From positions 186,001 through 250,000 of the forward strand of contig NZ_JAFBCZ010000004.1 of the NCBI RefSeq assembly GCF_016907925.1: a DNA stretch of 64,000 nt, in the 5' to 3' direction. A model generated the notes under the pieces. That model did not search any database and was not told the DNA's origin. It worked only from the letters and a program-made list of their open reading frames with translations. The position numbers and the translations under genes are program-made. The DNA is from Herpetosiphon giganteus. GTDB lineage: Bacteria > Chloroflexota > Chloroflexia > Chloroflexales > Herpetosiphonaceae. This document shows positions 1 to 64,000 of the stretch, in pieces (position 1 is the first letter of the stretch; each line of letters begins with the position of its first letter).

Positions 1-760
1 CTTTGGAGCCGAGCATGGCTTTCCATTGATGCTTAAAACGCGACGCAACGGCTACGATGGTCGGGGTACGGCCAAAATTCGCAGCGCCGATGAGATTGCC
101 AGCGCCTGCGCAGCCTTGGGTTTTCCGGAAAACCCAGTGTTTGTTGAGGCTTGGGTTCCCTTCGAGGCTGAGCTGGCAACCCTGATTATTCGCTCGGTCA
201 ACGGCGAGCAATGCGTCTATCCAGTGATTGAAACCTACCAGCCAAGCGGGGTCTGTCGAGTAGTGCGCGCTCCAGCGCCCTTCTCAGCAGCAATTCAGCA
301 ACAAGCCCGCGAGGTAGCCCAAGCAACCGCAGCCGCGCTCGGCGGCTTAGGCATCTTGGCGGTTGAGATGTTTCTGACCAGCAAAGGCCAGATTTTGGTC
401 AACGAGCTTGCGCCTCGCCCGCATAACACGGGCCATTATTCAATTGAAGGCTGCTATTGTTCGCAGTTCGAAAACACCATCCGAGCAGCGCTGGGCTGGC
501 CGTTGGGCGATCCACAGTTGCGCCAACAAAGCGCGGTAATGGTCAATGTGCTTGCGCCAACCAGCAGAGCCTTGGAAAGTAGCCTGATTCAAACCGCACT
601 CCAACCACAAGTGCATGTGCATTGGTACGATAAACGTAGCGCCAAGCCAGGCCGTAAAATTGGCCATATTACCGCTGTGGGAGCTGATCTCAGCGAAGTT
701 GAGGCGCGCGCCCAAGCCGCCGTCGATCAATTGGAGCAGGTGCTGGCCGAACCAGCTTAA
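1..760 (+). CDS. purK: N5-carboxyaminoimidazole ribonucleotide synthase, C-terminal part
   Basis: ATP-grasp enzyme of de novo purine synthesis that carboxylates aminoimidazole ribonucleotide with bicarbonate and ATP. The frame is open from base 2, so the gene begins upstream of the window. The first visible residues lead into the typical PurK segment LKTRRNGYDGRGTAK (glycine-rich ATP-binding loop), followed by FVEAWVPFEAELATLIIRS, VEMFLTSKG and the NELAPRPHNTGHYSIE metal/ATP-site motif. About 253 residues are present, roughly two thirds of a normal PurK. purE follows on the same strand after 98 bases, and the pair forms the usual two-step PurK/PurE route to carboxyaminoimidazole ribonucleotide. 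Identification is secure; the N-terminal third cannot be seen. Confidence 0.96.
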   Translation, partial: FGAEHGFPLMLKTRRNGYDGRGTAKIRSADEIASACAALGFPENPVFVEAWVPFEAELATLIIRSVNGEQCVYPVIETYQPSGVCRVVRAPAPFSAAIQQQAREVAQATAAALGGLGILAVEMFLTSKGQILVNELAPRPHNTGHYSIEGCYCSQFENTIRAALGWPLGDPQLRQQSAVMVNVLAPTSRALESSLIQTALQPQVHVHWYDKRSAKPGRKIGHITAVGADLSEVEARAQAAVDQLEQVLAEPA

Positions 761-858
761 TCTGAACAAATTCACATTGTCAGGCAAAATCGGGTGCTGC
801 AAAGGCGCGGCATCCTCGATCAAGGCTTGGCATTTTTATTGTATGCGAAAGGACAATC

Positions 859-1365
859 ATGAGCGCCGTAGTTGGGATTGTGATGGGCAGCGATTCGGAT
901 TTGGCCACGATGCAAGCAGCAGCCAGCATTTGCCAAGAATTTGCGATTGAGTATGAGTTGCGGGTGGTTTCGGCCCACCGCACACCTGCATTGATGGCCG
1001 AATATGGCCAAACCGCCCACGAACGCGGCCTCAAAGTAATTATTGCTGGTGCTGGCGGCGCGGCCCATTTGCCAGGCATGCTGGCCGCCTATACCCCGTT
1101 GCCAGTGATTGGCGTGCCGGTGCCGATTGGTCATTTGCAGGGTGTTGATGCCTTGCTGTCAATTGTCCAAATGCCTGGCGGCGTGCCAGTTGCCACCGTC
1201 GCGATTGGTCAAGCCAAAAACGCTGGTTTGCTGGCAATTCAAATTTTGGCCACCGCCGATGCCGCCTTGCAAGCCAAATTGATTGAATATAAACAGACCA
1301 TGGCAACAGAATCACAGGCCAAGAACGAGCGCCTGCAAGCAAGCGCTAAGAACATAGAGCAATGA
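859..1365 (+). CDS. purE: N5-carboxyaminoimidazole ribonucleotide mutase
   Basis: Cytosolic mutase that moves the carboxylate of N5-CAIR to carbon 4, the step after PurK. The 168-residue protein has the class I PurE signatures MGSDSD (residues 9-14), SAHRTP (about 39-44) and the glycine-rich [11 protein letters not shown] (about 65-75). AAAGGA sits 7 bases before the ATG. Length fits the family. The last four sense codons and the TGA lie in a 7-base repeat array (AGAACAT-type units from 1350), so the C-terminal residues NIEQ appear to be encoded by repeat DNA and not by conserved purE sequence. Confidence 0.97.
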
Positions 1366-1735
1366 ACATAGAACATAGTTGTGGGGATCGGTTATTAGGG
1401 GTCGGGGATCGGTGAGGCCTAAGCAAACAATGCTTCGGGCAATTCGTGGCAAAAAATTTAACGCAGAGGCGCAGAGAATGTATGGCTATAGGCTATGGGC
1501 TTTTGGCTCTAGGAAATTAATAATCTGGGCTAATCTGTGCAATCTGTGGCTACAATAATTATTATTCGTGGAATTCGTGGCAAAAGAACAGCCTTCGCGT
1601 CCTTCGCGATCTTCGCGGTTCCGATCCTTCGTGCCCTTCGTGTCCTTCGTGGATCAAATCCTTAACGCAGAGGGCTATAAAAAAGGGATCGGGCACAAAA
1701 CCCGATCCCCAACAACCATTCCCCAACCCCCACAT
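1366..1735. repeat. Mosaic of short-period intergenic repeats
   Basis: This gap of 370 bases between purE and lipA has no credible gene. From left to right it holds AGAACAT-type heptads continuing out of purE, GGGGATC-type heptads (about 1382-1416), an AACGCAGAGG element (1459-1477), GGCTATA-type heptads (1484-1511), ATTCGTGGC/AATTCGTGG units (1442 and 1565-1580), a block of 9-base units CTTCGCGTC changing to CTTCGTGTC (about 1592-1655), and GATCCCC-type heptads (about 1704-1735). The same families recur in other gaps of this window. Short open frames across it are products of the repeats. Confidence 0.85.
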
Positions 1736-2632
1736 CTACAAATCGGCGACGTGTTCGTGAGCGTGATACGACGAGCGCACCATCGGGCCTGATTCGACGT
1801 GGCGGAAACCACGGGCCAAGCCTTGCTCGCGGAACCAGGTAAAGGTTTCTGGTGGCACATAGCGATCAATCGCCCAGTGATCGCCCGATGGCGAGAGATA
1901 TTGGCCAATCGTCATGACATCAACATCTGAGCGGCGCAAGGCATCCATCACGGTCAGCACTTCTTCATCGGTCTCGCCAGCGCCAACCATCAAGCCACTT
2001 TTGGTCACGATAGTTGGCTGAAGGTCGCGGGCCAAGCGCAACAATTCGAGGCTTTGATAGAAATTAGCCCGTGGTCGGAACTTGCGGAACAAGCGGGGCA
2101 CAGTTTCGATGTTGTGGTTCAGCACATCGGGCTTGGCATCAAGCACAATCCGCAAGGCATCCCAGTTACCATCAAAATCGGGAATCAGCACTTCGACCTT
2201 GCAATCGGGCAATTGCTGGCGAATCAAATTGATCGATTCGGCAAAAATATGTGCGCCGCCATCAGCTTGATCATCGCGATTAACTGAGGTCAGCACAACA
2301 TGCTTGAGTTTGAGGTGGGCAACCGCAGCGGCAATCCGCTGAGGTTCTTGTTCGTCGATTGGTTTAGGCTTGCCTTTGCCAATCGCGCAATAGCGACAAC
2401 CGCGGGTACAGGTATCGCCGAGTAATAAAAAGGTTGCTGTGCGATGATTCCAACATTCGCCAATATTGGGGCAGTGGGCTTCTTCGCAGACCGTATGCAA
2501 ATCGAGTTCGCGCATAAGGCTATGCACATCCTCGTAGTTTTCCCCTATCGGAGCGCGAGCCTTGAGCCAAGCAGGGCGGCGAGGAGCCGCTGGCGCAGCT
2601 TTGGGCGCTTCAAAGAGTGTAATTGTATCCAT
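1736..2632 (-). CDS. lipA: Lipoyl synthase
   Basis: Radical-SAM enzyme that inserts two sulfurs into octanoyl groups on lipoyl-dependent proteins. The 298-residue protein carries both diagnostic iron-sulfur motifs: the auxiliary-cluster CEEAHCPNIGEC (about residues 49-60) and the radical-SAM CTRGCRYC (about 75-82). The C-terminal GPMVRSSYHA contains the conserved RSSY cluster ligand. FNHNIETVPRLF-type sequence is present as LNHNIETVPRLFRKFRPRA. The gene is alone on the minus strand and convergent with purE. Its stop lies against a heptad array. Length is normal for the family. Confidence 0.97.
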   Translation of the reverse strand: MDTITLFEAPKAAPAAPRRPAWLKARAPIGENYEDVHSLMRELDLHTVCEEAHCPNIGECWNHRTATFLLLGDTCTRGCRYCAIGKGKPKPIDEQEPQRIAAAVAHLKLKHVVLTSVNRDDQADGGAHIFAESINLIRQQLPDCKVEVLIPDFDGNWDALRIVLDAKPDVLNHNIETVPRLFRKFRPRANFYQSLELLRLARDLQPTIVTKSGLMVGAGETDEEVLTVMDALRRSDVDVMTIGQYLSPSGDHWAIDRYVPPETFTWFREQGLARGFRHVESGPMVRSSYHAHEHVADL

Positions 2633-2770
2633 GAAAACCCCTTGGATAACGCAACGAGCAGCATTTGCTCTTGCTCATATTGTAACGTGCTTTTGCTGCT
2701 TGTCATGCACCCAATTTTTAAGCCTCGCTTGGCCCACCGATCTAAAACCCAGCCTTGAAATCAGCTTAAA

Positions 2771-2864
2771 AGCGCTATGCAAATTTGGGCATAATTACTA
2801 AAATTTAAGCTTGACATTTCAATTATGATGCGCTATATTTAGTGAAATTCTACTAAAATTTTAG
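2771..2864. promoter_or_regulatory. Candidate operator elements around the mannan-locus promoter
   Basis: CTAAAATTTTAG at 2853-2864 is a perfect 12-base palindrome just downstream of the predicted start site. A near copy, CTAAAATTTAAG, lies at 2798-2809 just upstream of the -35 box, centre to centre about 55 bases. A further site centred on AGCGCT at 2771-2776, with TTAAA on its left and ATGCAA on its right, resembles LacI-family operators, which usually have a central CG. Autoregulation by the adjacent LacI-type protein is an inference. Confidence 0.4.
2811..2839 (+). promoter_or_regulatory. Candidate sigma-70 type promoter before the lacI-type gene
   Basis: TTGACA at 2811-2816 and TATATT at 2834-2839 are separated by 17 bases, close to the housekeeping consensus. 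Predicted transcription start is near 2846, which leaves an untranslated leader of about 200 bases before the regulator at 3049. It lies in the 416-base gap (2633-3048) between the divergent lipA and regulator genes; nothing else coding was seen there. Confidence 0.6.
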
Positions 2865-3048
2865 ATAAAGTTTATAGAATTTTCCAGCAACAGTTGGGTC
2901 ATGCCCCAAACTCACTTCCCGCTGAGCCGAATCATCACCTGAATTGATTTGCTGAAACGATCTAAATTTTTCAATAAAGTCGCTTGCAACCAAAGCGGCA
3001 TTTTATGGCATCATGAGAGCCTATTCAAAGGTGACTAGGAGAACATGT

Positions 3049-4089
3049 ATGACGCAGCGGATCACGATGGAAGACATTGCGCGGCAAAGCGGTGTCTCGT
3101 TGGCAACAGTTTCATTAGTATTACGCGACAAACCTGGGATTAACGACGATACCCGTCGCCGCGTGTTGGATATTGCGCGTGATCTTGGCTATCGCAAACG
3201 CTTGAACCATGAGAAGTTGGTTTCGCAATCATTGCATAATGCTGGGGTGATCGTTAAGGCTTCGCTTGGCGATGATAGCCCGCTGACCAACCCATTTTAT
3301 GCGCCGATTGTCGCAGGCATCGAGGCTGCTTGCCGCAAAATGCATATCAATTTGATGTACGCCACCGTGCCAGTTGATATGGAAAATCATCCCCAAGAAA
3401 TGCCCCGCTTGCTCTCCGAAGATCATCTTGATGGGGTCTTGTTGGTCGGCGCATTTGCCGATGCAACGATTACCAAGCTCTTGCAACGTGAGGGTATTCC
3501 AGCAGTGTTGGTCGATGCCTACTCCCACGAACATGTCTACGATTCGGTTGTTTCGGATAACTTTCGTGCTGCCTACGAAGCTGTCAGCTATTTGATTAGC
3601 CATGGGCATCGGCATATCGGCATCATTGGCACGACCAAAGAGGCCTACCCAAGCATTGCCGAACGCCGCAAAGGCTATATTCAAGCCTTAACCGATCATG
3701 GCATCCATGATCAGTATTTTGGTGATTGCTTACTCACCATGCATGAAGGTAGCGATACGTCGAGCATTCTCTTGCAACGGCATCCGCAAATTACCGCGCT
3801 TTTTTGTGCCAACGATATGATGGCGATTGGCGCGACCCAAGCTGCGCGAGCTTTGCACCGCCAAATCCCCCAAGATTTATCAATTATTGGTTTCGATAAT
3901 ATTGATCTGGCGCAGCATCTGGCCCCAGCGCTGACCACAATGCATGTCGATAAAGTCAGCATGGGCCGCTTTGCAGTGCAACTGTTAGCCAACCGAGCTG
4001 AGTATCCGGAACAGGCTCCAGCAACAGTTTCGCTGCGACCGCGCCTGATTGAACGCCAATCAGTTCAACGCTTGCAACCACCAAAATAG
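3049..4089 (+). CDS. LacI-family transcriptional regulator of the mannan locus
   Basis: Sugar-responsive DNA-binding repressor, 346 residues from the chosen ATG. Residues about 4-25 form the LacI helix-turn-helix ([20 protein letters not shown]), followed by a hinge and a periplasmic-binding-protein-like effector domain ([28 protein letters not shown] near the C-terminus). An in-frame ATG 12 codons earlier (3013) is less likely, because AGGAG at 3037-3041 is correctly spaced only for 3049. The GH130 gene begins 24 bases after its stop, so it probably controls the downstream glycan genes, with mannobiose or mannosyl-glucose as a plausible inducer. The effector is not determined by the sequence. 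Confidence 0.93.
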
Positions 4090-4112
4090 GTTGCTTTGGA
4101 GGAGTATCAGCT

Positions 4113-5111
4113 ATGGAAGCAGCGACGCTTCAATCCACCACTATGCTTGGAAGTGCGCTCCCATCAATTCCATGGGAAGACCGCCCAGTCGGTAATTCAG
4201 ATGTTGTCTGGCGCTACAGCGGCAATCCAGTTATTCCCCGCGATGCCATTCCAACCTCAAACAGTATTTTCAACAGTGCTGTTGTGCCCTTCAAGGATGG
4301 CTTTGCTGGTGTGTTTCGCTGCGATGATAAACGCCGCGTGATGAACATTCACCGTGGCTTTAGCAAAGATGCAATTCATTGGGAAATTGATCCTGAGCCA
4401 TTGCAATTTTCCGGCGATCCCGAAGTAACTGCATTTGAATATCGCTACGATCCACGGGTCTGTTGGATTGAAGATCGTTATTATGTCACCTGGTGTAATG
4501 GCTATCATGGCCCAACCATCGGCGTGGCCTATACCTACGATTTTGAAACCTTCCATCAATTAGAAAATGCGTTCTTGCCCTTCAATCGCAATGGCGTGCT
4601 GTTCCCGCGCAAGATCAATGGCAAATATGCCATGGTCAGCCGCCCCAGCGATAACGGCCACACGCCGTTTGGCGATATTTACTATAGCGAAAGCCCCGAT
4701 ATGGAACACTGGGGCAAACATCGCTTTGTGATGGGCACTAAAGGCGGTTGGCAAAGCACCAAGATTGGCGCTGGCCCAACCCCAATCGAAACTAGCGAAG
4801 GCTGGTTGCTGTTCTATCACGGCGTATTGACCTCGTGCAATGGCTTCGTCTATAGCTTTGGGGCTGCGTTGCTTGATTTGGAGCAGCCATGGAAAGTGCG
4901 CTATCGCACGGCTCCCTATCTGCTTGCACCCCAAACCTTGTACGAATGCGTTGGCGATGTGCCAAATGTGGCCTTCCCTTGTGCAGCTTTGAGCGATGCA
5001 CCCACAGGCCGGATTGCAATTTACTATGGCTGCGCCGATACAGTCACTGGAATTGCCTTCGCCCAAGTTGACGAAGTGTTGAGCTTCCTCAAAGCCAATT
5101 CAGAACTCTAG
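4113..5111 (+). CDS. GH130 glycoside phosphorylase, probable 4-O-beta-mannosylglucose phosphorylase
   Basis: Cytosolic five-bladed beta-propeller phosphorylase. GH130 enzymes split beta-mannosides with inorganic phosphate to give mannose 1-phosphate. The 332-residue protein has the family segments [15 protein letters not shown] (about residues 49-63), [13 protein letters not shown] (about 67-79) and [20 protein letters not shown], which carries the presumed catalytic aspartate region. There is no signal peptide. GGAGGAG precedes the ATG. With the AGE epimerase at 9666 and ManA at 11901 it fits the pathway mannobiose to mannosyl-glucose to mannose 1-phosphate plus glucose. Exact substrate (mannosyl-glucose or mannooligosaccharide) is inferred from context. 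Confidence 0.88.
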
Positions 5112-5157
5112 CAGTTGGTTGGGCTAGGCCATTGGGTCTAGGGCGGCGTTCCATTGG

Positions 5158-5188
5158 GGGTAGGTAATGCCAACACGCTTACCTACCC
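5158..5188. other. Perfect inverted repeat between GH130 and binding-protein genes
   Basis: GGGTAGGTAA at 5158-5167 is an exact inverted copy of TTACCTACCC at 5179-5188 with an 11-base loop. There is no T-run after it, so it is a weak terminator candidate. It could limit read-through or set relative expression between the phosphorylase and the highly expressed binding protein. A perfect palindrome TGCATCGATGCA follows at 5301-5312, shortly before the next gene, and could be a regulator site. Confidence 0.45.
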
Positions 5189-5338
5189 TGCAATAGGAAG
5201 ATTGTGCTTGCCCAAGCATAGCGTTGGACTTGCGATAACATATATACTTAGCATGTTTGGGCAGGGTTGTCGATGCACAGCTTGCAACATCCAAACAGCC
5301 TGCATCGATGCATGTATTGACCAAGGGAGGTCAGCGTT

Positions 5339-6691
5339 ATGCACAAGAAGCACCCACAATCACGCCACCCGTTTCGAAGTTTTGGATTCAGCTTGATCGT
5401 GCTGCTGATCTTGGCTGCATGTGGTCAAGCAGCGACCCCACCAACCCAAGTTAACCCAACCACTTTACCCACCGATACGCCGCCGACTGCTGTTCCAGCG
5501 CTTGCTAACTCAGCCGATAAAGCCTTGGTCATTTGGTCAACTGGCTCCGATGTTGAGGCGCTTTCGATTCAAGCAGCAGCAGATGTTTTTGTGCAGAAAA
5601 ATCCTGGGGTCTTGATTAAAGTGCAAGCCCTGCCTTGGAGCGATGCTCACACCCAAATTCTTGAGGCCATTGCCGCCGATCGCGGCCCCGATTTGATGGC
5701 TGGTGGCATGTCGTGGGGCATCGAGTTTGGCAAACTTGGCGGCATGATCGATTTGCAAAAACAATATCCTGCGGTCGTGACGGAAGTTAAGCAGAAGATG
5801 TTGCCCCAACTCCAAGATTCGTTATTCTTGGATACGGGCGAGGTCTATGCCTTGCAACTCGACGTTGCGCTGATGGGCATGTTCTATCGCACCGATTTGC
5901 TGCGCGATTTGGTTGGCATGCAGCAAGCTCCCCAAAACTGGACAGAACTCACCAAAGTGCTTGAAAAATCCAAAACCATCAATAAAAAAGGCTTTGCGAT
6001 TGGCTGGGATAACGCTGGCTGGATCAGCTACTTTACCTTTTTATATTCAGCTGGCGGCAGTTTGTATAGCGACGATTGCAGCAAAGCAACGATCAATTCA
6101 GCTGCTGGCTTGCAAGCGCTGACCTACTTCCGCGATCTGTACACCAAATATCAGATTCCCACCGATACCAGCTTGGATATTGAGGGCGGCCTCGAAAGTG
6201 GCGATTATCTGGTGAGTTACGCTGGCACATGGACGGTAGCGGCACTTGAATTCAATCGCCCTGCCTTGGCAGGCAAATGGGCAGTAGCGCCATTGCCCAA
6301 AAGCCCCAAAGGCCAGAGCGTTTCGTTCCTTGGCGGGCGGGTCATCGGCGTAATGGAAGCATCGCAAAACAAAGATCTAGCTGCCGAGTTTATTCGCTTT
6401 TTGTATACCGACGAAGCGGTTGCCGCGCAATCGACCTATGCCCAAAGCGCCAATAACTATTATGTGCCACCAAGCTTGCCCTTGCTGAGCGCCGCCAAAT
6501 TGCCAACCAACATCGAGGCAGGCTTTCGCGGCTTGTTGGAGCAATCGGCAGGCCCACCCAAGTGCGTCGGCTGGGAAGAAAGCACCAGCGATGTGCAAAA
6601 GCTCTTGCAAGAAGTCGTCTACAACAATGCTGATCCCCAAGATGCTTTAGATCAAGCAGCGGAGATCATGAATCGCAATTTGCAACCATAA
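5339..6691 (+). CDS. ABC transporter sugar-binding lipoprotein (family 1)
   Basis: Extracytoplasmic solute-binding lipoprotein of 450 residues, expected to deliver manno-oligosaccharides to an importer. A basic N-terminus and hydrophobic stretch end in the lipobox LAAC (about residues 24-27), followed by a Pro/Thr-rich tether. The body has family 1 (MalE-type) features: LVIWSTGSDVE at the start, DLMAGGMSWG, YALQLDVALMGMFYRTDLL, and a C-terminal YTDEAVAAQS region. GGGAGGTC precedes the ATG. No permease or ATPase gene follows in this locus, which is unusual for a carbohydrate importer; those parts must be encoded elsewhere. Substrate is inferred from neighbours. Confidence 0.9.
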   Translation: MHKKHPQSRHPFRSFGFSLIVLLILAACGQAATPPTQVNPTTLPTDTPPTAVPALANSADKALVIWSTGSDVEALSIQAAADVFVQKNPGVLIKVQALPWSDAHTQILEAIAADRGPDLMAGGMSWGIEFGKLGGMIDLQKQYPAVVTEVKQKMLPQLQDSLFLDTGEVYALQLDVALMGMFYRTDLLRDLVGMQQAPQNWTELTKVLEKSKTINKKGFAIGWDNAGWISYFTFLYSAGGSLYSDDCSKATINSAAGLQALTYFRDLYTKYQIPTDTSLDIEGGLESGDYLVSYAGTWTVAALEFNRPALAGKWAVAPLPKSPKGQSVSFLGGRVIGVMEASQNKDLAAEFIRFLYTDEAVAAQSTYAQSANNYYVPPSLPLLSAAKLPTNIEAGFRGLLEQSAGPPKCVGWEESTSDVQKLLQEVVYNNADPQDALDQAAEIMNRNLQP

Positions 6692-6735
6692 GCAAATTGC
6701 GCCGCTTTGAGATTTGAAGTCGTTCAGGAGGAATT

Positions 6736-8511
6736 ATGCATCGGATGTTCAAGCGCTCGCAGGTTTGGCTGGTTCTGCTGTTGCTGATTGCCGCGTGTAG
6801 TCAGGCCAGCGATTCTGGTGGCGACCAAACCCTGAGCTTGCGCACCTTAACTGGCAATGCTGCGGTCTTTGGCACCATCGAGTTGGTCGTCGATACAGGC
6901 ATCAAAGTCGCCAATCCCTATGATCCTGACCAAATTGATCTGATGGTGAGTTTTATCTCATCAACTGGCCAAATTTATCGCGTGCCAGCCTTTTGGTACC
7001 AAGATTTTGATCAAATTACCTTGCAGCCCAAGGGCAATCCTGAGTGGCGCGTACGCTTTACACCCAGCGAGCCAGGCGCGTGGCAAGTCAAGGCCGAGCT
7101 AACCAAACCAGCACTGAGCAGCGATGTGATAACAATCGAAGTTTCGTCGAATAAACAATCGGCGGGCTTTGTGCGGATCAATAGCAGCAATCCACGCTAT
7201 TTCGCCCGCCAAGATGGCTCGTTCTTTATGCCAATCGGCCTGAATTTGGGCTGGCCAACCCAGCAGGGCGCAGGCATTTTGCGCGAATACGAACACTGGT
7301 TTGATCAACTGAGCAAAAACGGTGGTAACATCGCGCGCATTTGGATGGCCTCGTGGTCGTTTGGCATCGAATGGCAAGACACCGGCTTGGGCGATTATTC
7401 CAAGCGTATGCAACAAGCATGGATGCTCGACCAAATTTTCAAATTGGCGGAACAACGCAACATCACGATTATGTTGACGTTGATCAATCATGGCGCATTC
7501 AGCACGAGCACCGATTCGGAATGGGCCAAGAATCCCTACAACGCGGCCAACGGCGGGCCAATTGCCGAGCCACAGTTGTTTGCAACCGACCTGCAAGCCC
7601 GCGAATTGTTCAAGCATCGGGTGCGCTACATCGCGGCGCGTTGGGCACACTCACCAAGTTTGTTTGCTTGGGAATGGTGGAACGAGGCCAACTGGACCCC
7701 AATCAATGATGCTTTGATGCAGCCATGGGTCAGCGAAATGACCCGCCATTTGGCCCAATTCGATCCCTATCAACATTTAGTTTCGACCAGCTATGCCAGC
7801 AACACAACCACCTCGATGTGGACCCAGCCAGAGATTAATTTCACCCAACACCACGATTATACAGGCCGCGATTTAGGCCAAGCCTTTCCATTGGTGATGC
7901 GTGAATTGAACGCTGCTGCACCGCAAAAACCAGCCTTGGTGAGCGAGCTTGGCTATGCAGCAACAGGCCGCGACGAGGTGATCAACCGCGATCTTTGGCA
8001 ATTTCATCAAGGCTTGTGGGCTGCGCCATTCAGCGGCTTTGCTGGCAGCGGCATGTATTGGTGGTGGGATACCTTGGTCGATCCCGATAACTTGTGGAGC
8101 GAATATGCCAAGCTCGCTCAGTTTTTCAAAGACCAAGATTTGACCAGCTTTAGCCCAGTCAGTGCTCAAGTTTCGCCGTTGAAGGCGCGCGCGCTGGCCT
8201 TGCAAACCAAATCGCAAGCGCTGGTGTGGGTGCGTAGCAACGAATACGAGCCAGAAGCATTAACCAACGCCTACGAAGAAGCGCTCAAAAAGCGCGAATT
8301 CAACGATACGTGGGAATATGTACCGCCGACCTATGCCGATTTGACGCTCAAACTGAGCGGGCTTGAAGCAGGAACCTACCAAGCAACTTGGTACGATCCG
8401 CAAACTGGCACATGGTCGGATTCGACAACGGTTACCCTTGAAGCAGAGGCCGCAACAATTGCCGTGCCAAGTTTCAACTACGACTTAGCCTTAAAACTCG
8501 TCAAGCAATAA
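6736..8511 (+). CDS. Secreted lipoprotein glycosidase: DUF5060-like N-domain plus GH5-type catalytic domain
   Basis: Cell-surface glycosidase of 591 residues. The signal peptide ends in the lipobox IAAC with Cys21. Residues about 35-140 are a beta-sandwich of the DUF5060 type that precedes catalytic domains in plant-polysaccharide enzymes (VEWRVRFTPSEPGAW-like segment seen at about 103-116). The TIM-barrel part has FFMPIGLNLGW, the acid/base candidate Glu317 in WEWWNEANW and the nucleophile candidate Glu404 in LVSELG. The C-terminus is a small beta domain. AGGAGG lies 5 bases before the ATG. Endo-mannanase activity is likely from context, but the substrate is not proven by sequence. Confidence 0.82.
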   Translation: MHRMFKRSQVWLVLLLLIAACSQASDSGGDQTLSLRTLTGNAAVFGTIELVVDTGIKVANPYDPDQIDLMVSFISSTGQIYRVPAFWYQDFDQITLQPKGNPEWRVRFTPSEPGAWQVKAELTKPALSSDVITIEVSSNKQSAGFVRINSSNPRYFARQDGSFFMPIGLNLGWPTQQGAGILREYEHWFDQLSKNGGNIARIWMASWSFGIEWQDTGLGDYSKRMQQAWMLDQIFKLAEQRNITIMLTLINHGAFSTSTDSEWAKNPYNAANGGPIAEPQLFATDLQARELFKHRVRYIAARWAHSPSLFAWEWWNEANWTPINDALMQPWVSEMTRHLAQFDPYQHLVSTSYASNTTTSMWTQPEINFTQHHDYTGRDLGQAFPLVMRELNAAAPQKPALVSELGYAATGRDEVINRDLWQFHQGLWAAPFSGFAGSGMYWWWDTLVDPDNLWSEYAKLAQFFKDQDLTSFSPVSAQVSPLKARALALQTKSQALVWVRSNEYEPEALTNAYEEALKKREFNDTWEYVPPTYADLTLKLSGLEAGTYQATWYDPQTGTWSDSTTVTLEAEAATIAVPSFNYDLALKLVKQ

Positions 8512-8652
8512 CGCCTATTGCTTGACAATGTTTGGCCATGTAGGTCTTGGGTAGCCGCTATCACAAATTAGCAACGATTTGCCTGCGTGATAGGGGCGCT
8601 CAGCGGCCTATGTGGCTTTTTATTGGCAAAAATACCTGCCAAGGATGGTTTC

Positions 8653-9666
8653 ATGCCTCATTACGGCTTCAATTTACAATGGATGTATCATTATGTTCAG
8701 GGCAAGTTGCCAGCAGAACCAGATCACAAGGCCTTGAACTGGATCGCCAAGCAGGGCTTTAATTTTATTCGGATTCCAACCAATTATTGGTTTTGGACGC
8801 GCGATTGGCAATATACCAACCCTGATGAGACGATCATCGGGTATATTGACCGTTACATCGCCGCATGTCGCGAATATGGCCTGCATGTGAGCCTAAACTT
8901 GCATCGAGCGCCCGGATATTGTATCAATGGGAACGATCTCGAACGGCATAATTTATGGCAAGATGCTGAAGCCCAAGATGGCTTCGTGTGGCTCTGGGAA
9001 TATTTTGCCCAACGCTACAAAGGTATCCCTGCTGGCGAATTAAGCTTCGATTTGCTCAACGAACCGCCGAATATCGACCAGTATGGCTTGACGCGACGCA
9101 ACCATGCGGCGATCATGCGACGGACAGTTGCTGCAATTCGCGCAGTTGACCCGCAACGGGCAATTGTGATCGATGGGCTGGGTGGTGGCCACTTGGCAAT
9201 GCCCGAACTCGCTGACTTGGGCGTAACCCACAGCGGGCGCGGCTATCAGCCAATGGCGGTGAGCCACTACCAAGCTAGTTGGTGGGATGGGCACGAAGGT
9301 TTAGCGGCTCCAACGTACCCATTAGAGTGGCACAATCATTATTGGGATCGGGCTGGCTTAGTCGAGTTTTACCGTCCATGGCGCGACGTACAAGCGCGGA
9401 ACGTCGCCATCCATATCGGTGAATTTGGCTGCTATAACCGTACACCCAACGATGTGGCGCTGCGCTGGTTCCGCGATATTCTCAGCGTTTATCAAGAATT
9501 TGGTTGGGGCTTCGGTCTATGGGAGTTCGAAGGCGCATTTGGAATTATCAATCATGGCCGACCACATGCCCGCTACGACGTTGTTGATGGCTACTCCGTT
9601 GACCGTGATTTACTCGATTTGCTCCTCGCTGCCCGTCTGCCCGAAGCGCCAGAAGGAATACAATAA
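8653..9666 (+). CDS. Cytoplasmic GH5-type glycosidase
   Basis: Glycoside hydrolase of 337 residues with clan A catalytic residues: Glu137 in LLNEPPN (acid/base) and Glu257 in HIGEFGC (nucleophile). Other GH5 signs are GFNFIRIPTNYW (about residues 35-46) and SLNLHRAPGY (about 80-89). No signal peptide, so it probably acts on imported oligosaccharides. The start is set by AAGGA 7 bases before the ATG at 8653; a GTG 22 codons upstream lacks a binding site. Its stop overlaps the ATG of the epimerase by one base (TAATG), implying coupled translation. Beta-mannoside or beta-glucoside cleavage are both possible. Confidence 0.86.
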   Translation: MPHYGFNLQWMYHYVQGKLPAEPDHKALNWIAKQGFNFIRIPTNYWFWTRDWQYTNPDETIIGYIDRYIAACREYGLHVSLNLHRAPGYCINGNDLERHNLWQDAEAQDGFVWLWEYFAQRYKGIPAGELSFDLLNEPPNIDQYGLTRRNHAAIMRRTVAAIRAVDPQRAIVIDGLGGGHLAMPELADLGVTHSGRGYQPMAVSHYQASWWDGHEGLAAPTYPLEWHNHYWDRAGLVEFYRPWRDVQARNVAIHIGEFGCYNRTPNDVALRWFRDILSVYQEFGWGFGLWEFEGAFGIINHGRPHARYDVVDGYSVDRDLLDLLLAARLPEAPEGIQ

Positions 9667-10916
9667 TGGCGAATCTCGTAGATGGCGGCTTTGATCATGG
9701 CGTGCGCGAAATTTGGCAAGCTCAGTTTCGCGACGAAGTGTTGGGCAATATTTTGCCATTTTGGGCAAACCACACGCTTGATCACGAGCATGGTGGCTTT
9801 TATGGCGGCTTAACCAACGATCTGACAATCCATAATGAGTTTCCTCGCTCAGCCGTATTATGTGGCCGGATTCTTTGGACGTTTGCATGTGCATATCGTA
9901 CACTTGGCGACCCACGCGATTTGGCGGTGGCCGAGTATGCCTATGCCTATCTTAAACAGGCGTTTTGGGATAAAACCTACGGCGGATTATATTGGTCGAT
10001 TGATGCCAACGGCCAGCCTTTGGCCGAGCATAAACAAACCTATGCCCAGTCGTTTGCTATCTACGGTTTGGCAGAATATGTGCGTGCCACTGGCGATCAG
10101 AGCGCCTTGGCCTTGGCTCAGGAAATTTTCCATTTGATCGAAAATCATGCCTTTGACCCAGCCTACGGTGGCTATATCGAGGGTTGTGATCGGGTTTGGC
10201 AGCCGCTTGGCGATAGCCGCCTGAGCAAGCTTGAGCCAGAAGCCCGCAAAACCATGAACACCATGCTACATATGATGGAAGCCTACGCCAACCTGCTGCG
10301 GGTCTGGGATGTGGCCGATGTGCGCCAGCAATTGGCTAGCCTCATCGAAGCCTGCTGCGAACACATTATCGATCCTGTGCAAGGCCGCTTTCACCTGTTT
10401 TTCGATGATCAATGGAACCACAGCGAGCATGGCATTTCGTATGGCCACGATATTGAAGGTAGTTGGTTGCTGATGGAAGCAGCCCATGTTTTGGGCGATG
10501 CTTGCCTGATTGCCAAAGCCGAAACCTTGGCAATTGGCATGGCCGAAGCAGTCTATCGCAATGGCCGTCACGCCGATGGCAGCATCATTCACGAACGCGC
10601 AGCCGATGGCTCGATCAACTTCGAGCGCCATTGGTGGCCGCAAGCAGAAGCCGTCGTTGGCTTCTACAACGCCTATCAGGCAACCGGCAATCAAGAGTTT
10701 GCCCAAGCTGCCTACGATAGCTGGGATTTTATTCAACGCTATTTTATCGACCACGATCATGGCGATTGGTTCAAGATTTTAGATGCCCAAAACCAACCAT
10801 TGGGAGCGATTCCAAAAGTTGGCCCGTGGGAATGCCCCTATCACCATGCGCGAGTTTGTTTTGAAATGATCGAACGTTTAGCTGAACACAATGTAAGTGT
10901 TCAGATGCGAGGATAA
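9666..10916 (+). CDS. AGE-family epimerase, probable cellobiose/mannobiose 2-epimerase
   Basis: Cytosolic (alpha/alpha)6-barrel epimerase of 416 residues that inverts carbon 2 of the reducing-end sugar. Family residues are visible: [20 protein letters not shown] near the N-terminus, the histidine region [18 protein letters not shown] (about 258-275), and [17 protein letters not shown] (about 319-335) with the conserved HWWPQAE. Length matches cellobiose 2-epimerases (about 390-420). Placement between the GH5 enzyme and the CE7 esterase, one base after one gene and one base before the next, supports conversion of mannobiose to mannosyl-glucose for the GH130 phosphorylase. N-acylglucosamine epimerase is a less likely alternative. 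Confidence 0.87.
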
Positions 10917-10917
10917 C

Positions 10918-11904
10918 ATGCAATTTGACATGCCCTTAGAGCAGTTGCGCGAATATCGCCCAGAACGCACCGAGCCAGCAGATTTTGACCAGTTTTGGCA
11001 AAATACCTTAGCTGATGCCCGTCAATATCCCTTGAATGCGACCTTCGAGCCATACGATATGGGCTTGCCCTTAATCGAAGCCTACGATGTGACCTTCAAT
11101 GGCTATGGCGGCCAGCCAATCAAAGGCTGGTTCTTGTTGCCACGCAACACCACCCAGCCACTGCCATGTATTGTCGAATATATTGGCTATGGCGGGGGCC
11201 GTGGCTTAGCAATCGATTGGCTGCTGTGGCCAAGCGCTGGCTATGCCGTGTTTGCGATGGATAATCGCGGCCAAGGCTCTGGCTGGCGTACTGGCGACAC
11301 GCCCGACACTGAAATTGAGGGCGGCAATCCGCAAATTCCTGGCTTTATGACCCGCGGCGTGCTTAGCCCCCAAACCTATTTTTACCGCCGCTTGTTCACC
11401 GACGCAGTGCGGGCGATCGAAGCAGCCCGTTCGCATCCCTTGGTCGATGCCAGCAAAGTGGCGTTGGCTGGTGGCAGCCAAGGTGGCGGCATCGCGATTG
11501 CGGCAGCAGGCTTGCAACCAGATGTGGCCGCCGTCTTGCCCGATGTGCCATTTTTGTGCCACTATCGCCGCGCCACCACCATGGTCGATAGCTATCCCTA
11601 CGCCGAAATTGCCCAATATTGCGCCCGCCATCGCACCAAAATCGAGCAAGTATTCAATACCTTGGATTATTTCGATGGCGTGCAATTTGCGGCCCGCGCC
11701 ACCAGCCCAAGCTTGTTCTCAGTTGGCTTGATGGATGATGTTTGTCCACCATCGACCGTCTTTGCTGCCTACAACCATTATGCTGGGCCAAAAGACATTA
11801 CGGTTTGGCAGTTCAATCGGCACGAAGGCGGTGAAAACTTCCAAACCCTTGAAAAACTCAAATTCCTAGCCAAGCTTTGGGGCAACGAGGAACGCACTGC
11901 ATGA
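10918..11904 (+). CDS. CE7 acetyl esterase (acetylxylan esterase / cephalosporin-C deacetylase family)
   Basis: Serine esterase of 328 residues that removes acetyl groups from sugars or oligosaccharides. The nucleophile is Ser187 in GGSQGG. Asp274 in LMDDVCPP and His302 in NRHEGG complete the triad, at positions like those of characterised CE7 enzymes. The oxyanion-hole segment YIGYGGGRG and DNRGQGSG are present. No signal peptide, as usual for CE7, so it likely deacetylates imported acetylated manno-oligosaccharides (softwood glucomannan is acetylated). GAGG precedes the ATG; a GTG 7 codons earlier overlaps the epimerase and is less likely. The stop overlaps manA in ATGA. Confidence 0.92.
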
Positions 11905-12881
11905 GCGTGATCGAGCTCTATCCGTTGCTGACCCAAGCGCGTTATGTCGAGCCAATTTGGGGTGGTCCCCAATTGGCTCGCTGGCTGCATTTGCCCAACC
12001 CAGAGCATAGCAAATTGGGCGAAGTTTGGCAGGTTTACGATCAAAATCTGATCGTCAATGGCTCGTTGGCTGGTCAGACCTTAGCCGAGGTCACCAGCCA
12101 ATTCGGCCCAGCCTTGGTTGGCACAACCACCAACGAACGCTATGGCCATGATTTTCCGTTGTTGTTGAAATTCATTGCTGCTGCCCAACCGCTCTCAGTG
12201 CAAGTCCATCCCGACGATGCCTACGCCCACACCCACGAGGCCGCAACGGGATTTCACGGCAAAACTGAGGCTTGGTACATTCTCGAAGCCGAAACCGGAG
12301 CCGAGGTCGTCCATGGCTTTCGCGAGGCGACCACGCGCCAAGCCTGTGAAGCAGCGCTCGCCGCTGGCACGCTCCCAGAGCTTTTGCGCCAAGTGCCAGT
12401 CAGCGCTGGCGATTTGGTTTTTGTGCCAGCCAAAACGATTCATGCAATCAACCCAGGCGTGGTGTTGTTCGAGATTCAGCAAAAATCCGACCTAACCTAT
12501 CGGGTCTACGATTATGATCGGCGCGATGCGACCACAGGTTTGCCACGCCAACTGCATCTTGAGCAAGCCTTCGCGGTCTTGGATTTTGTAGCAACCGAGC
12601 CAGCCTTGGTTGAGCCAATGCAGATCAATCCAAATGTACGTTTGCTGGTACGTTGCCCATTCTTCAGCTTGGAGCATTGGCAGCTCAACAGCATTCAATC
12701 GTTGAGCACCTCAGTAACCAGTTTTGATTGTTGGACGGTGCTCAACGGGAGTTGTAGCCTTGGTTGGAGCGCTGGCAGCCTTGAATTAAGCCATGGCATG
12801 TCGGTGATCGTGCCCGCCCAATTGGGCCAATATCAACTTTATCCCGAGCCAAGCGCCGAATTGTTACGGGCGTATGTGTAG
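11901..12881 (+). CDS. manA: Mannose-6-phosphate isomerase, class I
   Basis: Zinc enzyme interconverting mannose 6-phosphate and fructose 6-phosphate, the exit of mannan breakdown into glycolysis. The 326-residue protein is of the short Bacillus-type. Zinc ligands are visible: VQVHPDD (His103), GKTEAWY (Glu123) and KTIHAINPG (His181). The start ATG forms an ATGA overlap with the CE7 stop; an upstream in-frame start lies inside the esterase and lacks a good binding site. A phosphomannomutase to convert mannose 1-phosphate is not in the window. A GGGATCAGG heptad array begins 3 bases after the stop. Confidence 0.95.
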
Positions 12882-12884
12882 TCG

Positions 12885-13103
12885 AGGGATCAGGATTCAG
12901 GATTCAGGGGCCAGTTTACAGGCTAGAAATACGATAGTTGATCTTTAGCTAATCACTGACCCATAGTCCCTAACCCCTAATCCCTCATCGCTCATCTAGT
13001 TTGCTCTCAGCCTATAGTAGCCGAGGGATCAGGGTTAGGATTCAGGGATCAGCTATAAGGATTAGCTTTAGATCTGATCCCTAGTCCCTAACCCCTGACC
13101 CCT
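12885..13103. repeat. Two inverted heptad-array modules
   Basis: Between manA and the GH2 gene lie two similar modules. Each starts with AGGGATC-type 7-base units (12886-12914 and 13023-13054) and ends with inverted AGTCCCT/AACCCCT-type units (12958-12999 and 13076-13103). Four units at 13076, 13083, 13090 and 13097 read GATCCCT, AGTCCCT, AACCCCT and GACCCCT. Each module can fold as a long imperfect hairpin. No gene is present. Confidence 0.82.
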
Positions 13104-13152
13104 ACTATATAGCTTGCCACCAGCTTTTGGGGCAAAGAAAGAATTACTATTC

Positions 13153-15633
13153 ATGCAAAAGCTCGCATTACAGCAAGCATGGCAGGCCAAACAACGTGAC
13201 CCTCAACACACCGTGCTCGCTGATGCGACCAGCAGCGAGGGCTGGATTGCCGCGCCAGTTCCCGGCACGATTTACGAAGCACTACTTGCCGCCAACCAAA
13301 TTCCCGATCCATTCGATGGCATGAATGAGCTTGATGTGCAGTGGGTTGGCGATGTCGATTGGCTCTATCGCTGCGATTTTGAGCTAAGCGCTGAACAAGC
13401 CAGCCAACCAGCAGCCTTGCACTGCGCAGGCTTGGATACCATCGCCACAGTTTGGCTCAATGGCCAAGAATTGCTCAGCAGCGATAATATGTTTGTGCCC
13501 CAACGCGCCGTCGTCAGCAACCAATTGCAGGCTGGCAACAATCAATTGCTGATTGAATTTCGCTCGGCACTGAAGTATGGCCATGCGTTGCAAGCAGAAA
13601 TGGGCCAACTCGGCGTGTGGAATGGCGATCCCAGCCGTTTATACCTGCGCAAAGCTCAATATCACTATGGCTGGGATTGGGGTCCGGCGTTATTAACTGC
13701 TGGCCCTTGGCTGCCAGTCACGCTGGAATTGGGCGCGACCCGCCTGAGCGATCTGGCATGCCCAATCATGGTAGCCGATGATTGCTCAACTGCCGATTTT
13801 GTTGTAACTGCAACCGTTGCGGATGCGACAGCAGATACAGCGGTCTTAATCCAATTGTGGAATCCAGCAGGCGAACTGATTGCTGAAAAACACCAATTGG
13901 TTGATACTGGCCGCGTTGAGCACACAATTAGCATCGATCAGCCAAGTTTGTGGTGGCCGCATGGCTATGGCGCACAAGCTCGCTATCGCTTGATGGTCAG
14001 CGTATTTGCTGGTCAAACTCAGCTTGATCAGCGCGAATTACAGCTTGGCGTGCGCCGCGTGCGCTTGGTGCAAGAGCCATTGCGCGACGAAGCAGGGGAA
14101 ACATTTCTGTTTGAAATCAATAATGTGCCCATGTTCTGTGGTGGCGCAAATTGGATTCCAGCCGATCTGCTGACCAATCGGATAAGTAACGAAACCTATC
14201 GCCGCTTGCTCCAAGCATCGGTGGATAGCCATATGATCATGATTCGAATTTGGGGCGGCGGCATTTACGAGGTTGATCATTTCTATGATCTTTGCGATGA
14301 GCTAGGCTTGCTGGTGTGGCAAGATTTTATGTTTGCCTGCGGCATGTATCCAGCCCATCCTGAATTTTTGGCCAGCGTCGAGGCTGAAGCAATCGCCCAA
14401 GTCCAGCGCTTGCGCCATCACCCATCGATTGTGCTGTGGTGTGGCAACAACGAAGATTACCAAATTGCCCAAACCTTCAATGCCTACGATCATAGTTTTC
14501 AGGGCGATTTTACCCAAACCAGCTTTCCAGCGCGCGAAATCTACGAGCGCTTGCTGCCCAAGGTATGCGCCCAATACGATCCTACGACGTTATATTGGCC
14601 CGGCAGCCCCTACGGCGGAGCCGATGTCTATGATAAAACCCGTGGCGACCGCCACACCTGGGATGTTTGGCATAGCGCGATGGCTCCCTACCAAGACTAT
14701 CCCAAGTACGAAGGCCGCTTTGTCAGCGAGTTTGGCATGGAATCAAGCGCCGCCTTGCAAACCTTGTTGAGCGTGTTGCCCGCAGATCAGCGCTATCCCC
14801 AAAGCCGCGTCGTCGAGCACCACAACAAGTCCGAGGGTGGCGCACGCCGCTTGGCGGTCTATCTCAACGATACCTTGCGCTTTGAAAACACGCTTGAATC
14901 GTATGTCTATGCGACCCAATTTATGCAAGCAGAAGCTTTGGCTGCGGCCTATCGCGGCTGGCGGCGGCGCTGGGCTGGCCCAGGTCGGTATGCAGTAGCA
15001 GGAGCGTTGGTCTGGCAACTCAACGATTGTTGGCCGGTAATTAGCTGGGCAATTATCGATTCGGCTTTGCGCAATAAACCCGCTATCTATAGCATTGGCC
15101 GCGAGCTAGCGCCGATTAGCGCAGGCCTACAGCGCAGCAAAACCCAAATTGAGGCGTGGGTGATCAATGGCACGCTCAAATCAATCAATGCAAGCATTAT
15201 TATTACAGGCTACGATTTGCAAGGCAGATTGCTATTTGAGCAAAACCATACTCATGAATTAGCCGCCAATCAAGCCAGCCCACTCACAAGCTTCGCATTG
15301 ACTGATCCCGATCAGACGGTGGTTGGTATGCAAGTGCTGGTTGATGGTGCAGTGGTGGGGCGAGCCAGCTCGTGGCCTGAGCCATTCAAATATCTGCCAG
15401 CCTATGACCCGCAACTTAGCATCACCCGCTTAGCCGACGATTGGCTTGAAATCAGCAGCCAACGGCCAGCCAAAGGGGTTTGGTTGCAAGCAGGCGATGC
15501 GGTGCACTGGAGTGATAATCTGCTTGATCTCTTGCCCAACCAACCGCAACGCATCCAAGCTCGCGGCCTAGGCCAGCAGCCAATCGAGCTTAAGTGGTTG
15601 CATTGGGATCAGAACAGAGAGCATAGAGCATAG
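13153..15633 (+). CDS. GH2 beta-mannosidase
   Basis: Exo-acting beta-mannosidase of 826 residues that removes mannose from non-reducing ends of manno-oligosaccharides. The N-terminal jelly roll has VPGTIYEALLAA and the beta-mannosidase-specific DVDWLYRCDFEL. YHYGWDWGPALLTAGPW (about residues 171-187) is typical for the family. Catalytic residues are Glu434 in WCGNNED (acid/base) and Glu526 in VSEFGMES (nucleophile). No signal peptide. The ATG at 13153 is preferred; a TTG 13 codons upstream has no clear binding site either. The final codons (REHRA and TAG) lie in AGAGCAT-type heptads. It follows the operon after a repeat-filled gap. Confidence 0.93.
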   Translation: MQKLALQQAWQAKQRDPQHTVLADATSSEGWIAAPVPGTIYEALLAANQIPDPFDGMNELDVQWVGDVDWLYRCDFELSAEQASQPAALHCAGLDTIATVWLNGQELLSSDNMFVPQRAVVSNQLQAGNNQLLIEFRSALKYGHALQAEMGQLGVWNGDPSRLYLRKAQYHYGWDWGPALLTAGPWLPVTLELGATRLSDLACPIMVADDCSTADFVVTATVADATADTAVLIQLWNPAGELIAEKHQLVDTGRVEHTISIDQPSLWWPHGYGAQARYRLMVSVFAGQTQLDQRELQLGVRRVRLVQEPLRDEAGETFLFEINNVPMFCGGANWIPADLLTNRISNETYRRLLQASVDSHMIMIRIWGGGIYEVDHFYDLCDELGLLVWQDFMFACGMYPAHPEFLASVEAEAIAQVQRLRHHPSIVLWCGNNEDYQIAQTFNAYDHSFQGDFTQTSFPAREIYERLLPKVCAQYDPTTLYWPGSPYGGADVYDKTRGDRHTWDVWHSAMAPYQDYPKYEGRFVSEFGMESSAALQTLLSVLPADQRYPQSRVVEHHNKSEGGARRLAVYLNDTLRFENTLESYVYATQFMQAEALAAAYRGWRRRWAGPGRYAVAGALVWQLNDCWPVISWAIIDSALRNKPAIYSIGRELAPISAGLQRSKTQIEAWVINGTLKSINASIIITGYDLQGRLLFEQNHTHELAANQASPLTSFALTDPDQTVVGMQVLVDGAVVGRASSWPEPFKYLPAYDPQLSITRLADDWLEISSQRPAKGVWLQAGDAVHWSDNLLDLLPNQPQRIQARGLGQQPIELKWLHWDQNREHRA

Positions 15634-15783
15634 AACATAGAACATAGAGTCAGAGGGCAAAATTAGGAGCAGAATTTAACGCAGAGGCGCAGAGGAACCA
15701 TGGCTATTGGCTATAGGCTTTTGGTGTGCGGAGCTTAACTTATCATGCCAAAAATTGTTCCGATAGCCGATAGCCTCATCTTC
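15612..15783. repeat. Heptad arrays overlapping the GH2 stop codon
   Basis: AGAGCAT and AGAACAT units run from about 15615 through the GH2 stop to 15647. An AACGCAGAGG element follows at 15678-15695, then GGCTATT, GGCTATA, GGCTTTT, GGTGTGC and GGAGCTT at 15702-15736. The GATAGCC units near 15765-15778 are the inverted partners. The stretch from 15716 to about 15780 is closely matched at 36330-36420, including a shared core ATCATGCCAAAAAT, so it is a dispersed element. Confidence 0.82.
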
Positions 15784-15787
15784 ATGG

Positions 15788-15830
15788 ATCAAAAAACGCC
15801 GATCGCTGATTAATACCAACGATCGGCGTT
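15788..15830 (-). terminator. Rho-independent terminator of the cysteine hydrolase gene
   Basis: AACGCCGATCG at 15795-15805 pairs with CGATCGGCGTT at 15820-15830. Read on the minus strand the perfect 11-base-pair stem is followed by TTTTTTGATCC. It lies five bases downstream of the hydrolase stop. Confidence 0.85.
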
Positions 15831-15835
15831 GTTGG

Positions 15836-16357
15836 TTAAAACTTAATATTGTAGCTTGAATAGACGCGGGCAAAGTTGCGCAACACACTATTGTGGTGGG
15901 CAATAATTTGGGCAGCTTTGAGGGTTTCGCCATCGAAGGTGCTGTGGGCATCGGCTGCAAGGCTTACTCGAAAGCCGCGCGACCACGCAGCGCGACAGGT
16001 GGTATCGATGCATAATTCGGTTTGAAACCCAGCCAACACCAGCTGTTTGATCTCGCGCTGACGCAGCATTTCGGCCAAATCGGTGTGCAAGAAGGCGTTT
16101 GGAGTTTCTTTTTGCAACACCAAATCGCCAGCTTGCAATGTGCAAACCTCGTGCAACTGCCAGCCCGGGCTGCCTGGCGCATCAGGGTCATCGGGGCCGC
16201 CATTATGTTGCACATAGACAATAGCCGCGTTATTATTGCGCGCTGCGTTAATTAATGTTTCGATTGCGGCCAACACTCGTTCACTTGCATGGACAGTTGC
16301 CTCTGGTGCGAACATATTAACCTGAACATCCAGCAACACTAAGGCAGTTTGGGTCAT
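15836..16357 (-). CDS. Isochorismatase-family cysteine hydrolase
   Basis: Alpha/beta hydrolase of the isochorismatase/nicotinamidase superfamily, 173 residues, cytosolic. The catalytic triad is visible: Asp10 in LLDVQ, Lys83 in LQKETPNAF and Cys116 in TELCIDTT, followed by CRAAWSRGF. The conserved cis-peptide region precedes the cysteine (LAGFQTELC). The precise substrate cannot be told; nicotinamidases normally carry a metal-site His cluster not clear here. The ATG shares its first base with the TAA of the upstream kinase gene, so the two are probably translated together. The TTG start two codons earlier is less likely. Confidence 0.88.
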   Translation of the reverse strand: MTQTALVLLDVQVNMFAPEATVHASERVLAAIETLINAARNNNAAIVYVQHNGGPDDPDAPGSPGWQLHEVCTLQAGDLVLQKETPNAFLHTDLAEMLRQREIKQLVLAGFQTELCIDTTCRAAWSRGFRVSLAADAHSTFDGETLKAAQIIAHHNSVLRNFARVYSSYNIKF

Positions 16358-18234
16358 TACCAATCCTCGCGTACATCAGCGGCACAACGAAAACCAACCT
16401 CGAAATCGGCATCATTGGCAGCAGCTATATTACGATTCGCGCCGCGTAAGGCATCTGGCGAACACGACCATGACCCGCCCCGGGTGACTCGCAAGCCTGC
16501 ACTGGTGGGGAAATCGCGGCCATCGCTTGGGTCATAAGGATAGCGCTTATAGGCCGTATCTGTCCACTCCCAAATATTGCCAGCCATTTCTGCCGCGCCA
16601 CATGGGCTGTCGCCTTGCGGTGAGTAGGCTCCGATTGGCACGGTGCCGCCTGCACCGCCATCACGGGCATTGGCCCGATTTTCGTCCCACTGATCGCCCC
16701 ACGGATAGACTCGCTTGTGACCGGTTGTCGCATCCCAGGTTGCAGCTTTTTCCCATTCTGCTTCGGTTGGCAGGCGCTTGCCAGCCCACTGTGCATAAGC
16801 TTTAGCTTCATCATGCGTTACTTCAACCACCGGATGATCTTCGATGATATGTGGCGGCAATGGCCCACCCCAATAGCGCGGCGGCGTTGTGCCAGTTTCT
16901 TGGGCAAACCGCGCATAATCGGCGCACGTCACTGGAAAACGGTCGATCAAAAAGGTTTTGAGATCAAGCCGATGCACCGGAACCTCATCGGGATCATTGC
17001 CTTCGCTGCCCATTGGCATTACGCCAGCCATCACCCGCACCATTTCGCGGTTATCACCTTCCCAGATCATGCCATGGGGCAGGCGTTCGGCCCGCAATTC
17101 GCTTGGAACTTGCAATGGGCGGCTTGGCTTGCCAGCGTTGGTGCTTGAACGAGGTTGCGTGCCAATGCGTGGCTGGCTAATTGCTGCTGGTTCTGCGGTT
17201 GCTTCGGCTACTGCATGCGCGGCAGCTTGTAGGCTACGGGCACTGGCAAATTGGGCAACCACGGCTGGTTGGCTAATGCTGACCGCCTGATCTTGCTCAA
17301 GCACGCGCTCGAACACCATATGTAAGGCAGCAGCGCTCGGCGGACGATGCTCTGGCTCAATTGCCATGGCGCGATCGACGGCGCGAGCCATCAAGACTGG
17401 AATATCAGGCCGAGCTTGTTCGACGGTTTGCATCGAAATGCCGCGCAAGCGATTTGGCGCTTCTGGCGGCATTTTGCCCACCAACAGATGATAAAGCGTC
17501 GCACCTAAGGCATACAAATCAGAGCGGGGATCGGTTCCTTGACCCAAATACTGTTCAATTGGCGAGTAGCCGCCGGAATAAGCTTGGGCTGCGCGATTGG
17601 TGGCTGTGCCATCACGATATTCCTTGGCAATGCCCAAATCAATCACCATCAGATCGCCATTGGGAGTTAAGCGCAAATTGGCTGGCTTGATGTCGCGGTG
17701 AATAATTGGTGGGTCTTGGGTGTGCAAATAGGTCAGCACATCACACACAATTTTGCCCCACTCGGCCACCGTGCGCCAGGCAAGCATCGTTTCTGCTTCA
17801 TCCATCAATTTTTCGAGATCTTTGCCGGGCACAAATTCCATCACCAAAAACTGCGCCCCGCTGGGATCAGTAAAATAATCGGTGACTTTGGTCATGTTCG
17901 GGTGGCGCAAGCGGGCCAGCAATTGGGCCTCGGCCAAAAATTGCACATGCGCCGATTGATCAAATTCGTTATTTTCTTTGATCGCGCACGGCACTTTAAG
18001 CCGCAGATCAATTGCGCCATAGACCCTGCTGAAGCCACCAGCCCCAATAAAGGTCATAATTTTATAGCGCTCTTGAAGAATGGTTCCGCGTCGCAGTGTG
18101 CCGCTTGCTTCCCGTGGAAGGCTGGCAATCAACGGAGTTGGGGCAAGCGTCCCACAATGCGAGCAAAATCGTGCGCCTGGCGCAAGCAACATTTGGCAAT
18201 TTGTACACGCTAATGCGTTCATAACACTACTCAT
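16357..18234 (-). CDS. Zinc-ribbon Ser/Thr protein kinase fused to a SUMF1/FGE-type domain
   Basis: Signalling protein of 625 residues. Residues 10-28 are a zinc ribbon (CTNC, then CSHC). Residues about 55-320 are a Hanks-type kinase with glycine loop IGAGGFSRVYG, Lys86 in CAIKEN, HRDIKPAN (Asp181) and DLG (Asp199). A low-complexity Ala/Ser/Pro linker leads to a formylglycine-generating-enzyme fold (about 398-620) with RLPTEAEWEKAA, GNIWEWT and GGSWSC. Cys591 matches the first catalytic cysteine of FGE, but the partner five residues later is Leu596, so true formylglycine formation is unlikely; it may be a ligand- or target-binding domain. No membrane segment. Start could also be 18222. Confidence 0.9.
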   Translation of the reverse strand: MSSVMNALACTNCQMLLAPGARFCSHCGTLAPTPLIASLPREASGTLRRGTILQERYKIMTFIGAGGFSRVYGAIDLRLKVPCAIKENNEFDQSAHVQFLAEAQLLARLRHPNMTKVTDYFTDPSGAQFLVMEFVPGKDLEKLMDEAETMLAWRTVAEWGKIVCDVLTYLHTQDPPIIHRDIKPANLRLTPNGDLMVIDLGIAKEYRDGTATNRAAQAYSGGYSPIEQYLGQGTDPRSDLYALGATLYHLLVGKMPPEAPNRLRGISMQTVEQARPDIPVLMARAVDRAMAIEPEHRPPSAAALHMVFERVLEQDQAVSISQPAVVAQFASARSLQAAAHAVAEATAEPAAISQPRIGTQPRSSTNAGKPSRPLQVPSELRAERLPHGMIWEGDNREMVRVMAGVMPMGSEGNDPDEVPVHRLDLKTFLIDRFPVTCADYARFAQETGTTPPRYWGGPLPPHIIEDHPVVEVTHDEAKAYAQWAGKRLPTEAEWEKAATWDATTGHKRVYPWGDQWDENRANARDGGAGGTVPIGAYSPQGDSPCGAAEMAGNIWEWTDTAYKRYPYDPSDGRDFPTSAGLRVTRGGSWSCSPDALRGANRNIAAANDADFEVGFRCAADVREDW

Positions 18235-18356
18235 CTATGGTTAACAGCTTTGGGTTGGTTTGATTATAGCAGTTTGTTCTAAAGCAAAGAGTGTACCAAG
18301 GTCAAGCGCACTTGCCACCTGAATGGGGGATAACGCCTACCCTCGACAATTACTCA

Positions 18357-18953
18357 TCAGCCTAGATATTCAGCTATCAGTACTATTCCCAAGCCAATCA
18401 ATAATCCACTACAGCCGCGCATAACCCAACGATAGGCCGTACCTTGCAAAAACCGCCGCGAACGAGCCACAATTTCAGACAGCAGAATTTTGCTGCCCAG
18501 CAACAAAAGATAAAACACCAGCAAAAAACTGACAGTCGCGAACCAGCCATATTGGCGTTGAATCGTGATTAGCAGTGGGCCGCCAATTGGTAACCAAAAG
18601 AGCCATGGATGGGGATTCAGCCAATTAGTGATCAGTGCGCGGCCTAAACTGCCCCAAGCTGCACCGCTGGCTTCAGCTGGTTGCTTAGCCCGCCATGCAT
18701 CAATGCCCATCCAGATGAGAAATAGCCCACCAGCAAGCCCAAGCCAACGATTAATGCTTACTGGCAAGGCATTCGATACAAACAGCGCAATCAAAATAAT
18801 CGGTGCATCGGTCAGTACGGGGGCGCAGGCCACCAAATAGCCTGCGCGGCGGCCATGTTCCAAGGTTTCGCGAATCACTAAGCCCAACATTGGGCCAGGT
18901 AATAAGCCAGCAGCTAACCCCAACCCCAACGCCTGTAGCCAATATTCAATCAC
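18357..18953 (-). CDS. LysE/RhtB-family amino-acid exporter
   Basis: Inner-membrane exporter of 198 residues with six predicted hydrophobic segments. The N-terminal GLLPGPMLGLVIRETLEHGRR matches the LysE-family PGP motif and following basic loop. NWLNPHPWLFWLPIGGP is the second family signature. Substrates in the family are amino acids or small metabolites, and nothing here specifies one. It lies 15 bases after the HD-domain gene in a three-gene minus-strand operon (site-2 protease, HD protein, exporter). Confidence 0.87.
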   Translation of the reverse strand: MIEYWLQALGLGLAAGLLPGPMLGLVIRETLEHGRRAGYLVACAPVLTDAPIILIALFVSNALPVSINRWLGLAGGLFLIWMGIDAWRAKQPAEASGAAWGSLGRALITNWLNPHPWLFWLPIGGPLLITIQRQYGWFATVSFLLVFYLLLLGSKILLSEIVARSRRFLQGTAYRWVMRGCSGLLIGLGIVLIAEYLG

Positions 18954-18968
18954 CAGTTTGACCCTCGA

Positions 18969-19472
18969 TTAATGTTGATCGTCGGCCCAGCGTAGGCGTG
19001 CAGCCAAGCCAGTTGGCGCATCATCGTGATAATGGCGAATTGTATCGACAATGGTTGGCGAACAGCCAGCCGCTGCTGCTAAATCGGCTCCCAACGGGCC
19101 ATGGTGAGCATAGCGATAGATTGAACGACACCACCAACGTGGCTTTTGGGCTGCCCAAGCATACAATTGAGGGGCAAGCTGCTTCCAGACCACCGCAATT
19201 CCATACCACAGCAACGATACTGGCTGGCCTTGACGATCTACCTTACCAGTGTCGTGATACAAGGCCAGATGCAGCAATTCGGCATCCTGCTCGCCAGCAG
19301 CAACCAAGGTTGCATAGACATCAAGGCAATGGCGTTGATCATAGAGTGGCATGCGTTCAAATAATGGATACTCGTTGTTGGCCAGAATTTGGCGTACCAA
19401 GGCGCGTTCAGCAGGCGTTACCTTGGCGCGTAAGGCTGCCCAGAGTTGGCCTAAGCGCGTGCTCGCACTCAT
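18969..19472 (-). CDS. HD-domain protein, probable metal-dependent phosphohydrolase
   Basis: Protein of 167 residues with an HD domain: RHCLDVYATL (about residues 47-56), LALYHDTGKV (HD pair, about 68-77) and YAHHGPLGADLAA (about 116-128). These are the metal-binding residues of HD phosphohydrolases acting on nucleotides or related phosphates. AGGAG lies five bases before the ATG. It sits between the protease and the exporter genes with 8- and 15-base gaps. The substrate is unknown. Confidence 0.83.
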   Translation of the reverse strand: MSASTRLGQLWAALRAKVTPAERALVRQILANNEYPLFERMPLYDQRHCLDVYATLVAAGEQDAELLHLALYHDTGKVDRQGQPVSLLWYGIAVVWKQLAPQLYAWAAQKPRWWCRSIYRYAHHGPLGADLAAAAGCSPTIVDTIRHYHDDAPTGLAARLRWADDQH

Positions 19473-19480
19473 GAAAACTC

Positions 19481-20194
19481 CTAGGCTTCAGCATGCTCGT
19501 GGCTATGGCCAACCGCATGGCAACAACCAGACACCGGTAACACGATCCGTTGAAATAATTGGAAGATCGGTGCAATCATCGCATCCAAAATCCGTGGGTC
19601 AAGATTAAGCCGCGTCAGATTGAGCCGACTCAGCATCCATGGCAAGATGATCAAAATCATCAACACAATATTGGCTGGGCGGCGCAAACGCTCCATCGGC
19701 GTGGCCCAACCTTGCGGCAACAAGCCTGCAAAGGTATTAAAGCCATCGAGCGGTGGCAAGGGCAGCATATTAAAGGCTGCTAGGCCAATATTGGTCATAA
19801 TCACGTAGTAGAGAAAGTTGTAAAGTTGGGGAGAAATCCACGCGCCGCCATCGATGTACAACGGAATTGCAAAGATTGAGGCCAACAATAAGTTGCTGGT
19901 TGGCCCTGCCAACGACGAAAGCGCAAAGCCTCGTCGCCCCCAGCGAATGCGAAAAACGTTGATGGGCACTGGCTTGCCCCACGCCATTGGTGCATAACCC
20001 AACATCACAAACAGCATCATAAATGCGCCCAACGGGTCGAAGTGCACCACCGGATTAAGCGTAACTCGGCCTTCTTGGGCTGCGGTTGGGTCGCCCAACC
20101 GCAATGCCACAAACGCATGCGAAAATTCATGCACCGTTACGCCTAAAACAATCGCCACCAAGCGCATCACAAAATCATTCATATCCATTTGCAT
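19481..20194 (-). CDS. Site-2-protease-like membrane metallopeptidase (M50)
   Basis: Intramembrane zinc protease of 237 residues. HEFSH (residues about 22-26) is the zinc HExxH motif within the first membrane segment. The second signature, seen as FNMLPLPPLDGF, contains the third metal ligand and is the usual variant of the NPDG motif. Four to five hydrophobic segments follow. The C-terminus is a short Cys/His-rich tail (CCHAVGHSHEHAEA) not typical of the family, which might bind metal. GGGGAGAG precedes the ATG. First gene of the operon with the HD protein and exporter. Confidence 0.9.
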   Translation of the reverse strand: MQMDMNDFVMRLVAIVLGVTVHEFSHAFVALRLGDPTAAQEGRVTLNPVVHFDPLGAFMMLFVMLGYAPMAWGKPVPINVFRIRWGRRGFALSSLAGPTSNLLLASIFAIPLYIDGGAWISPQLYNFLYYVIMTNIGLAAFNMLPLPPLDGFNTFAGLLPQGWATPMERLRRPANIVLMILIILPWMLSRLNLTRLNLDPRILDAMIAPIFQLFQRIVLPVSGCCHAVGHSHEHAEA

Positions 20195-20387
20195 ACACGG
20201 CTCTCCCCACGAGCAACAGCATTATCAGGCTGTATCCTACCACGAATTAGCCACGCCTAAATTGCAATCAAACTGGCCAAAATCAATTGGGGTTCGGTTG
20301 GTGGGGCTTGGGGATTGGAACTATGCGAATCCAAAGCATAAACTGGTACAATTGCTGCCAGCTGTCTTTGAATTGAAGGAATGCGCA

Positions 20388-21167
20388 ATGCCAATCCGTG
20401 GATGTTTGATTGATCTTGATGGCACGATTTATAGCGCTGGCACGATTATCGAGGGAGCGGTGGCGGCAATCGAGCAATTACGGGCTGCTGGCTATCAATT
20501 GCTCTTTCTGACCAACACCGATTCACAATTGCCCGCAACTTTGGCTGCCAAACTGCAAGCCCGCCAGATTCCAATTCAAGCTCATGAAATTATGAATCCC
20601 TTGCAAGCGATTGCTGAATATTTGAGCAATCGCGAGCCAAATCTCTATATTCTGGCTCCTCAAGCTGTCAAAACGTGGTTTGAGCAACAATACCCGCCGC
20701 AGCCAGATCAGCCAATTAGCCATGTTGTTTTAGCGCATTGTGGCGAAGTTGATGGCTATAACAGTCTCAATCTAGCGTTTCGGCAGCTGTTGCAGGGCGC
20801 AGAATTCCTGGTGAGCCAGCCAGGCCGCAATTATCTCAGCAGCACGGGCCTGAATCTTGATACCGGAGCGTTTGCGGCGTTGCTGGAATATGCCAGCCAA
20901 ACCAAGCCGACGATTCTTGGCAAACCAACCAAAGCCTTTTTTGAACAGGCGCTGCATGCGTTGCAACTCTCAGCTGAGGAAGTTGTGGTGGTCGGCGACG
21001 ATTTGACGACCGATATGGTGGGCGCGGCCAATAGTGGCATGGCCAGCGTTTGGTTGCGCACTGGCAAGGGCCAACAGCAACAACTAACCGCTGATCTGCC
21101 CCAACCAACCTGGACACTGGCGAGTATTGCCGAATTACCAGCCCTTTTGGCCGAGGTTAATGGTTGA
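20388..21167 (+). CDS. HAD-superfamily phosphatase, NagD/LHPP-like subfamily IIA
   Basis: Cytosolic phosphatase of 259 residues. Motif I is LIDLDGTIY (nucleophile Asp at residue 9). Motif II is LFLTNTDSQ, the conserved Lys is in LGKPTKAFFEQAL, and motif IV is VVGDDLTTDMVGA. The cap is of the C2 type found in NagD, LHPP and related enzymes. AAGGA lies upstream of the ATG at 20388. In-frame starts further upstream would add a non-homologous leader. Several substrates are possible. The stop is followed within 20 bases by a large repeat block. Confidence 0.88.
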   Translation: MPIRGCLIDLDGTIYSAGTIIEGAVAAIEQLRAAGYQLLFLTNTDSQLPATLAAKLQARQIPIQAHEIMNPLQAIAEYLSNREPNLYILAPQAVKTWFEQQYPPQPDQPISHVVLAHCGEVDGYNSLNLAFRQLLQGAEFLVSQPGRNYLSSTGLNLDTGAFAALLEYASQTKPTILGKPTKAFFEQALHALQLSAEEVVVVGDDLTTDMVGAANSGMASVWLRTGKGQQQQLTADLPQPTWTLASIAELPALLAEVNG

Positions 21168-21174
21168 GTTGATG

Positions 21175-21538
21175 TGGGTTTGCATTCCCTCACCCCCCAA
21201 GCCCCCTCATTTCAAGGGTAGGGTTTGAGCGATTGGTCGGCGGTGGAGCGTTCCCTCACCCCCCAGCCCCCTCTCCCACGAAAACGAGGGAGAGGGGGAG
21301 CACCAATGTTCACCACCAATCATGCCAAACCTACACAACCAAAAGCCCCTCGCCCGCCGTGTGGGAGAGGGGTTGGGGTGAGGGGATCTTAAAACCTACC
21401 CTTGTAAGCCAACCCCCTCTCCCACGAAAACGCGGGCGAGGAGGAGCACCAATGTTCACCACCAATCATGCCAAACTTACACAACCAAAAGCCCCTCGCC
21501 CGTTCGACGGGAGAGGGGTTAGGGTGAGGGGATCTTCT
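21175..21538. repeat. Tandem copies of the CCCTCAC/GGTGAGG hairpin repeat
   Basis: This gap holds three starts of the CCCTCAC-type arm (near 21187, 21252 and 21413) and two inverted ends reading GGGAGAG then GGGTTGG (or GGGTTAG) then GGTGAGG (near 21364-21388 and 21510-21534). The central part, GGAGCACCAATGTTCACC onward to CCAAAAGCCCCTCGCCC, is present twice almost identically (21296-21358 and 21441-21503). Arms pair as GC-rich stems. Open frames across it are spurious. Confidence 0.88.
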
Positions 21539-21539
21539 A

Positions 21540-21956
21540 TTACTCAGCGTCGACGACTGCCACGGTACAGCGCGAAACACAGATCAAACGATCTTGGTCG
21601 TCGCTGATGCGAACTTCCCAGACTTGGGTGCGGCGACCGCGATGCAATGGCGTGGCTACGCCAGTGACTACGCCGCTGCGCACTGAACGCAGGTGATTGG
21701 CGTTGATTTCGACTCCAACCACCAGTTGGTTGTTGTGCATCACGTTGGCCCAGCCAGCCACCGAGGCCAGCGATTCGGCCAAAACCACTGATGCGCCGCC
21801 ATGCAGCAAGCCAAATGGCTGATGGACTTTGCGCTCAACTGGCATCGTCGCCACAACCCGATCCAAACTGACTTCGGTAAAACTGATGCCGAGTGTGTCA
21901 GCAAGCGTGCCCCGTTGAAACTCGTTCATTGCGCTTACATCAGGCAAATCGGTCAT
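21540..21956 (-). CDS. Hotdog-fold thioesterase (PaaI/YbdB-like)
   Basis: Acyl-CoA thioesterase-type protein of 138 residues. FGLLHGGASVVLAESLAS (about residues 46-63) is the hotdog central helix, with the catalytic carboxylate Glu in VLAES and the conserved HGG. GGAGG stands eight bases before the chosen ATG; the longer frame starting upstream lies inside the histidine kinase. The ATG overlaps the kinase stop (ATGA), so it is the third gene of a regulator-sensor-thioesterase operon. Substrate unknown; menaquinone-pathway DHNA-CoA hydrolysis is one option for this subfamily. Confidence 0.87.
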   Translation of the reverse strand: MTDLPDVSAMNEFQRGTLADTLGISFTEVSLDRVVATMPVERKVHQPFGLLHGGASVVLAESLASVAGWANVMHNNQLVVGVEINANHLRSVRSGVVTGVATPLHRGRRTQVWEVRISDDQDRLICVSRCTVAVVDAE

Positions 21957-23332
21957 ACACCCTCCTTGGTGCTGATTGCTCGTAAAGCAACATAGAAACT
22001 TGAACCTTGGTTTGGCACACTGGTTGCCCAAACCCTACCACCCATTGCGGTCACGAGGCCTTTGACGATTGCTAAGCCCAAACCTGTGCCGCCAGTCTCG
22101 CGGGCGCGAGCTTTATCGGTGCGATAAAAGCGCTCGAAAATGGTTGCTGCCTCGCTTGGGTCAAAGCCCGCGCCAGTGTCGTGAACCCCCAAAATAACTT
22201 CACCAGCACTTTGGCGAGCAGTCACGCGAATTTTACCACCTTGCGGGGTGTAGCGAACCGCATTTTGCAAGAGATTGACCAACACTTGCTGTAAGCGTGA
22301 TGGATCCGCTTGGACGTAATCAAGCTGCTCGGCGCTCTCATTCGCCAGCTCTAATTGTTTTTCGCGCGCGGCCAATTGCATGCGATTAACCGCCCGATTG
22401 ACCACCTCGTGCGGCTCTAGCTCAACGGGGTTGAGGCTCAATTGGCCTGCATCGGCCAACGAAAGGGTGCGCAAATCTTCAATCAGATGATTAAGCTGTT
22501 GCACTTCCTCGCCCAATGAGCTAATCACCGCAGGCGTGGGCTTGCTCACGCCATCCTCGATGCTCTCAAGCTCAATTTGCAGCACGCTCAAGGGTGTGCG
22601 CAATTCGTGGGCGATGTCGGCAACCATTTGGCGGCGCACCAGTTCAGAGCGCTGTAGCTCATTGCTCATCGAATTAAAGGCTTGGCTTAATTCGGCAATC
22701 TCATCGTTGCCCGAATCGTCAACTTGCACCGAGCGCTCGCCTTGGGCCAATTGATGCACGGCATTGGTTAAGCCGCGCAAGGGAGCTGCCAAGGTGCGCG
22801 CCAAGCGAAAGCCAATCGCCAAGGCCAAAAGCGCGGTAATTGCCCCAGCCAGCCAGATATTGCGCCGTACCATGCTCAAAAAATAATCTTCATCTGCGCC
22901 AAATTGGCCTTCGTTTGGCCGCACAATCACCGTGCCAATCACCGTGCCATCGTCGGCGCTAATCGGCTCGCCGCGCTCAATATCGCGTTGGGTCACGTTG
23001 GCGAGCTGCTTGTTGGCCTTGGGGCCGCGGCCACGGCTATCAAACACTACCTCGCCTGTGGTATCGACGACAATCACATGGCGCATTTGCGGCAGCATGA
23101 AGGGTCGCGGGCCAAGCTTCATACAGCGCTGGCCATTAAAATTCCAGCTGCCAATAATCTCGTAGCAATCGGCTAGAGCGGGGGCAAACTCTTGGGCTGC
23201 TTGCTTGGCCTGTTTTGTAGCAAGATCATTAAAATAGCGATTGACGGTGAAATTGGCCACCGCCGTGATCAGCAAAATTGCAACGAGCGCAACTGCAATG
23301 TGGGTCAATAATAATTTTCGTTGCAGTTTCAT
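21953..23332 (-). CDS. Two-component sensor histidine kinase
   Basis: Membrane sensor of 459 residues. Membrane helices lie at about 7-29 and 158-178 with an extracytoplasmic sensor between them. Then come a HAMP linker (about 178-230), the phospho-acceptor His242 in DIAHELRTPLSV, and the ATPase domain with N box (VLVNLLQNAVRYTP), DTGAGF and GGTGLGLAIVKG. It follows the response regulator by three bases. Signal is unknown; two extracytoplasmic cysteines (near residues 56 and 70) could form a disulfide. It resembles BaeS-type sensors of envelope stress by overall layout only. Confidence 0.94.
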   Translation of the reverse strand: MKLQRKLLLTHIAVALVAILLITAVANFTVNRYFNDLATKQAKQAAQEFAPALADCYEIIGSWNFNGQRCMKLGPRPFMLPQMRHVIVVDTTGEVVFDSRGRGPKANKQLANVTQRDIERGEPISADDGTVIGTVIVRPNEGQFGADEDYFLSMVRRNIWLAGAITALLALAIGFRLARTLAAPLRGLTNAVHQLAQGERSVQVDDSGNDEIAELSQAFNSMSNELQRSELVRRQMVADIAHELRTPLSVLQIELESIEDGVSKPTPAVISSLGEEVQQLNHLIEDLRTLSLADAGQLSLNPVELEPHEVVNRAVNRMQLAAREKQLELANESAEQLDYVQADPSRLQQVLVNLLQNAVRYTPQGGKIRVTARQSAGEVILGVHDTGAGFDPSEAATIFERFYRTDKARARETGGTGLGLAIVKGLVTAMGGRVWATSVPNQGSSFYVALRAISTKEGV

Positions 23333-23335
23333 GGC

Positions 23336-24019
23336 TTATTCCGCAAATTTGTAGCCAATGCCAAAGACGGTCACAATGTAGCGTGGCACGCTGGGATTGG
23401 GTTCGATTTTACGCCGCACGTTTTTGATATGGGCATCGACGGTGCGATCGTAGGCTTCGCCTTCTTCGCCCTGCACTGCATCAAGCAATTGGCTGCGGGT
23501 CAAGGGGCGGCCAGCTGAGCGCACCAAGGTCACCAATAAATCAAATTCGGTCGGAGTTAGGCTGGTAATTGGCGTTTGCTCAATCATCACCGTGCGGCGT
23601 TGCAGATCAATTTCAATCCCATTTTTGCGCAGGATCATTGGTGGTTCTAGCTCGCCATTAACCCGACGGAGCACTGCTTTGATGCGGGCCACAACTTGGC
23701 GCGGCGAAAACGGCTTGGTTATATAATCGTCAGCGCCCAACTCCAAGCCAGCCAACGAATCAACTTCTTCGACCCGTGCAGTGAGCATAATAATCGGAAC
23801 GCTCGATTCGGCGCGCAGCGTGCGACAGACCGTAAAGCCATCAACGACAGGTAACATCAAATCAAGCAAAATCAAATCGGGCTGCTCACGACGGGCCATA
23901 TCAAGCCCAATTTGGCCATCGCTGGCGGTGAGCGTGCTATAGCCTACGCCTTCTAAATAATTTTGTAGGCCGATGGCAATTTTGCGCTCGTCTTCAATAA
24001 TTAAAATTTTTGCGCTCAT
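23336..24019 (-). CDS. OmpR/PhoB-family response regulator
   Basis: DNA-binding response regulator of 227 residues, partner of the adjacent sensor. The receiver domain has the acidic pair ED (residues 9-10), phospho-acceptor Asp53 in LLDLMLP, Thr in MLTARV and Lys in ITKPFSP. The C-terminal winged helix has SLTPTEFDLLVTLV and TVDAHIKNVRRKI. GGAGG precedes the ATG at 24019; four extra upstream codons in the frame are not needed. It is the first gene of the operon. Confidence 0.95.
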   Translation of the reverse strand: MSAKILIIEDERKIAIGLQNYLEGVGYSTLTASDGQIGLDMARREQPDLILLDLMLPVVDGFTVCRTLRAESSVPIIMLTARVEEVDSLAGLELGADDYITKPFSPRQVVARIKAVLRRVNGELEPPMILRKNGIEIDLQRRTVMIEQTPITSLTPTEFDLLVTLVRSAGRPLTRSQLLDAVQGEEGEAYDRTVDAHIKNVRRKIEPNPSVPRYIVTVFGIGYKFAE

Positions 24020-24082
24020 ACAAGCCTCCACTGGTGATGCTGGTATTGTAGCCTGAACCCGTGAAGAACCTGCGAAGAAGGC

Positions 24083-24505
24083 CTATTTGCGCGCGAAAAC
24101 CAGCCGTTTGCGTTGCTTGTTGCTCAACACATTGTAGATAAAAACCCCAAAATCAAAATGCTCCTCGTCGAGGCTGGCATTATCGTTAGGAATCAAGGGC
24201 GCAATCCAGGCTGGCGGCGTGTAATTCCAGCGCAAACGCTCATAGACATGTTCATAGACAATCAGGGTATTGGTTTCGCCGCGAATCACATCGGCGCTGG
24301 TTGCATCGCTAATTTGCAATTCGCGCCGATTCAAGCGCAAAAAAAGCCCGCGCGGGGTGCGATAAAACACCACGGCACTGCCCGGCCCCATCGAAATCAG
24401 GCCGTCAATCGCGCGGGGATTGGAAATTTTCAACGGGGCTAAGATCGCGTCATCGGGATCAAAAAAATAATGTGAGTGGTAGCGAGCAAACTCTTGCAAA
24501 ATCAT
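24083..24505 (-). CDS. Conserved hypothetical protein, 140 residues
   Basis: Not recognised. The protein is soluble, aromatic-rich and without signal peptide or membrane segments. N-terminal part MILQEFARYHSHYFFDPDD is followed by a beta-rich middle (GSAVVFYRTPRGLFLRLNRR) and a basic C-terminus (SNKQRKRLVFARK). It lies 63 bases upstream of the response regulator on the same strand and may share its transcript. The ATG has only a weak ribosome site. Codon use looks like that of its neighbours, so it is probably a real gene. Confidence 0.6.
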   Translation of the reverse strand: MILQEFARYHSHYFFDPDDAILAPLKISNPRAIDGLISMGPGSAVVFYRTPRGLFLRLNRRELQISDATSADVIRGETNTLIVYEHVYERLRWNYTPPAWIAPLIPNDNASLDEEHFDFGVFIYNVLSNKQRKRLVFARK

Positions 24506-24759
24506 AGGCTATCTCGTCCATAGCAGCTGGCACAATCAGCGCAGGTTAGCCCAAGCCTTACAGCCTAACGCAACCTTATAATGCGCACATAAAACCCAGT
24601 ATCTGCCCTACTAAATCCTGTCGTAATTGTAAAGCAAATGCTGGTTTGCGAACAATCGACACAATTAAGTGGATGAACCTAGCATGGATTAGCAGCCCCC
24701 AAAGCTTGGATGGCTGCTAAAGCAACGAAGTATTGAGCTTATGAAATGTAACGAATCAG

Positions 24760-26049
24760 CTAGCGGCGTGCCATCGGCAAGTACGAACGGAAGCCCGACG
24801 ACCAATCGATCGCCATATCCGTGCCGCGCACTAAGCCGAGTGGTTGATATTGGCTAATTTGTGGAAAGACCAAGCCCAAGCGATTGTTGCGCAAGCGCCG
24901 CACCACAATCTCGCTCAAAATCGTGCGGTAATCGGTGGTGATTGCTAGGTCAACGCCATGGTCGAGATCAACATTGGCTAAGCCTGGCCAGCGCCCGAAA
25001 ATTCGCCCGCCATTGACGTTTCCACCCAAAACCATCGCCAAATTGCCGTGGCCATGGTCGGTGCCAGCGCTACGGTTGGCCTTCAAACGGCGGCCAAATT
25101 CGCTCATTACCACGATGGTCAGTTTGCTGTGATAATCGACCAAATCGTTGTAGAAGGCATGCAGCGAACGGGTCAAAACATCAAGTTGATTGCCCAAAAT
25201 TGGCACTTGCGATTCGTGAGTGTCCCAGCCGCCAAAATCGAGGGTGGCAACTTGCAAGCCAACGTCGAGCTTGATCATTTGGGCAATTGCTTTGAGCGAA
25301 TCCGATAGCCCGCCAGCAGGATAGGTTGTAATTGGCACATAAGGATTGGCTGGGTTGCGGGCCTTGACCGCAGCAATTGAGCTAAGCAAGCGGGTTGCTG
25401 GGGCATCGAGCATACTGCCAGTTTTGGTATAAATTTCGTTTAATGCTGCTTGTTGCTGCGCGCCATACGTGCCATAGCCTTGCATGGCGTAGCGCTGCAC
25501 ATTCGAGATTGTCACGGCATTGGGGCTGCCAAGCAACGACGCTGGCAACGCTGAACCGGTCGACATAATTGGCACAACCCCGTCGGGGCTGGTCGCAGCC
25601 ATGTGGCGAGTCAGCCACCCAGTGCTGGTCGATTTATTGTCGGGCGTGCCACGTTCCATAAAATCCATGGCATCGAAGTGGCTGCGCGTGCCGTTGGTCA
25701 AGCCGCTGGCGTGAATAAAAGCCAAATCTTGGCTATCGAATAATTCTTTGAAGGCGGCAGCCTTGGGGTGCAGCCAAAACGGCACACTGCCCATTTGGCC
25801 TAGCTCTAGGCCTGCGCCAGTGCCAGTGTTTGGAAAGGTGATTGTGTTGCGGGCTGCTTGAAAATTGGCATCATCAAGCGGCGAAACAATGCCTAAGCCA
25901 TCACAGCCACCGCGCAAAAACACCACCACCATAATATCGCGTTGAATATCGCCTGGCTCGGCAAACGCCAAACCACCCAACCGACCACCAGCCATGGCTG
26001 CAATCGCAGTGCTACAGCCAACCACAAATTGACGACGAGTTATTTCCAT
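24760..26049 (-). CDS. DUF1501 Tat-exported protein
   Basis: Exported protein of 429 residues with a twin-arginine leader (ITRRQFVVGCSTAIAAMAGG). The mature part has DUF1501 features: VVVFLRGGCDGL, LAFIHASG, GGWDTHESQ and VVMSEFGRRLKANRSAGTDHGHG. The family is related to alkaline-phosphatase/sulfatase folds, and its role is unknown. It lies nine bases after the DUF1800 gene. The two families are paired in many genomes, so they probably act together outside the membrane. AGGAGG precedes the ATG. A weak inverted repeat (AGCAGCC at 24691, TGGCTGCT at 24711) follows the stop. Confidence 0.92.
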   Translation of the reverse strand: MEITRRQFVVGCSTAIAAMAGGRLGGLAFAEPGDIQRDIMVVVFLRGGCDGLGIVSPLDDANFQAARNTITFPNTGTGAGLELGQMGSVPFWLHPKAAAFKELFDSQDLAFIHASGLTNGTRSHFDAMDFMERGTPDNKSTSTGWLTRHMAATSPDGVVPIMSTGSALPASLLGSPNAVTISNVQRYAMQGYGTYGAQQQAALNEIYTKTGSMLDAPATRLLSSIAAVKARNPANPYVPITTYPAGGLSDSLKAIAQMIKLDVGLQVATLDFGGWDTHESQVPILGNQLDVLTRSLHAFYNDLVDYHSKLTIVVMSEFGRRLKANRSAGTDHGHGNLAMVLGGNVNGGRIFGRWPGLANVDLDHGVDLAITTDYRTILSEIVVRRLRNNRLGLVFPQISQYQPLGLVRGTDMAIDWSSGFRSYLPMARR

Positions 26050-26058
26050 TGCAGCCTC

Positions 26059-27726
26059 CTAGCGGGTATAAAATTCAGGGAGCATGCCAATCATGTGCAC
26101 AAGGCTGCTCAGGCGTAATTTCACATCGTTTGCACTGCCAACGGGCACGGCATCGAGATTGCCAGCTTGGCCCATCAGGTTGAGCAATTTGGTTTTGACC
26201 AAGGCCGAAGGCTGATAGCCCAACATGCGCATAACCCAGTAATCAACAATCTGGCGCACGGTGGTAACGCTGCTTGGCATTTGGCCCTGCAAATCGAAGG
26301 TTGCCGGCGGGAAGTAGGCTTGCTGCAAGTGGAATAAGAGGTTCCATGTGTTCAACAAGGCGTTACTGCTGCTCCAATAACCACTTTCGTCGGGGTGGCC
26401 GGTTGGGGTTGCCCAGTTGAACATCCGATAGCCACAGATCGTAATCCAGCTAAATAATTCAGCAGTTGGCTTGACTTCTGCGCCAGTTGAGCGCAAATAG
26501 GCGGCTACAACCTCGTTTGGGCGGCGAATCTTGCCACCCCAAGTTGCTAAAAATTCAGGGGCTAGCAAAATTGCCCGAATGGTTTTCTTAATTTGGTCGG
26601 GAGCATCGTAGTTGGCCGTCCATACGGCGACAGCTTTATCGACCAATGATTTTGGTGGATTATCGCTGACCAAACGGCGGCAGAGTTTGGTGCAAATATT
26701 GCGAATCGTGGCCGGATGTTTGGCGACGAGATCCAAAACTGCTTTGCCATGGACTTGCGGGCCGGCATTGGCATTTAAGAAGTTGGCCAGCACAATTTTT
26801 TGGGCGTTATCATTCCATGTATCAACATAATGAAACACGCCAGTATTGGGAATACCGCCAACGCCGTCGGCAACGGTCCAGCCGGTAAAGGCCCGCGCTG
26901 CCTCGTATACATCTTGGTCGATATAACCAATTGGGCGGCCTTGGTTGTCGCGTGGCACTTCTTGCCAATTGTCATAAATATTATTGAGATAGTTTTGCGA
27001 GCCAAACGTGTGCAATTCAAACAGTTCACGAGCAAAATTCTCGTTGGCTGGGCCGTCGCGGCTGGTCGAATTATCGAGGTAATAGAGCATGGCTGGGCTG
27101 GTTGCAACCGATTCCAAGAAATCACGGAAGTTACCAAAACAATTGGCGCGAATCACGGTTTTATCGTAGTGCGGCCAAAGCGCCGAGATGCGGGTATCGC
27201 TATAGGCCCAAACATTAAAGTGATTGTGCCAAAAATCGGTCATAATTTCGAACAATTGCCATTTGCTGTAGATGGCGCGAATCCAATTGGCAGCCACGAC
27301 TTCATCAACCGGACGAATGCGTTCGGTATTAGAAGGATGTACTCGTAGCTCCCACAACTCGGGCTGGGTTTTGTTCAGCGTGTCTAAGCCGCGCATTTCA
27401 TCGACTGCTGGAAAGCCCGTGCCTGCTGCATAGACAATCCGCAGTTTTGCGTTGGCGATGCGGGTGTTGCAATCGGTATCGGCGGCGAAATTGGGGTTGA
27501 GTTGCTCATCGACATAGGCGGTGAGGCCCATCGTGCGCACGCGGGCATAATCGCCTGATAGTGCACCGTAGGCCATGCGCGAGAGCGCAATGACCTCGAA
27601 TGGTGGCTTTGCCATGGCTTCAGTTGCCGAGGGTTGCAGCGGCGCTGCATCAACATCCTCATGAACGACTGCGCCTGTGGCCCCTACCGCAGCGCCCAAC
27701 AATAACTGGCGACGCGAAAGCGACAT
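26059..27726 (-). CDS. DUF1800 Tat-exported protein
   Basis: Exported protein of 555 residues with a twin-arginine-type leader (LSRRQLLLGAAVGATG). The body shows DUF1800 signatures: ALSRMAYGAL, MTDFWHNHFNVWAY, ENFARELFELHTFG, VYEAARAFTGWTV, FHYVDTWNDNAQK and LRRLVSDNPP-like sequence near the end. Function of the family is unknown. It is the first gene of the pair with DUF1501. AAGGAG lies before the ATG. The upstream 240-base divergent gap to the methyltransferase gene probably carries both promoters. Confidence 0.93.
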   Translation of the reverse strand: MSLSRRQLLLGAAVGATGAVVHEDVDAAPLQPSATEAMAKPPFEVIALSRMAYGALSGDYARVRTMGLTAYVDEQLNPNFAADTDCNTRIANAKLRIVYAAGTGFPAVDEMRGLDTLNKTQPELWELRVHPSNTERIRPVDEVVAANWIRAIYSKWQLFEIMTDFWHNHFNVWAYSDTRISALWPHYDKTVIRANCFGNFRDFLESVATSPAMLYYLDNSTSRDGPANENFARELFELHTFGSQNYLNNIYDNWQEVPRDNQGRPIGYIDQDVYEAARAFTGWTVADGVGGIPNTGVFHYVDTWNDNAQKIVLANFLNANAGPQVHGKAVLDLVAKHPATIRNICTKLCRRLVSDNPPKSLVDKAVAVWTANYDAPDQIKKTIRAILLAPEFLATWGGKIRRPNEVVAAYLRSTGAEVKPTAELFSWITICGYRMFNWATPTGHPDESGYWSSSNALLNTWNLLFHLQQAYFPPATFDLQGQMPSSVTTVRQIVDYWVMRMLGYQPSALVKTKLLNLMGQAGNLDAVPVGSANDVKLRLSSLVHMIGMLPEFYTR

Positions 27727-27968
27727 ACAGACTCCTTAAAAGAGCTAAAAAAAATAAACCTAGGCCAAATGATAGGCGTTAGTCTAACCAGCTTTAAGTA
27801 AACTTATATTAACGAGATGTTAATTTATTATGAGGATTTAAGAGATCTCGTAAGTGTGAGAAGCACGTGCTACAATCACCTTTGTGTTGCGGCTGCCATG
27901 CGCCCTTTTTCGCCAGCAATCTGTCTGGGGCATCGGTTGCAAAATCGTGTGAGAATAAGGAGCCTGCA

Positions 27969-28619
27969 ATGGAAGCAACGTTTTGGATCAACTCTTGGCA
28001 ACAAGGTGGAAGCGCAACTAGCTTTCATCGGCGCGATATTCACCCCTATCTTGAGCATTTTGCCACGCCCGAATTTTTGCAGGGCAAGCGCGTGCTCGTG
28101 CCGTTATGTGGCAAAACCAACGATTTGCGCTGGTTTAGCCAATATGCTGCCGAAGTGATTGGGGTGGAACTAGTGACCACGGCAATTGAGCAATTTTTTG
28201 CCGAGCAAGAGCTTGATTACGTGCAGCCAAACCCAACCACCTATGTTTCGGGCAATATCACCATTCTCAATCGCGATGTCTTGAGTTTAACCACTGCCGA
28301 TGTTGGCAAAATTGATTTGGTTTATGATCGGGCAGCGCTGGTAGCCTTGCCGCACGAGATGCGCACCAACTATCGCGCCACGATCGATCAAATCTTGCCA
28401 GTTGGCGGCCAGCAAATGATTATTACTTTGGAATATGCGCCGACGATGGCAACGCCGCCGTTTAGCATCACCCCAACCGAGATTGAATTTTATTATGGCG
28501 AACGCTATTTTATTAGCCATTTTGCCGCTCCTAGCCAACCAGAGCATCGCATGGTTGCAAAATTCAACTTGCAATTTCTCAAAGAACATGGCTTTTTGAT
28601 TACGCGCTTTCAGCAGTAG
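27969..28619 (+). CDS. Thiopurine S-methyltransferase-like SAM-dependent methyltransferase
   Basis: Cytosolic methyltransferase of 216 residues in the TPMT family. Visible signatures are FWINSWQQGGSATSFHR (family N-terminus, W-x-x-G region), VLVPLCGKTNDLRWF (motif I, SAM binding), GVELVTTAIEQFF and DLVYDRAALVALP (motif with the conserved DRAAL). Bacterial members methylate sulfur, selenium or tellurium compounds. AAGGAG precedes the ATG at 27969; the longer frame upstream has no support. Three bases after the stop a GGGGATC-type heptad array begins. Confidence 0.9.
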   Translation: MEATFWINSWQQGGSATSFHRRDIHPYLEHFATPEFLQGKRVLVPLCGKTNDLRWFSQYAAEVIGVELVTTAIEQFFAEQELDYVQPNPTTYVSGNITILNRDVLSLTTADVGKIDLVYDRAALVALPHEMRTNYRATIDQILPVGGQQMIITLEYAPTMATPPFSITPTEIEFYYGERYFISHFAAPSQPEHRMVAKFNLQFLKEHGFLITRFQQ

Positions 28620-28621
28620 AT

Positions 28622-29157
28622 TTGGGGATCGGGTGTCGGGGATCAGGGATCAGGAATTGGTTTTTTAACGCAGAGGCGCAGAGGAATAGGCTATTGGGTT
28701 TGGGCTATTGGATTAATTGATTCTGTTAATACCAATAGGATTTCGATAGCCAATAAGGATTATTCCCTCACCCCCAGCCCCTCTCCCACTGAACCGCGGG
28801 CGAGGGGAGCAGCCGTTTTTACCAACGCATTGCCGAAGAACCATGGCGTTAAAGCCCCTCGCCCACGAAAACGCGGGCGAGGGGGAGCCGACCATTTTTC
28901 GCCAAGGAATTGCGGGAGAACCAGCGCGTTAAAGCCCCTCGCCCATCGGATGGGAGAGGGGTTGGGGTGAGGGGATATTAACAACCGACCCTTGAAAGCT
29001 AACCCCCTCGCCCGCGTTCAGTGGGCGAGGGGGAGTAGCCGTTTTTACCAACGCATTGCCGAAGAACCATGGCGTTAAAGCCCCTGATCCCTGACCCCTG
29101 ACCCCTGATCACTTTTTGCCTTCTGCTTTCATCCCTCATAATTCATCCTTCATCCTT
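28622..29157. repeat. Large composite repeat block
   Basis: The 647-base gap between the methyltransferase and ABC genes is filled to 29157 by repeats. It holds GGGGATC/AGGGATC heptads (28622-28655), AACGCAGAGG (28668-28684), GGCTATT heptads (28689-28712), several CCCTCAC/GCCCCTCGCCC hairpin elements (28765-29030), GATCCCT/GACCCCT heptads (29086-29113) and CATCCCT/CATAATT/CATCCTT heptads (29130-29157). A segment from CCGTTTTTACCAACGC to CGTTAAAGCCCC occurs twice (28806-28855 and 29038-29084). No gene is present. Confidence 0.88.
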
Positions 29158-29266
29158 GCTTAGGATTGGTAGGTTATATCCGACTTTGGGCGGTAGTGAG
29201 CGGAGCGAAAATCAACGATACTACCAAGGTCTTAACCAGCAAATCTGAGCTACCTGGGGTGAATTT

Positions 29267-31081
29267 ATGGGTTTTATTATGGATGGGCTTGATGCAGAAG
29301 CCTATGACCGTACCTATAGCGACGGTCAACTTTTGCGCCGCATCATGCACTATTTCACGCCTCAACGCCGTGCCATGGCAATTGCGGCGGGGGCGATTTT
29401 TTTGAATGCAGTGCTCGATACAGCATTGCCAATTTTTGTTTCAATCAGCCTCGATCAGCTGCAAGAAAATCGCAGCATGAGCACGTTTATCTACTTGGCA
29501 ATTGGCTTAACGCTGATTGCGACGTTGGCTTGGGTGTTTAATGCAGTGCGCCAGCAACTTTCCAGCCGCGCGGTTGGCGATGTGGTTCTGGCCTTGCGCG
29601 AAGATGCTTGCGATGCTGTGCTTGAGCGCGATATGTCGTTCTACGATACCTTTCAATCGGGCAAAGTCGTTAGTCGGGTCAACTCCGATACCCAAGCTTT
29701 TTCACAAGTGATGACGCTGACGCTTGATTTGCTCAGTCGTTTATTGCTGGTCAGTTTGTTGATTGGCTATTTATTTACGATCAATGTGACGTTGACCTTC
29801 ACCATGCTTGGCTTTGCGCCGATTATCTTTTTCTTTGCCTTGGCTTTTCGTAAAATTGCGCGCACGACCATCACGCAATCACGGCGCATGACAGCGACCG
29901 TCAGCAGCCACATTCAAGAAACGGTCAGCGGGATTGGCGTGGCCAAAACTTTTCGCCAAGAGCCAGTCATTTATCGCGAATTTCACGAAGTCAACGAGAA
30001 ATCGCGCAGCGTCAACCAAAAAACCCGCTTTGTGTTTAGCAGTATTTTCCCCTTGATGAATGGCTTGGCTGGGATTGGTACGGCCTTGCTGGTGTACTGG
30101 GGCGCGGTGACGGTTGATGCAGGCAGTTTATCGGTTGGCGATTGGTTCTTGTTTGTCCAAGGCCTGACCATGTTCTGGTTTCCTTTGACCAGCATTGCTT
30201 CGTTCTGGAGCCAATTTCAATTGGGCTTGGCTGCTGGCGAGCGGGTTTTTGCTTTAATCGATGCTGAATCGAATGTGGTGCAAAATAATAATCTCAAAAT
30301 TACCCCAGTTCGGGGCCGCATCAACTTCAAAAATGTAAATTTCAGCTATACCCCCGAAGAGCCAGTGTTGCGCAATTTCTCGCTCGAAATTCAGCCAGGC
30401 GAGACGATTGCCTTGGTTGGGCATACTGGTTCGGGCAAATCGAGTATTGCCAAGTTGATTGCCCGCTTCTATGAGTTTCAGGGTGGCAGCATCGAGATCG
30501 ATGACGTAGATATTCGCGATCTCGACCTCGGCGATTATCGCAGCCAATTGGGGATTGTGACCCAAACCCCGTTTTTGTTTGATGGCAATGTGCGTGAGAA
30601 CATTCGCTATGGCAAGCCCGATGCCTCTGATGACGAAGTGCAAACCGTAGCGCGGCTCGTTGGTGGCGGCGATTGGCTTGGTAGCTTGCCAAGCGGTTTG
30701 GATACCGATGTTGGCGAGCGTGGCGGCAATCTCTCGCTTGGGCAACGCCAGTTGGTGGCGCTAGCGCGGGTACTATTGCAAAATCCGGCAATTGTGATTC
30801 TCGATGAAGCGACTGCCAGCATCGATCCGCTGACCGAAGCCTTGATTCAAGAAGGGCTTGACGTGATTTTGCAGAATCGTTCGGCGATTGTGATTGCCCA
30901 CCGACTTTCGACCGTGCGCCACGCCGACCGGATTATTGTGCTGCGCAAAGGCGAAATTATTGAGACTGGCACGCACGAAGGCTTGCTCGACCAAGATGGC
31001 CATTATGCCGAACTGTATAACACCTACTTCCGCCACCAAAGCCTTGAGTATATCGAGTCGGGGGCAAAGGATGAGGGATAG
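29267..31081 (+). CDS. ABC transporter, fused membrane and ATPase domains (multidrug/lipid exporter type)
   Basis: Half-transporter of 604 residues that should work as a dimer. The type IV exporter membrane domain (about residues 35-320) has six helices. The ATPase domain has Walker A GHTGSGKS (385-392), Q-loop VTQTPFLF, signature LSLGQRQ (489-495), Walker B VILDEA (Glu514) and the H-loop VIAHRLST. Layout is MsbA-like; the substrate is unknown. The start at 29267 has GGGG upstream; an in-frame ATG lies four codons later. Its final codons (KDEG and TAG) fall in AAGGATG-type heptads. No partner half-transporter is adjacent. Confidence 0.92.
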   Translation: MGFIMDGLDAEAYDRTYSDGQLLRRIMHYFTPQRRAMAIAAGAIFLNAVLDTALPIFVSISLDQLQENRSMSTFIYLAIGLTLIATLAWVFNAVRQQLSSRAVGDVVLALREDACDAVLERDMSFYDTFQSGKVVSRVNSDTQAFSQVMTLTLDLLSRLLLVSLLIGYLFTINVTLTFTMLGFAPIIFFFALAFRKIARTTITQSRRMTATVSSHIQETVSGIGVAKTFRQEPVIYREFHEVNEKSRSVNQKTRFVFSSIFPLMNGLAGIGTALLVYWGAVTVDAGSLSVGDWFLFVQGLTMFWFPLTSIASFWSQFQLGLAAGERVFALIDAESNVVQNNNLKITPVRGRINFKNVNFSYTPEEPVLRNFSLEIQPGETIALVGHTGSGKSSIAKLIARFYEFQGGSIEIDDVDIRDLDLGDYRSQLGIVTQTPFLFDGNVRENIRYGKPDASDDEVQTVARLVGGGDWLGSLPSGLDTDVGERGGNLSLGQRQLVALARVLLQNPAIVILDEATASIDPLTEALIQEGLDVILQNRSAIVIAHRLSTVRHADRIIVLRKGEIIETGTHEGLLDQDGHYAELYNTYFRHQSLEYIESGAKDEG

Positions 31082-31475
31082 AGCATAGCTGTACTAGTTC
31101 ATCACATTAACCACCGCCTGATCCCCTCACCCCCAACCCCTCTCCCACGTGGCGGGCGAGGGGCTTTAATCGCGTGGTTCTGCCGCACTGCGTTGTGAAA
31201 ACGCGTACTCCCCTCGCCCGCGTTTTCGTGGGCGAGGAGGCTGGCTTCCAAGGGTCGGTTGTTAAGATCCCTCACCCCAACCCCTCTCCCGTCCAACGGG
31301 CGAGGGGCTTTAACGCCGTGGTTCTTGCAAAAATCCTTGGTAAAAATGGGTGCTCCCCTCGCCCGCGTTTTCGTGGGAGAGGGGCTGGGGGTGAGGGCAT
31401 GCTCCTCGTTGTCAATCCAATGAACCAGTACATAGAGCCGAGAGCCAATTCTCCTTCGTAGTCCTTCGTGGATCA
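31069..31475. repeat. Composite repeat block after the ABC gene
   Basis: Begins inside the last codons of the ABC transporter with AAGGATG/AGGGATA units and AGCATAG. It continues with four arms of the CCCTCAC/CCCCAAC/CCCTCTC element and its inverted GGGCGAG/GGGGCT arms (31122-31400), including GAAAACGCGGGCGAGG-type stems. It ends with 9-base CCTTCGTGG units (31450-31475). No gene was seen in this 474-base gap. Confidence 0.85.
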
Positions 31476-31555
31476 CTATACTAGTCAATGCCAATTAGTT
31501 CGTGTTATAGTGATGAAAGGTTTGCTGAACCTTTTTAAGGATTTGCGGAGGTGTT

Positions 31556-32926
31556 ATGACTGTCCAACAGATGCTCTGGAAGAGTGGCCCAACTGATGCG
31601 CCATTACCGCCTCTTGCCGATGGCTCATTTTTGGTCGGCAGCATGCAGGCAATGCTCAGCGATCCAACCGATTTTATGGTTAAGCAGTATCAAAAATTTG
31701 GCCCAATTTTCCGAATTAAGGCCTTAAATAATAAATTTACTGTGATTGCTGGCCCTGAGGCGTGCTTGTTTCTGGCCCGCGAAGCTACAAAACACTTTAG
31801 CTCGTGGGATACATGGCACTCGCTCGATGCTGAAATGGGCGCATCACAATCATTAATTAGTGTTGATGGTGAGCAACATTCACGCCTGCGGGCCTTGGAA
31901 AAACGTGGCTACAGCCGCCAAACCATCGAAACTCAGTTTCCCGCAGTGCTGAATGTCATCAACGGCTTTTTGGATCAATGGCCGGTTGGTACATCGCAGG
32001 TAACTGTCCCCCAACTCCAGCGCTTGATTACCGACGAATTAGGTATGTTGATCGCAGGCCAAGGCCCAGGCGAGTATATCGACGATGTGCGGACGTTCGT
32101 GCGCATCGCCTTGATGACCCACATTACCCGCCAACGCCCCGGCTTTCTGCGGTTGCTGCCCCAATATCGCCGCGCCCGCGACCGGAGCCTTGAATTAAGC
32201 CAGAACGTACTCGATGCCCATCGCAATGGCAAACGTGATCCCAATCGTCCGCCAAGCCTCATCGACGATATTATTGCCGCAACCAACGATCCAACCCTGA
32301 TGCCCGAAGGCGATTTGGTGATGACAGCCTTGGGGCCATACATCGCCGGCTTGGACACAGTGGCCAATACGATGTCGTTCTTGATGTATGTGTTGACCAC
32401 CAAGCCCGAACTCTACGAACAAGTTGAGGCCGAGGCCGATGCGCTGTTTGCCAATGGCGTGCCACAGCCAGCAGATTTGCGCAAAATGGATGTGCTGCAT
32501 CGGGTCGTGCTCGAAAACTTCCGTATGTATCCGATTGCGCCAGCAGTGCCGCGCACGGTCAAAGCGCCATTTGAATTTGGCGGCTATCGGGTCGATACGG
32601 GAACGCGGATGCTGGTTGGCACATCGATTGGCCATTTCTTGCCACATTTGCACCCTGAGCCAGAAAAATTCGATATTGATCGCTATCTTGCGCCGCGCAA
32701 CGAGCATCGAATTCCCGGGGCCTTTGCGCCATTCAGCACTGGCTCGCATACATGCTTAGGCGCTGGCTTGGCCGAAGTGCAAATTATGTTGACCACCGCT
32801 GCCTTGCTGCACTACGCCAAGTTTGAAGCCGACCCAATTGATTACAAGCTCAAAAAGGTTTTTGCCCCAACGCCTGCCCCCGACAACAGCTTCAAATTGC
32901 GCTTCGTCAAACGCCGCAACCGCTAA
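31556..32926 (+). CDS. Cytochrome P450
   Basis: Heme monooxygenase of 456 residues. The heme-binding loop FAPFSTGSHTCLGAG holds the axial ligand Cys400. The I-helix oxygen-activation motif appears as IAGLDTVAN and the K-helix ExxR as ENFR. The protein is soluble, without membrane anchor. Redox partners are not encoded next to it. It stands alone between a repeat block and a terminator, so its substrate cannot be inferred. GGAGG lies five bases before the ATG. Confidence 0.95.
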   Translation: MTVQQMLWKSGPTDAPLPPLADGSFLVGSMQAMLSDPTDFMVKQYQKFGPIFRIKALNNKFTVIAGPEACLFLAREATKHFSSWDTWHSLDAEMGASQSLISVDGEQHSRLRALEKRGYSRQTIETQFPAVLNVINGFLDQWPVGTSQVTVPQLQRLITDELGMLIAGQGPGEYIDDVRTFVRIALMTHITRQRPGFLRLLPQYRRARDRSLELSQNVLDAHRNGKRDPNRPPSLIDDIIAATNDPTLMPEGDLVMTALGPYIAGLDTVANTMSFLMYVLTTKPELYEQVEAEADALFANGVPQPADLRKMDVLHRVVLENFRMYPIAPAVPRTVKAPFEFGGYRVDTGTRMLVGTSIGHFLPHLHPEPEKFDIDRYLAPRNEHRIPGAFAPFSTGSHTCLGAGLAEVQIMLTTAALLHYAKFEADPIDYKLKKVFAPTPAPDNSFKLRFVKRRNR

Positions 32927-32948
32927 GTTAATCAAAAACAACGTTATT

Positions 32949-32980
32949 AATCGGCATGGATGCGATCCATGCCGATTTTT
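32949..32980 (+). terminator. Rho-independent terminator after the P450 gene
   Basis: AATCGGCATGGAT at 32949-32961 pairs perfectly with ATCCATGCCGATT at 32965-32977 around a GCG loop and runs into TTTT. It lies 22 bases after the P450 stop. Confidence 0.92.
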
Positions 32981-33040
32981 AGAATGACCTGCTTGCTTGT
33001 GGTACCATACGCTGCGAAGCCACAACCAACAGGAGCACTT

Positions 33041-34474
33041 ATGACAACCAGCGCTTGGCAAACGCCCGAATGGGTCAAACATGCCGTTTTTTATCAGATT
33101 TTCCCCGAGCGCTTTGCCAATGGCGATCACAGCAATGATCCGGCCAATGTGCAACCGTGGGGAACCAGCCCAACCCTCTATAACTACATGGGCGGCGATT
33201 TGCAAGGAATTATCGATCAGCTTGATTATTTGGTTGATTTAGGCATTAATGCCTTGTATCTTAACCCAATTTTTCAAGCCACAACCTCGCATAAATATAA
33301 TACCTTCGATTATTTCAAGATTGACCCGCATTTTGGCACGCTCGAAACATTTAAAATCCTGTTGAACGAAGCCCATCAGCGTGGAATTAAAGTTATTCTC
33401 GATGCAGTGTTTAATCATTGTGGTCGTGGCTTTTTCGCCTTCCACGATTTGATTGAAAATGGCGTGCATTCGCCGTATACTAACTGGTTTCATGTCACGC
33501 GCTTTCCAATTCATCCCTATGAATCGCGCTATCCTGCCAATTATCGCACATGGTGGGATTTTCGCGAGCTGCCAAAATTCAACACCGATAATCCTGCGGT
33601 GCGCAAATATTTGCTCGATGTAGCGCGCTATTGGATTGAATTGGGCATCGATGGTTGGCGCTTGGATGTGCCAAACGAAATTGATGATCATAATTTTTGG
33701 CGTGAGTTTCGCACAATCGTCAAATCAATCAATCCTGAAGCCTATATTGTGGGCGAAATTTGGACTGATGGCTCAGCATGGCTGCAAGGTGATCAATTTG
33801 ATGCAGTGATGAATTATCTCTTTCGTGATTTATGTACTGATTTCTTTGCCAGCTATAGTATGCGCGCTGCTGATTTTGCTGCTGGGATCGATCATTTAAT
33901 TGTGCGTTATCAGCCACAAGTAACGTATGTGCAATTTAATTTGCTTGGTTCGCACGATACTGCGCGCTTTTTGAGCGTTGCTGAGGGCGCAGGCAAATGG
34001 GCTTTGGAACGCATGAAACTTGCGGTGCTCTTCAAATTAATTTTCCCAGGTGCGCCATGTATTTATTATGGCGATGAAATTGGCTTGCATGGCGGCAAAG
34101 ATCCCGATTGTCGCCGCTGTTTTCCGTGGGATCAACCCCAAACCTGGCAAACCGAGCTACAAACTTGGACGAAGCAGTGGGTCAAGTTTCGCCATGAATA
34201 CACCGCCTTGCGTACTGGCCATTATGCAACCCTGTTCGCCGACAACGATATGAATATTTTTGCCTGCGCGCGTTGGGATGAACAAAGCCAATTTGTGATT
34301 GTGCTGAACAACAATCAAACGCCGTGGGCACTCGATTTGCCACTGCATGGCCAATTGCCAAGCGTAACCCAGTACCGCGATGTGAATACTGGCGAGTTGT
34401 ATAGCGTTGCTGAAGGCAAAATTCGCGAGGTAGCGCTGGCTCCATGGAAGCATTTGATGTTGCAAGCTGTTTAA
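33041..34474 (+). CDS. GH13 alpha-amylase-family enzyme (cyclomaltodextrinase/neopullulanase-like)
   Basis: Cytosolic alpha-glucan hydrolase of 477 residues. GH13 motifs: DAVFNHCG (region I), GWRLDVPNE (nucleophile Asp209), VGEIW (acid/base Glu239) and GSHDTARF (Asp306). FYQIFPERFANGD and MGGDLQGI at the N-terminus are typical of maltogenic-amylase-type enzymes. The usual N-terminal CBM34 domain is absent, so the protein starts directly at the barrel. AGGAG precedes the ATG at 33041; the 27-codon upstream extension overlaps the P450 terminator and is rejected. The closing C-terminal beta domain is short. Confidence 0.93.
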   Translation: MTTSAWQTPEWVKHAVFYQIFPERFANGDHSNDPANVQPWGTSPTLYNYMGGDLQGIIDQLDYLVDLGINALYLNPIFQATTSHKYNTFDYFKIDPHFGTLETFKILLNEAHQRGIKVILDAVFNHCGRGFFAFHDLIENGVHSPYTNWFHVTRFPIHPYESRYPANYRTWWDFRELPKFNTDNPAVRKYLLDVARYWIELGIDGWRLDVPNEIDDHNFWREFRTIVKSINPEAYIVGEIWTDGSAWLQGDQFDAVMNYLFRDLCTDFFASYSMRAADFAAGIDHLIVRYQPQVTYVQFNLLGSHDTARFLSVAEGAGKWALERMKLAVLFKLIFPGAPCIYYGDEIGLHGGKDPDCRRCFPWDQPQTWQTELQTWTKQWVKFRHEYTALRTGHYATLFADNDMNIFACARWDEQSQFVIVLNNNQTPWALDLPLHGQLPSVTQYRDVNTGELYSVAEGKIREVALAPWKHLMLQAV

Positions 34475-34478
34475 TTGG

Positions 34479-34510
34479 GTTTGGGCTGCATGCATTCGTG
34501 CAGCCCAAAC
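34479..34510. terminator. Bidirectional terminator hairpin between convergent genes
   Basis: GTTTGGGCTGCA at 34479-34490 pairs with TGCAGCCCAAAC at 34499-34510, a perfect 12-base-pair stem with an 8-base loop. It lies between the stops of the GH13 gene and the convergent nuclease gene. T-runs are short on both sides. Confidence 0.75.
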
Positions 34511-34523
34511 TTGCTCATTCTGC

Positions 34524-36197
34524 TCAACGAGCAGGATCGTCGGCGCGCAGCCAAGCCAAAATTTTCCATGTGGCACGGCAATCGGCCTCTAAATAGCGGC
34601 TAAGCAGTTGCATTTCGGCGCTGGCCCGTGGCTCAGCTTGGCGATAGGCATACCAGCCAACCAACTGCGCTTGTGCGCCATCAGCCAAATCGGTTGGCCA
34701 CGCTGGGTCATATTGCGCATCAAGCGCCGCCAAGGCCTTGGCAATGCTCTTGAGCGAATAATCCCACGCGCCAGGCACAGCACACGCATTATTAACCAGC
34801 ACATTTTTCAAATCGAACCATGGCAAATTGAGCAAAATATGATCGTTGGGCAATTGATGGCGCGCAGCAGCATGGCGACATTCCACCGGCTCTGCATTAT
34901 GCCAATGGTACAGCACTGCTTGGTCGAGTTGATTATTGGTTTGGGCCTGTAAAATTGCAATAAATTCGGCTAAAAGTGCTTGTTCAGCAGCATGATCTTC
35001 GCGCTCGGCAATACATTCGCGATAGTGCCATTGCCCATCAGCCAGCCAACCAATCCCAATCATAAAGATCATGGGCGTACCTTTGAGCTGAGGCCATTGC
35101 TGCTCGAAATCAACATTGAGATTGCTAAAAAACTCGAAATCAACAAAAAATTCCCATTGTTTGGCGGCTGGGGCAATGCCTGGCGTACGCAACGCAACGC
35201 CTGTGTGATTGGCCTGCATAATCGCCTTCATCGGGTCGGGAAATTTCATAATGCCCTTGGGAATGCTCTGGCTGGCGGCATTCATCAGGCCCAACAGGGT
35301 GGTAATACCAGCGTTGACTAATTTTTGTTGCGCGGTTGGCCCAATATTCCACAGCCGCAACATCTCGCCGCCTGGTTGGCGTTGGCGAATTTGGGCGCGG
35401 GCTTTGCTCCAGCGTTCATCGCTCACGTTGGGGTTCAGCTGCACAATTGGATCATTCCACGGCACATATTGGCCACCAACCCGCACAATTTCAAAATAGC
35501 GCTCGCAATTTTGGCGAATATCTACATCAAGTGGCTGGCCAAGCTGCACTTCAATAGGAATTGGAATCGGATTATGTAAACGATCGCGAGTAATTAAGAA
35601 GGCATGCTGGGGCATAATGCCCTGAATCTGGCCCAACATATAGCTGTACATGCGGGTTTGAGCGCTGTAGCAACTCAAATCGGCAGCCTTTTCGCGCTTA
35701 TCGAGATTGCTGGAAAACTTCAAATCGAGCACCAAATAATGCTCAGTCTCGCCGACCAAATGCGCTTGTTCAGGGTAGCGCTCGCGAAACCACGAACTCA
35801 GCACAATCAAATCGGGCGTGCCAAAAATCCGCTCGGCAGGCCACCACAAGGCTGGTTGGGCAATCACGGGTACGCCAGCTTGAATCAGATCAAGCGTTTG
35901 CAACACCCGCTGAGCTTCGCGACCCTCGTAGGGCTGATCACACACCTGCACTGCTTCGGGCGCGTTGCGTTTAAGCCAAGCTTGCTCAAATTGCTGGCCT
36001 TTTTCGGCCAAAAAATCCAAAAAGGCATAGCTGAGGGTTTCGGGGGCAAAACCATGGGCCGCGCCATGATGCTCAAGCCAAATCGCTGCGGGATCATTCA
36101 GGTAGAGCGCCCGAATTTTGGTTGGCGGCAACCAATCGTCGCCAACAATGGCTTGGGTTTCTAACAATACCCGCAGATCGTTCGATACGTGGAGCAT
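34524..36197 (-). CDS. RecB-like nuclease with C-terminal RNase-H-like domain (TM0106 type)
   Basis: Putative nuclease of 557 residues. The N-terminal half has a PD-(D/E)XK core of the RecB type: FGTPDLIVLS followed by LVLDLKFSS. A helix-hairpin-helix-like segment appears as LWNIGPTAQQKLVNAGITTLLGL (in the middle). The C-terminal part begins FFVDFEFFSNLNVDF, the first acidic motif of an RNase-H/DnaQ-like fold as in YprB-type proteins. The start at 36197 is preferred because of upstream AGAGGG and homologous-looking N-terminus; the frame runs 15 codons further. Its biological role is unknown. It may act in DNA repair or defence, but neighbours give no support. Confidence 0.8.
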   Translation of the reverse strand: MLHVSNDLRVLLETQAIVGDDWLPPTKIRALYLNDPAAIWLEHHGAAHGFAPETLSYAFLDFLAEKGQQFEQAWLKRNAPEAVQVCDQPYEGREAQRVLQTLDLIQAGVPVIAQPALWWPAERIFGTPDLIVLSSWFRERYPEQAHLVGETEHYLVLDLKFSSNLDKREKAADLSCYSAQTRMYSYMLGQIQGIMPQHAFLITRDRLHNPIPIPIEVQLGQPLDVDIRQNCERYFEIVRVGGQYVPWNDPIVQLNPNVSDERWSKARAQIRQRQPGGEMLRLWNIGPTAQQKLVNAGITTLLGLMNAASQSIPKGIMKFPDPMKAIMQANHTGVALRTPGIAPAAKQWEFFVDFEFFSNLNVDFEQQWPQLKGTPMIFMIGIGWLADGQWHYRECIAEREDHAAEQALLAEFIAILQAQTNNQLDQAVLYHWHNAEPVECRHAAARHQLPNDHILLNLPWFDLKNVLVNNACAVPGAWDYSLKSIAKALAALDAQYDPAWPTDLADGAQAQLVGWYAYRQAEPRASAEMQLLSRYLEADCRATWKILAWLRADDPAR

Positions 36198-36247
36198 ACA
36201 ACATCCCTCTGGTACGGCTGGCAAATACTGTAAGCATACCATAAGAA

Positions 36248-36481
36248 AAGGATGAAGGATGAATTATGAGGGATGAACGTAACATCAAAAGGCAGAAGTC
36301 AAAAGTCAAAAGAGGGATAGAAGGCTATTGGCTTTTGGCTCTCGGTGCGCGGAGCTTGGCGTATCATGCCAAAAATCGTTCCGATAGCCTATTGCCTATA
36401 GCCCATAGCCTCATCTTCGTGTCCTTCGTGGATCAAATACAAGCCAGTCCCCGATCCCCAACAACCGATCCCCAAATCCTA
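36248..36481. repeat. Heptad arrays in an inverted arrangement
   Basis: AAGGATG, AAGGATG, AATTATG and AGGGATG occupy 36248-36275. GTCAAAA units lie near 36298-36311, and GGCTATT, GGCTTTT, GGCTCTC, GGTGCGC and GGAGCTT lie at 36323-36357. Inverted GATAGCC/TATAGCC/CATAGCC units follow at about 36382-36412, then 9-base CTTCGTGTC units to about 36435 and GATCCCC heptads (36449-36480). The middle part matches 15716-15780. Confidence 0.85.
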
Positions 36482-36487
36482 TGCTCT

Positions 36488-38791
36488 TTACGGTTGCTGA
36501 TATAAGCGCCGATAGGCTCCATAGTTGGCGTAGACAATCTCAACATAATGGCGAGTTTCAGCATAATCGATAATTTCAATAAAGCGGTCGGGGTCGGCCA
36601 CAATTCGGCCATCAGCCCAACGCTCTGCATTGCCGGGGCCGCCGTTGTAGGCAGCAAACGCGCCGGGCAAACTGCCATTCATATATTCAATTTGGGCATC
36701 GATGTAATAAGCACCAAAGCGAATCGAGGTCACTGGATTATACAAATCATCAACGCTAAAGCCTTGGATGCCCAAATTTTGGGCAATCCCCTCGCCGGTG
36801 GTTGGCATTACTTGGGCTAAGCCACGCGCCCCAACCCACGAAGTTGCATTCGGGTTGAAAGTACTCTCTTGGCGCATCAAGGCATACAGCACCCGTGGAT
36901 CAAGCCCAAATTCTTGGCTTTTGGTGATCATGGCGCTGGGGTAGGGCGTTGGATAGAGCAATTGGCGAATTGCCACGCTTGGCTCGCCAGCCTCAATTGG
37001 CGCAAGCTGCACCAACCGCTGAGCCGTAGTTACCGCCGCATACGGCTTATCGCTGCGCATCGCTGCCAAGGCTACCCGATAGATGCTAAATGGATTATCC
37101 AAAGCTGCATCGCGGGCGGCAATCCACTCTGCTTGGGCTTCGCTATGCAAATCTGTCCAGCTTAATTCTTCGGCGCGCAAGCTATATGGCTCGGTATCCA
37201 AGGTATCGCTGGTTGGCGCGGTCGACCAGGTGGCGATCCATTGCCAGCCTGCTTGCTCGGCCTCGGGGCTAATCGGCGCACCAATCGGCAATTGGTCGCC
37301 ATCGTTAATATTGAGTGCATCGGCAACCCGCGCCGCATAATACGAATTGGGATCAGCAGCCTGAGCCGAGCGCAACAATTGCTCGCCTTTTTCGCGATTG
37401 CCACGGCTAATTTCCAAGCGGCCAAGCCAATAATAGCCTTCGGCGCGCGGTGGGCCAATGTTGCTATCGCCCAGCAATTGCCAGACAGCCGCCGCCTGCT
37501 CAACTTGACCAGTATCCCACGCATAGCGCCCAGCAGCATGCAAGGCTTGTTGGCCCTCGCGGCTCCATGGGTAGCGCTGGCCAAGCATAATTTGGGCATT
37601 AGCAGTGGCAGCAGGATCGCCGCTCCACGAGGTAATTTCGACCACGCGGCGCAAAGCTTCGGGCGCTAACGGATCATCGGGATAGCTTTCGACAAAGGCC
37701 AAATATGCTAAACGCGAGCCTTCGCGATCGCCTGCTTGGCCTTGGGTCTGAATCGCATCTAGCCGCGCTTGGCGGCCAATCGGCAAGCTAGCAAAGCGTT
37801 CGGCAATGCTATTGAAGCCTGCTTGTGCGCCAGCAAAATCGTTGAGTTGGCGCAACGCCAAAGCTCGTTTGCGCTCGATTTCAGCGCCTTCCTCGCCACT
37901 CAGGCCATTGGCAAGCACTTGGTCAAACAAACTCACCGCATCAAGATACTCGCCATGGCTGTAGGCAATGCCTGCGGCAGCCAGCACAGGCGTTGATTCA
38001 CCCAACGCTGCCAATTCATCAAGCGCAATTGGTGCTTCGCTCATGGTTGGGTGCTGGTTGATGATTTCGCGTAGCCATGCTTTGGCTTGTTCCGTATTAC
38101 CCAAGTTTTGTGCTCTACGGGCTGCATCCAGCAAGGTCGTTGCGCGAAAACTCGGCGTGCGGGCAAAACTCAAAATTACTTCGAGCTGAGCAAGGGCTTG
38201 GGCTGGCTGACCAGCTTGATCATAAAATTCGAGCGCTTTGTTTAAGCTAGCGACCCGTTCAGGCCCAGCCATATCATAGCGACCGCTGGCAGCGTAGGCC
38301 GCAATTGCTTGGTCGGTTTGGTTGGTTGCTTGGAGTTGGGCGGCGCGGCGCTGGGCTGCATAGCCACTCAACAAGCCTTTAAGATCTTCATATTGTTGAT
38401 AGGCTTGGATGGCCACCGTATGATCGCCTTGAATTTCGGCAACCCGACCCAGCAAAAACAAAGCCCGCAAATGCCATTGATCATGAATTTGCTCGTTAAT
38501 GAACGAGCTTAATTGCGACCAAGCTGCGGGCCAATCGTGGCGCAAAAAGGCACTATAGCCAATGCCAAACTTGGCAACCCGCGCTTCGGGCGCATCGGGA
38601 TATTGCAACAACACCTGTTGATAATCGCTCAAGGCCTGATCAACTTGATCGGCCTGTTGATGTTGCTCTGCTTGTTGCAACAATTGGCCAGGCGACGGCA
38701 GCGGCGTAGGCGTTGGTTGGCCGACAACATCGCGGCTACAACTCGCTAACAGCAGGACTATTAATGCCACTTGAGGAAATTTTTTCAGCAT
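36488..38791 (-). CDS. Slt70-like soluble-type lytic transglycosylase lipoprotein
   Basis: Peptidoglycan lytic transglycosylase of 767 residues. The N-terminal signal ends in a lipobox (LLASC), placing it on the outer face of the membrane. A Pro/Thr linker is followed by a long alpha-helical superhelix of TPR-like repeats (about residues 35-590), for example GIAYSHGEYLDAVSLFDQVL. The C-terminal SLT domain has the catalytic Glu642 in MRQESTFNP, then ARGLAQVMPTT and AAYNGGPGNA. It is larger than Slt70 of enterobacteria. The chosen ATG (38791) gives a short clean signal peptide; 38809 is an alternative. Likely role in wall turnover or filament growth. Confidence 0.92.
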   Translation of the reverse strand: MLKKFPQVALIVLLLASCSRDVVGQPTPTPLPSPGQLLQQAEQHQQADQVDQALSDYQQVLLQYPDAPEARVAKFGIGYSAFLRHDWPAAWSQLSSFINEQIHDQWHLRALFLLGRVAEIQGDHTVAIQAYQQYEDLKGLLSGYAAQRRAAQLQATNQTDQAIAAYAASGRYDMAGPERVASLNKALEFYDQAGQPAQALAQLEVILSFARTPSFRATTLLDAARRAQNLGNTEQAKAWLREIINQHPTMSEAPIALDELAALGESTPVLAAAGIAYSHGEYLDAVSLFDQVLANGLSGEEGAEIERKRALALRQLNDFAGAQAGFNSIAERFASLPIGRQARLDAIQTQGQAGDREGSRLAYLAFVESYPDDPLAPEALRRVVEITSWSGDPAATANAQIMLGQRYPWSREGQQALHAAGRYAWDTGQVEQAAAVWQLLGDSNIGPPRAEGYYWLGRLEISRGNREKGEQLLRSAQAADPNSYYAARVADALNINDGDQLPIGAPISPEAEQAGWQWIATWSTAPTSDTLDTEPYSLRAEELSWTDLHSEAQAEWIAARDAALDNPFSIYRVALAAMRSDKPYAAVTTAQRLVQLAPIEAGEPSVAIRQLLYPTPYPSAMITKSQEFGLDPRVLYALMRQESTFNPNATSWVGARGLAQVMPTTGEGIAQNLGIQGFSVDDLYNPVTSIRFGAYYIDAQIEYMNGSLPGAFAAYNGGPGNAERWADGRIVADPDRFIEIIDYAETRHYVEIVYANYGAYRRLYQQP

Positions 38792-39015
38792 AAGAATCTC
38801 ATCGCGCTTCATAGCAGCCATTGTAGCATAGCGAGCTTGCAAACTTCGTGCCAACTAGCTAAGAACTTGGTGAGATTTTGGAGTATTTCGCTTAACAATC
38901 AGTAAATCCATCTTCAAGCCCAGCGCAAATGCACCCAATGGCCTAGGCCTGTTGTGCATATGTATGGTTCAATAGCCCAGTTGATATGTTACTTGTAGAA
39001 TAAGGAGAATTGTGC

Positions 39016-39396
39016 ATGGAGCTTCTGCTTATCGAAAAGCCAACCCTGCGCTACCTGATTGGGCCACAACAGCAACCAGTGTTGCAAAAACTGAGTGATA
39101 TTAGCCTGATTATAGAATATAGCTTGGGCGAAAGTTGCGAGAATTTAGTATTGTATCCTGAAAATTTAACCCTAGGCTTTTTTGATTTAAGTAGCCGTGA
39201 GGCTGGTGAAATTTTAACCAAGCTGCGCCAATATGGTATTCATGCAGCAATTATTGTGGATTTAACCACTTATCCCCATAGCCAATATTTTGCCGAAATG
39301 GCCTACGAAGAAAATAAACGAGGCTTTTGCTATTTCTGCGCCACCGTGGCCGAAGCTGAAGTTTGGTTTGCCCGTCACGATGCAGCCAAGCGTTGA
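39016..39396 (+). CDS. DUF4180 protein
   Basis: Small soluble protein of 126 residues that matches the DUF4180 pattern: LGFFDLSSREAGEILTKL (about residues 53-70), HAAIIVDLT, and YEENKRGFCYFCATVAEAEVWF near the C-terminus. The function of the family is unknown. AAGGAG lies eight bases before the ATG at 39016. Its last 22 bases overlap the 3' end of the convergent ATP-grasp gene, so the two mRNAs are antisense there. Confidence 0.82.
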   Translation: MELLLIEKPTLRYLIGPQQQPVLQKLSDISLIIEYSLGESCENLVLYPENLTLGFFDLSSREAGEILTKLRQYGIHAAIIVDLTTYPHSQYFAEMAYEENKRGFCYFCATVAEAEVWFARHDAAKR

Positions 39397-40280
39397 GCCA
39401 AAGCCTGCAAAAATTCGTGGGCGCTGGCATGGTCGGGTAAGCCTGAAACTTGACCATCGCCAAGCTCAATAATCAGCCAATCACCGGTTTTGGTTAGCGC
39501 TAAATCCAAGGTCCAAAAACGGCTTTGCACCTGTTGGGCAAGCTCGGCGTAGCGTGCCCAATCAGGGGTTGGCTGGCTTGGCTGATGATCCCAATACGGC
39601 GTGGCCCAGAGCAAACTACCATCCAGCCAAAAGCTCCGATATTCGTAGGCCAAGGCCATGCCGCTTTGCTGGTGGGTTTGCCAAATTTCTAGCGCATGCC
39701 AAGCCCGCAACACCACACCGCCAACCAAATCGGCCCCTTGGCGCTCGATAAAGGTTTGAATCACCGTGGCGCTCTGGGCTTGGTCGCTGGCATTGGGAAT
39801 AAAACAGGCTTCATGCCATTCGTGCTTACGCGATTTTACGTAATCTTTGATGATCAGCGCTTGCTGGCCAAAAGAGCCTGCTGCCTGCTGGGCAATGCTG
39901 GCTGCATCCAACCCTTGCGCTTGGGGAAACACAAGGCTGGCGGGTGTTTGAGAGCCAAGCAACGGCAACACATTCGGTAAATGATGGCAATAGGCATAGC
40001 TGGCAGGGTCGTTAATTAATTGATAATTTCGCGCTGCCAAGCCTTGGGCGAAATTCTGATACTGCTCAAGGCTCAGCATCCAACCGCGATAGACGGCCAC
40101 GGTTGGGCTAGCGGCAACCGGCAGGCGGCGCAAGGCCTGTTTAATCGCGCCATCGAGTAAGGCCTCAAGATCGATCACTGCCCACGCTAGGCCAAGCTGC
40201 TCGGCAGCCGCCACTTCCGTAGCATAAACCGGCTCAACATGGGGCAGATTAAATGGTTCAGCAGGAAAAAGTACTAGCAT
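39375..40280 (-). CDS. ATP-grasp domain protein (DUF4343-like)
   Basis: Protein of 301 residues with a probable ATP-grasp fold. ALIIKDYVKSRKHEWHEACFI (about residues 141-161) resembles the ATP-binding strands, and LDLALTKTGDWLIIELGDGQVSGLP near the C-terminus is the typical metal/ATP-site motif with IIELGDGQ. It presumably joins a carboxylate to an amine or thiol using ATP, but the substrate is unknown. It stands alone and ends inside the convergent DUF4180 gene. ATG start with a weak ribosome site. Confidence 0.78.
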   Translation of the reverse strand: MLVLFPAEPFNLPHVEPVYATEVAAAEQLGLAWAVIDLEALLDGAIKQALRRLPVAASPTVAVYRGWMLSLEQYQNFAQGLAARNYQLINDPASYAYCHHLPNVLPLLGSQTPASLVFPQAQGLDAASIAQQAAGSFGQQALIIKDYVKSRKHEWHEACFIPNASDQAQSATVIQTFIERQGADLVGGVVLRAWHALEIWQTHQQSGMALAYEYRSFWLDGSLLWATPYWDHQPSQPTPDWARYAELAQQVQSRFWTLDLALTKTGDWLIIELGDGQVSGLPDHASAHEFLQALAQRLAAS

Positions 40281-40427
40281 AATCCAACATTATACATGCT
40301 CCTCAAAGAACCCAAAGAGCCAGAAACCGCGAACATCGCGAAGGATGTTTTTAGCCACAGATTAGTTTGATTATTGTTCCAATAGACCATAGCTGTAATG
40401 CTTCATTGGATTGGCAACACGTGGCAT

Positions 40428-40620
40428 TCCCTCACCCCCCAACCCCCGCTCCACTGAACGCGGGCGAGGGGGAGCACCAATGTTCACCACAATCATGCAA
40501 AAACCATGGCGGTACAGCCCCTCGCCCATCGCATGGGAGATGGGTTGGGGTGAGGGGATCAAGCCGAGGTTAACCTCATGAACCAGTACAGCTAGCCGCT
40601 GACCTCTGCTCCCTAAACCT
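40428..40620. repeat. CCCTCAC/GGTGAGG hairpin repeat and heptads upstream of nuo
   Basis: One unit of the CCCTCAC-CCCCAAC element at about 40430-40470 (GAACGCGGGCGAGGGGG stem) with the inverted end GGGTTGG-GGTGAGG at 40542-40558, and GACCTCT/GCTCCCT/AAACCTA heptads near 40602-40622. The core (GGAGCACCAATGTTCACC) matches the copies at 21296 and 21441. This belongs to the 671-base gap before nuoA, which has no gene. Confidence 0.82.
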
Positions 40621-40634
40621 ATTCTTGCCTTTCG

Positions 40635-40775
40635 CCTTCTGCCTTCTCCTATTCATCCCTCATCCCTCATCCCTCATCCTTCAATCTGCCTTCTAGTATT
40701 CATCCCTCATCCTTCATCCCTCATCCTTCAATCTGCCTTCTGGTATTCATCCCTCATCCCTCATCCTTCATCCTT
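40635..40775. repeat. 47-base-period array of four-heptad blocks
   Basis: Three blocks of four 7-base units (CATCCCT or CATCCTT) lie at 40654-40681, 40701-40728 and 40748-40775. Blocks are separated by two 19-base spacers (40682-40700 and 40729-40747) that begin CAATCTGCCTTCT and end GTATT and differ by one base. A related TCTGCCTTCTCCTATT precedes the first block. Period is 47 bases. It ends 110 bases before the nuo promoter. Confidence 0.9.
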
Positions 40776-40885
40776 TTATCGGCTACTCAAAATTGGCTGA
40801 ATCGAGTATGATAGGGGCTAGAACGCAAAGTCAATTTAGCCGCGTCAGATTGCCGCAAAACGCGGGTGAGCCTACTTTGTCCTTT

Positions 40886-40913
40886 TTGACACAATCATCA
40901 ATAGGGATATAAT
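40886..40913 (+). promoter_or_regulatory. Consensus promoter of the nuo operon
   Basis: TTGACA at 40886-40891 and TATAAT at 40908-40913 are exact housekeeping consensus boxes with a 16-base spacer. The predicted start site is near 40920. This makes the in-frame ATG at 40919 of nuoA unusable and supports 40952 as the true start. Confidence 0.85.
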
Positions 40914-40951
40914 TCTTTATGCCGATTGTGTCCGTGCCGGAGGAGCAGCTT

Positions 40952-41308
40952 ATGCTACGGCCATTTTTGCCGATCTTCATTATCTTTGTTGTAGGGGTGG
41001 TCATTCCAATTGCAGCCTTGGTGCTGTCAGCCATCCTTGGCCCCAAAAAGGCAACAAAGCGCAAACTCATCCCTTACGAATCGGGGATGACCCCGCTAGG
41101 CGAAGCAATGCAACGGATGCCAGTCCGTTTCTATGTGGTTGCCATGCTGTTCATCTTGTTCGATATTGAAATTATCTTTTTAATGCCCTATGCACTCTAT
41201 TTCCGTCAAATGGGCCTATTTGGGCTAGCCGAAATGGGCGCGTTTATGGGCATTCTGCTAGTTGGCTTTATCTACATCTGGCGGAAGGGAGCGCTCCGAT
41301 GGGATTAG
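40952..41308 (+). CDS. nuoA: NADH-quinone oxidoreductase subunit A
   Basis: Membrane subunit of respiratory complex I, 118 residues with three hydrophobic segments. The conserved loop [20 protein letters not shown] (about residues 35-54) and [11 protein letters not shown] match NuoA. GGAGGAG lies six bases before the ATG at 40952, and the promoter boxes exclude the earlier ATG at 40919. The stop overlaps the nuoB start by ten bases. First gene of the nuoABCDEFGH operon. Confidence 0.96.
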
Positions 41309-41838
41309 AAGAAAAAGCTGGCGACTTGGGGATTGTTACCACAACCCTCGAAGGGGTCGTCAACTGGGGTCGCACCAAGGCCATGTGGCCAATGTTGTTT
41401 GGTTTGGCATGCTGCGCAATCGAAATGATGGCGGGCCAAGCCTCAAATTACGACATGTCACGCTTTGGGCTTGAATTGATGCGCGCCTCACCGCGCCAAG
41501 CAGATTTGATGATTGTGGCTGGGCGGGTGAGCCGTAAAATGGCCCCAGTCTTGCGCCGCCTCTACGACCAAATGCCAGAACCCAAGTGGGTTGTGGCCAT
41601 GGGCGATTGCGCCTCGTGTGGTGGGGTCTACAACAACTATGCCATCGTGCAGGGTGTTGATGAAATTGTGCCAGTCGATGTCTATGTTGCTGGCTGCCCA
41701 CCCCGCCCAGAAGCCTTGATCGACGGAATTTTGCAATTGCACGAAAAGATCAAGCGCGACAAAATTACCGATCATGCCGATGGTAAGCCAGTTCGGATCG
41801 AACAAGCAGAACGTGGCGCACTTAAGCCACTTGGCTAA
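41299..41838 (+). CDS. nuoB: NADH-quinone oxidoreductase subunit B
   Basis: Peripheral-arm subunit carrying cluster N2, the last iron-sulfur centre before quinone. The 179-residue protein has the tandem cysteines of LACCAIEMM, the third in GDCASCGG and the fourth in [10 protein letters not shown]. The arginine-rich quinone-side region [16 protein letters not shown] is typical. The start overlaps nuoA by ten bases. A strong hairpin follows in the gap to nuoC. Confidence 0.97.
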
Positions 41839-41857
41839 ATGTCGCCAATTGAGCGTG

Positions 41858-41898
41858 GGGCAAGCGGCCTTGATCACCGGCGATCAAGCGCCTTGCCC
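41858..41898 (+). other. Extended hairpin between nuoB and nuoC
   Basis: GGGCAAG (41858-41864) pairs with CTTGCCC (41892-41898), and CTTGATC (41869-41875) pairs with GATCAAG (41882-41888), giving a two-part stem with a small internal loop. No T-run follows. It sits in the only sizeable gap (146 bases) of the front half of the operon and could be an RNA processing, stability or attenuation element. Confidence 0.6.
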
Positions 41899-41984
41899 TA
41901 CGCCGTATTTGGGGCAATCATTACGCTGTCTTCTCAATGGAGCAGCGTTTCGCCGTGGCTACGTCACTCTTCATTGAGGAAGCT

Positions 41985-42500
41985 ATGATAGATAGAGCAA
42001 CCTTGGAGCAGCGCGTCTCTGCCCAATTCCCGACCGTTCGCATTGGCGATGAAGCAGGCGATCTGTGCTTCACAGTCGAACGTGAGCTGTTGCCAGCAGT
42101 CGCTGGTTGGCTGCGCGATGAGCCAGACCTCAGCTTTACCTTCTTAAATCAACTCTGCGGGGTCGATTACCTTGGGCGTGAGCCACGCTTCGAGGTCGTT
42201 GTGCATTTAACCTCGTTCCAAAATAAAATGCGGGTCACCTTACATATCGAAGTGCCCGAAGCTGACCCAACCATCCCAACCTTGGCTTTGCTATTTCCAA
42301 CCGCCAACTTCCAAGAGCGCGAAACCTACGATATGTTTGGCATTATCTTCACTGGGCATCCTGGCCTCGAACGCATTTTGATGCCCGAAGATTGGTTAGG
42401 CCATCCACAGCGCAAAGATCATCCATTGGGCTATGAGGAAGTGGCCTTCACCCATAACGAAGATTGGATTTACGCCAATAAGCCCTTCGCGAAGGAGTAA
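41985..42500 (+). CDS. nuoC: NADH-quinone oxidoreductase subunit C
   Basis: Peripheral-arm subunit of 171 residues that contacts NuoD near the quinone site. Family motifs are VVVHLTSFQNKMRVTLHIEVP and the signature FQERETYDMFGIIFTGHPGLERILMPEDWLG region (about residues 103-134), plus HPLGYE at the end. GAGGA lies just upstream of the ATG at 41985; the longer frame beginning 16 codons earlier is less likely. nuoC and nuoD are separate genes here, unlike the fused NuoCD of enterobacteria. Confidence 0.95.
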   Translation: MIDRATLEQRVSAQFPTVRIGDEAGDLCFTVERELLPAVAGWLRDEPDLSFTFLNQLCGVDYLGREPRFEVVVHLTSFQNKMRVTLHIEVPEADPTIPTLALLFPTANFQERETYDMFGIIFTGHPGLERILMPEDWLGHPQRKDHPLGYEEVAFTHNEDWIYANKPFAKE

Positions 42501-42506
42501 TGCGCT

Positions 42507-43775
42507 ATGGTGATGCACGCACATGCGTACCCCAATATTGAAATTCCAACCCCGTCGCAAATTGCGGCGGTGGCCTTAGATAACGAGCCTGATGAAAACG
42601 GCGAGCAATCCATGATTTTGAGCATGGGTCCCCAACACCCTTCAACCCACGGGGTGTTGCGCCTAGCCGTTGAATTGAATGGCGAAAACGTGGTGCAACT
42701 TGCGCCCGACGTAGGCTTTTTGCACACGGGCATCGAAAAAACGATCGAAACCAAAACCTACACCAAATCGATTGTGCTGACCGACCGCATGGATTACCTT
42801 GCGCCAATGTCAAACAATATGGTCTATGTGGCAGCGATCGAAAAGTTGATGAAGCAAGATGTGCCAGAACGCGCCCAAACCTTGCGGGTGTTGTTGCTGG
42901 AAATTACCCGCATCAATTCGCACCTGGTTTGGTTGGGCACGCACGCGCTCGACTTGGCCGCGATGAGTGTCTTCTTCTATGCAATGCGCGAACGCGAATA
43001 CATTCTCGATATTTTCGAAATGCTGACTGGCGCACGCATGATGACCAGCTATTTCCGCGTTGGTGGTTTGGCGTGGGATATTCCCGCCGACTTCATTCCA
43101 ACCGTCGAAGATTTCTTGACCCACTTTTTGCCCAAGGTCGATGAATACGAAGATTTGTTGACCAACAACTTGCTGTGGAAGCAACGCACCCTCGGCGTAG
43201 GCGTGGTCAATGCAGCCGATGCAATTGCCCTCGGCTTGTCGGGCGCAAACCTGCGCGCCAGCGGAGTCGATTGGGACTTGCGCAAAACTATGCCCTACAG
43301 CGGCTATGAAACCTACCAATTTGATGTGCCAGTTGGCCATAATGGCGATATTTACGACCGCTATCGTTGCCGCGTGCAAGAAATGCGCGAAAGCGTCAAG
43401 ATTGCCCGCCAAGCGATCGAGCGGCTGAAGCAAATGCATGGCCAGCCCTACATCACCGATAACCGGAAAGTTGCGCCACCACCAAAGAGCGAAATTACCT
43501 ACAGCATGGAATCGCTCATTCACCACTTTAAGCTGTGGACGGAAGGCTTCCGCCCACCGCGTGGTTCCGCCTATATGGCAATCGAATCACCACGGGGTGA
43601 AATTGGCTGTTATGTGGTGAGCGATGGCACTCCCCAACCATGGCGTGTCCACTTCCGCGCACCTTCATTTATTAATTTGCAAGCCTTGCCCCACATCGCC
43701 AAAGGCAAATTGATGGCCGACTTGGTGGCATTGATTGCGAGCATCGATCCGGTGCTTGGGGAAGTGGATCGTTAA
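42507..43775 (+). CDS. nuoD: NADH-quinone oxidoreductase subunit D
   Basis: 49-kDa-type subunit of complex I, 422 residues, related to NiFe-hydrogenase large subunits but without metal ligands. Motifs: MGPQHPSTHGVLRLAVEL (about residues 33-50) with the quinone-site histidines, GFLHTGIEKTIETKTY, DRMDYLAPMSNNM, and the C-terminal SIDPVLGEVDR. An N-terminal extension of about 30 residues precedes the conserved core. AAGGAG lies upstream of the ATG. Confidence 0.97.
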   Translation: MVMHAHAYPNIEIPTPSQIAAVALDNEPDENGEQSMILSMGPQHPSTHGVLRLAVELNGENVVQLAPDVGFLHTGIEKTIETKTYTKSIVLTDRMDYLAPMSNNMVYVAAIEKLMKQDVPERAQTLRVLLLEITRINSHLVWLGTHALDLAAMSVFFYAMREREYILDIFEMLTGARMMTSYFRVGGLAWDIPADFIPTVEDFLTHFLPKVDEYEDLLTNNLLWKQRTLGVGVVNAADAIALGLSGANLRASGVDWDLRKTMPYSGYETYQFDVPVGHNGDIYDRYRCRVQEMRESVKIARQAIERLKQMHGQPYITDNRKVAPPPKSEITYSMESLIHHFKLWTEGFRPPRGSAYMAIESPRGEIGCYVVSDGTPQPWRVHFRAPSFINLQALPHIAKGKLMADLVALIASIDPVLGEVDR

Positions 43776-43789
43776 GTAAGGAGCCTCTG

Positions 43790-44314
43790 GTGCTGTACGA
43801 ACAACACAAGGCTGAAATTGATGGAATTTTGGCCCGTTACCCTGTCGATCGCAAACGCTCGGCCTTGTTGCCGTTGTTATATTTGGCCCAAGATGTCTAT
43901 GGTCGCTTGAATCGCGATTCAATTCGCGAAGTGGCCGAGATTCTCGATTTGCCCTATACCGATGTTTTTGAGGTCGTAGGTTTTTATACACTCTTTTATA
44001 ACGAAGACGTTGGCAAGATTGTGCTCGATGTCTGCGACGACGTGCCATGCTGCTTCTGTGGCGCTGAAGAGCTGGTCGCCGACTTAGAAAATCGGCTTGG
44101 GATCAAAGCAGGCGAAACGACCAAGGATAAGGTCTTTACCCTGCGCCGCGTGAAATGTATTGCCGCTTGCGATCAAGCCCCTGTGCTGCAAGCCAACTTA
44201 GAGTTTCACAATCGCGTCTTGCCTGATAAAGTCGAAGCTATGCTCACCAAGCTGCGCAACGATGTCGAAGCTGGCAAGCCCGTGAGCATCTCTGGCCGCC
44301 TTGCAGAACGCTAG
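43790..44314 (+). CDS. nuoE: NADH-quinone oxidoreductase subunit E
   Basis: 24-kDa-type subunit with one [2Fe-2S] cluster (N1a), 174 residues. Cluster ligands are visible as CDDVPC (first pair) and VKCIAACDQAP (second pair). Upstream VGFYTLFYNE is the usual segment. Start is GTG with AAGGAG eight bases upstream. The fold is thioredoxin-like. An inverted pair of heptad arrays separates it from nuoF within the operon. Confidence 0.95.
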   Translation: MLYEQHKAEIDGILARYPVDRKRSALLPLLYLAQDVYGRLNRDSIREVAEILDLPYTDVFEVVGFYTLFYNEDVGKIVLDVCDDVPCCFCGAEELVADLENRLGIKAGETTKDKVFTLRRVKCIAACDQAPVLQANLEFHNRVLPDKVEAMLTKLRNDVEAGKPVSISGRLAER

Positions 44315-44317
44315 TCT

Positions 44318-44392
44318 AAGGATGAAGGATGAGGGCTGAAGGATGAAATGGCTTCGGTTATATTCATACTTCATCATTCATACTTCATAATT
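44318..44392. repeat. Inverted pair of four-heptad arrays inside the nuo operon
   Basis: Four units AAGGATG, AAGGATG, AGGGCTG, AAGGATG lie at 44318-44345. After a 19-base centre come CATACTT, CATCATT, CATACTT, CATAATT at 44365-44392. The two halves are approximate inverted copies and can fold into a stem of about 28 pairs with mismatches. The ribosome-binding GAGGG of nuoF follows directly. Confidence 0.88.
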
Positions 44393-44405
44393 CGTGAGGG
44401 TGCTT

Positions 44406-45674
44406 ATGCCTAAGACAGAAATCAAAGAACATATTGTGATGCGCAATCGCGATATTGAAAATATTCGCGATCTCGATGTGTATCTGGCAAATGGTGGGTA
44501 TGCAATGGCCAAGCAAGCCTTGACCAGCATGACTCCCGCCGCAATTATCGACGAAGTTAAAAAATCGGGCTTGCGCGGTCGTGGCGGCGCTGGCTTCCCC
44601 ACCGGGGTTAAATGGAGCTTTGTTCCCAAGGAATTAAACCCCAAATATTTGGTGGTTAACGCCGATGAGAGCGAGCCAGGCACGTTCAACAACCACGAAA
44701 TTATCGACGAAAATCCGCATCAATTGCTCGAAGGGATTGTGATCAGTGCCTTTGCAATTGGCGCAAACGTCGCTTATATCTACATTCGCGGCGAGTTTGC
44801 CTATGGCGCACGCTTCCTTGAGCAAAAAATTGCTGAAGCTCGCGAACGTGGCTTAATTGGCAAGAATTTGTTTGGCTCAGGCTACGATGTGGAAATATAT
44901 GTCCATCGCGGCGCTGGAGCCTACATTTGTGGCGAAGAAACCGCCTTGCTCGAATCGCTCGAAGGCAAGATTGGCCAGCCACGTTTGAAGCCACCCTTCC
45001 CAGCAGTCGCAGGCTTGTATGCCAAGCCAACCGTGGTCAACAACGTCGAAACCTTGACCAACGTGCCACGAATTATCGAAAAAGGCGCTGATTGGTTCCG
45101 CTCGTTCGGTACCGAAAAATCGCCTGGCACCAAGGCAGTTTCAATTAGCGGCCACGTCAAAAACCCTGGCAACTATGAAATTCCCTTGGGCATCACGATT
45201 CGCGAGTTCATTTTCGATTGGGCTGGCGGCATGCGCGACCCAAATCTACCCTTGAAGTTCATCATTCCAGGCGGCGCTTCATCCAACTGGCTCACCGAGG
45301 AACACCTCGATTTGCCAATGACATGGGATGATATGGCCGCTGCTGGCACGATGCTTGGCTCAGGCGCGATGGTCGTGCTCGATACCTCGGTTCCGGTGGT
45401 GCGGGCGGCATTGAAGGTCGACGAATTCTTCAAACACGAATCGTGTGGCAAGTGTTCGCCCTGCCGCGAAGGCACGCACTTCTTGGTCAAGGTTTGGGAG
45501 CGGATCGACGAAGGCCACGGGCGAGTTGGCGATATTGAGTTGCTGGCTGATGTTGGCAAGCAGATGCTTGGCAAGTGTTTCTGCCCACTGGGCGATTCAT
45601 CAGTCTCAGCGGTCAATAGCGCAATCAAATTCTTCCGGCCTGAGCTTGATGCAGCGATCGATGCACAGCACTAA
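44406..45674 (+). CDS. nuoF: NADH-quinone oxidoreductase subunit F
   Basis: 51-kDa-type subunit binding NADH, FMN and cluster N3, 422 residues. Visible: GLRGRGGAGFPTGVKW (NADH/FMN loop, about residues 55-70), NADESEPGTFNN (FMN), GAGAYICGEETAL, and the [4Fe-4S] ligands ESCGKCSPCREG with the fourth Cys in GKCFCPLGD. ATG at 44406 has GAGGG upstream; the GTG four codons earlier is less likely. A GxxExxY gene interrupts the order before nuoG. Confidence 0.97.
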   Translation: MPKTEIKEHIVMRNRDIENIRDLDVYLANGGYAMAKQALTSMTPAAIIDEVKKSGLRGRGGAGFPTGVKWSFVPKELNPKYLVVNADESEPGTFNNHEIIDENPHQLLEGIVISAFAIGANVAYIYIRGEFAYGARFLEQKIAEARERGLIGKNLFGSGYDVEIYVHRGAGAYICGEETALLESLEGKIGQPRLKPPFPAVAGLYAKPTVVNNVETLTNVPRIIEKGADWFRSFGTEKSPGTKAVSISGHVKNPGNYEIPLGITIREFIFDWAGGMRDPNLPLKFIIPGGASSNWLTEEHLDLPMTWDDMAAAGTMLGSGAMVVLDTSVPVVRAALKVDEFFKHESCGKCSPCREGTHFLVKVWERIDEGHGRVGDIELLADVGKQMLGKCFCPLGDSSVSAVNSAIKFFRPELDAAIDAQH

Positions 45675-45700
45675 GATTTATTGATCGTTTCAATTGCTCT

Positions 45701-46261
45701 AGCCACGAATTGCACGAATTACACGAATAATTATTGCCACCATTGTAGTTTACGAATGTAGCCATGGCATCTGACCAGATACTGGAGTAAGCAATGGCCA
45801 ATATTGTTCACGGCGAATTATCATATCAAGTTATTGGTTCGGCAATGGAAGTTCACCGAACGCTAGGCCCAGGCTTTTTAGAGTCAGTCTATCAAAAAGC
45901 GCTCGCTCATGAGCTTTTGCTGCGCCAAGTAGCATTTGCAGAACAAGTTCCGCTGATAGTTCGCTATAAAGAAGCAGTTGTTAAAGAAGCAGTTGTTGGA
46001 GATTTCATTGCGGATTTTGTGATTGATACATGCATTATTATCGAAATAAAAGCAATATCAACCTTACATCCAAAACATGAAGCTCAAACGCTGAATTATA
46101 TAACCTTGACTGGTTTTCGCTTAGGTTTGTTGATAAATTTTGGTGCACATTCACTTCAATATAAACGAATTGTAAAATAGCGCTTATGTTGAATGATAAT
46201 GAACATCCAACACGCTGGCAAAGCAAGAACCTAATCTGTGAAATTCGTGTAATTCGTGGCT
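45701..46261. repeat. Inverted 9-base-unit repeats flanking the GxxExxY gene
   Basis: The left copy at 45701-45729 starts AGCCACGAATTGCACGAA and is built of CACGAATT-type 9-base units. The right copy at 46243-46261 (ATTCGTGTAATTCGTGGCT) is its inverse with one unit fewer. They bracket the small gene inside the nuo operon. The same AGCCACGAATT motif occurs elsewhere in the window (50893, and inverted near 1442 and 1568), so it is a dispersed family and not proven to be element ends. Confidence 0.7.
45794..46180 (+). CDS. GxxExxY protein
   Basis: Small protein of 128 residues of the GxxExxY family. The naming motif is seen in LGPGFLESVYQKAL (Gly-Phe-Leu-Glu-Ser-Val-Tyr). GDFIADFVIDTCIIIEIKAIS carries a D...E-x-K pattern that resembles a PD-(D/E)XK nuclease core. 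YKEAVVKEAVVGD contains a small internal duplication. Biological role is unknown. It is richer in A+T than the nuo genes around it, is bracketed by inverted repeats, and is not part of complex I, so it looks like an insertion into the operon. Confidence 0.85.
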   Translation: MANIVHGELSYQVIGSAMEVHRTLGPGFLESVYQKALAHELLLRQVAFAEQVPLIVRYKEAVVKEAVVGDFIADFVIDTCIIIEIKAISTLHPKHEAQTLNYITLTGFRLGLLINFGAHSLQYKRIVK

Positions 46262-46304
46262 AAAAAGTAATTGAAACGTACTTTATACAAGAAAGGGCAG
46301 CCTC

Positions 46305-49046
46305 ATGCCTGATATGGTTACGTTGACGATTGATGGGCAGACGGTCTCGGTGCCAAAAGGCACCTTGGTCGTCGAAGCTGCCCGTCAGGTCGAAAATCTG
46401 ATTCCGGTGTTCTGCTATCACCCCAAAATGGCTCCCGTCGGCATGTGCCGGATGTGTGTGGTCAAGGTGGGAACGCCCAAGATGGACCCAGCCACCCGCC
46501 AGCCCGTCGTTGATGCCGATGGCAAATCGGTAATTGCGATGATGCCGCGCTTGCAAACCGCCTGTACCACGCCGGTCAGCGAAGGTATGGTGGTAGTAAC
46601 CCAAGATTCCGAAGTTGAGCACGCTCAGCGCGGTGTGTTGGAAGCCTTGCTCACCAGCCACCCACTCGATTGCCCAGTTTGTGATAAGGGCGGCGAATGC
46701 CCATTGCAAAACTTGACCATGGGTTGGGGGCCGGGCAAAACTCGCTTCGACTACAACGATAAAGTGCACTTTGAAAAACCAGTGCCACTTGGCGATTTAA
46801 TTTATCTCGACCGCGAACGCTGTATCTTGTGCGCCCGCTGTGTGCGCTTCCAAGACGAAATTGCAGGCGATCCAGTGCTAGGTTTCTACAATCGTGGCCG
46901 CGCTTGGCACATCATCTCGCAATCCGACCCAGAATTTGATAGCAAGTTCTCGGGCAACACCACCGACATCTGTCCGGTGGGCGCGTTGACCTCAGCCGAC
47001 TTCCGCTTCAAAGCTCGGGTTTGGGAATTGCAGCCAATTCCAACGGTCTGTAATCACTGCTCAGTTGGCTGTAACATGACCTTCGATACCCGCTCGAACG
47101 ACATCAAACGGGTCATGCCACGCGAAAACGATGCAGTCAATGAAATTTGGCTGTGTGATCGTGGGCGCTTCGGCCATCACTTCAATACCAGCAAGCAACG
47201 CCTGACCACGCCATTGGTGCGCAAGGCTGGCAAACTGCAAGAAGCAACGTGGGAAGAAGCCTTGAGCATCGTTGCCCAACAACTTGATGGCATTCGCAGC
47301 ACCACGGGCGGCAAAGCCATCGGTGGTTTGGCAGGCACATCGTTGGCCAACGAAGATCTCTACGCCTTCCAACGCTTCTTCCGCGAAACGCTTGGCTCGG
47401 CCAATATCGATCATCGCTCAGGCTCGGCCTTGGACTTGCCGCTTGATGACGCTGGTGCGCAATATGGCATTCGCAGCGGCACCGATCTTTCGACCCTTGG
47501 CAAAGGCACGGTTGTGCTGGTGTTTGGCGCAGATCCCGAAGAAGAAGCGCCAGTGCACTTGCTACGGATTCGTGGCATCAACACCCGTGGCGGCAGTGTA
47601 ATTACGCTCAATGGCCGCCCAACCAAGCTCGATAGCATTGCCAAGCACGCCTTGCGCTACAAATATGGCAGCGAAAGCGCCATTTTGGCCGCCTTGCTCA
47701 AGCCATTGCTCGATAGCACGCCAGCCGATGGCAAACGCGCAACCTTGCGTGGTTTCAACGATTTGGTGGCCGCGCTCAAAGGCTTCAATCTCGATGAACA
47801 AGCAAGCGGCATTAGCGCCGATAAGCTCAATACAGTTGCAGAGCTGATCAACAGCGCCGAAAACTTGGTGATCTTCTATGGTCGCGATGCCTTGACCGCT
47901 GGCGCAAGCGTGCCTGCTGGCTTGGCCAACCTTTTGGTAATGACCCGCAAAGCTGGCGCTACCAATAGCGGCTTGATTAGCTTGCTCAAAGGCGCAAATG
48001 CTCGTGGCGCGCTTGATTTGGGCGTGCGGCCTGACCGTGGGCCAAATTATGCAGCGTTGAGCAATGCAGGCCTTGATGCCAAGCAAATGCTGAGCGCCGC
48101 CCGCGAAGGCAAACTCAAAGCCCTGTATGTCGCTGGGGTTGATCCCGTTGGCGATAATCCTGCTGCTGCCGAAAGCTTGAAGAAACTTGGTTTGTTGGTT
48201 GTGCAAGAGCTGTTCTTGACCGAAACCGCCAAATTGGCCGATGTGGTCTTACCAGTCTTGAGCGTTGCCGAGCGCGAAGGAACATACACCAACGCCGAAC
48301 GCCGCGTTCAGCGCTTCCGCCAAGCAATTCGCCCAACGATCAATGCTCGGCCCGACTGGCAAATTTTGCAAGCCTTGGCCAACCAATTGGTTTCCGAAGC
48401 CGTCTTGAGCGCTGCTGGTGGCGATAAGAGCCGCAAGCAAACCCGCCGCGAAGAAGATAAAGCCCGGGTACGCAGCGAATGGACGTATGCTTCGCCAGCA
48501 GAAATTCTGATGGATATTCAAGCCAATGTTGCTGGCTACAAAGGCGTGAGCTATGCCAGCTTGCAAGGCCCAACTGGCCAATGGGGCCGCCAAGCCAACG
48601 AAAACTACTACTTCGATGGCACTTCCTACCAAAATACTGGTGGCTTGGGTGTGCAATTGCCAGCAGCGGTCGAAACCAGCTCAATCCAAACCTTGCAGCC
48701 ATTCAGCGTTAGCACGCCAGCCAGCGTTGCCGACCGCCCATGGACTTTGGTTGGCGCAACCTTCTTGTATGATGATGGCGCGTTGCTGACCGACACCGAC
48801 TTGCTGAATAACCGCAAAGCCAAAGCTGTGGTCGCACTCAACCCAGTTGATGCCGATAAACTTGGGGTCAAAAATGGCGAGCGCGTGACCGTTAGCTCTG
48901 GTCGTGGCAGCCTTAGTTTGCCAGTTCACCGTACCAAACTTGCGCCCGAAGGCGTAGTCGTCGTACCTGTTGGGGTTAATAATGTGGGCTTGGTCAGCGT
49001 CGTCGAAGGTGGCGCAACGCCAGTAGCCATTCGTCGGGAGGCCTAG
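46305..49046 (+). CDS. nuoG: NADH-quinone oxidoreductase subunit G
   Basis: 75-kDa-type subunit of 913 residues carrying several clusters. N-terminal [2Fe-2S] ligands lie in FCYHPKMAPVGMCRMC. Further ligands are in CPVCDKGGECPLQN, RCILCARCVRF and TDICPVGAL, then CNHCSVGCNM for the N7-type [4Fe-4S] cluster at the start of the molybdopterin-type domain. The C-terminal half is a degenerate formate-dehydrogenase-like domain, with a final molybdopterin-dinucleotide-type beta barrel (VTVSSGRGSLSLPVHR). Length is normal for bacteria with the N7 cluster. Confidence 0.96.
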   Translation: MPDMVTLTIDGQTVSVPKGTLVVEAARQVENLIPVFCYHPKMAPVGMCRMCVVKVGTPKMDPATRQPVVDADGKSVIAMMPRLQTACTTPVSEGMVVVTQDSEVEHAQRGVLEALLTSHPLDCPVCDKGGECPLQNLTMGWGPGKTRFDYNDKVHFEKPVPLGDLIYLDRERCILCARCVRFQDEIAGDPVLGFYNRGRAWHIISQSDPEFDSKFSGNTTDICPVGALTSADFRFKARVWELQPIPTVCNHCSVGCNMTFDTRSNDIKRVMPRENDAVNEIWLCDRGRFGHHFNTSKQRLTTPLVRKAGKLQEATWEEALSIVAQQLDGIRSTTGGKAIGGLAGTSLANEDLYAFQRFFRETLGSANIDHRSGSALDLPLDDAGAQYGIRSGTDLSTLGKGTVVLVFGADPEEEAPVHLLRIRGINTRGGSVITLNGRPTKLDSIAKHALRYKYGSESAILAALLKPLLDSTPADGKRATLRGFNDLVAALKGFNLDEQASGISADKLNTVAELINSAENLVIFYGRDALTAGASVPAGLANLLVMTRKAGATNSGLISLLKGANARGALDLGVRPDRGPNYAALSNAGLDAKQMLSAAREGKLKALYVAGVDPVGDNPAAAESLKKLGLLVVQELFLTETAKLADVVLPVLSVAEREGTYTNAERRVQRFRQAIRPTINARPDWQILQALANQLVSEAVLSAAGGDKSRKQTRREEDKARVRSEWTYASPAEILMDIQANVAGYKGVSYASLQGPTGQWGRQANENYYFDGTSYQNTGGLGVQLPAAVETSSIQTLQPFSVSTPASVADRPWTLVGATFLYDDGALLTDTDLLNNRKAKAVVALNPVDADKLGVKNGERVTVSSGRGSLSLPVHRTKLAPEGVVVVPVGVNNVGLVSVVEGGATPVAIRREA

Positions 49047-49049
49047 GCC

Positions 49050-50123
49050 ATGCAAGATCGCTCACTATGGGTGATGATTATCCACGCTGTGGTATTGGCA
49101 TTTGCTGCATTGACCAGCTTTGCCTACCTCACGCTGATGGAACGCAAGGTATTGGCGCGCTTGCAACATCGGGTCGGCCCTAATCAGGCTGGCCCCAATG
49201 GCTATTTGCAACCGCTGGCCGATGCAGTCAAGTTGATGTTCAAAGAAGATATTATGCCATCGACCGCCGATAAATGGGTCTTTACGATTGCTCCCATTTT
49301 GGCGACGATTCCAGCAATTGTAATCTTTGCGGTCATTCCGCTCGGCCCCGATTTGGTCGTGTTCGGCGAGCGCATTCCCTTGGCATTCGCCAGTTTGAAC
49401 ATTGGCTTGCTCTATTTCTTGGCCGTAACCTCAATCGGCGTGTATGGGATTACGCTTGCTGGTTGGGCCTCGAATAACAAGTATTCAATGCTTGGCGGCG
49501 TGCGTTCGGCAGCGCAAATGATCAGCTATGAATTGGCCTTTGGGCTTTCGGTGCTGGTTCCAGTGATGCTAACGGCCTCGCGCTCAGCAGATGGCTTTGG
49601 CTCGCTTGATTTGGTGCAGATGGTCAACGCGCAGGCTGGCACATGGCTGGGCTTTATTCCCAAGTGGTTTGTCTTTACGCCAACTGGCTTTGTCGCCTTC
49701 TTCTTGTTCTTGATTGCGGCCACTGCTGAAGTGACCCGCGCACCCTTCGACTTGGTTGAAGCTGAACAAGAGTTGGTCGGTGGCTATGCTACCGAATATA
49801 GCTCGATGAAGTTTGCGCTGTTCTTCATGGCCGAATATATGAAACTGATCGCCATGAGTGGCTTTGCAGCAACCATGTTCCTTGGTGGCTGGCGCTTCCC
49901 ATACCTCGAAGACATTGCAGGCAACTGGGGCGCGTTGGTTGGCTTTGTCGTCATCGCCGCCAAAATCTTCTTCTTCTTGTTCTTGTCGATTTGGGTGCGC
50001 GCAAGCTTACCACGGATTCGCTACGACAAGCTGATGGACTTTGGTTGGAAACGCTTGTTACCCGTTTCTTTGGCAACCGTCGTGGCAACCGCTGTGATCG
50101 TCGTCTTGACCAACCCACTCTAA
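49050..50123 (+). CDS. nuoH: NADH-quinone oxidoreductase subunit H
   Basis: Membrane subunit at the junction with the peripheral arm, forming part of the quinone channel; 357 residues with about eight hydrophobic segments. Signatures: LMERKVLARLQHRVGPNQAGP (about residues 29-49) and TRAPFDLVEAEQELVGGYATEY (about 230-251). GTP-independent start ATG three bases after nuoG, preceded by GGGAGG. It is the last gene before a strong terminator; nuoI, J, K, L, M and N are not in this window. Confidence 0.97.
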   Translation: MQDRSLWVMIIHAVVLAFAALTSFAYLTLMERKVLARLQHRVGPNQAGPNGYLQPLADAVKLMFKEDIMPSTADKWVFTIAPILATIPAIVIFAVIPLGPDLVVFGERIPLAFASLNIGLLYFLAVTSIGVYGITLAGWASNNKYSMLGGVRSAAQMISYELAFGLSVLVPVMLTASRSADGFGSLDLVQMVNAQAGTWLGFIPKWFVFTPTGFVAFFLFLIAATAEVTRAPFDLVEAEQELVGGYATEYSSMKFALFFMAEYMKLIAMSGFAATMFLGGWRFPYLEDIAGNWGALVGFVVIAAKIFFFLFLSIWVRASLPRIRYDKLMDFGWKRLLPVSLATVVATAVIVVLTNPL

Positions 50124-50140
50124 ACCAAAGCTTTGGTTGC

Positions 50141-50175
50141 AAGCACTGGTGGAGTAATTCCACCAGTGCTTTTTT
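50141..50175 (+). terminator. Rho-independent terminator of the nuo operon
   Basis: AAGCACTGGTGGA at 50141-50153 pairs perfectly with TCCACCAGTGCTT at 50159-50171 (13 base pairs, 5-base loop), followed by a T-run. It lies 17 bases after nuoH and closes the operon at nuoH. Confidence 0.95.
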
Positions 50176-50242
50176 GTCCCTGCAAGATTTTAGCCTACTC
50201 AAGGCTCATTCTTGCTAGCATGTTCGATTTAGGAGAATGGCG

Positions 50243-50791
50243 ATGCTTTTACGTCAAACTGAGCGACTGCAACTGCATGTGCTCGAAGAATTTGATGCTC
50301 CGCGTGTACTTGAGTTTTATCAGGCCAATGCCGAATTTCGCCGTGATTGGTCGCCGACAATGGATGCCAGTTTTCTGACGCTTGAAGGCCAGCGCGAACG
50401 CTTGCGCAGCGATCGCATTGGGCGTGATCGCGAGCAGGGCTTAGCCCTTTGGATCACCGAAATCGATCAGCCAGCAATTATTGGCATGGTGGCCTTGCGC
50501 AACATTGTACGTGGTGCCTTTTGGTCGTGCCATCTGGGCTACGAAATTCATCAAGCCTACGCCAAGCGCGGCTATATTAGCGAAGCCTTGCAGGCAGTGA
50601 TTGAATATGCGTTTGTCGATTTGCGCCTACATCGGATCGAAGCCAACATTATGCCGCGCAATCAACGCTCGATTCGGGTGGTCGAAAAGCTAGGCTTTGA
50701 GCACGAAGGCCTGGCGCGTAAATATCTCAAAATCAATGGCATCTGGGAAGATCATATTCATTATGTGCGCTTGAATGCCGCCGTTGAATAA
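50243..50791 (+). CDS. GNAT acetyltransferase, RimJ/RimL-like
   Basis: Acetyl-CoA-dependent N-acetyltransferase of 182 residues. It shows the order of the RimJ type: LLRQTERLQLHVLEE at the start, LGYEIHQAYAKRGYISEALQAVIEYAF (motif A, acetyl-CoA loop) and LHRIEANIMPRNQRSIRVVEKLGFEHEGLARKYLKINGIWEDH at the end. Targets may be ribosomal protein N-termini or antibiotics. AGGAG spacing favours the second ATG at 50243 over 50237. The stop is followed at once by a heptad array. Confidence 0.9.
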   Translation: MLLRQTERLQLHVLEEFDAPRVLEFYQANAEFRRDWSPTMDASFLTLEGQRERLRSDRIGRDREQGLALWITEIDQPAIIGMVALRNIVRGAFWSCHLGYEIHQAYAKRGYISEALQAVIEYAFVDLRLHRIEANIMPRNQRSIRVVEKLGFEHEGLARKYLKINGIWEDHIHYVRLNAAVE

Positions 50792-51077
50792 AGGATGAAG
50801 GATGAGGGATGAATAAGGATGAAGGATGAGGGATGAATTATGAAGAAAAATTTTCATTCCTCATGACTCTTCCCTCAAACGTTACCTTATTTAGCCACGA
50901 ATTGTCCGAATTACACAAATCATATTCCGATAGACAATCGCCAAAAGACTTCAGCCATTTTCCTTCGTGCTCTTCGTGCTCTTCGTGGTTAAATTTCATC
51001 CCTCATCCCTCATAATTCATCCTTACCTCATGTTCTATATTCTCAACTTCATCCCTCATCCTTCATAGTTCATCCTT
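50791..51077. repeat. Heptad and 9-base arrays between GNAT and SDR genes
   Basis: AAGGATG/AGGGATG units occupy 50791-50842 as two near-identical blocks separated by three bases. An AGCCACGAATT copy lies at 50893. CTTCGTGCT-type 9-base units lie at about 50963-50990. CATCCCT/CATAATT/CATCCTT units lie at 50997-51024 and 51050-51077. The last unit overlaps the 3' end of the convergent SDR gene and provides its stop codon. No gene is present. Confidence 0.87.
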
Positions 51078-51960
51078 GGGCAGCTTGTTCTAGCACGTTG
51101 GCGTAATACGCACCCCAATGGGGCTGGCGGCCATCAACATCGAAGAAGCCATATTCTTCCATCAACGTCCACGAAGCCCACGTTTTGCCAGCTTTTTGCG
51201 CCACATTGGGGTCGCTGGCCAAGGCCACAATTCCCCGTCCAAGATAATAAGGTGTTTCGGATTCGCTATAATGTGGCTCTTTGGCAATCGCATCGCGCCA
51301 ATTTTCCTCAGCCACCCCAAAGTGATCAAGCATTTGCTCGGAGCGCAAAAAGCCAGGGGTTACAGTTAATGCAGTTACGCCATGGTCTTTCAAATCTTCG
51401 TGCATGCCAACAGCGATGCGCATCACGCTGGTTTTGATCAAATCGTAGATACTATGGCCACGATAGTTGAGCGTATCGCCATCGGTTACTTCAATAATCA
51501 AGCCTTGGCCACGAGCAACCAGCAATGGCGCTGCATAAAATGAGGTAATTAAGTGGGTATCAATAGAATTGTGCAAGAGGTTCAGATTTTTGTGAATATC
51601 ACCTTCCCAGAACTTTTGGCCCCAGACTACTGCCGTCTCGCCGCCCCAAATATCGTTGACCACAATATCAAGCTGGCCTGATTGTTCAGCGTCAATCCGT
51701 TGAATGAGTGCTTGCACTTGGGCCGAATCACTATGATCAACTTGGACTGCAATGCCCTGACCACCAGCCGCCGTCACCATTTCAGCAGTATCCTCGATCG
51801 TTTCAGCGCGATTGATTGGCGAACGTTGATTGCGCGTGGTGCGGCCTGTACAATAGACGGTTGCGCCAGCCTCGCCCAAGCTGACCGCAATTCCGCGCCC
51901 ACAGCCACGGGTTGCCCCAGCTACCAATGCTACTTTGCCTGCTAAAGCTTTAGTTGTCAT
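51070..51960 (-). CDS. Short-chain dehydrogenase/reductase
   Basis: NAD(P)-dependent oxidoreductase of 296 residues. The Rossmann motif is VAGATRGCGRGIAVSL (about residues 11-26), and CTGRTT suggests NADP binding. The catalytic pair is in SIYDLIKTS (Tyr-x3-Lys). The sequence VNDIWGGE replaces the more usual NNAG. The C-terminus is extended compared with a standard SDR of about 250 residues. AGGAGG is nine bases before ATG 51960 and only three before ATG 51966. The final glycine codon and TGA come from an AAGGATG heptad. Confidence 0.92.
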   Translation of the reverse strand: MTTKALAGKVALVAGATRGCGRGIAVSLGEAGATVYCTGRTTRNQRSPINRAETIEDTAEMVTAAGGQGIAVQVDHSDSAQVQALIQRIDAEQSGQLDIVVNDIWGGETAVVWGQKFWEGDIHKNLNLLHNSIDTHLITSFYAAPLLVARGQGLIIEVTDGDTLNYRGHSIYDLIKTSVMRIAVGMHEDLKDHGVTALTVTPGFLRSEQMLDHFGVAEENWRDAIAKEPHYSESETPYYLGRGIVALASDPNVAQKAGKTWASWTLMEEYGFFDVDGRQPHWGAYYANVLEQAAQG

Positions 51961-52056
51961 CCGCATGATCCTCCTAAAACAACAATCGCACGAACGCAGA
52001 GTGTAATGCACAAAGCACCTTCACTCAACGGTCATGCGACCGATGTTTGAGCCTGA

Positions 52057-53202
52057 TCAGATGAACAGGTGGCTAGTTTCACTAAAACGGCGAGCGCTAA
52101 ACAGCGTCGCTGGTGTGCCAGCCAATTCGGCCAGCAGCTCATCGGCGGCAACCAAGCCTAAACCAAGCCCATGGCCGCTAAAACCTACCGCGAAGCCAAT
52201 TCGCTCGTCGCGACACAAACGTCCCACCAAAGGCCGATGATCGGGCGCAAAGCCCATCGTGCCCGCCCAACGCCGTTCAATCGGCACATTCGCAGCCTCA
52301 GGAAAGTGGCGCTGCAAAAAGCCATCAAGCAATTCTTGAATTACGGGCGTGGTGCAATCAGCAAACGTTTGTTCTTCGGCAATGGCGCGATTGCGAAACC
52401 CGCCAATGACCAAGTTGCCAGCAGGCGTTTGCTGAAAATAGGTAAAGCCATAATCGCAGTAACAGGCTTGGGCTAAAATTGGCTCGATTGGGGCAGTTGC
52501 CAACAATTGGCCACGAGCTGGAATGACCAACGAGCTAAATTCTGGCAGCAGCAAGCCTGTCCAAGCGTTGGTTGCCACCAAAACCTGTTGGGCTAGCCAA
52601 TTGCCAGTTCGGGCGCGCACCAACACGCCATCGGCAGTTGATTCGAGCGCATAGACTTCGCTGGCTTCATACAATGCAGCGCCGCTTTCGCGTAGCAGCG
52701 CTTCGGTCAACAGCGCTGCCTGAATCGCACCATCGTCGGGATTGTGCAACGCGCCCCAAAAGCCGCGCTTGGTTGGGTCTTCGGCGTGCCACTCGGTGGC
52801 AAAGCCATCCTCGTGCATCATGCTTGCTGCCTGAGCTAGCTCGGCATGTTCTTGCTCGCTATAGGCAAAAATCAACGAGCCACAGCGGCGCACTGGTGAG
52901 CCAAGTCTGGTTGCCCATTCGATCATCAGTTCGCGATTGCGAATTGTGGTGCGCCACAAGGCCTGAGCCAAATCGCGACCATATTCAGCGCAGGCCGCCT
53001 GATATGAATTGGCAATCCCTGTCAGCAAAAGGCCGCCGTTGCGCCCTGAAGCGCCGCCAGCAACGTGACGCGCATCGAGCACAACCTCGGCCTTGCTTTG
53101 TAAGGCTAAGTACGAGCCAATTAAGCCCGCGCCAATCACCAAGGTCTTAACAAGCGTGGGCTGGGCTGTTGGCTCAGGAGTTTGCCACAGCCCAACACTC
53201 AT
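52057..53202 (-). CDS. FAD-dependent oxidoreductase of the D-amino-acid oxidase (DAO) family
   Basis: Flavoprotein of 381 residues. The dinucleotide-binding motif is VIGAGLIGSYLA (about residues 22-33), followed by GGASGRNGGLLLTG. The C-terminal GFAPDHRPLVGRL and GFSGHGLGLGLVAADELLAEL complete the FAD site. Family members oxidise amino acids or N-methyl amines such as sarcosine or gamma-glutamylputrescine; the substrate is open. Its ATG overlaps the stop of the upstream response regulator (ATGA), so the two are coupled. Confidence 0.9.
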   Translation of the reverse strand: MSVGLWQTPEPTAQPTLVKTLVIGAGLIGSYLALQSKAEVVLDARHVAGGASGRNGGLLLTGIANSYQAACAEYGRDLAQALWRTTIRNRELMIEWATRLGSPVRRCGSLIFAYSEQEHAELAQAASMMHEDGFATEWHAEDPTKRGFWGALHNPDDGAIQAALLTEALLRESGAALYEASEVYALESTADGVLVRARTGNWLAQQVLVATNAWTGLLLPEFSSLVIPARGQLLATAPIEPILAQACYCDYGFTYFQQTPAGNLVIGGFRNRAIAEEQTFADCTTPVIQELLDGFLQRHFPEAANVPIERRWAGTMGFAPDHRPLVGRLCRDERIGFAVGFSGHGLGLGLVAADELLAELAGTPATLFSARRFSETSHLFI

Positions 53203-53585
53203 ACTTTGCCCAGCACTTCCTTGATAATTTGCTCCAAGCGATCAAGCGAGAACGGCTTGGTCAAGAAGTAATCTACGCCAGCGGTACGGGCGGTGCGCTC
53301 GACTTCTGGGGTAGCATAAGCAGTAATAATAATCACCTTCGTATCGGCATAATCTTGCTTGACCACTTGGGTGAGTTGGGTGCCGGTCATGCCAGGCATG
53401 TTATGGTCGGTGATCAACAAAGGGCATGAGCGTTCGGTCAGCACCCCTAACGCATCTTGCGCGCTGTTGACCGTGACGATATCGTAACCGCCGGTCAAGT
53501 CGCGCATAATCCGATGCAAAATGATCAAGATATCAGGTTCGTCCTCAACCAAAATAATAGCAGGGTTGCGAACAGCATTTGTCAT
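53199..53585 (-). CDS. Single-domain response regulator (CheY-like)
   Basis: Stand-alone receiver domain of 128 residues. Acidic pair ED in LVEDEPD, phospho-acceptor Asp in LLITDHNMPG, Thr/Ser in IIITAYA and Lys in LTKPFSLDRL are all present, so it should be phosphorylatable. No output domain. GGAGG lies five bases before the ATG. No kinase gene is adjacent. It overlaps the FAD oxidoreductase start by four bases, an unusual pairing. Confidence 0.93.
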   Translation of the reverse strand: MTNAVRNPAIILVEDEPDILIILHRIMRDLTGGYDIVTVNSAQDALGVLTERSCPLLITDHNMPGMTGTQLTQVVKQDYADTKVIIITAYATPEVERTARTAGVDYFLTKPFSLDRLEQIIKEVLGKV

Positions 53586-53710
53586 TGTCGCCTCCACAAA
53601 GGTACCTCTAAGCGAGCGTCATTAACCCATTTCGGGTGCAAACGTGTAGCCATAAAAACAGATGCAGTATAACGGATAGCGCCATCTTAGGCAATGCACG
53701 CTAGCAGTAC

Positions 53711-54079
53711 TTAGCCTGCACTCTGAGGCCGCACAAGGGTAGCAATGAGGTTGGGTAGATCACTACTAAATTTCGAGTTAGCCACCACCCGATCACAACC
53801 AGCGGCCCGCGCAGCTTTTTGGCGCTCAACATCAACGTGTGAACCAAAGGCCAGCACTGGCAATTGCGGGTCAAGCGCTTTGGCGGCCTGCACCAAGGCG
53901 CTTGTCGCTTCGCTCTCGCTGCGCAAATCAACAATCAACAAGCCCAGATCGGCGGCTAAAGCTTGTTGGGCAGCGGCTAAACTATCGGCCACAATTGCTT
54001 GATAGCCGAGCTGTTGCAGCACATCGCGCACGCGAATCCCAAACATCAAATCTGGCACATAGGCCACAATTGTTTGCAT
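53711..54079 (-). CDS. Degenerate receiver-like protein
   Basis: Protein of 122 residues with a receiver-type alternation of strands and helices: IVAYVPDLMFGIRVRDVLQQLGY, LGLLIVDLRSES (Asp at the phospho-acceptor strand) and VLAFGSHVD. The N-terminal acidic pair is missing (AYVPD) and the usual KP motif is replaced by VVANSKFSS. It is therefore likely a pseudo-receiver that is not classically phosphorylated. It lies 12 bases after the small membrane-protein gene, likely in the same transcript. Confidence 0.75.
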   Translation of the reverse strand: MQTIVAYVPDLMFGIRVRDVLQQLGYQAIVADSLAAAQQALAADLGLLIVDLRSESEATSALVQAAKALDPQLPVLAFGSHVDVERQKAARAAGCDRVVANSKFSSDLPNLIATLVRPQSAG

Positions 54080-54091
54080 AGCTAAAAATCC

Positions 54092-54490
54092 TTATTCTAG
54101 CGAGCTTTTTTGCAAGGTGCGTTTGGCAATATAGTTTGCCATCAAGGCCGCCCCGATGGTTGCCACACATTGGGTAATTAGCATCGCCAAGCTATAGTTA
54201 TTTTGCTCCAATGGGGTATCGAACAACATCAGCAAGCCCCAACCACCAACTAATGCCCCAGCCGGGGTTGGGTTCTCCAGCGATAAACGGCCTGCAACCC
54301 CACCACCAATCATGGTCATTAATGCGGGCAAGATCAACGCCACAACAATGTGCAGCGGATTGGTCAATTGAATATCGTTGGGCGTATCAATCCTGAGAGC
54401 TGCATACCCAAGTGGCACGATTAACATCGTCAGAAAATAATCGAGCATCCAACCAGCAGCGCTAGCCCAAATCATGCGAAATGTCCGCAT
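54092..54490 (-). CDS. Small integral membrane protein, 132 residues
   Basis: Not assigned to a named family. Four hydrophobic segments are visible (about residues 8-32, 45-62, 75-90 and 98-116), with the Gly-rich MIGGGVAGRL and GALVGGWGLLML in the middle. The TTG three codons upstream is an alternative start, but spacing from GAGG favours the ATG at 54490. It lies directly upstream of the pseudo-receiver gene. Function unknown. Confidence 0.65.
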   Translation of the reverse strand: MRTFRMIWASAAGWMLDYFLTMLIVPLGYAALRIDTPNDIQLTNPLHIVVALILPALMTMIGGGVAGRLSLENPTPAGALVGGWGLLMLFDTPLEQNNYSLAMLITQCVATIGAALMANYIAKRTLQKSSLE

Positions 54491-54577
54491 GGCATCCAAT
54501 CCTCACAGCATAAAATCCACTAGCTATCAAACGTCGCTACGGTTTAATAGCTTGCACTAAGTATACGCTTAAATGCC

Positions 54578-54608
54578 AACAGGGACGAGCCAAAAGCTCA
54601 TCCCTGTT
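54578..54608 (-). terminator. Hairpin after the S1-repeat gene
   Basis: AACAGGGACGAGC at 54578-54590 pairs with GCTCATCCCTGTT at 54596-54608 with one G-U type pair on the minus-strand RNA. It lies 20 bases downstream of the S1 gene stop. There is no strong T-run, so termination is probable but not certain. Confidence 0.6.
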
Positions 54609-54628
54609 GATTTAAGCAGCAGAACGAA

Positions 54629-56170
54629 TTAGTCTTCTTGTGAATCGCGCAAGGTGCGGCGAATTGCATCGCGGCGAGCACGTGATTCACGGTTTTCGAA
54701 GCCGTCTTCTTCTTGTTCTTCAGGCTTTTCGTAGCGGCGGCGAGCTGAGCGACGATCGTCGTGGCCCGAACCAAACTTCGACAACAAGTCGTCGAGGGTT
54801 GCGTTACCACCAAAATCTTCTTCTTCAGTGACACCAACGCTATAAATTTCTGGTTCGCGGGCTGGGCGATCGCGGCGTTCGTTGCGGCGGCCACCACCAG
54901 CATTGCCGCCAGCGTTACCACCAGCATTGCCACCACCACGACGGTCTTCACGCGCAGCTGGGTTGGTCCAGTCGCGATCCAAGCGTGATGAGCCACTGGT
55001 TGAGATTGGGGTGGTTGGGGCTTCTTCAACCCGCATGGTTAAGCTGATCCGTTTTGAATCGGGATCGACTTCCAAGACGCGAACCTTGACCGGATCGCCA
55101 ACTTTAACCACATCGTCAACTTTGCCAACCCGACCTTCGGAAAGCTCTGAGATGTGGACCAAACCATCGCGGCCAACACCAAGGTCAACGAATGCGCCGA
55201 AAGGAGCAATCCCGCTGACTTTGCCATCAAGCACGGTACCTGGGGCGATCACATCCAAGTTTACTTCGCGGCGGCGTGGGGTTTTTGGCCGTTCTTGGAA
55301 ATCTTCCTTGGCGCGGCGCAAGCTCAAGCTAATGCGTTGAGCGCCAGTGTCCACTTCCAACACGCGGAAGGTGTAGCTTTGGCCAACGGTGACTGCATCT
55401 TCGGCTTTTTCCACGCGGCTTTCTGAAAGCTCTGAGATATGGACCAAACCGTCTTTGCCAACACCGATGTCAACGAACACGCCGAATGGCGCGATGCCAT
55501 TAACCGTGCCATCAACCAAATCGCCTGGCTTCAATTCGCCCAATTTGTCGTTGTTGACTTCTGGGCGCTTGGGAGCGCGGCGGCGGCCTTCTGAACGAGG
55601 CGAGCGCATTGTCAAGCTAATGCGGCGAGCATCAGGATCAACACTCTTGACCCGAACTTTGACCATATCACCAATTTGTACAACATCGGTTGGCGATTCG
55701 ATGCGTTGGTCACTCATTTCTGAGATGTGAACCAAACCATCGCGGCCAACGCCGATGTCAACAAACACGCCATACAAAGCGGTGCTGGTGACGCGGCCTT
55801 CAAGTTCCATGCCAGCGTGCAAATCGGCCAAACGACGTGGCGTGGTGCCATCTTCGTCGCCGCTTGGTTCAAAGGTTGCGCCAGCTTCGTCGGTGGTTTC
55901 TTGCGTCGTTGCTTCAGTAGCAGCTTCAGTAGCTACTTCGCTCGTTTCGTCGCCACCACCTAAGCCAACCCGCTCTTTGACATCAGCCAAGACTTCGCTT
56001 GCTTTTTCGCGCGCTTCAGCCAATGCTTCGCCAAGATCTTCCTTCACTTCAGCCAGTTCTTCCTTCACTTCGGCGACTACTTCGCGAGCCTTGTCGGCCA
56101 GCTTTTGCAATACGCCCTCTTTTTCCTCTTCGCCGTTAGTTGCGCTGACATTTTGCGCTTCGTCCGTCAT
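54629..56170 (-). CDS. Protein with three S1 RNA-binding domains (ribosomal protein S1-like)
   Basis: RNA-binding protein of 513 residues. Residues 15-70 are a highly charged helix of coiled-coil type with repeated VKEEL/AEVKEDL-like segments. An acidic Thr/Glu linker follows. Three S1 domains lie at about 120-190, 214-286 and 309-380; each has the FVDIGVGRDGLVHISE-type strand and ends in RISLTMR or RISLSLR. The tail has a GGGNAGGNAGG stretch (about 407-425) and a long charged Arg/Glu region. It probably assists translation initiation or RNA metabolism as the S1 equivalent. GGAGG precedes ATG 56170; five upstream codons in the frame are excluded. Confidence 0.92.
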   Translation of the reverse strand: MTDEAQNVSATNGEEEKEGVLQKLADKAREVVAEVKEELAEVKEDLGEALAEAREKASEVLADVKERVGLGGGDETSEVATEAATEATTQETTDEAGATFEPSGDEDGTTPRRLADLHAGMELEGRVTSTALYGVFVDIGVGRDGLVHISEMSDQRIESPTDVVQIGDMVKVRVKSVDPDARRISLTMRSPRSEGRRRAPKRPEVNNDKLGELKPGDLVDGTVNGIAPFGVFVDIGVGKDGLVHISELSESRVEKAEDAVTVGQSYTFRVLEVDTGAQRISLSLRRAKEDFQERPKTPRRREVNLDVIAPGTVLDGKVSGIAPFGAFVDLGVGRDGLVHISELSEGRVGKVDDVVKVGDPVKVRVLEVDPDSKRISLTMRVEEAPTTPISTSGSSRLDRDWTNPAAREDRRGGGNAGGNAGGNAGGGRRNERRDRPAREPEIYSVGVTEEEDFGGNATLDDLLSKFGSGHDDRRSARRRYEKPEEQEEDGFENRESRARRDAIRRTLRDSQED

Positions 56171-56374
56171 TCGAGCAGCCTCCATAGCAGATCATTGCGT
56201 TTCCAACCCAATACCGCATTCGCGATCTAGATATTGCCATGTTGGGTGGCATACCAATTCCTAGACCGTGCCATCAAATCCAACTCATGGTGCTTCAGCT
56301 CAATGCTTGTGGGGAAACGCTACATTCACAAGCATCAGAGCAAAGACCAAAATGTATCGGCGAGCTACACAGAT

Positions 56375-58443
56375 TTAGATTTTAATCTGTGATAATTCTT
56401 GGTGTGAGCGTACCAATTCGGCAAGGCCAACACTCAGTTCTTCCAGTTGATAATACGAGCCATTCAAGCGATCAGCCAATTCTTTGGCCAAGCCGCGATA
56501 GAAATTTGGCAATTCAGTATCAATCACCACCGTCGGAATCTGTTGGCTGGCGATAAATTCGGCCAGTTGGTAGGCTTCTTGTTGTGGTGGCTGGCCAGTC
56601 ATCGAGACATTGGCATGACCATCAGTCAACAACACCATCAAGGGTAAAATTTCGCGATCACGCAATTTGGCGCGGGCAAGCAATTCAAAGCCTGCCATCA
56701 TGCCACGGCTCAACGGGGTTTTGCCCCCGGTTGGCATGGTGCGCAAACGTTGTTGCGCCATTTCCACGCTGTTAGTCAACGGCAAAAGCACCGTCGCCCG
56801 ATCGCGGGCAAAACTCACCAATCCAACCAAGTCGCGCCGTTGATAGGCATCGCGCAGCAGCGAAAGTACCGCAGCTTTGGTTGCTTGCATCCGCGTTTCT
56901 GCTGCCATCGACCAGCTTGCATCGACTACAAAACACACTGCGTTGCGCGTCCGCCGAACGCGGACTTTTTCGCGTAAATCGCTACGATGCAACACCACCG
57001 CCCGTTTGATATGCGGCTGGCGGCGTTGACGCTGAAATGGTGCTGCCGCCCGCAAGGTTGCATCAAAGGCCACATCGGTTAATTGGCCGCGTGGCACGCG
57101 ACTGGTAATATAGCGACCTTGCTTGCGCTCAGTTCTGGTGCGCGTGCGGCGACCACCGGCCTTGCGGCGCATCGAGTCTGCTTGGCTTTCCAAACGCTTG
57201 GGGCGATATTCTTGGGCAATGTTGAAAACTTTGCCATCGCCTTTTTCTGCTTGGCTACTGCTTTGGGGTGGCGAGCCTTTCGGAGCCCCAGTCGGTGGTT
57301 CTTCATCGCCCGCTTCTTCGCTATCGCTGGACGCTTCCTCCGACGGGGCTAAGCTTTTTTTAGCTCGTCTTGCCCCGCAGTTTCTTCATTGCCGCGTTGG
57401 CGCTCTTGGGCTGCTTTGTTCAGCACATCGCTAAGCTGCTGCTCATCGAGCCGAACTTCGGCAAATGGTTGGCGACGCATACGGTGCGGTAACGCCAATT
57501 GGGCTGCAACCCGAATATCTTCGAGCGAAATCGTGGTGCGGCCTTCAAGCGCAGCGTGGGTACGAGCAGTTTCCAGAATTGCCAAGTCTGCGCGGTGACC
57601 ATCAACGCCCAATTCGAGCGAGAGCATCGCCACCGCCGCCATATCTTGCTCAGAAATTTGCACTTGGGGCAAGAGTTTTTTGGCAGCAGCAATTTCTTCA
57701 GTCAAAGTGTGCTCGTTGCTGCTCCAGCGTTGCACAAATTGCTCAGGGTCTGCATCGTATTCCATCCGGCGTTGAATTACGTCAACCCGTTCGCGCACAT
57801 TTTTCAGGCCACCAATTTCCACTACCAAGCCAAAGCGATCCAGCAATTGAGGCCGAAGTTCGCCTTCTTCTGGGTTCATGGTGCCAACCAAAATGAAGCG
57901 CGCTGGGTGCGAAACTGAAATGCCTTCGCGTTCGACCGTGTTAATGCCCATTGCCGCAGCATCAAGCAAAATATCAACCAAGTGATCATCCAAAAGATTC
58001 ACTTCATCGACATAGAGCAAACCACGATTAACTTGGGCCAACAGGCCTGGCTCAAAGCGACGCTGACCTTCGACCAAGGCATGTTCGAGGTCAAGCGAGC
58101 CAACCAAGCGATCTTCTGAGGCGCTAACAGGCAATTCGACCAAGCGGGTTGGGCGTTGAGCCAATGGCAAATCTTCGCCAGCTTGCAAACGACTACGACA
58201 TGAACTACACATCCGATCAAGCTGATCTGGTGGGCAGCTATAAGGGCAATCCGCCACAACCGTGATTAATGGCAGCAAATGTGCCAAGGCCCGAACAGCC
58301 GTCGATTTGGCAGTGCCTTTTTCGCCACGAATCAACACGCCGCCAATTCGCGGATTAACTGCATTCAGCACCAGTGCTTGTTTCAAGCGAGGCTGACCAA
58401 CAAGCGCACTAAATGGGTAGGTTGGTCGAATATATGGTTGCAT
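56375..58443 (-). CDS. chlD: Metal-chelatase ChlI-ChlD protein made by predicted -1 ribosomal frameshift
   Basis: Predicted full-length product of 689 residues: 363 codons from ATG 58443 to the A-run at 57361-57355, then a -1 shift and 326 codons to the stop at 56377-56375. The N-terminal AAA+ domain has Walker A GEKGTAKS (40-47) and Walker B LLYVDEVN. The linker after the shift is Glu/Ser/Pro-rich (EEASSDSEEAGDEEPP), as in chelatase D subunits. The C-terminal VWA domain has the metal-site motif DASWS (Asp508) and LLTDGHAN (Asp608). It is the medium subunit of a Mg- or, more likely, cobalt-chelatase working with a CobN-type large subunit not in this window. The only other explanation is an indel in the A-run. 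Confidence 0.82.
57349..57361 (-). promoter_or_regulatory. Predicted -1 frameshift site
   Basis: On the minus strand seven A residues (57361-57355) are read in the zero frame as the last A of CTA, then AAA, AAA, followed by GCT and the stop TAG at 57351-57349. A AAA AAA is a slippery heptamer allowing both tRNAs to re-pair one base back. In the -1 frame there is no stop for 326 codons. CGGGGC just upstream and GCCCCG just downstream are complementary and could form a stem around the site; no classic Shine-Dalgarno stimulator is evident. Confidence 0.75.
57349..58443 (-). CDS. chlI: ChlI-type AAA+ chelatase small subunit (zero-frame product of the same gene)
   Basis: ATPase of 364 residues made when no frameshift occurs; it ends DELKKA just past the A-run. 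AAA+ features: GEKGTAKSTAVRAL (Walker A), a cysteine-rich insertion CPYSCPPDQLDRMCSSC typical of this chelatase branch, VDEVNLLDDHLVDILLDAAA (Walker B and helix), and LVGTMNPEEGELRPQLLDRFGL (sensor and arginine finger region). It would form hexamers that power metal insertion together with the longer product. ATG has a weak ribosome site. The leader 58444-58728 is long and structured. Confidence 0.9.
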   Translation of the reverse strand: MQPYIRPTYPFSALVGQPRLKQALVLNAVNPRIGGVLIRGEKGTAKSTAVRALAHLLPLITVVADCPYSCPPDQLDRMCSSCRSRLQAGEDLPLAQRPTRLVELPVSASEDRLVGSLDLEHALVEGQRRFEPGLLAQVNRGLLYVDEVNLLDDHLVDILLDAAAMGINTVEREGISVSHPARFILVGTMNPEEGELRPQLLDRFGLVVEIGGLKNVRERVDVIQRRMEYDADPEQFVQRWSSNEHTLTEEIAAAKKLLPQVQISEQDMAAVAMLSLELGVDGHRADLAILETARTHAALEGRTTISLEDIRVAAQLALPHRMRRQPFAEVRLDEQQLSDVLNKAAQERQRGNEETAGQDELKKA

Positions 58444-58728
58444 AGTCGTCTTTCGTTACCACAAGCGGTTACACAAAAATAAGCCCGCATCACAGGGCTG
58501 CCAATTGGAGGATTCCAAATAGTGAGGGAATGTGTTTAAGCTTTTGAGGCAGAGGATGAATCCCGTCAATGTTCACGATCCCAACGCATGTCCCTACTGT
58601 CTGGCCCTTCCAGACACCGCACGCGCCATTATCGCACACACCTGTGCCTGAGTCAACTGCTTGAAGCCCGTTTTTAGGGCCAATTTGGCGCTTTTTTTAA
58701 CCAATTTTGGCCCTTGCAGTTTATGCAA
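58444..58728 (-). other. Structured leader or gap upstream of chlI/chlD
   Basis: The 285 bases between the DUF1028 and chelatase genes contain no gene. Read on the minus strand there is an imperfect stem GGGCCAAAATTGG / CCAAATTGGCCC (58714-58678), a stem TGTCTGG / CCAGACA (near 58616-58598), and AGCCC / GGGCT followed by TATTTTTG (58500-58470), which looks like a weak terminator or attenuator 30-60 bases before the ATG. The cobalamin riboswitch core was looked for and not found. Confidence 0.45.
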
Positions 58729-59586
58729 TCAGCGCACAAAGTGCTTACGCAAATAATTCAATACCTGCCGATCGATATGCGTAGCGCTGACCAAGCGTTC
58801 TTCGAGGTTTTCAACCCCGCCATAGGCTTGTAACGCTGCGTGCGTTGCAGCATCATAATCGCCAGAAAGTTCGCCCTGATAATAGCCAAATTGCTGCAAC
58901 ATGGTCTGAATCTCCAGCGCCAACGCTGCATCAATTGGCAATAAATCTTCGGGCTTGGGCGGCGTAAGATAAAAACGATGCAAACCAAGCAAACGCCCAA
59001 GCTCAGGCACTGGGTTGTGATGATCGTCAACTCGTAGATCAATATAGCGATCGAGCACCCCGCCATATGCGCCACACTTGCGCGCCACATACAACGCCGC
59101 CGATTGCCGCCCACGCTGATCGCCGCCAGCTTGATCGCCAGCTAAAAGCGCCGCCAACAAGCGTTCAGCCAATTCGCCGTGGGTTTGCTCGAAGGCGGTC
59201 GCCATCGCCTCGACCACATCGGCTCCAGTTAAGATGTTACCTTGGGCCGCATAACCTGCGCCGGTTCGGCCACCAGCCCAGCCATGGCAAGCGTTGCCAG
59301 TCCAGGTTGCAGCATTGCCCTGAAAATCAACCACGCCAACTTGGCGTTGCTCACGGCCCTCATCAGCAGCCAACAATTGATCAAGCGTCGCTTGCGCCGA
59401 TTGGCCTTGAGCCAACAACGCCAAGCCATTCGGGCCAAAACTCATGTTGGCATACGATTGAGTCGCAATCGCGCCAGCCTCGGCCTGCGCCCAACTTACC
59501 ACCGAGCCAACCGCCAAAAATTTAGAAGCGACCGCCACCCCGAGATCGCCAGTGGTTTGGTCGTAGCCAACAATTGAAAATGTCAT
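58729..59586 (-). CDS. DUF1028 protein with C-terminal peptidoglycan-binding-like domain
   Basis: Protein of 285 residues. The DUF1028 part (about 1-205) is an Ntn-hydrolase-like domain: MTFSIVGYDQTTGDLGVAVASKFLAVG at the start, AGAIATQSYANMSFGP, GNACHGWAGG and LYVARKCGAYGG. The C-terminal 80 residues (LALEIQTMLQQFGYYQGELSGDYD) resemble a peptidoglycan-binding repeat. No signal peptide is evident. Function unknown; hydrolysis is implied by the fold. ATG at 59586 is preferred over a start five codons upstream. Confidence 0.86.
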   Translation of the reverse strand: MTFSIVGYDQTTGDLGVAVASKFLAVGSVVSWAQAEAGAIATQSYANMSFGPNGLALLAQGQSAQATLDQLLAADEGREQRQVGVVDFQGNAATWTGNACHGWAGGRTGAGYAAQGNILTGADVVEAMATAFEQTHGELAERLLAALLAGDQAGGDQRGRQSAALYVARKCGAYGGVLDRYIDLRVDDHHNPVPELGRLLGLHRFYLTPPKPEDLLPIDAALALEIQTMLQQFGYYQGELSGDYDAATHAALQAYGGVENLEERLVSATHIDRQVLNYLRKHFVR

Positions 59587-59698
59587 TGCAGCCTGCCTCA
59601 AAACTATCGATAGCGCAACCAGCCAATCACGATTAAAATGATGCAGCTATTCTACCAAAATCACACGTGCGTCGGTTGGCGCACAGTATAAGGATGTT

Positions 59699-60799
59699 AT
59701 GCCTATGAATGCTTGGTTGTTGCCAGTGCCCTTCGATAGCGAACGCGATGATTGGGGGGCTACGTTGTTGGCCGAATGGGGAGCAAGCGTCGTCACGCCT
59801 GGCCAACATGCCTTGGTGATCGGCGCTGGCACTGGCCGCATTGGCTTAGCGCTTGCTCGGGCAGGCGCGCATGTGAGCTTTGCCGATGATTCGATTGTGG
59901 CCTTGGCCGCTGCCCGCCAAAGCTTCGCCCAAGCCAAATTACCAGCCCAATTCTTTAGCACCACCGATTTAAAGCCCAGCAAACCATTCGATCTGGTGTT
60001 GATTAACATTTTGTGGTGGAGCGATAACCAGCGTGGTGCAGAACTGATTAATTTGGCGGCTCAACACACCAACGCTGGCGGAATTGTGGCCATCGGCGGC
60101 GGCAAGCAAGCTGGTTTAAGCGGAGCCACAACGCTTTTAGAAAGTATTGTTGGGCCAAGCGTCAAAACCTTGTATAAAAAAGGCCATCATGTGGTGATGG
60201 CGTTTCGTAGCCTGAATTGGCAAGCGCAACCAAGCCAAGCAAGCCAACACACCCTTACGCATGGCGACAATGAACTCACCATTGAAGCAACAGCAGGCGT
60301 GTTTGCCCAAGGCCAGCTTGATCCTGCCAGCGCCATGTTGCTCGATGCAGTCCACGTTCAGCCCAATCAACGGGTACTTGATCTTGGTTGTGGTGCAGGC
60401 ATTTTGGGAATGTTTCTGCAACGGCGCGAAGCAACGCTTGATTTAACCTATATCGATAGTACCATGGTAGCAATCGAAGCAACCAAACGCAATCTACAAA
60501 CCAACCAATTAGCTGGCCGGGTGCTAGCCTCTGATGGCACGCAGGCAATCAGTGATGAGCAATTTGATTTGGTGGTGTCGAATCCACCGTTTCACGTTGG
60601 GCGGGTGCAAAGCCCGCAATTGGCCGAAAATCTCTTGAAACAGGCCGCCCAAGTGCTTGCTCCAAACGGCCAATTGGTGATTGTAGCCAATCGTTTTTTA
60701 CGCTATGAGCCATTGCTCGAAGCTGCTTTGGGCAACGTTCGTGAGCTAGCTGGCGATCAACGCTACAAAGTGTTGCTTGCTGAGCGCAAAATCGGCTAA
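59699..60799 (+). CDS. RsmC/RlmG-like rRNA guanine-N2 methyltransferase
   Basis: Methyltransferase of 366 residues with two tandem Rossmann domains, as in RsmC and RlmG. The N-terminal domain keeps a SAM-loop-like VIGAGTGRIGLALA but has NILWW where the catalytic NPPF would be, so it is non-catalytic. The C-terminal domain has VLDLGCGAGILGMFL (motif I) and VVSNPPFHVG (catalytic motif IV). It is probably involved in m2G modification of 16S or 23S rRNA. AAGGA precedes the ATG; a second ATG two codons later is possible. Confidence 0.88.
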   Translation: MPMNAWLLPVPFDSERDDWGATLLAEWGASVVTPGQHALVIGAGTGRIGLALARAGAHVSFADDSIVALAAARQSFAQAKLPAQFFSTTDLKPSKPFDLVLINILWWSDNQRGAELINLAAQHTNAGGIVAIGGGKQAGLSGATTLLESIVGPSVKTLYKKGHHVVMAFRSLNWQAQPSQASQHTLTHGDNELTIEATAGVFAQGQLDPASAMLLDAVHVQPNQRVLDLGCGAGILGMFLQRREATLDLTYIDSTMVAIEATKRNLQTNQLAGRVLASDGTQAISDEQFDLVVSNPPFHVGRVQSPQLAENLLKQAAQVLAPNGQLVIVANRFLRYEPLLEAALGNVRELAGDQRYKVLLAERKIG

Positions 60800-60870
60800 A
60801 TTACTTGCAACTCTGGCGCATGAGCCACGTAGTAGATGCTGTGAGTGCTACTACCTCACAGGAGGCTGTT

Positions 60871-61029
60871 ATGAGTAGAACATTAGGCGAGCTCGCTATT
60901 GCTATCGTTGTCCTCGTCTTATGCTACCGTTTAGGGCTTGAACTAGCTCCCATGATTATGGATTGGTGGCGTGGGTTACGCTCCGCTGGCCAAGATGATA
61001 TTGAAAGGAATGACCATGAGCAACGCTAG
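60871..61029 (+). CDS. Small single-span membrane protein, 52 residues
   Basis: Short protein with one membrane helix (LAIAIVVLVLCYRLGLEL) and a charged C-terminal tail. GGAGG lies five bases before ATG 60871. Its 3' end overlaps the SPFH gene by 14 bases in another frame, so the two are probably translated together. It may act as a partner or adaptor of the SPFH protein. Family not recognised. Confidence 0.65.
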   Translation: MSRTLGELAIAIVVLVLCYRLGLELAPMIMDWWRGLRSAGQDDIERNDHEQR

Positions 61030-61972
61030 CAAGCGCCCATCGGGCCGTCGCATTGGCACAATTGCCATTGCGATCGTTGTCGCCGTGATTGGTTTGGTGC
61101 TGTTAACAGCATCATGGAAGACGATTCCACCAGGCTATGTTGGGATTGCTTTCAACAAAGCCAATAATAATGTAACGACCACAATCGAACCAGGCTGGAC
61201 GTTGATTAATCCGTTTACCACGGCGATCCAAGAATATCCATTCACGCTGCAAACCTATATTATGGTGCAAAGTGGCGATGAAGGTCGCACTGGTGGCGAT
61301 GATTCAGTCAAAGTACAATCGAGCGAAGCCCAGCAACTGAACCTCGACATTGCAGTGCAATATCGGGTCAAGAAAGAAGAAGCTGCTGCGCTCTACACCG
61401 ATTGGGGCGGCCAAGATCTTGATGTGATTGAACTTCAAGTTGTGCGCCAACAAAGCCGTTCGATTTTGACCACGATTGCTGGTCTCTACACCTGGGAAAG
61501 CATCAGTGGCGACAAACGGGCTGAATTGGCTGATAAAGTCAAAGAACAGCTGATTGTTGAATTTGAACGTCGGCACTTGATTTTGGAAGATTTTGTGATT
61601 CGCGAAGTGCACTTGCCCGATAATTTGAAGCAAGCCTTGGAAAACAAAATCACCGCCCAACAAGCTGCTGAACGCCAAAAATATGAGCTTGAACAAGCTC
61701 AAATCAAGGCCGAGCAAGATAAAGTTGAGGCTCAAGGCCGCGCCGAAGCTCAACGCGCTACCGCCAAAGGCGATGCCGACTCGATTTTGATTCGCGCTGA
61801 AGCCCAAGCCGATGCCAACCGTCTGCTGGCTGAAAGCGTCACCGATGCCTTGATTCGCTATCAAATGGCCTTACGCTGGGATGGCAAGTTGCCAGTCTTT
61901 AGCGGCGAGGGCGCAACACCGTTGGTCGATGTCAGTGAATTGGTCAATCCAACCCAAACAATCACTCCCTAA
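61016..61972 (+). CDS. SPFH/band 7 (prohibitin-like) membrane protein
   Basis: Membrane-anchored scaffold protein of 318 residues. One membrane helix at about 13-34 is followed by the PHB domain, with IPPGYVGIAFNKANN and LNLDIAVQYRVKKEEA. A long helical region rich in Glu/Ala/Gln (about 215-285; ITAQQAAERQKYELEQAQ) suits oligomer assembly. ATG 61016 is chosen over 61010 because of ribosome-site spacing. Proteins of this family organise membrane domains or proteases. A strong hairpin follows, inside the 3' end of the convergent gene. Confidence 0.92.
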   Translation: MSNASKRPSGRRIGTIAIAIVVAVIGLVLLTASWKTIPPGYVGIAFNKANNNVTTTIEPGWTLINPFTTAIQEYPFTLQTYIMVQSGDEGRTGGDDSVKVQSSEAQQLNLDIAVQYRVKKEEAAALYTDWGGQDLDVIELQVVRQQSRSILTTIAGLYTWESISGDKRAELADKVKEQLIVEFERRHLILEDFVIREVHLPDNLKQALENKITAQQAAERQKYELEQAQIKAEQDKVEAQGRAEAQRATAKGDADSILIRAEAQADANRLLAESVTDALIRYQMALRWDGKLPVFSGEGATPLVDVSELVNPTQTITP

Positions 61973-63111
61973 CTAGCATCACTTGAATTCAATGGCGTTG
62001 AAGGAATTCTTTCAACGCCATTCGTTTGTCGATAACGGCTCAGCACAATCATCGGCACAATAATCAAGCAGATACAAACGAAGAGTTGCGAATCTAAAAC
62101 CGACATCCGATCAATCAATAAGACTTGAATTGGGGTAATACACCACGTAAGCAAACTTAAGCCTAAACACCACGGTGATGCTGCCCAACTCAGCAAGAGC
62201 GAGCTATTAGAATAAATCCATGTGTAGGGTACGAGCGCTAATTGACTGACCGTTAGGCAAGCAAGATAATCGCGTTGTCGCCAAAAAATAAATACAAACA
62301 AGAGCAACCACCACGGCGTAAAGCGTTCCTCAAATGATTGATTATAGACCTGCAACGCCTGCAACCATTCCAAGGGCCAGTTCCAATCGACAATGGTTGG
62401 CAATCCCCAAATCAGGCCATAACTTATTAATAGAGGCCACCACTGCCGCTGATAGAGCAAATAGCCCAAAATAGCCAAGCCTGTTACCAAGCCATGAGAG
62501 GGTTTTAGTAGCATCAATGCAGATGCAAAAGCCAGGATCAGCGCTCGGCGACGATGCGTTTGCGGCAAGTTCCAAGCACCTAAGGCAATAATTTGCATTA
62601 ATACAATAAAGATTGTGAATTGCTCCATCCGTAACCCATCGAGCACCGGAAAGCTCAGCATAATCCATGGTGGGAGTTTTGCCCAACGTAAGGCCACCAA
62701 ACAGCTGGCAAATAAGCCAATAACCCAAATAATCGAGTGCATTCGCGGTGTTAAGAAACTTAAAGGAATAAACAACCAATTAGCCGGCAACGGATAGCCA
62801 TTGCCTGCTTGATGCATGCCGCCCGCAAACGGCGTTTCAAACACACCTTGCTTGGTGTAGTAGCCAAATGTCGTGGGATCTACCGCAGGATCGAGGTTGT
62901 AGGCATTGCCATTAGCAAGCCATGCTTTTGCGCCAAAGTATAGAGGGTAAGTATCAAAGAGTGGATACGATTTTTCAAGCCGATACCATGCAAATAGGCT
63001 CGTTGCCCCAATAAAAAAAATAAGCCATAACCACCATGGGCTAGGCTGGGTAAGTCGCCGCACAAGCATGCTCAATCCGGTTGGGCGAGGCTGATCAGCA
63101 GAGTCTAACAT
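61969..63111 (-). CDS. Multi-pass membrane protein, GT87/DUF2029-like glycosyltransferase
   Basis: Membrane protein of 380 residues with about nine hydrophobic segments. The first extracytoplasmic loop contains SYPLFDTYPLYFGAKAW and GNAYNLDPAVDP, where an acidic residue near the first helix is typical of GT-C glycosyltransferases. ALMLLKPSHGLVTGLAILGY is the LKP-type motif seen in DUF2029 (GT87, polyprenyl-phosphate mannosyltransferase-like) proteins. The donor and acceptor are unknown. It overlaps the SPFH stop by four bases. GAGG precedes the ATG. Confidence 0.72.
   Translation of the reverse strand: MLDSADQPRPTGLSMLVRRLTQPSPWWLWLIFFIGATSLFAWYRLEKSYPLFDTYPLYFGAKAWLANGNAYNLDPAVDPTTFGYYTKQGVFETPFAGGMHQAGNGYPLPANWLFIPLSFLTPRMHSIIWVIGLFASCLVALRWAKLPPWIMLSFPVLDGLRMEQFTIFIVLMQIIALGAWNLPQTHRRRALILAFASALMLLKPSHGLVTGLAILGYLLYQRQWWPLLISYGLIWGLPTIVDWNWPLEWLQALQVYNQSFEERFTPWWLLLFVFIFWRQRDYLACLTVSQLALVPYTWIYSNSSLLLSWAASPWCLGLSLLTWCITPIQVLLIDRMSVLDSQLFVCICLIIVPMIVLSRYRQTNGVERIPSTPLNSSDAS
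61991..62025 (+). terminator. Terminator hairpin embedded in the convergent gene's 3' end
   Basis: AATGGCGTTGAA at 61991-62002 pairs perfectly with TTCAACGCCATT at 62011-62022, followed on the plus strand by CGTTTGT. It lies 18 bases after the SPFH stop and within the last codons of the minus-strand membrane-protein gene, where it encodes NGVERIPSTPLN. Confidence 0.7.
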
Positions 63112-63146
63112 ACAATCCTCAAGCTAAAAGGCATGTATTACTGGCA

Positions 63147-63187
63147 CAAAAAAGCGAGCACGCATAACTAAGATTATGCGCGCTCGC
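63147..63187 (-). terminator. Rho-independent terminator of the molybdoprotein gene
   Basis: GCGAGCACGCATAA at 63154-63167 pairs with TTATGCGCGCTCGC at 63174-63187 with a single mismatch. On the minus strand the stem is followed by TTTTTTG (63153-63147). It lies eight bases after the stop at 63196. Confidence 0.9.
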
Positions 63188-63195
63188 TCAGAAAC

Positions 63196-63801
63196 CTAAT
63201 CGGCGTGCCGTTCTTCTTGCCATGGGTCAGCGTTGTTATGGTAGCCGTAGCGTTCCCAAAAGCCTAAGCGATCGGCGCTCATAAATTCGATGCCGCGCAG
63301 CCATTTGGCGCTCTTCCAAAAGTATTTTTTGGGCACAAACAAGCGCAATGGGAAGCCATGGTCGGGCGCTAGCTCCTCGCCTTCGTACAAATAGGCCAGC
63401 AACACATCGTCATCGTACATAATTTCCAAGGGCATATTGGCGGTATAGCCGCCCTCAGAGTGGGCCAGCACATATTTGGCGCTTGGCTTGAGCGCAGGAA
63501 TATGCTGGATAAAGTCACGGAAGCGCACGCCTGTCCAAGTGGTAGCTAATTTGCTCCAGCGGGTCACGCAGTGAATATCGATATTTTCGATTGTGACAGT
63601 TGGCAAAGCACGAAATTCGCTATATGAAAAGGTTTTTGGGGCTTCAAGCTCGCCAAAAACCCGTAAATCCCAGCTTTGTTCAAGCTCTTTATAAACCGGA
63701 GTCTCGCCGTAGTGCAAGACTGGAAATTTTTGGGTTACGTACTGGCCTGGTGGCACGCGTTCTTCCATTCCTTCGGGGATGTCGTACTTATTCGAGAACA
63801 T
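63196..63801 (-). CDS. Sulfite-oxidase-like molybdopterin oxidoreductase
   Basis: Molybdopterin-binding domain protein of 201 residues, similar to the soluble sulfite-oxidase-fold proteins related to MsrP/YedY. Cys78 in [10 protein letters not shown] is the expected molybdenum ligand. [41 protein letters not shown] are typical of the fold. There is no signal peptide or dimerisation domain, so it is likely cytosolic, and no heme or membrane partner is adjacent. The substrate is unknown. Confidence 0.92.
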
Positions 63802-63906
63802 TGGCTAGCTCCTTCTTGCACAATACTGCTATTGTAGCACTGCTTATGCCAGCAACCAAGCCAAAGCTAGCCATTTTTAATCCGATCTGATTCGCCACCC
63901 TTCCGT

Positions 63907-63948
63907 CCCGCCACCGGCGGGAAACGCAGGGGGTTTTCAGCCCCCTGC
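63907..63948. terminator. Double GC-rich hairpin near the window end
   Basis: CCCGCC/GGCGGG (63907-63921) and GCAGGGGG/CCCCCTGC (63926-63948) are adjacent inverted repeats. They may end the gene whose 3' end lies at 63961, or be part of another dispersed repeat. No T-run follows on the minus strand beyond GTTT. Confidence 0.45.
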
Positions 63949-63960
63949 ACCCCCAAATAT

Positions 63961-64000
63961 TTATGCGGTGGAATATTCTGCTTCTTCAACCTCCTCAACT
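63961..64000 (-). CDS. Possible C-terminus of a gene entering from the right
   Basis: The minus strand from the window edge reads an acidic tail VEEVEEAEYSTA and then TAA at 63963-63961. Only 12 codons are visible, so this is weak. Repeated GTT-GAG-GAG codons and a hairpin just downstream are consistent with a gene end. No product can be named. Confidence 0.3.
   Translation of the reverse strand, partial: VEEVEEAEYSTA

Follow-up and report, generated by a model that had tools for sequence, protein, structure and literature searches.

A GxxExxY nuclease-family gene within the nuo operon of Herpetosiphon, a candidate source locus of dispersed short-unit repeat arrays

The GxxExxY gene and its arms in Herpetosiphon

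The window analyzed here, to which all coordinates refer unless a contig or locus is named, is a 64,000-nucleotide stretch of the Herpetosiphon giganteus genome; NCBI taxonomy assigns Herpetosiphon to the Chloroflexota. This source genome is labeled G000, and the other five Herpetosiphon genomes are labeled G001 to G005. The features at the locus, in which a GxxExxY gene and its two flanking repeat arrays (arms) lie between nuoF and nuoG, are as follows.

44394..45674, + strand: nuoF, the host operon gene 5' of the GxxExxY gene (TIGR01959, E 1.8e-177)
45686..45729, + strand: left arm, an inward-reading array of about three 9-nt units; CGTTTCAATT on the outside, followed by TAGCCACGAATT-G-CACGAATT-A-CACGAATA
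45794..46180, + strand: GxxExxY gene; 128-amino-acid open reading frame (ORF) with a PD-(D/E)XK nuclease fold, in which residues 27 to 33 form the motif GFLESVY
45967..45996, + strand: perfect 15-bp tandem duplication within the GxxExxY gene, giving five extra residues relative to the G002 orthologue
46230..46278, - strand: right arm, with the - strand sequence CGTTTCAATT-ACTTTT-TAGCCACGAATT-A-CACGAATT-T-CACAGATTAGG; two GAATT units and one inner AGATT unit
46305..49046, + strand: nuoG, the host operon gene 3' of the GxxExxY gene (TIGR01973, E 8.9e-162)

An earlier note on this DNA had described a non-respiratory GxxExxY gene between nuoF and nuoG, with which the ORF at 45794-46180 and its family matches agree. 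The encoded protein matches PF13366 (PDDEXK_3) in Pfam over residues 8 to 125 of 128 (E 1.1e-37; 129.5 bits against a curated cut-off of 22) and TIGR04256 (GxxExxY) in NCBIfam (E 1.5e-40; 138.2 bits against a curated cut-off of 35). The higher A+T content reported for the insert is also found, with 39.0% GC in 45701-46261 compared to 52.5% in nuoF and 55.7% in nuoG. The nuclease-like D...ExK residues pointed out in the note are conserved among 77 aligned homologues, in which E30, D74, and K86 are invariant and E84 is at least 90% conserved; such residues would suit an active nuclease. An AlphaFold2 model of the protein (mean pLDDT, 92.2) most closely resembles SSO0001 (4ic1; Z 9.9, rmsd 4.3 over 100 residues, 19% sequence identity), which we take to be a Cas4 protein. 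Below it rank mostly other PD-(D/E)XK nucleases, Hjc among them (1gef; Z 6.8), where a Z below 8 may reflect a common arrangement, and a sequence-profile search of solved structures returned T7 endonuclease I as its sole, weak match (E 0.93). Model and alignment together give a restriction-endonuclease-like fold with D...ExK residues, which places the protein in the PD-(D/E)XK superfamily.

The two arms are inverted arrays of the 9-nt unit CACGAATTN with the outer end TAGC. Positions 45700-45724 and 46238-46262 are 92% complementary, positions 45713-45728 and 46243-46258 are 100% complementary, and the outer 13-nt pair (45686-45698 and 46266-46278) is 92% complementary, in line with the inverted 9-nt-unit copies that had been noted on either side of the gene.

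The flank repeat is not special to the nuo-site gene: it is a member of a dispersed family. Exact copies of AGCCACGAATT occur in the 64-kb window at 45701-45711 (+), 46251-46261 (-), and 50893-50903 (+), and at up to one mismatch the window contains 11 matches compared to 1.69 expected, a count reached in 0 of 100 shuffles. Across G000, CCACGAATTNCACGAATT has 113+111 matches at up to two mismatches and 71+71 at up to one, with 0+0 for the reversed-pattern control, and the other five Herpetosiphon genomes carry 41 to 154 repeat copies (up to one mismatch). The arms are mostly intergenic, as 1 of 35 arm centers at the genus loci falls in a stop-to-stop frame of at least 150 amino acids, compared to 78% for the background. 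Solo arms prevail in G000. The 88 exact matches listed there include one inward pair, which is that of the nuo-site gene, and eight same-strand neighbors, and most of the listed arms have no inverted partner within 600 bp. Two further arm sites in the window are:

1441..1582 (G000:C4:187441-187582), - strand: two CACGAATT arms in the same orientation, enclosing CGCAGAG, heptamer, and CACAGATT arrays
50888..50920, + strand: intergenic solo copy of the dispersed arm, TATTTAGCCACGAATTGTCCGAATTACACAAAT; G002 has a similar arm at the same place

At the first of these sites, only one arm is present in G002, a difference that recombination between arms or duplication of one of them could have produced. 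Herpetosiphon arms form mosaics with other short-unit arrays, and these arrays are not the same in two genomes that are 88-96% alike in their collinear coding blocks. About ten short-unit array families are seen in the intergenic mosaics of G000:C4 and G002:C39, for example at window positions 50780-51080, and their heptamers and similar units include CATCCTT, TATGTTC, ATAGCC, and GACTTTT. GC-rich stretches with inverted parts, of the CCCTCACCCC..GGCGAGGGG type and others, lie near positions 66346, 98531, 129313, 185438, 256793, and 278616 of G000:C4, and G002 is without them there.

DNA and family searches found the GxxExxY gene at the nuo junction in six of six Herpetosiphon genomes. Outside the genus, 14 genomes were searched with nuoF; in ten of them a close nuoF allowed the junction to be read, and the other four, with only 41-43% matches, were left out, as were second matches. 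All ten readable junctions are free of gene and arms, CACGAATT and tandem units having been sought by sequence search and the GxxExxY gene by reading. This is the empty site for which the earlier note had suggested looking in relatives. In the sister-genus genome G107, the nuoF-nuoG gap measures 50 nt and contains neither CACGAATT nor a tandem unit, and the gene and repeat counts of the Chloroflexota set give no GxxExxY gene and no repeat anywhere in this genome. Absence from the sister-genus and other readable junctions indicates that the unit was gained, most likely on the branch leading to Herpetosiphon, and inherited since. The view of the element as a small mobile unit is only partly supported: the unit was gained, but with six of six genus genomes occupied, there is no sign of current movement at the nuo site. 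Occupation throughout the genus together with ten of ten free junctions outside it points to an insertion that is old and that today passes vertically between generations, kept by purifying selection. The dN/dS of two nuo-site pairs is 0.04 and 0.10 (Nei-Gojobori). A target-site duplication was not found by eye, the sister-genus junction being too diverged to define one, nor was a transposition event found. Two side observations concern the relatives. The nuoF match of G107 (L259) has one in-frame TGA, and the junction of G184 (L260, 2845-3405) holds a Uma2 gene, a putative restriction endonuclease, so that the nuoF-nuoG junction took inserts more than once.

The nuo-site arms are of the CACGAATT type in G000 and G002 and of the CACAGATT type in the other four genus genomes, where a relic of the CACGAATT outer end remains outside on the right. 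The two nuo-site protein types share about 61% identity and fall into a single group of four tree rows (support, 97). At this one site, the arm type thus changes along with the protein. In G001 and G003 (L012 and L016), the nuo-site gene is interrupted by one in-frame stop, which affects the same tryptophan codon in both but reads TAG in one genome and TGA in the other; the other four genus genomes have intact copies.

G000 contains three GxxExxY genes in total. The second copy is genus wide, has CACGAAG arms, and is broken in G001; in G005 it is flanked on one side by a gene of the SufB/D family and on the other by one for a class-V aminotransferase, which read as sufD and sufS. Its dN/dS ranges from 0.05 to 0.14 in four pairs and equals 0.83 in the G002-G005 pair, for which both distances are about 0.01. 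Between these two species (L009, G002:C44; L011, G005:C3), the element beside the SufB/D-family gene is 98-99% identical, and its surroundings are mostly 95-97% identical within about 500 bp, 82-94% further left, and 88-100% further right. This profile hints at a conversion tract that is not clear. The third G000 copy has CGCAGAG arms.

Flanks, repeat units, and protein lineages across phyla

One scan returned 586 matching stretches, of which the 80 listed GxxExxY loci, from many phyla, were analyzed. Flanks were tested at 74 of them, the other six having less than 150 bp of flank on one side. When the left flank is compared with the reverse-complemented right flank, the median score is 19, compared to 9 for the controls. 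Scores lie above the highest of 132 shifted controls at 65 of the 74 loci, and the remaining nine have no flank signal beyond the shifted controls. Swapped flank pairs from different loci score up to 24 because loci can share one unit. The inverted score is greater than the direct score at 52 loci, equal at 3, and lower at 19. The units take the form CRC-NN-A-(T/G/A), mostly T or G, and are 8 to 11 nt long. Inward tandem units were found on the left (+) at 38 of 74 loci and on the right (-) at 35. Units facing the other way are fewer, at 11 loci on the left (-) and 7 on the right (+), and the control windows give 6 of 280. GxxExxY genes elsewhere, which the earlier note had proposed inspecting for the same repeat, thus commonly have inverted flanks, with a unit that varies by protein lineage.

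No conserved partner gene was found at the 80 loci: the largest neighbor families occur at eight loci each, save a 26-locus family that was rejected as a partner, since it looks like a reverse-strand shadow of the GxxExxY gene. These eight-locus families read by eye as an ABC transporter and a nucleotide-sugar epimerase or dehydratase. Such genes lie near L061, L071, L076, L079, L080, L094, L102, and L104 and, among others, near L068, L069, L083, L084, L093, L105, and L108; these loci are perhaps surface-polysaccharide clusters. A second GxxExxY-like frame is present within the same few kilobases at five of the 80 loci (L059, L061, L097, L108, and L128). These frames constitute one similarity family, the first member of which reads as GxxExxY. 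L234 (G006:C30) has two tandem GxxExxY matches in one 305-amino-acid frame.

Units were labeled automatically at 92 of 114 loci, and 91 of these genes are on a tree of 119 rows and about 125 columns, a quick tree with many unresolved forks; L077, whose match holds stops, was left out of the trees. Hand-read labels had been used for an earlier tree, and 54 of 55 shared letters agree with the automatic ones. The base after NNA changes 7 times on the tree, whereas 1,000 label shuffles average 33 changes and never give fewer than 26. In the within-phylum test (60 rows), the 4 changes observed compare to a shuffle mean of 17.4 and a shuffle minimum of 10. The whole four-letter unit changes 41 times, below the shuffle minimum of 57 and the minimum of 47 obtained by shuffling within the T/G/A classes. 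Host phylum changes 27 times on the same tree, and hosts therefore do not explain the unit distribution. Gene and arms linked as one cassette would also give this tree match, though not the dispersal in trans.

The match also extends to new genes, for which 34 of 52 rows were used (11 already known loci, two halves of one fused gene, and five fragments were left out) and 27 were labeled. The T/G/A base was predicted correctly from the best-matching older protein in 25 of the 27, both misses being A-type, and the exact four-letter unit in only 7. Ile occupies residue 18 in 35 of the 40 G-type proteins and in 0 of the 52 T-type proteins, 43 of which have Met there (six labels by hand); the M18 of the nuo-site protein is shared with most T-type members. 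An independent-pairs test of this residue gave two supported switches, both concordant and too few for significance. The Holophagaceae and Geothrix loci L075, L111, L117, and L118 have several neighbor families in common and units that differ (CAGCGATTC, CACAGATT, and CGCAGATG); here, too, the unit may have changed at one place.

Own-type and other-type repeats were compared for 50 of the 80 listed loci, in 49 genomes. Genomes with AGAT arms have more AGAT repeats than the rest (median, 9 compared to 1.5), and the same holds for GAAT (5 compared to 0) and CAAG (24 compared to 1), with one-sided p values of 0.0004 to 0.001 for counts to which the gene's own arms add a few. The CAAG count of G049 is uninformative because its reversed-pattern control gives 22+23, compared to 1+1 forward and reverse. 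Among 151 Chloroflexota, at least four T-type tandem copies occur in 15 of the 34 genomes with a GxxExxY gene and in 1 of the 117 without (Fisher p 1.4e-10, ignoring kinship), the exception being G139 with five copies. The 15 repeat-rich, gene-bearing genomes comprise five Herpetosiphon, nine of one other family, and one of a third, and thus represent few independent events. Fewer than four copies were counted in the other 19 gene-bearing genomes, where the count covers T-type copies only. A second cognate gene, predicted in 11 genomes with an extra repeat type, was found in five and absent from six, some assemblies being fragmented; the five include G010, with mixed TGAT/AGAT units, and G039:C117, a place named before the search. 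In two Bacteroidota genomes, repeat matches are clustered rather than scattered, 14 of 15 within about 13 kb (G009:C4:19291-32079) and 5 of 5 within about 5 kb (G011:C24:10916-15604).

Unit and protein clade track each other across phyla, and dispersed copies concentrate in gene-bearing genomes. Recognition of the arrays by the cognate GxxExxY protein, which the earlier note had suggested for the nuo-site flanks, is in this way well supported, if indirectly.

The shape of the dispersed copies was studied in two Acidobacteriota genomes, G026 (Blastocatellia) and G039 (Holophagaceae), and in a genome of a further phylum, G012 (Calditrichia). Neighboring arms within 600 bp face inward or outward at ratios of 24:0, 18:0, and 11:1, respectively, based on all 81 matches in G026, 81 of 137 listed in G039, and 81 of 162 listed in G012. 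Inward pairs account for 48 of 67 arms in G026 and, among the matches listed, for 36 of 52 in G039 and 22 of 61 in G012. Spacers between paired arms measure 33 to 209 bp, or about 440 to 450 bp where the gene lies inside. The interiors of most copies that were read are unrelated by eye, and five G039 copies share a GC-rich insert that occurs in both orientations. In G026, CACAAAA-type units are present on both strands in 13 of 19 dispersed stretches, nested inside where the whole element is seen. Arms resemble each other no more within an element than between elements (1,211 and 1,997 of 2,000 shuffles reach the score). A stem constraint is therefore not supported, and the result suits separate protein sites.

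Proposed mechanism and alternative explanations

We propose, with a probability of roughly 0.6, that the nuo-site element is a source locus of a nuclease-repeat system that is REP/RAYT-like and built on an unrelated enzyme. The PD-(D/E)XK nuclease of each GxxExxY lineage would recognize arrays of its own 8- to 11-nt unit (CRC-NN-A-T/G; here CACGAATT), along which it is probably bound as a dimer or oligomer. Two such arrays face inward around the nuclease's own gene, and gene-less arrays are scattered in intergenic DNA, as solo arms in Herpetosiphon or often as inward-facing pairs in the three genomes of two other phyla. The nuclease may cut or nick its arrays, and repair would then copy the arrays into further intergenic sites, at times along with the entire gene unit, with the gene itself mostly inherited in place. 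The model builds on the inward flanks, the matching of unit and protein, the dispersal mainly in gene-bearing genomes, and the gene-free junction outside the genus, as well as on conserved catalytic residues and purifying selection; binding, cutting, copying by repair, and spreading of the arrays are the steps that we infer. At about even odds, GxxExxY proteins would more broadly be the enzymes of a widespread, undescribed nuclease-repeat family that fills intergenic DNA in many phyla. Each lineage would read its own unit, with residue 18 (Met/Ile) as the candidate determinant of T or G after NNA, and the family would be a second, independently evolved RAYT/REPIN-like solution.

The earlier note had stated two outcomes that would speak against its proposal, and both are, taken literally, what is seen: the gene is conserved in the nuo operons of relatives, within the genus, and flanks are commoner away from the gene, with three genes compared to 142 to 224 repeat matches in G000. 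Neither refutes recognition. Vertical inheritance of the enzyme combined with dispersal of the repeats in trans is what RAYT/REPIN systems show as well.

It is unlikely that the repeats belong to the host or another agent and that GxxExxY is a homing-type parasite, a selfish endonuclease that cuts these repeats and is copied in by repair. Insertion into a one-way array would give direct flanks, whereas the flanks observed are mostly inward. The rarity of the gene among the many repeats of G000 would fit such a parasite, but repeats are nearly absent from gene-free Chloroflexota, and the unit matches the protein lineage across phyla. The second copy in G002 and G005 is also what a homing event could leave behind, given its high identity within the element compared to the stretch further left; the identity of up to 100% further right means that an element-centered tract is not clear. 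The gene-free junction of G107, for comparison with homing endonucleases, is the one described above that has no CACGAATT and no tandem unit.

We regard as equally unlikely a regulatory or structural role, with arrays as operators or chromosome-binding sites that spread by ordinary recombination and a fold that is kept for binding or repair. Genes that stay put inside operons throughout the genus under purifying selection, and arms that avoid long frames (1 of 35 centers compared to 78%), accord with this role. Binding alone, however, would not need catalytic residues that are near-invariant in 77 sequences, and the arrays turn over between two genomes with highly similar coding blocks.

More doubtful still is an RNA-level unit: base pairing between the two arms of the nuo transcript would let the insert be tolerated or lead to its removal by processing, and RNA would be the substrate of the protein. 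Folded as RNA, positions 45675-46304 do form a long stem from the arms (z -5.15), with a stability that 0 of 20 shuffles reach, yet arms of the same element, being no more alike than arms of different elements, are no more complementary either, most listed G000 arms stand without a nearby inverted partner, and 45600-46400 has no Rfam match.

PD-(D/E)XK nucleases are common in defense, toxin-antitoxin, and phage systems, but a cargo gene of this kind that lies in repeats by chance is highly improbable, given that the protein has no match in PADLOC or PHROGs and no tblastn match among 50,697 phage records, that 71 pattern matches in viral contigs include 0 relatives, and that no neighbor family exceeds 8 of 80 loci, the reverse-strand shadow aside. 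GxxExxY relatives occur in eight plasmid records, all at less than 60% identity and all predicted to be non-mobilizable.

Comparison with known systems

The nuo-site protein is a clear member of the GxxExxY family (TIGR04256; PF13366). The accessible text of the GxxExxY literature is silent on repeats, and the papers found on GxxExxY and on PF13366 contain none of six typical repeat strings. An association between GxxExxY and repeats is absent from the literature searched, a body of text to which most subscription journals and all preprints do not belong.

As an enzyme, the protein shares structural likeness with Cas4 and RecB-type PD-(D/E)XK nucleases through SSO0001, to which it is 19% identical, and is smaller. 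Archaeal Hjc and T7 endonuclease I belong to the same fold class, with scores within the range of common fold matches. The element has terminal inverted repeats, as do insertion sequences and transposons. Like miniature elements (MITEs) with an autonomous parent, short inverted-arm copies occur beside a gene-bearing copy in G026 and G039. Unlike MITEs, these copies have interiors that are, by eye, mostly unrelated to each other and to the gene, and GxxExxY elements carry no known transposase domain and no target duplication that could be seen.

In the RAYT/REPIN system (TnpA-REP REPtron), the gene is bordered by palindromic repeats that are also dispersed in high copy and commoner in gene-bearing genomes; the gene is mostly vertical, and enzyme and repeat co-evolve (PMC8266576, PMC8049555). 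The GxxExxY gene is similarly bordered by a genome-dispersed repeat, and its repeats are concentrated in gene-bearing genomes (15 of 34 compared to 1 of 117 Chloroflexota, ignoring kinship). It differs in that the enzyme has a PD-(D/E)XK fold instead of an HUH/Y1 (IS200-like) transposase, that its repeats are tandem arrays of 8- to 11-nt units instead of single REP hairpins, and that the processing of its repeats is presumed. The system is not a RAYT/REPIN member because the HUH transposase domain is absent, PF13366 being the only Pfam match. GxxExxY proteins, found in many phyla, have a name without a function, which a testable specificity of enzyme, unit, and residue would supply. If true, the proposed system would account for several short intergenic repeat families and would give the HUH transposases a counterpart, a second class of enzymes that have cognate repeats dispersed in the genome, making the spread of such repeats comparable between two unrelated enzymes.
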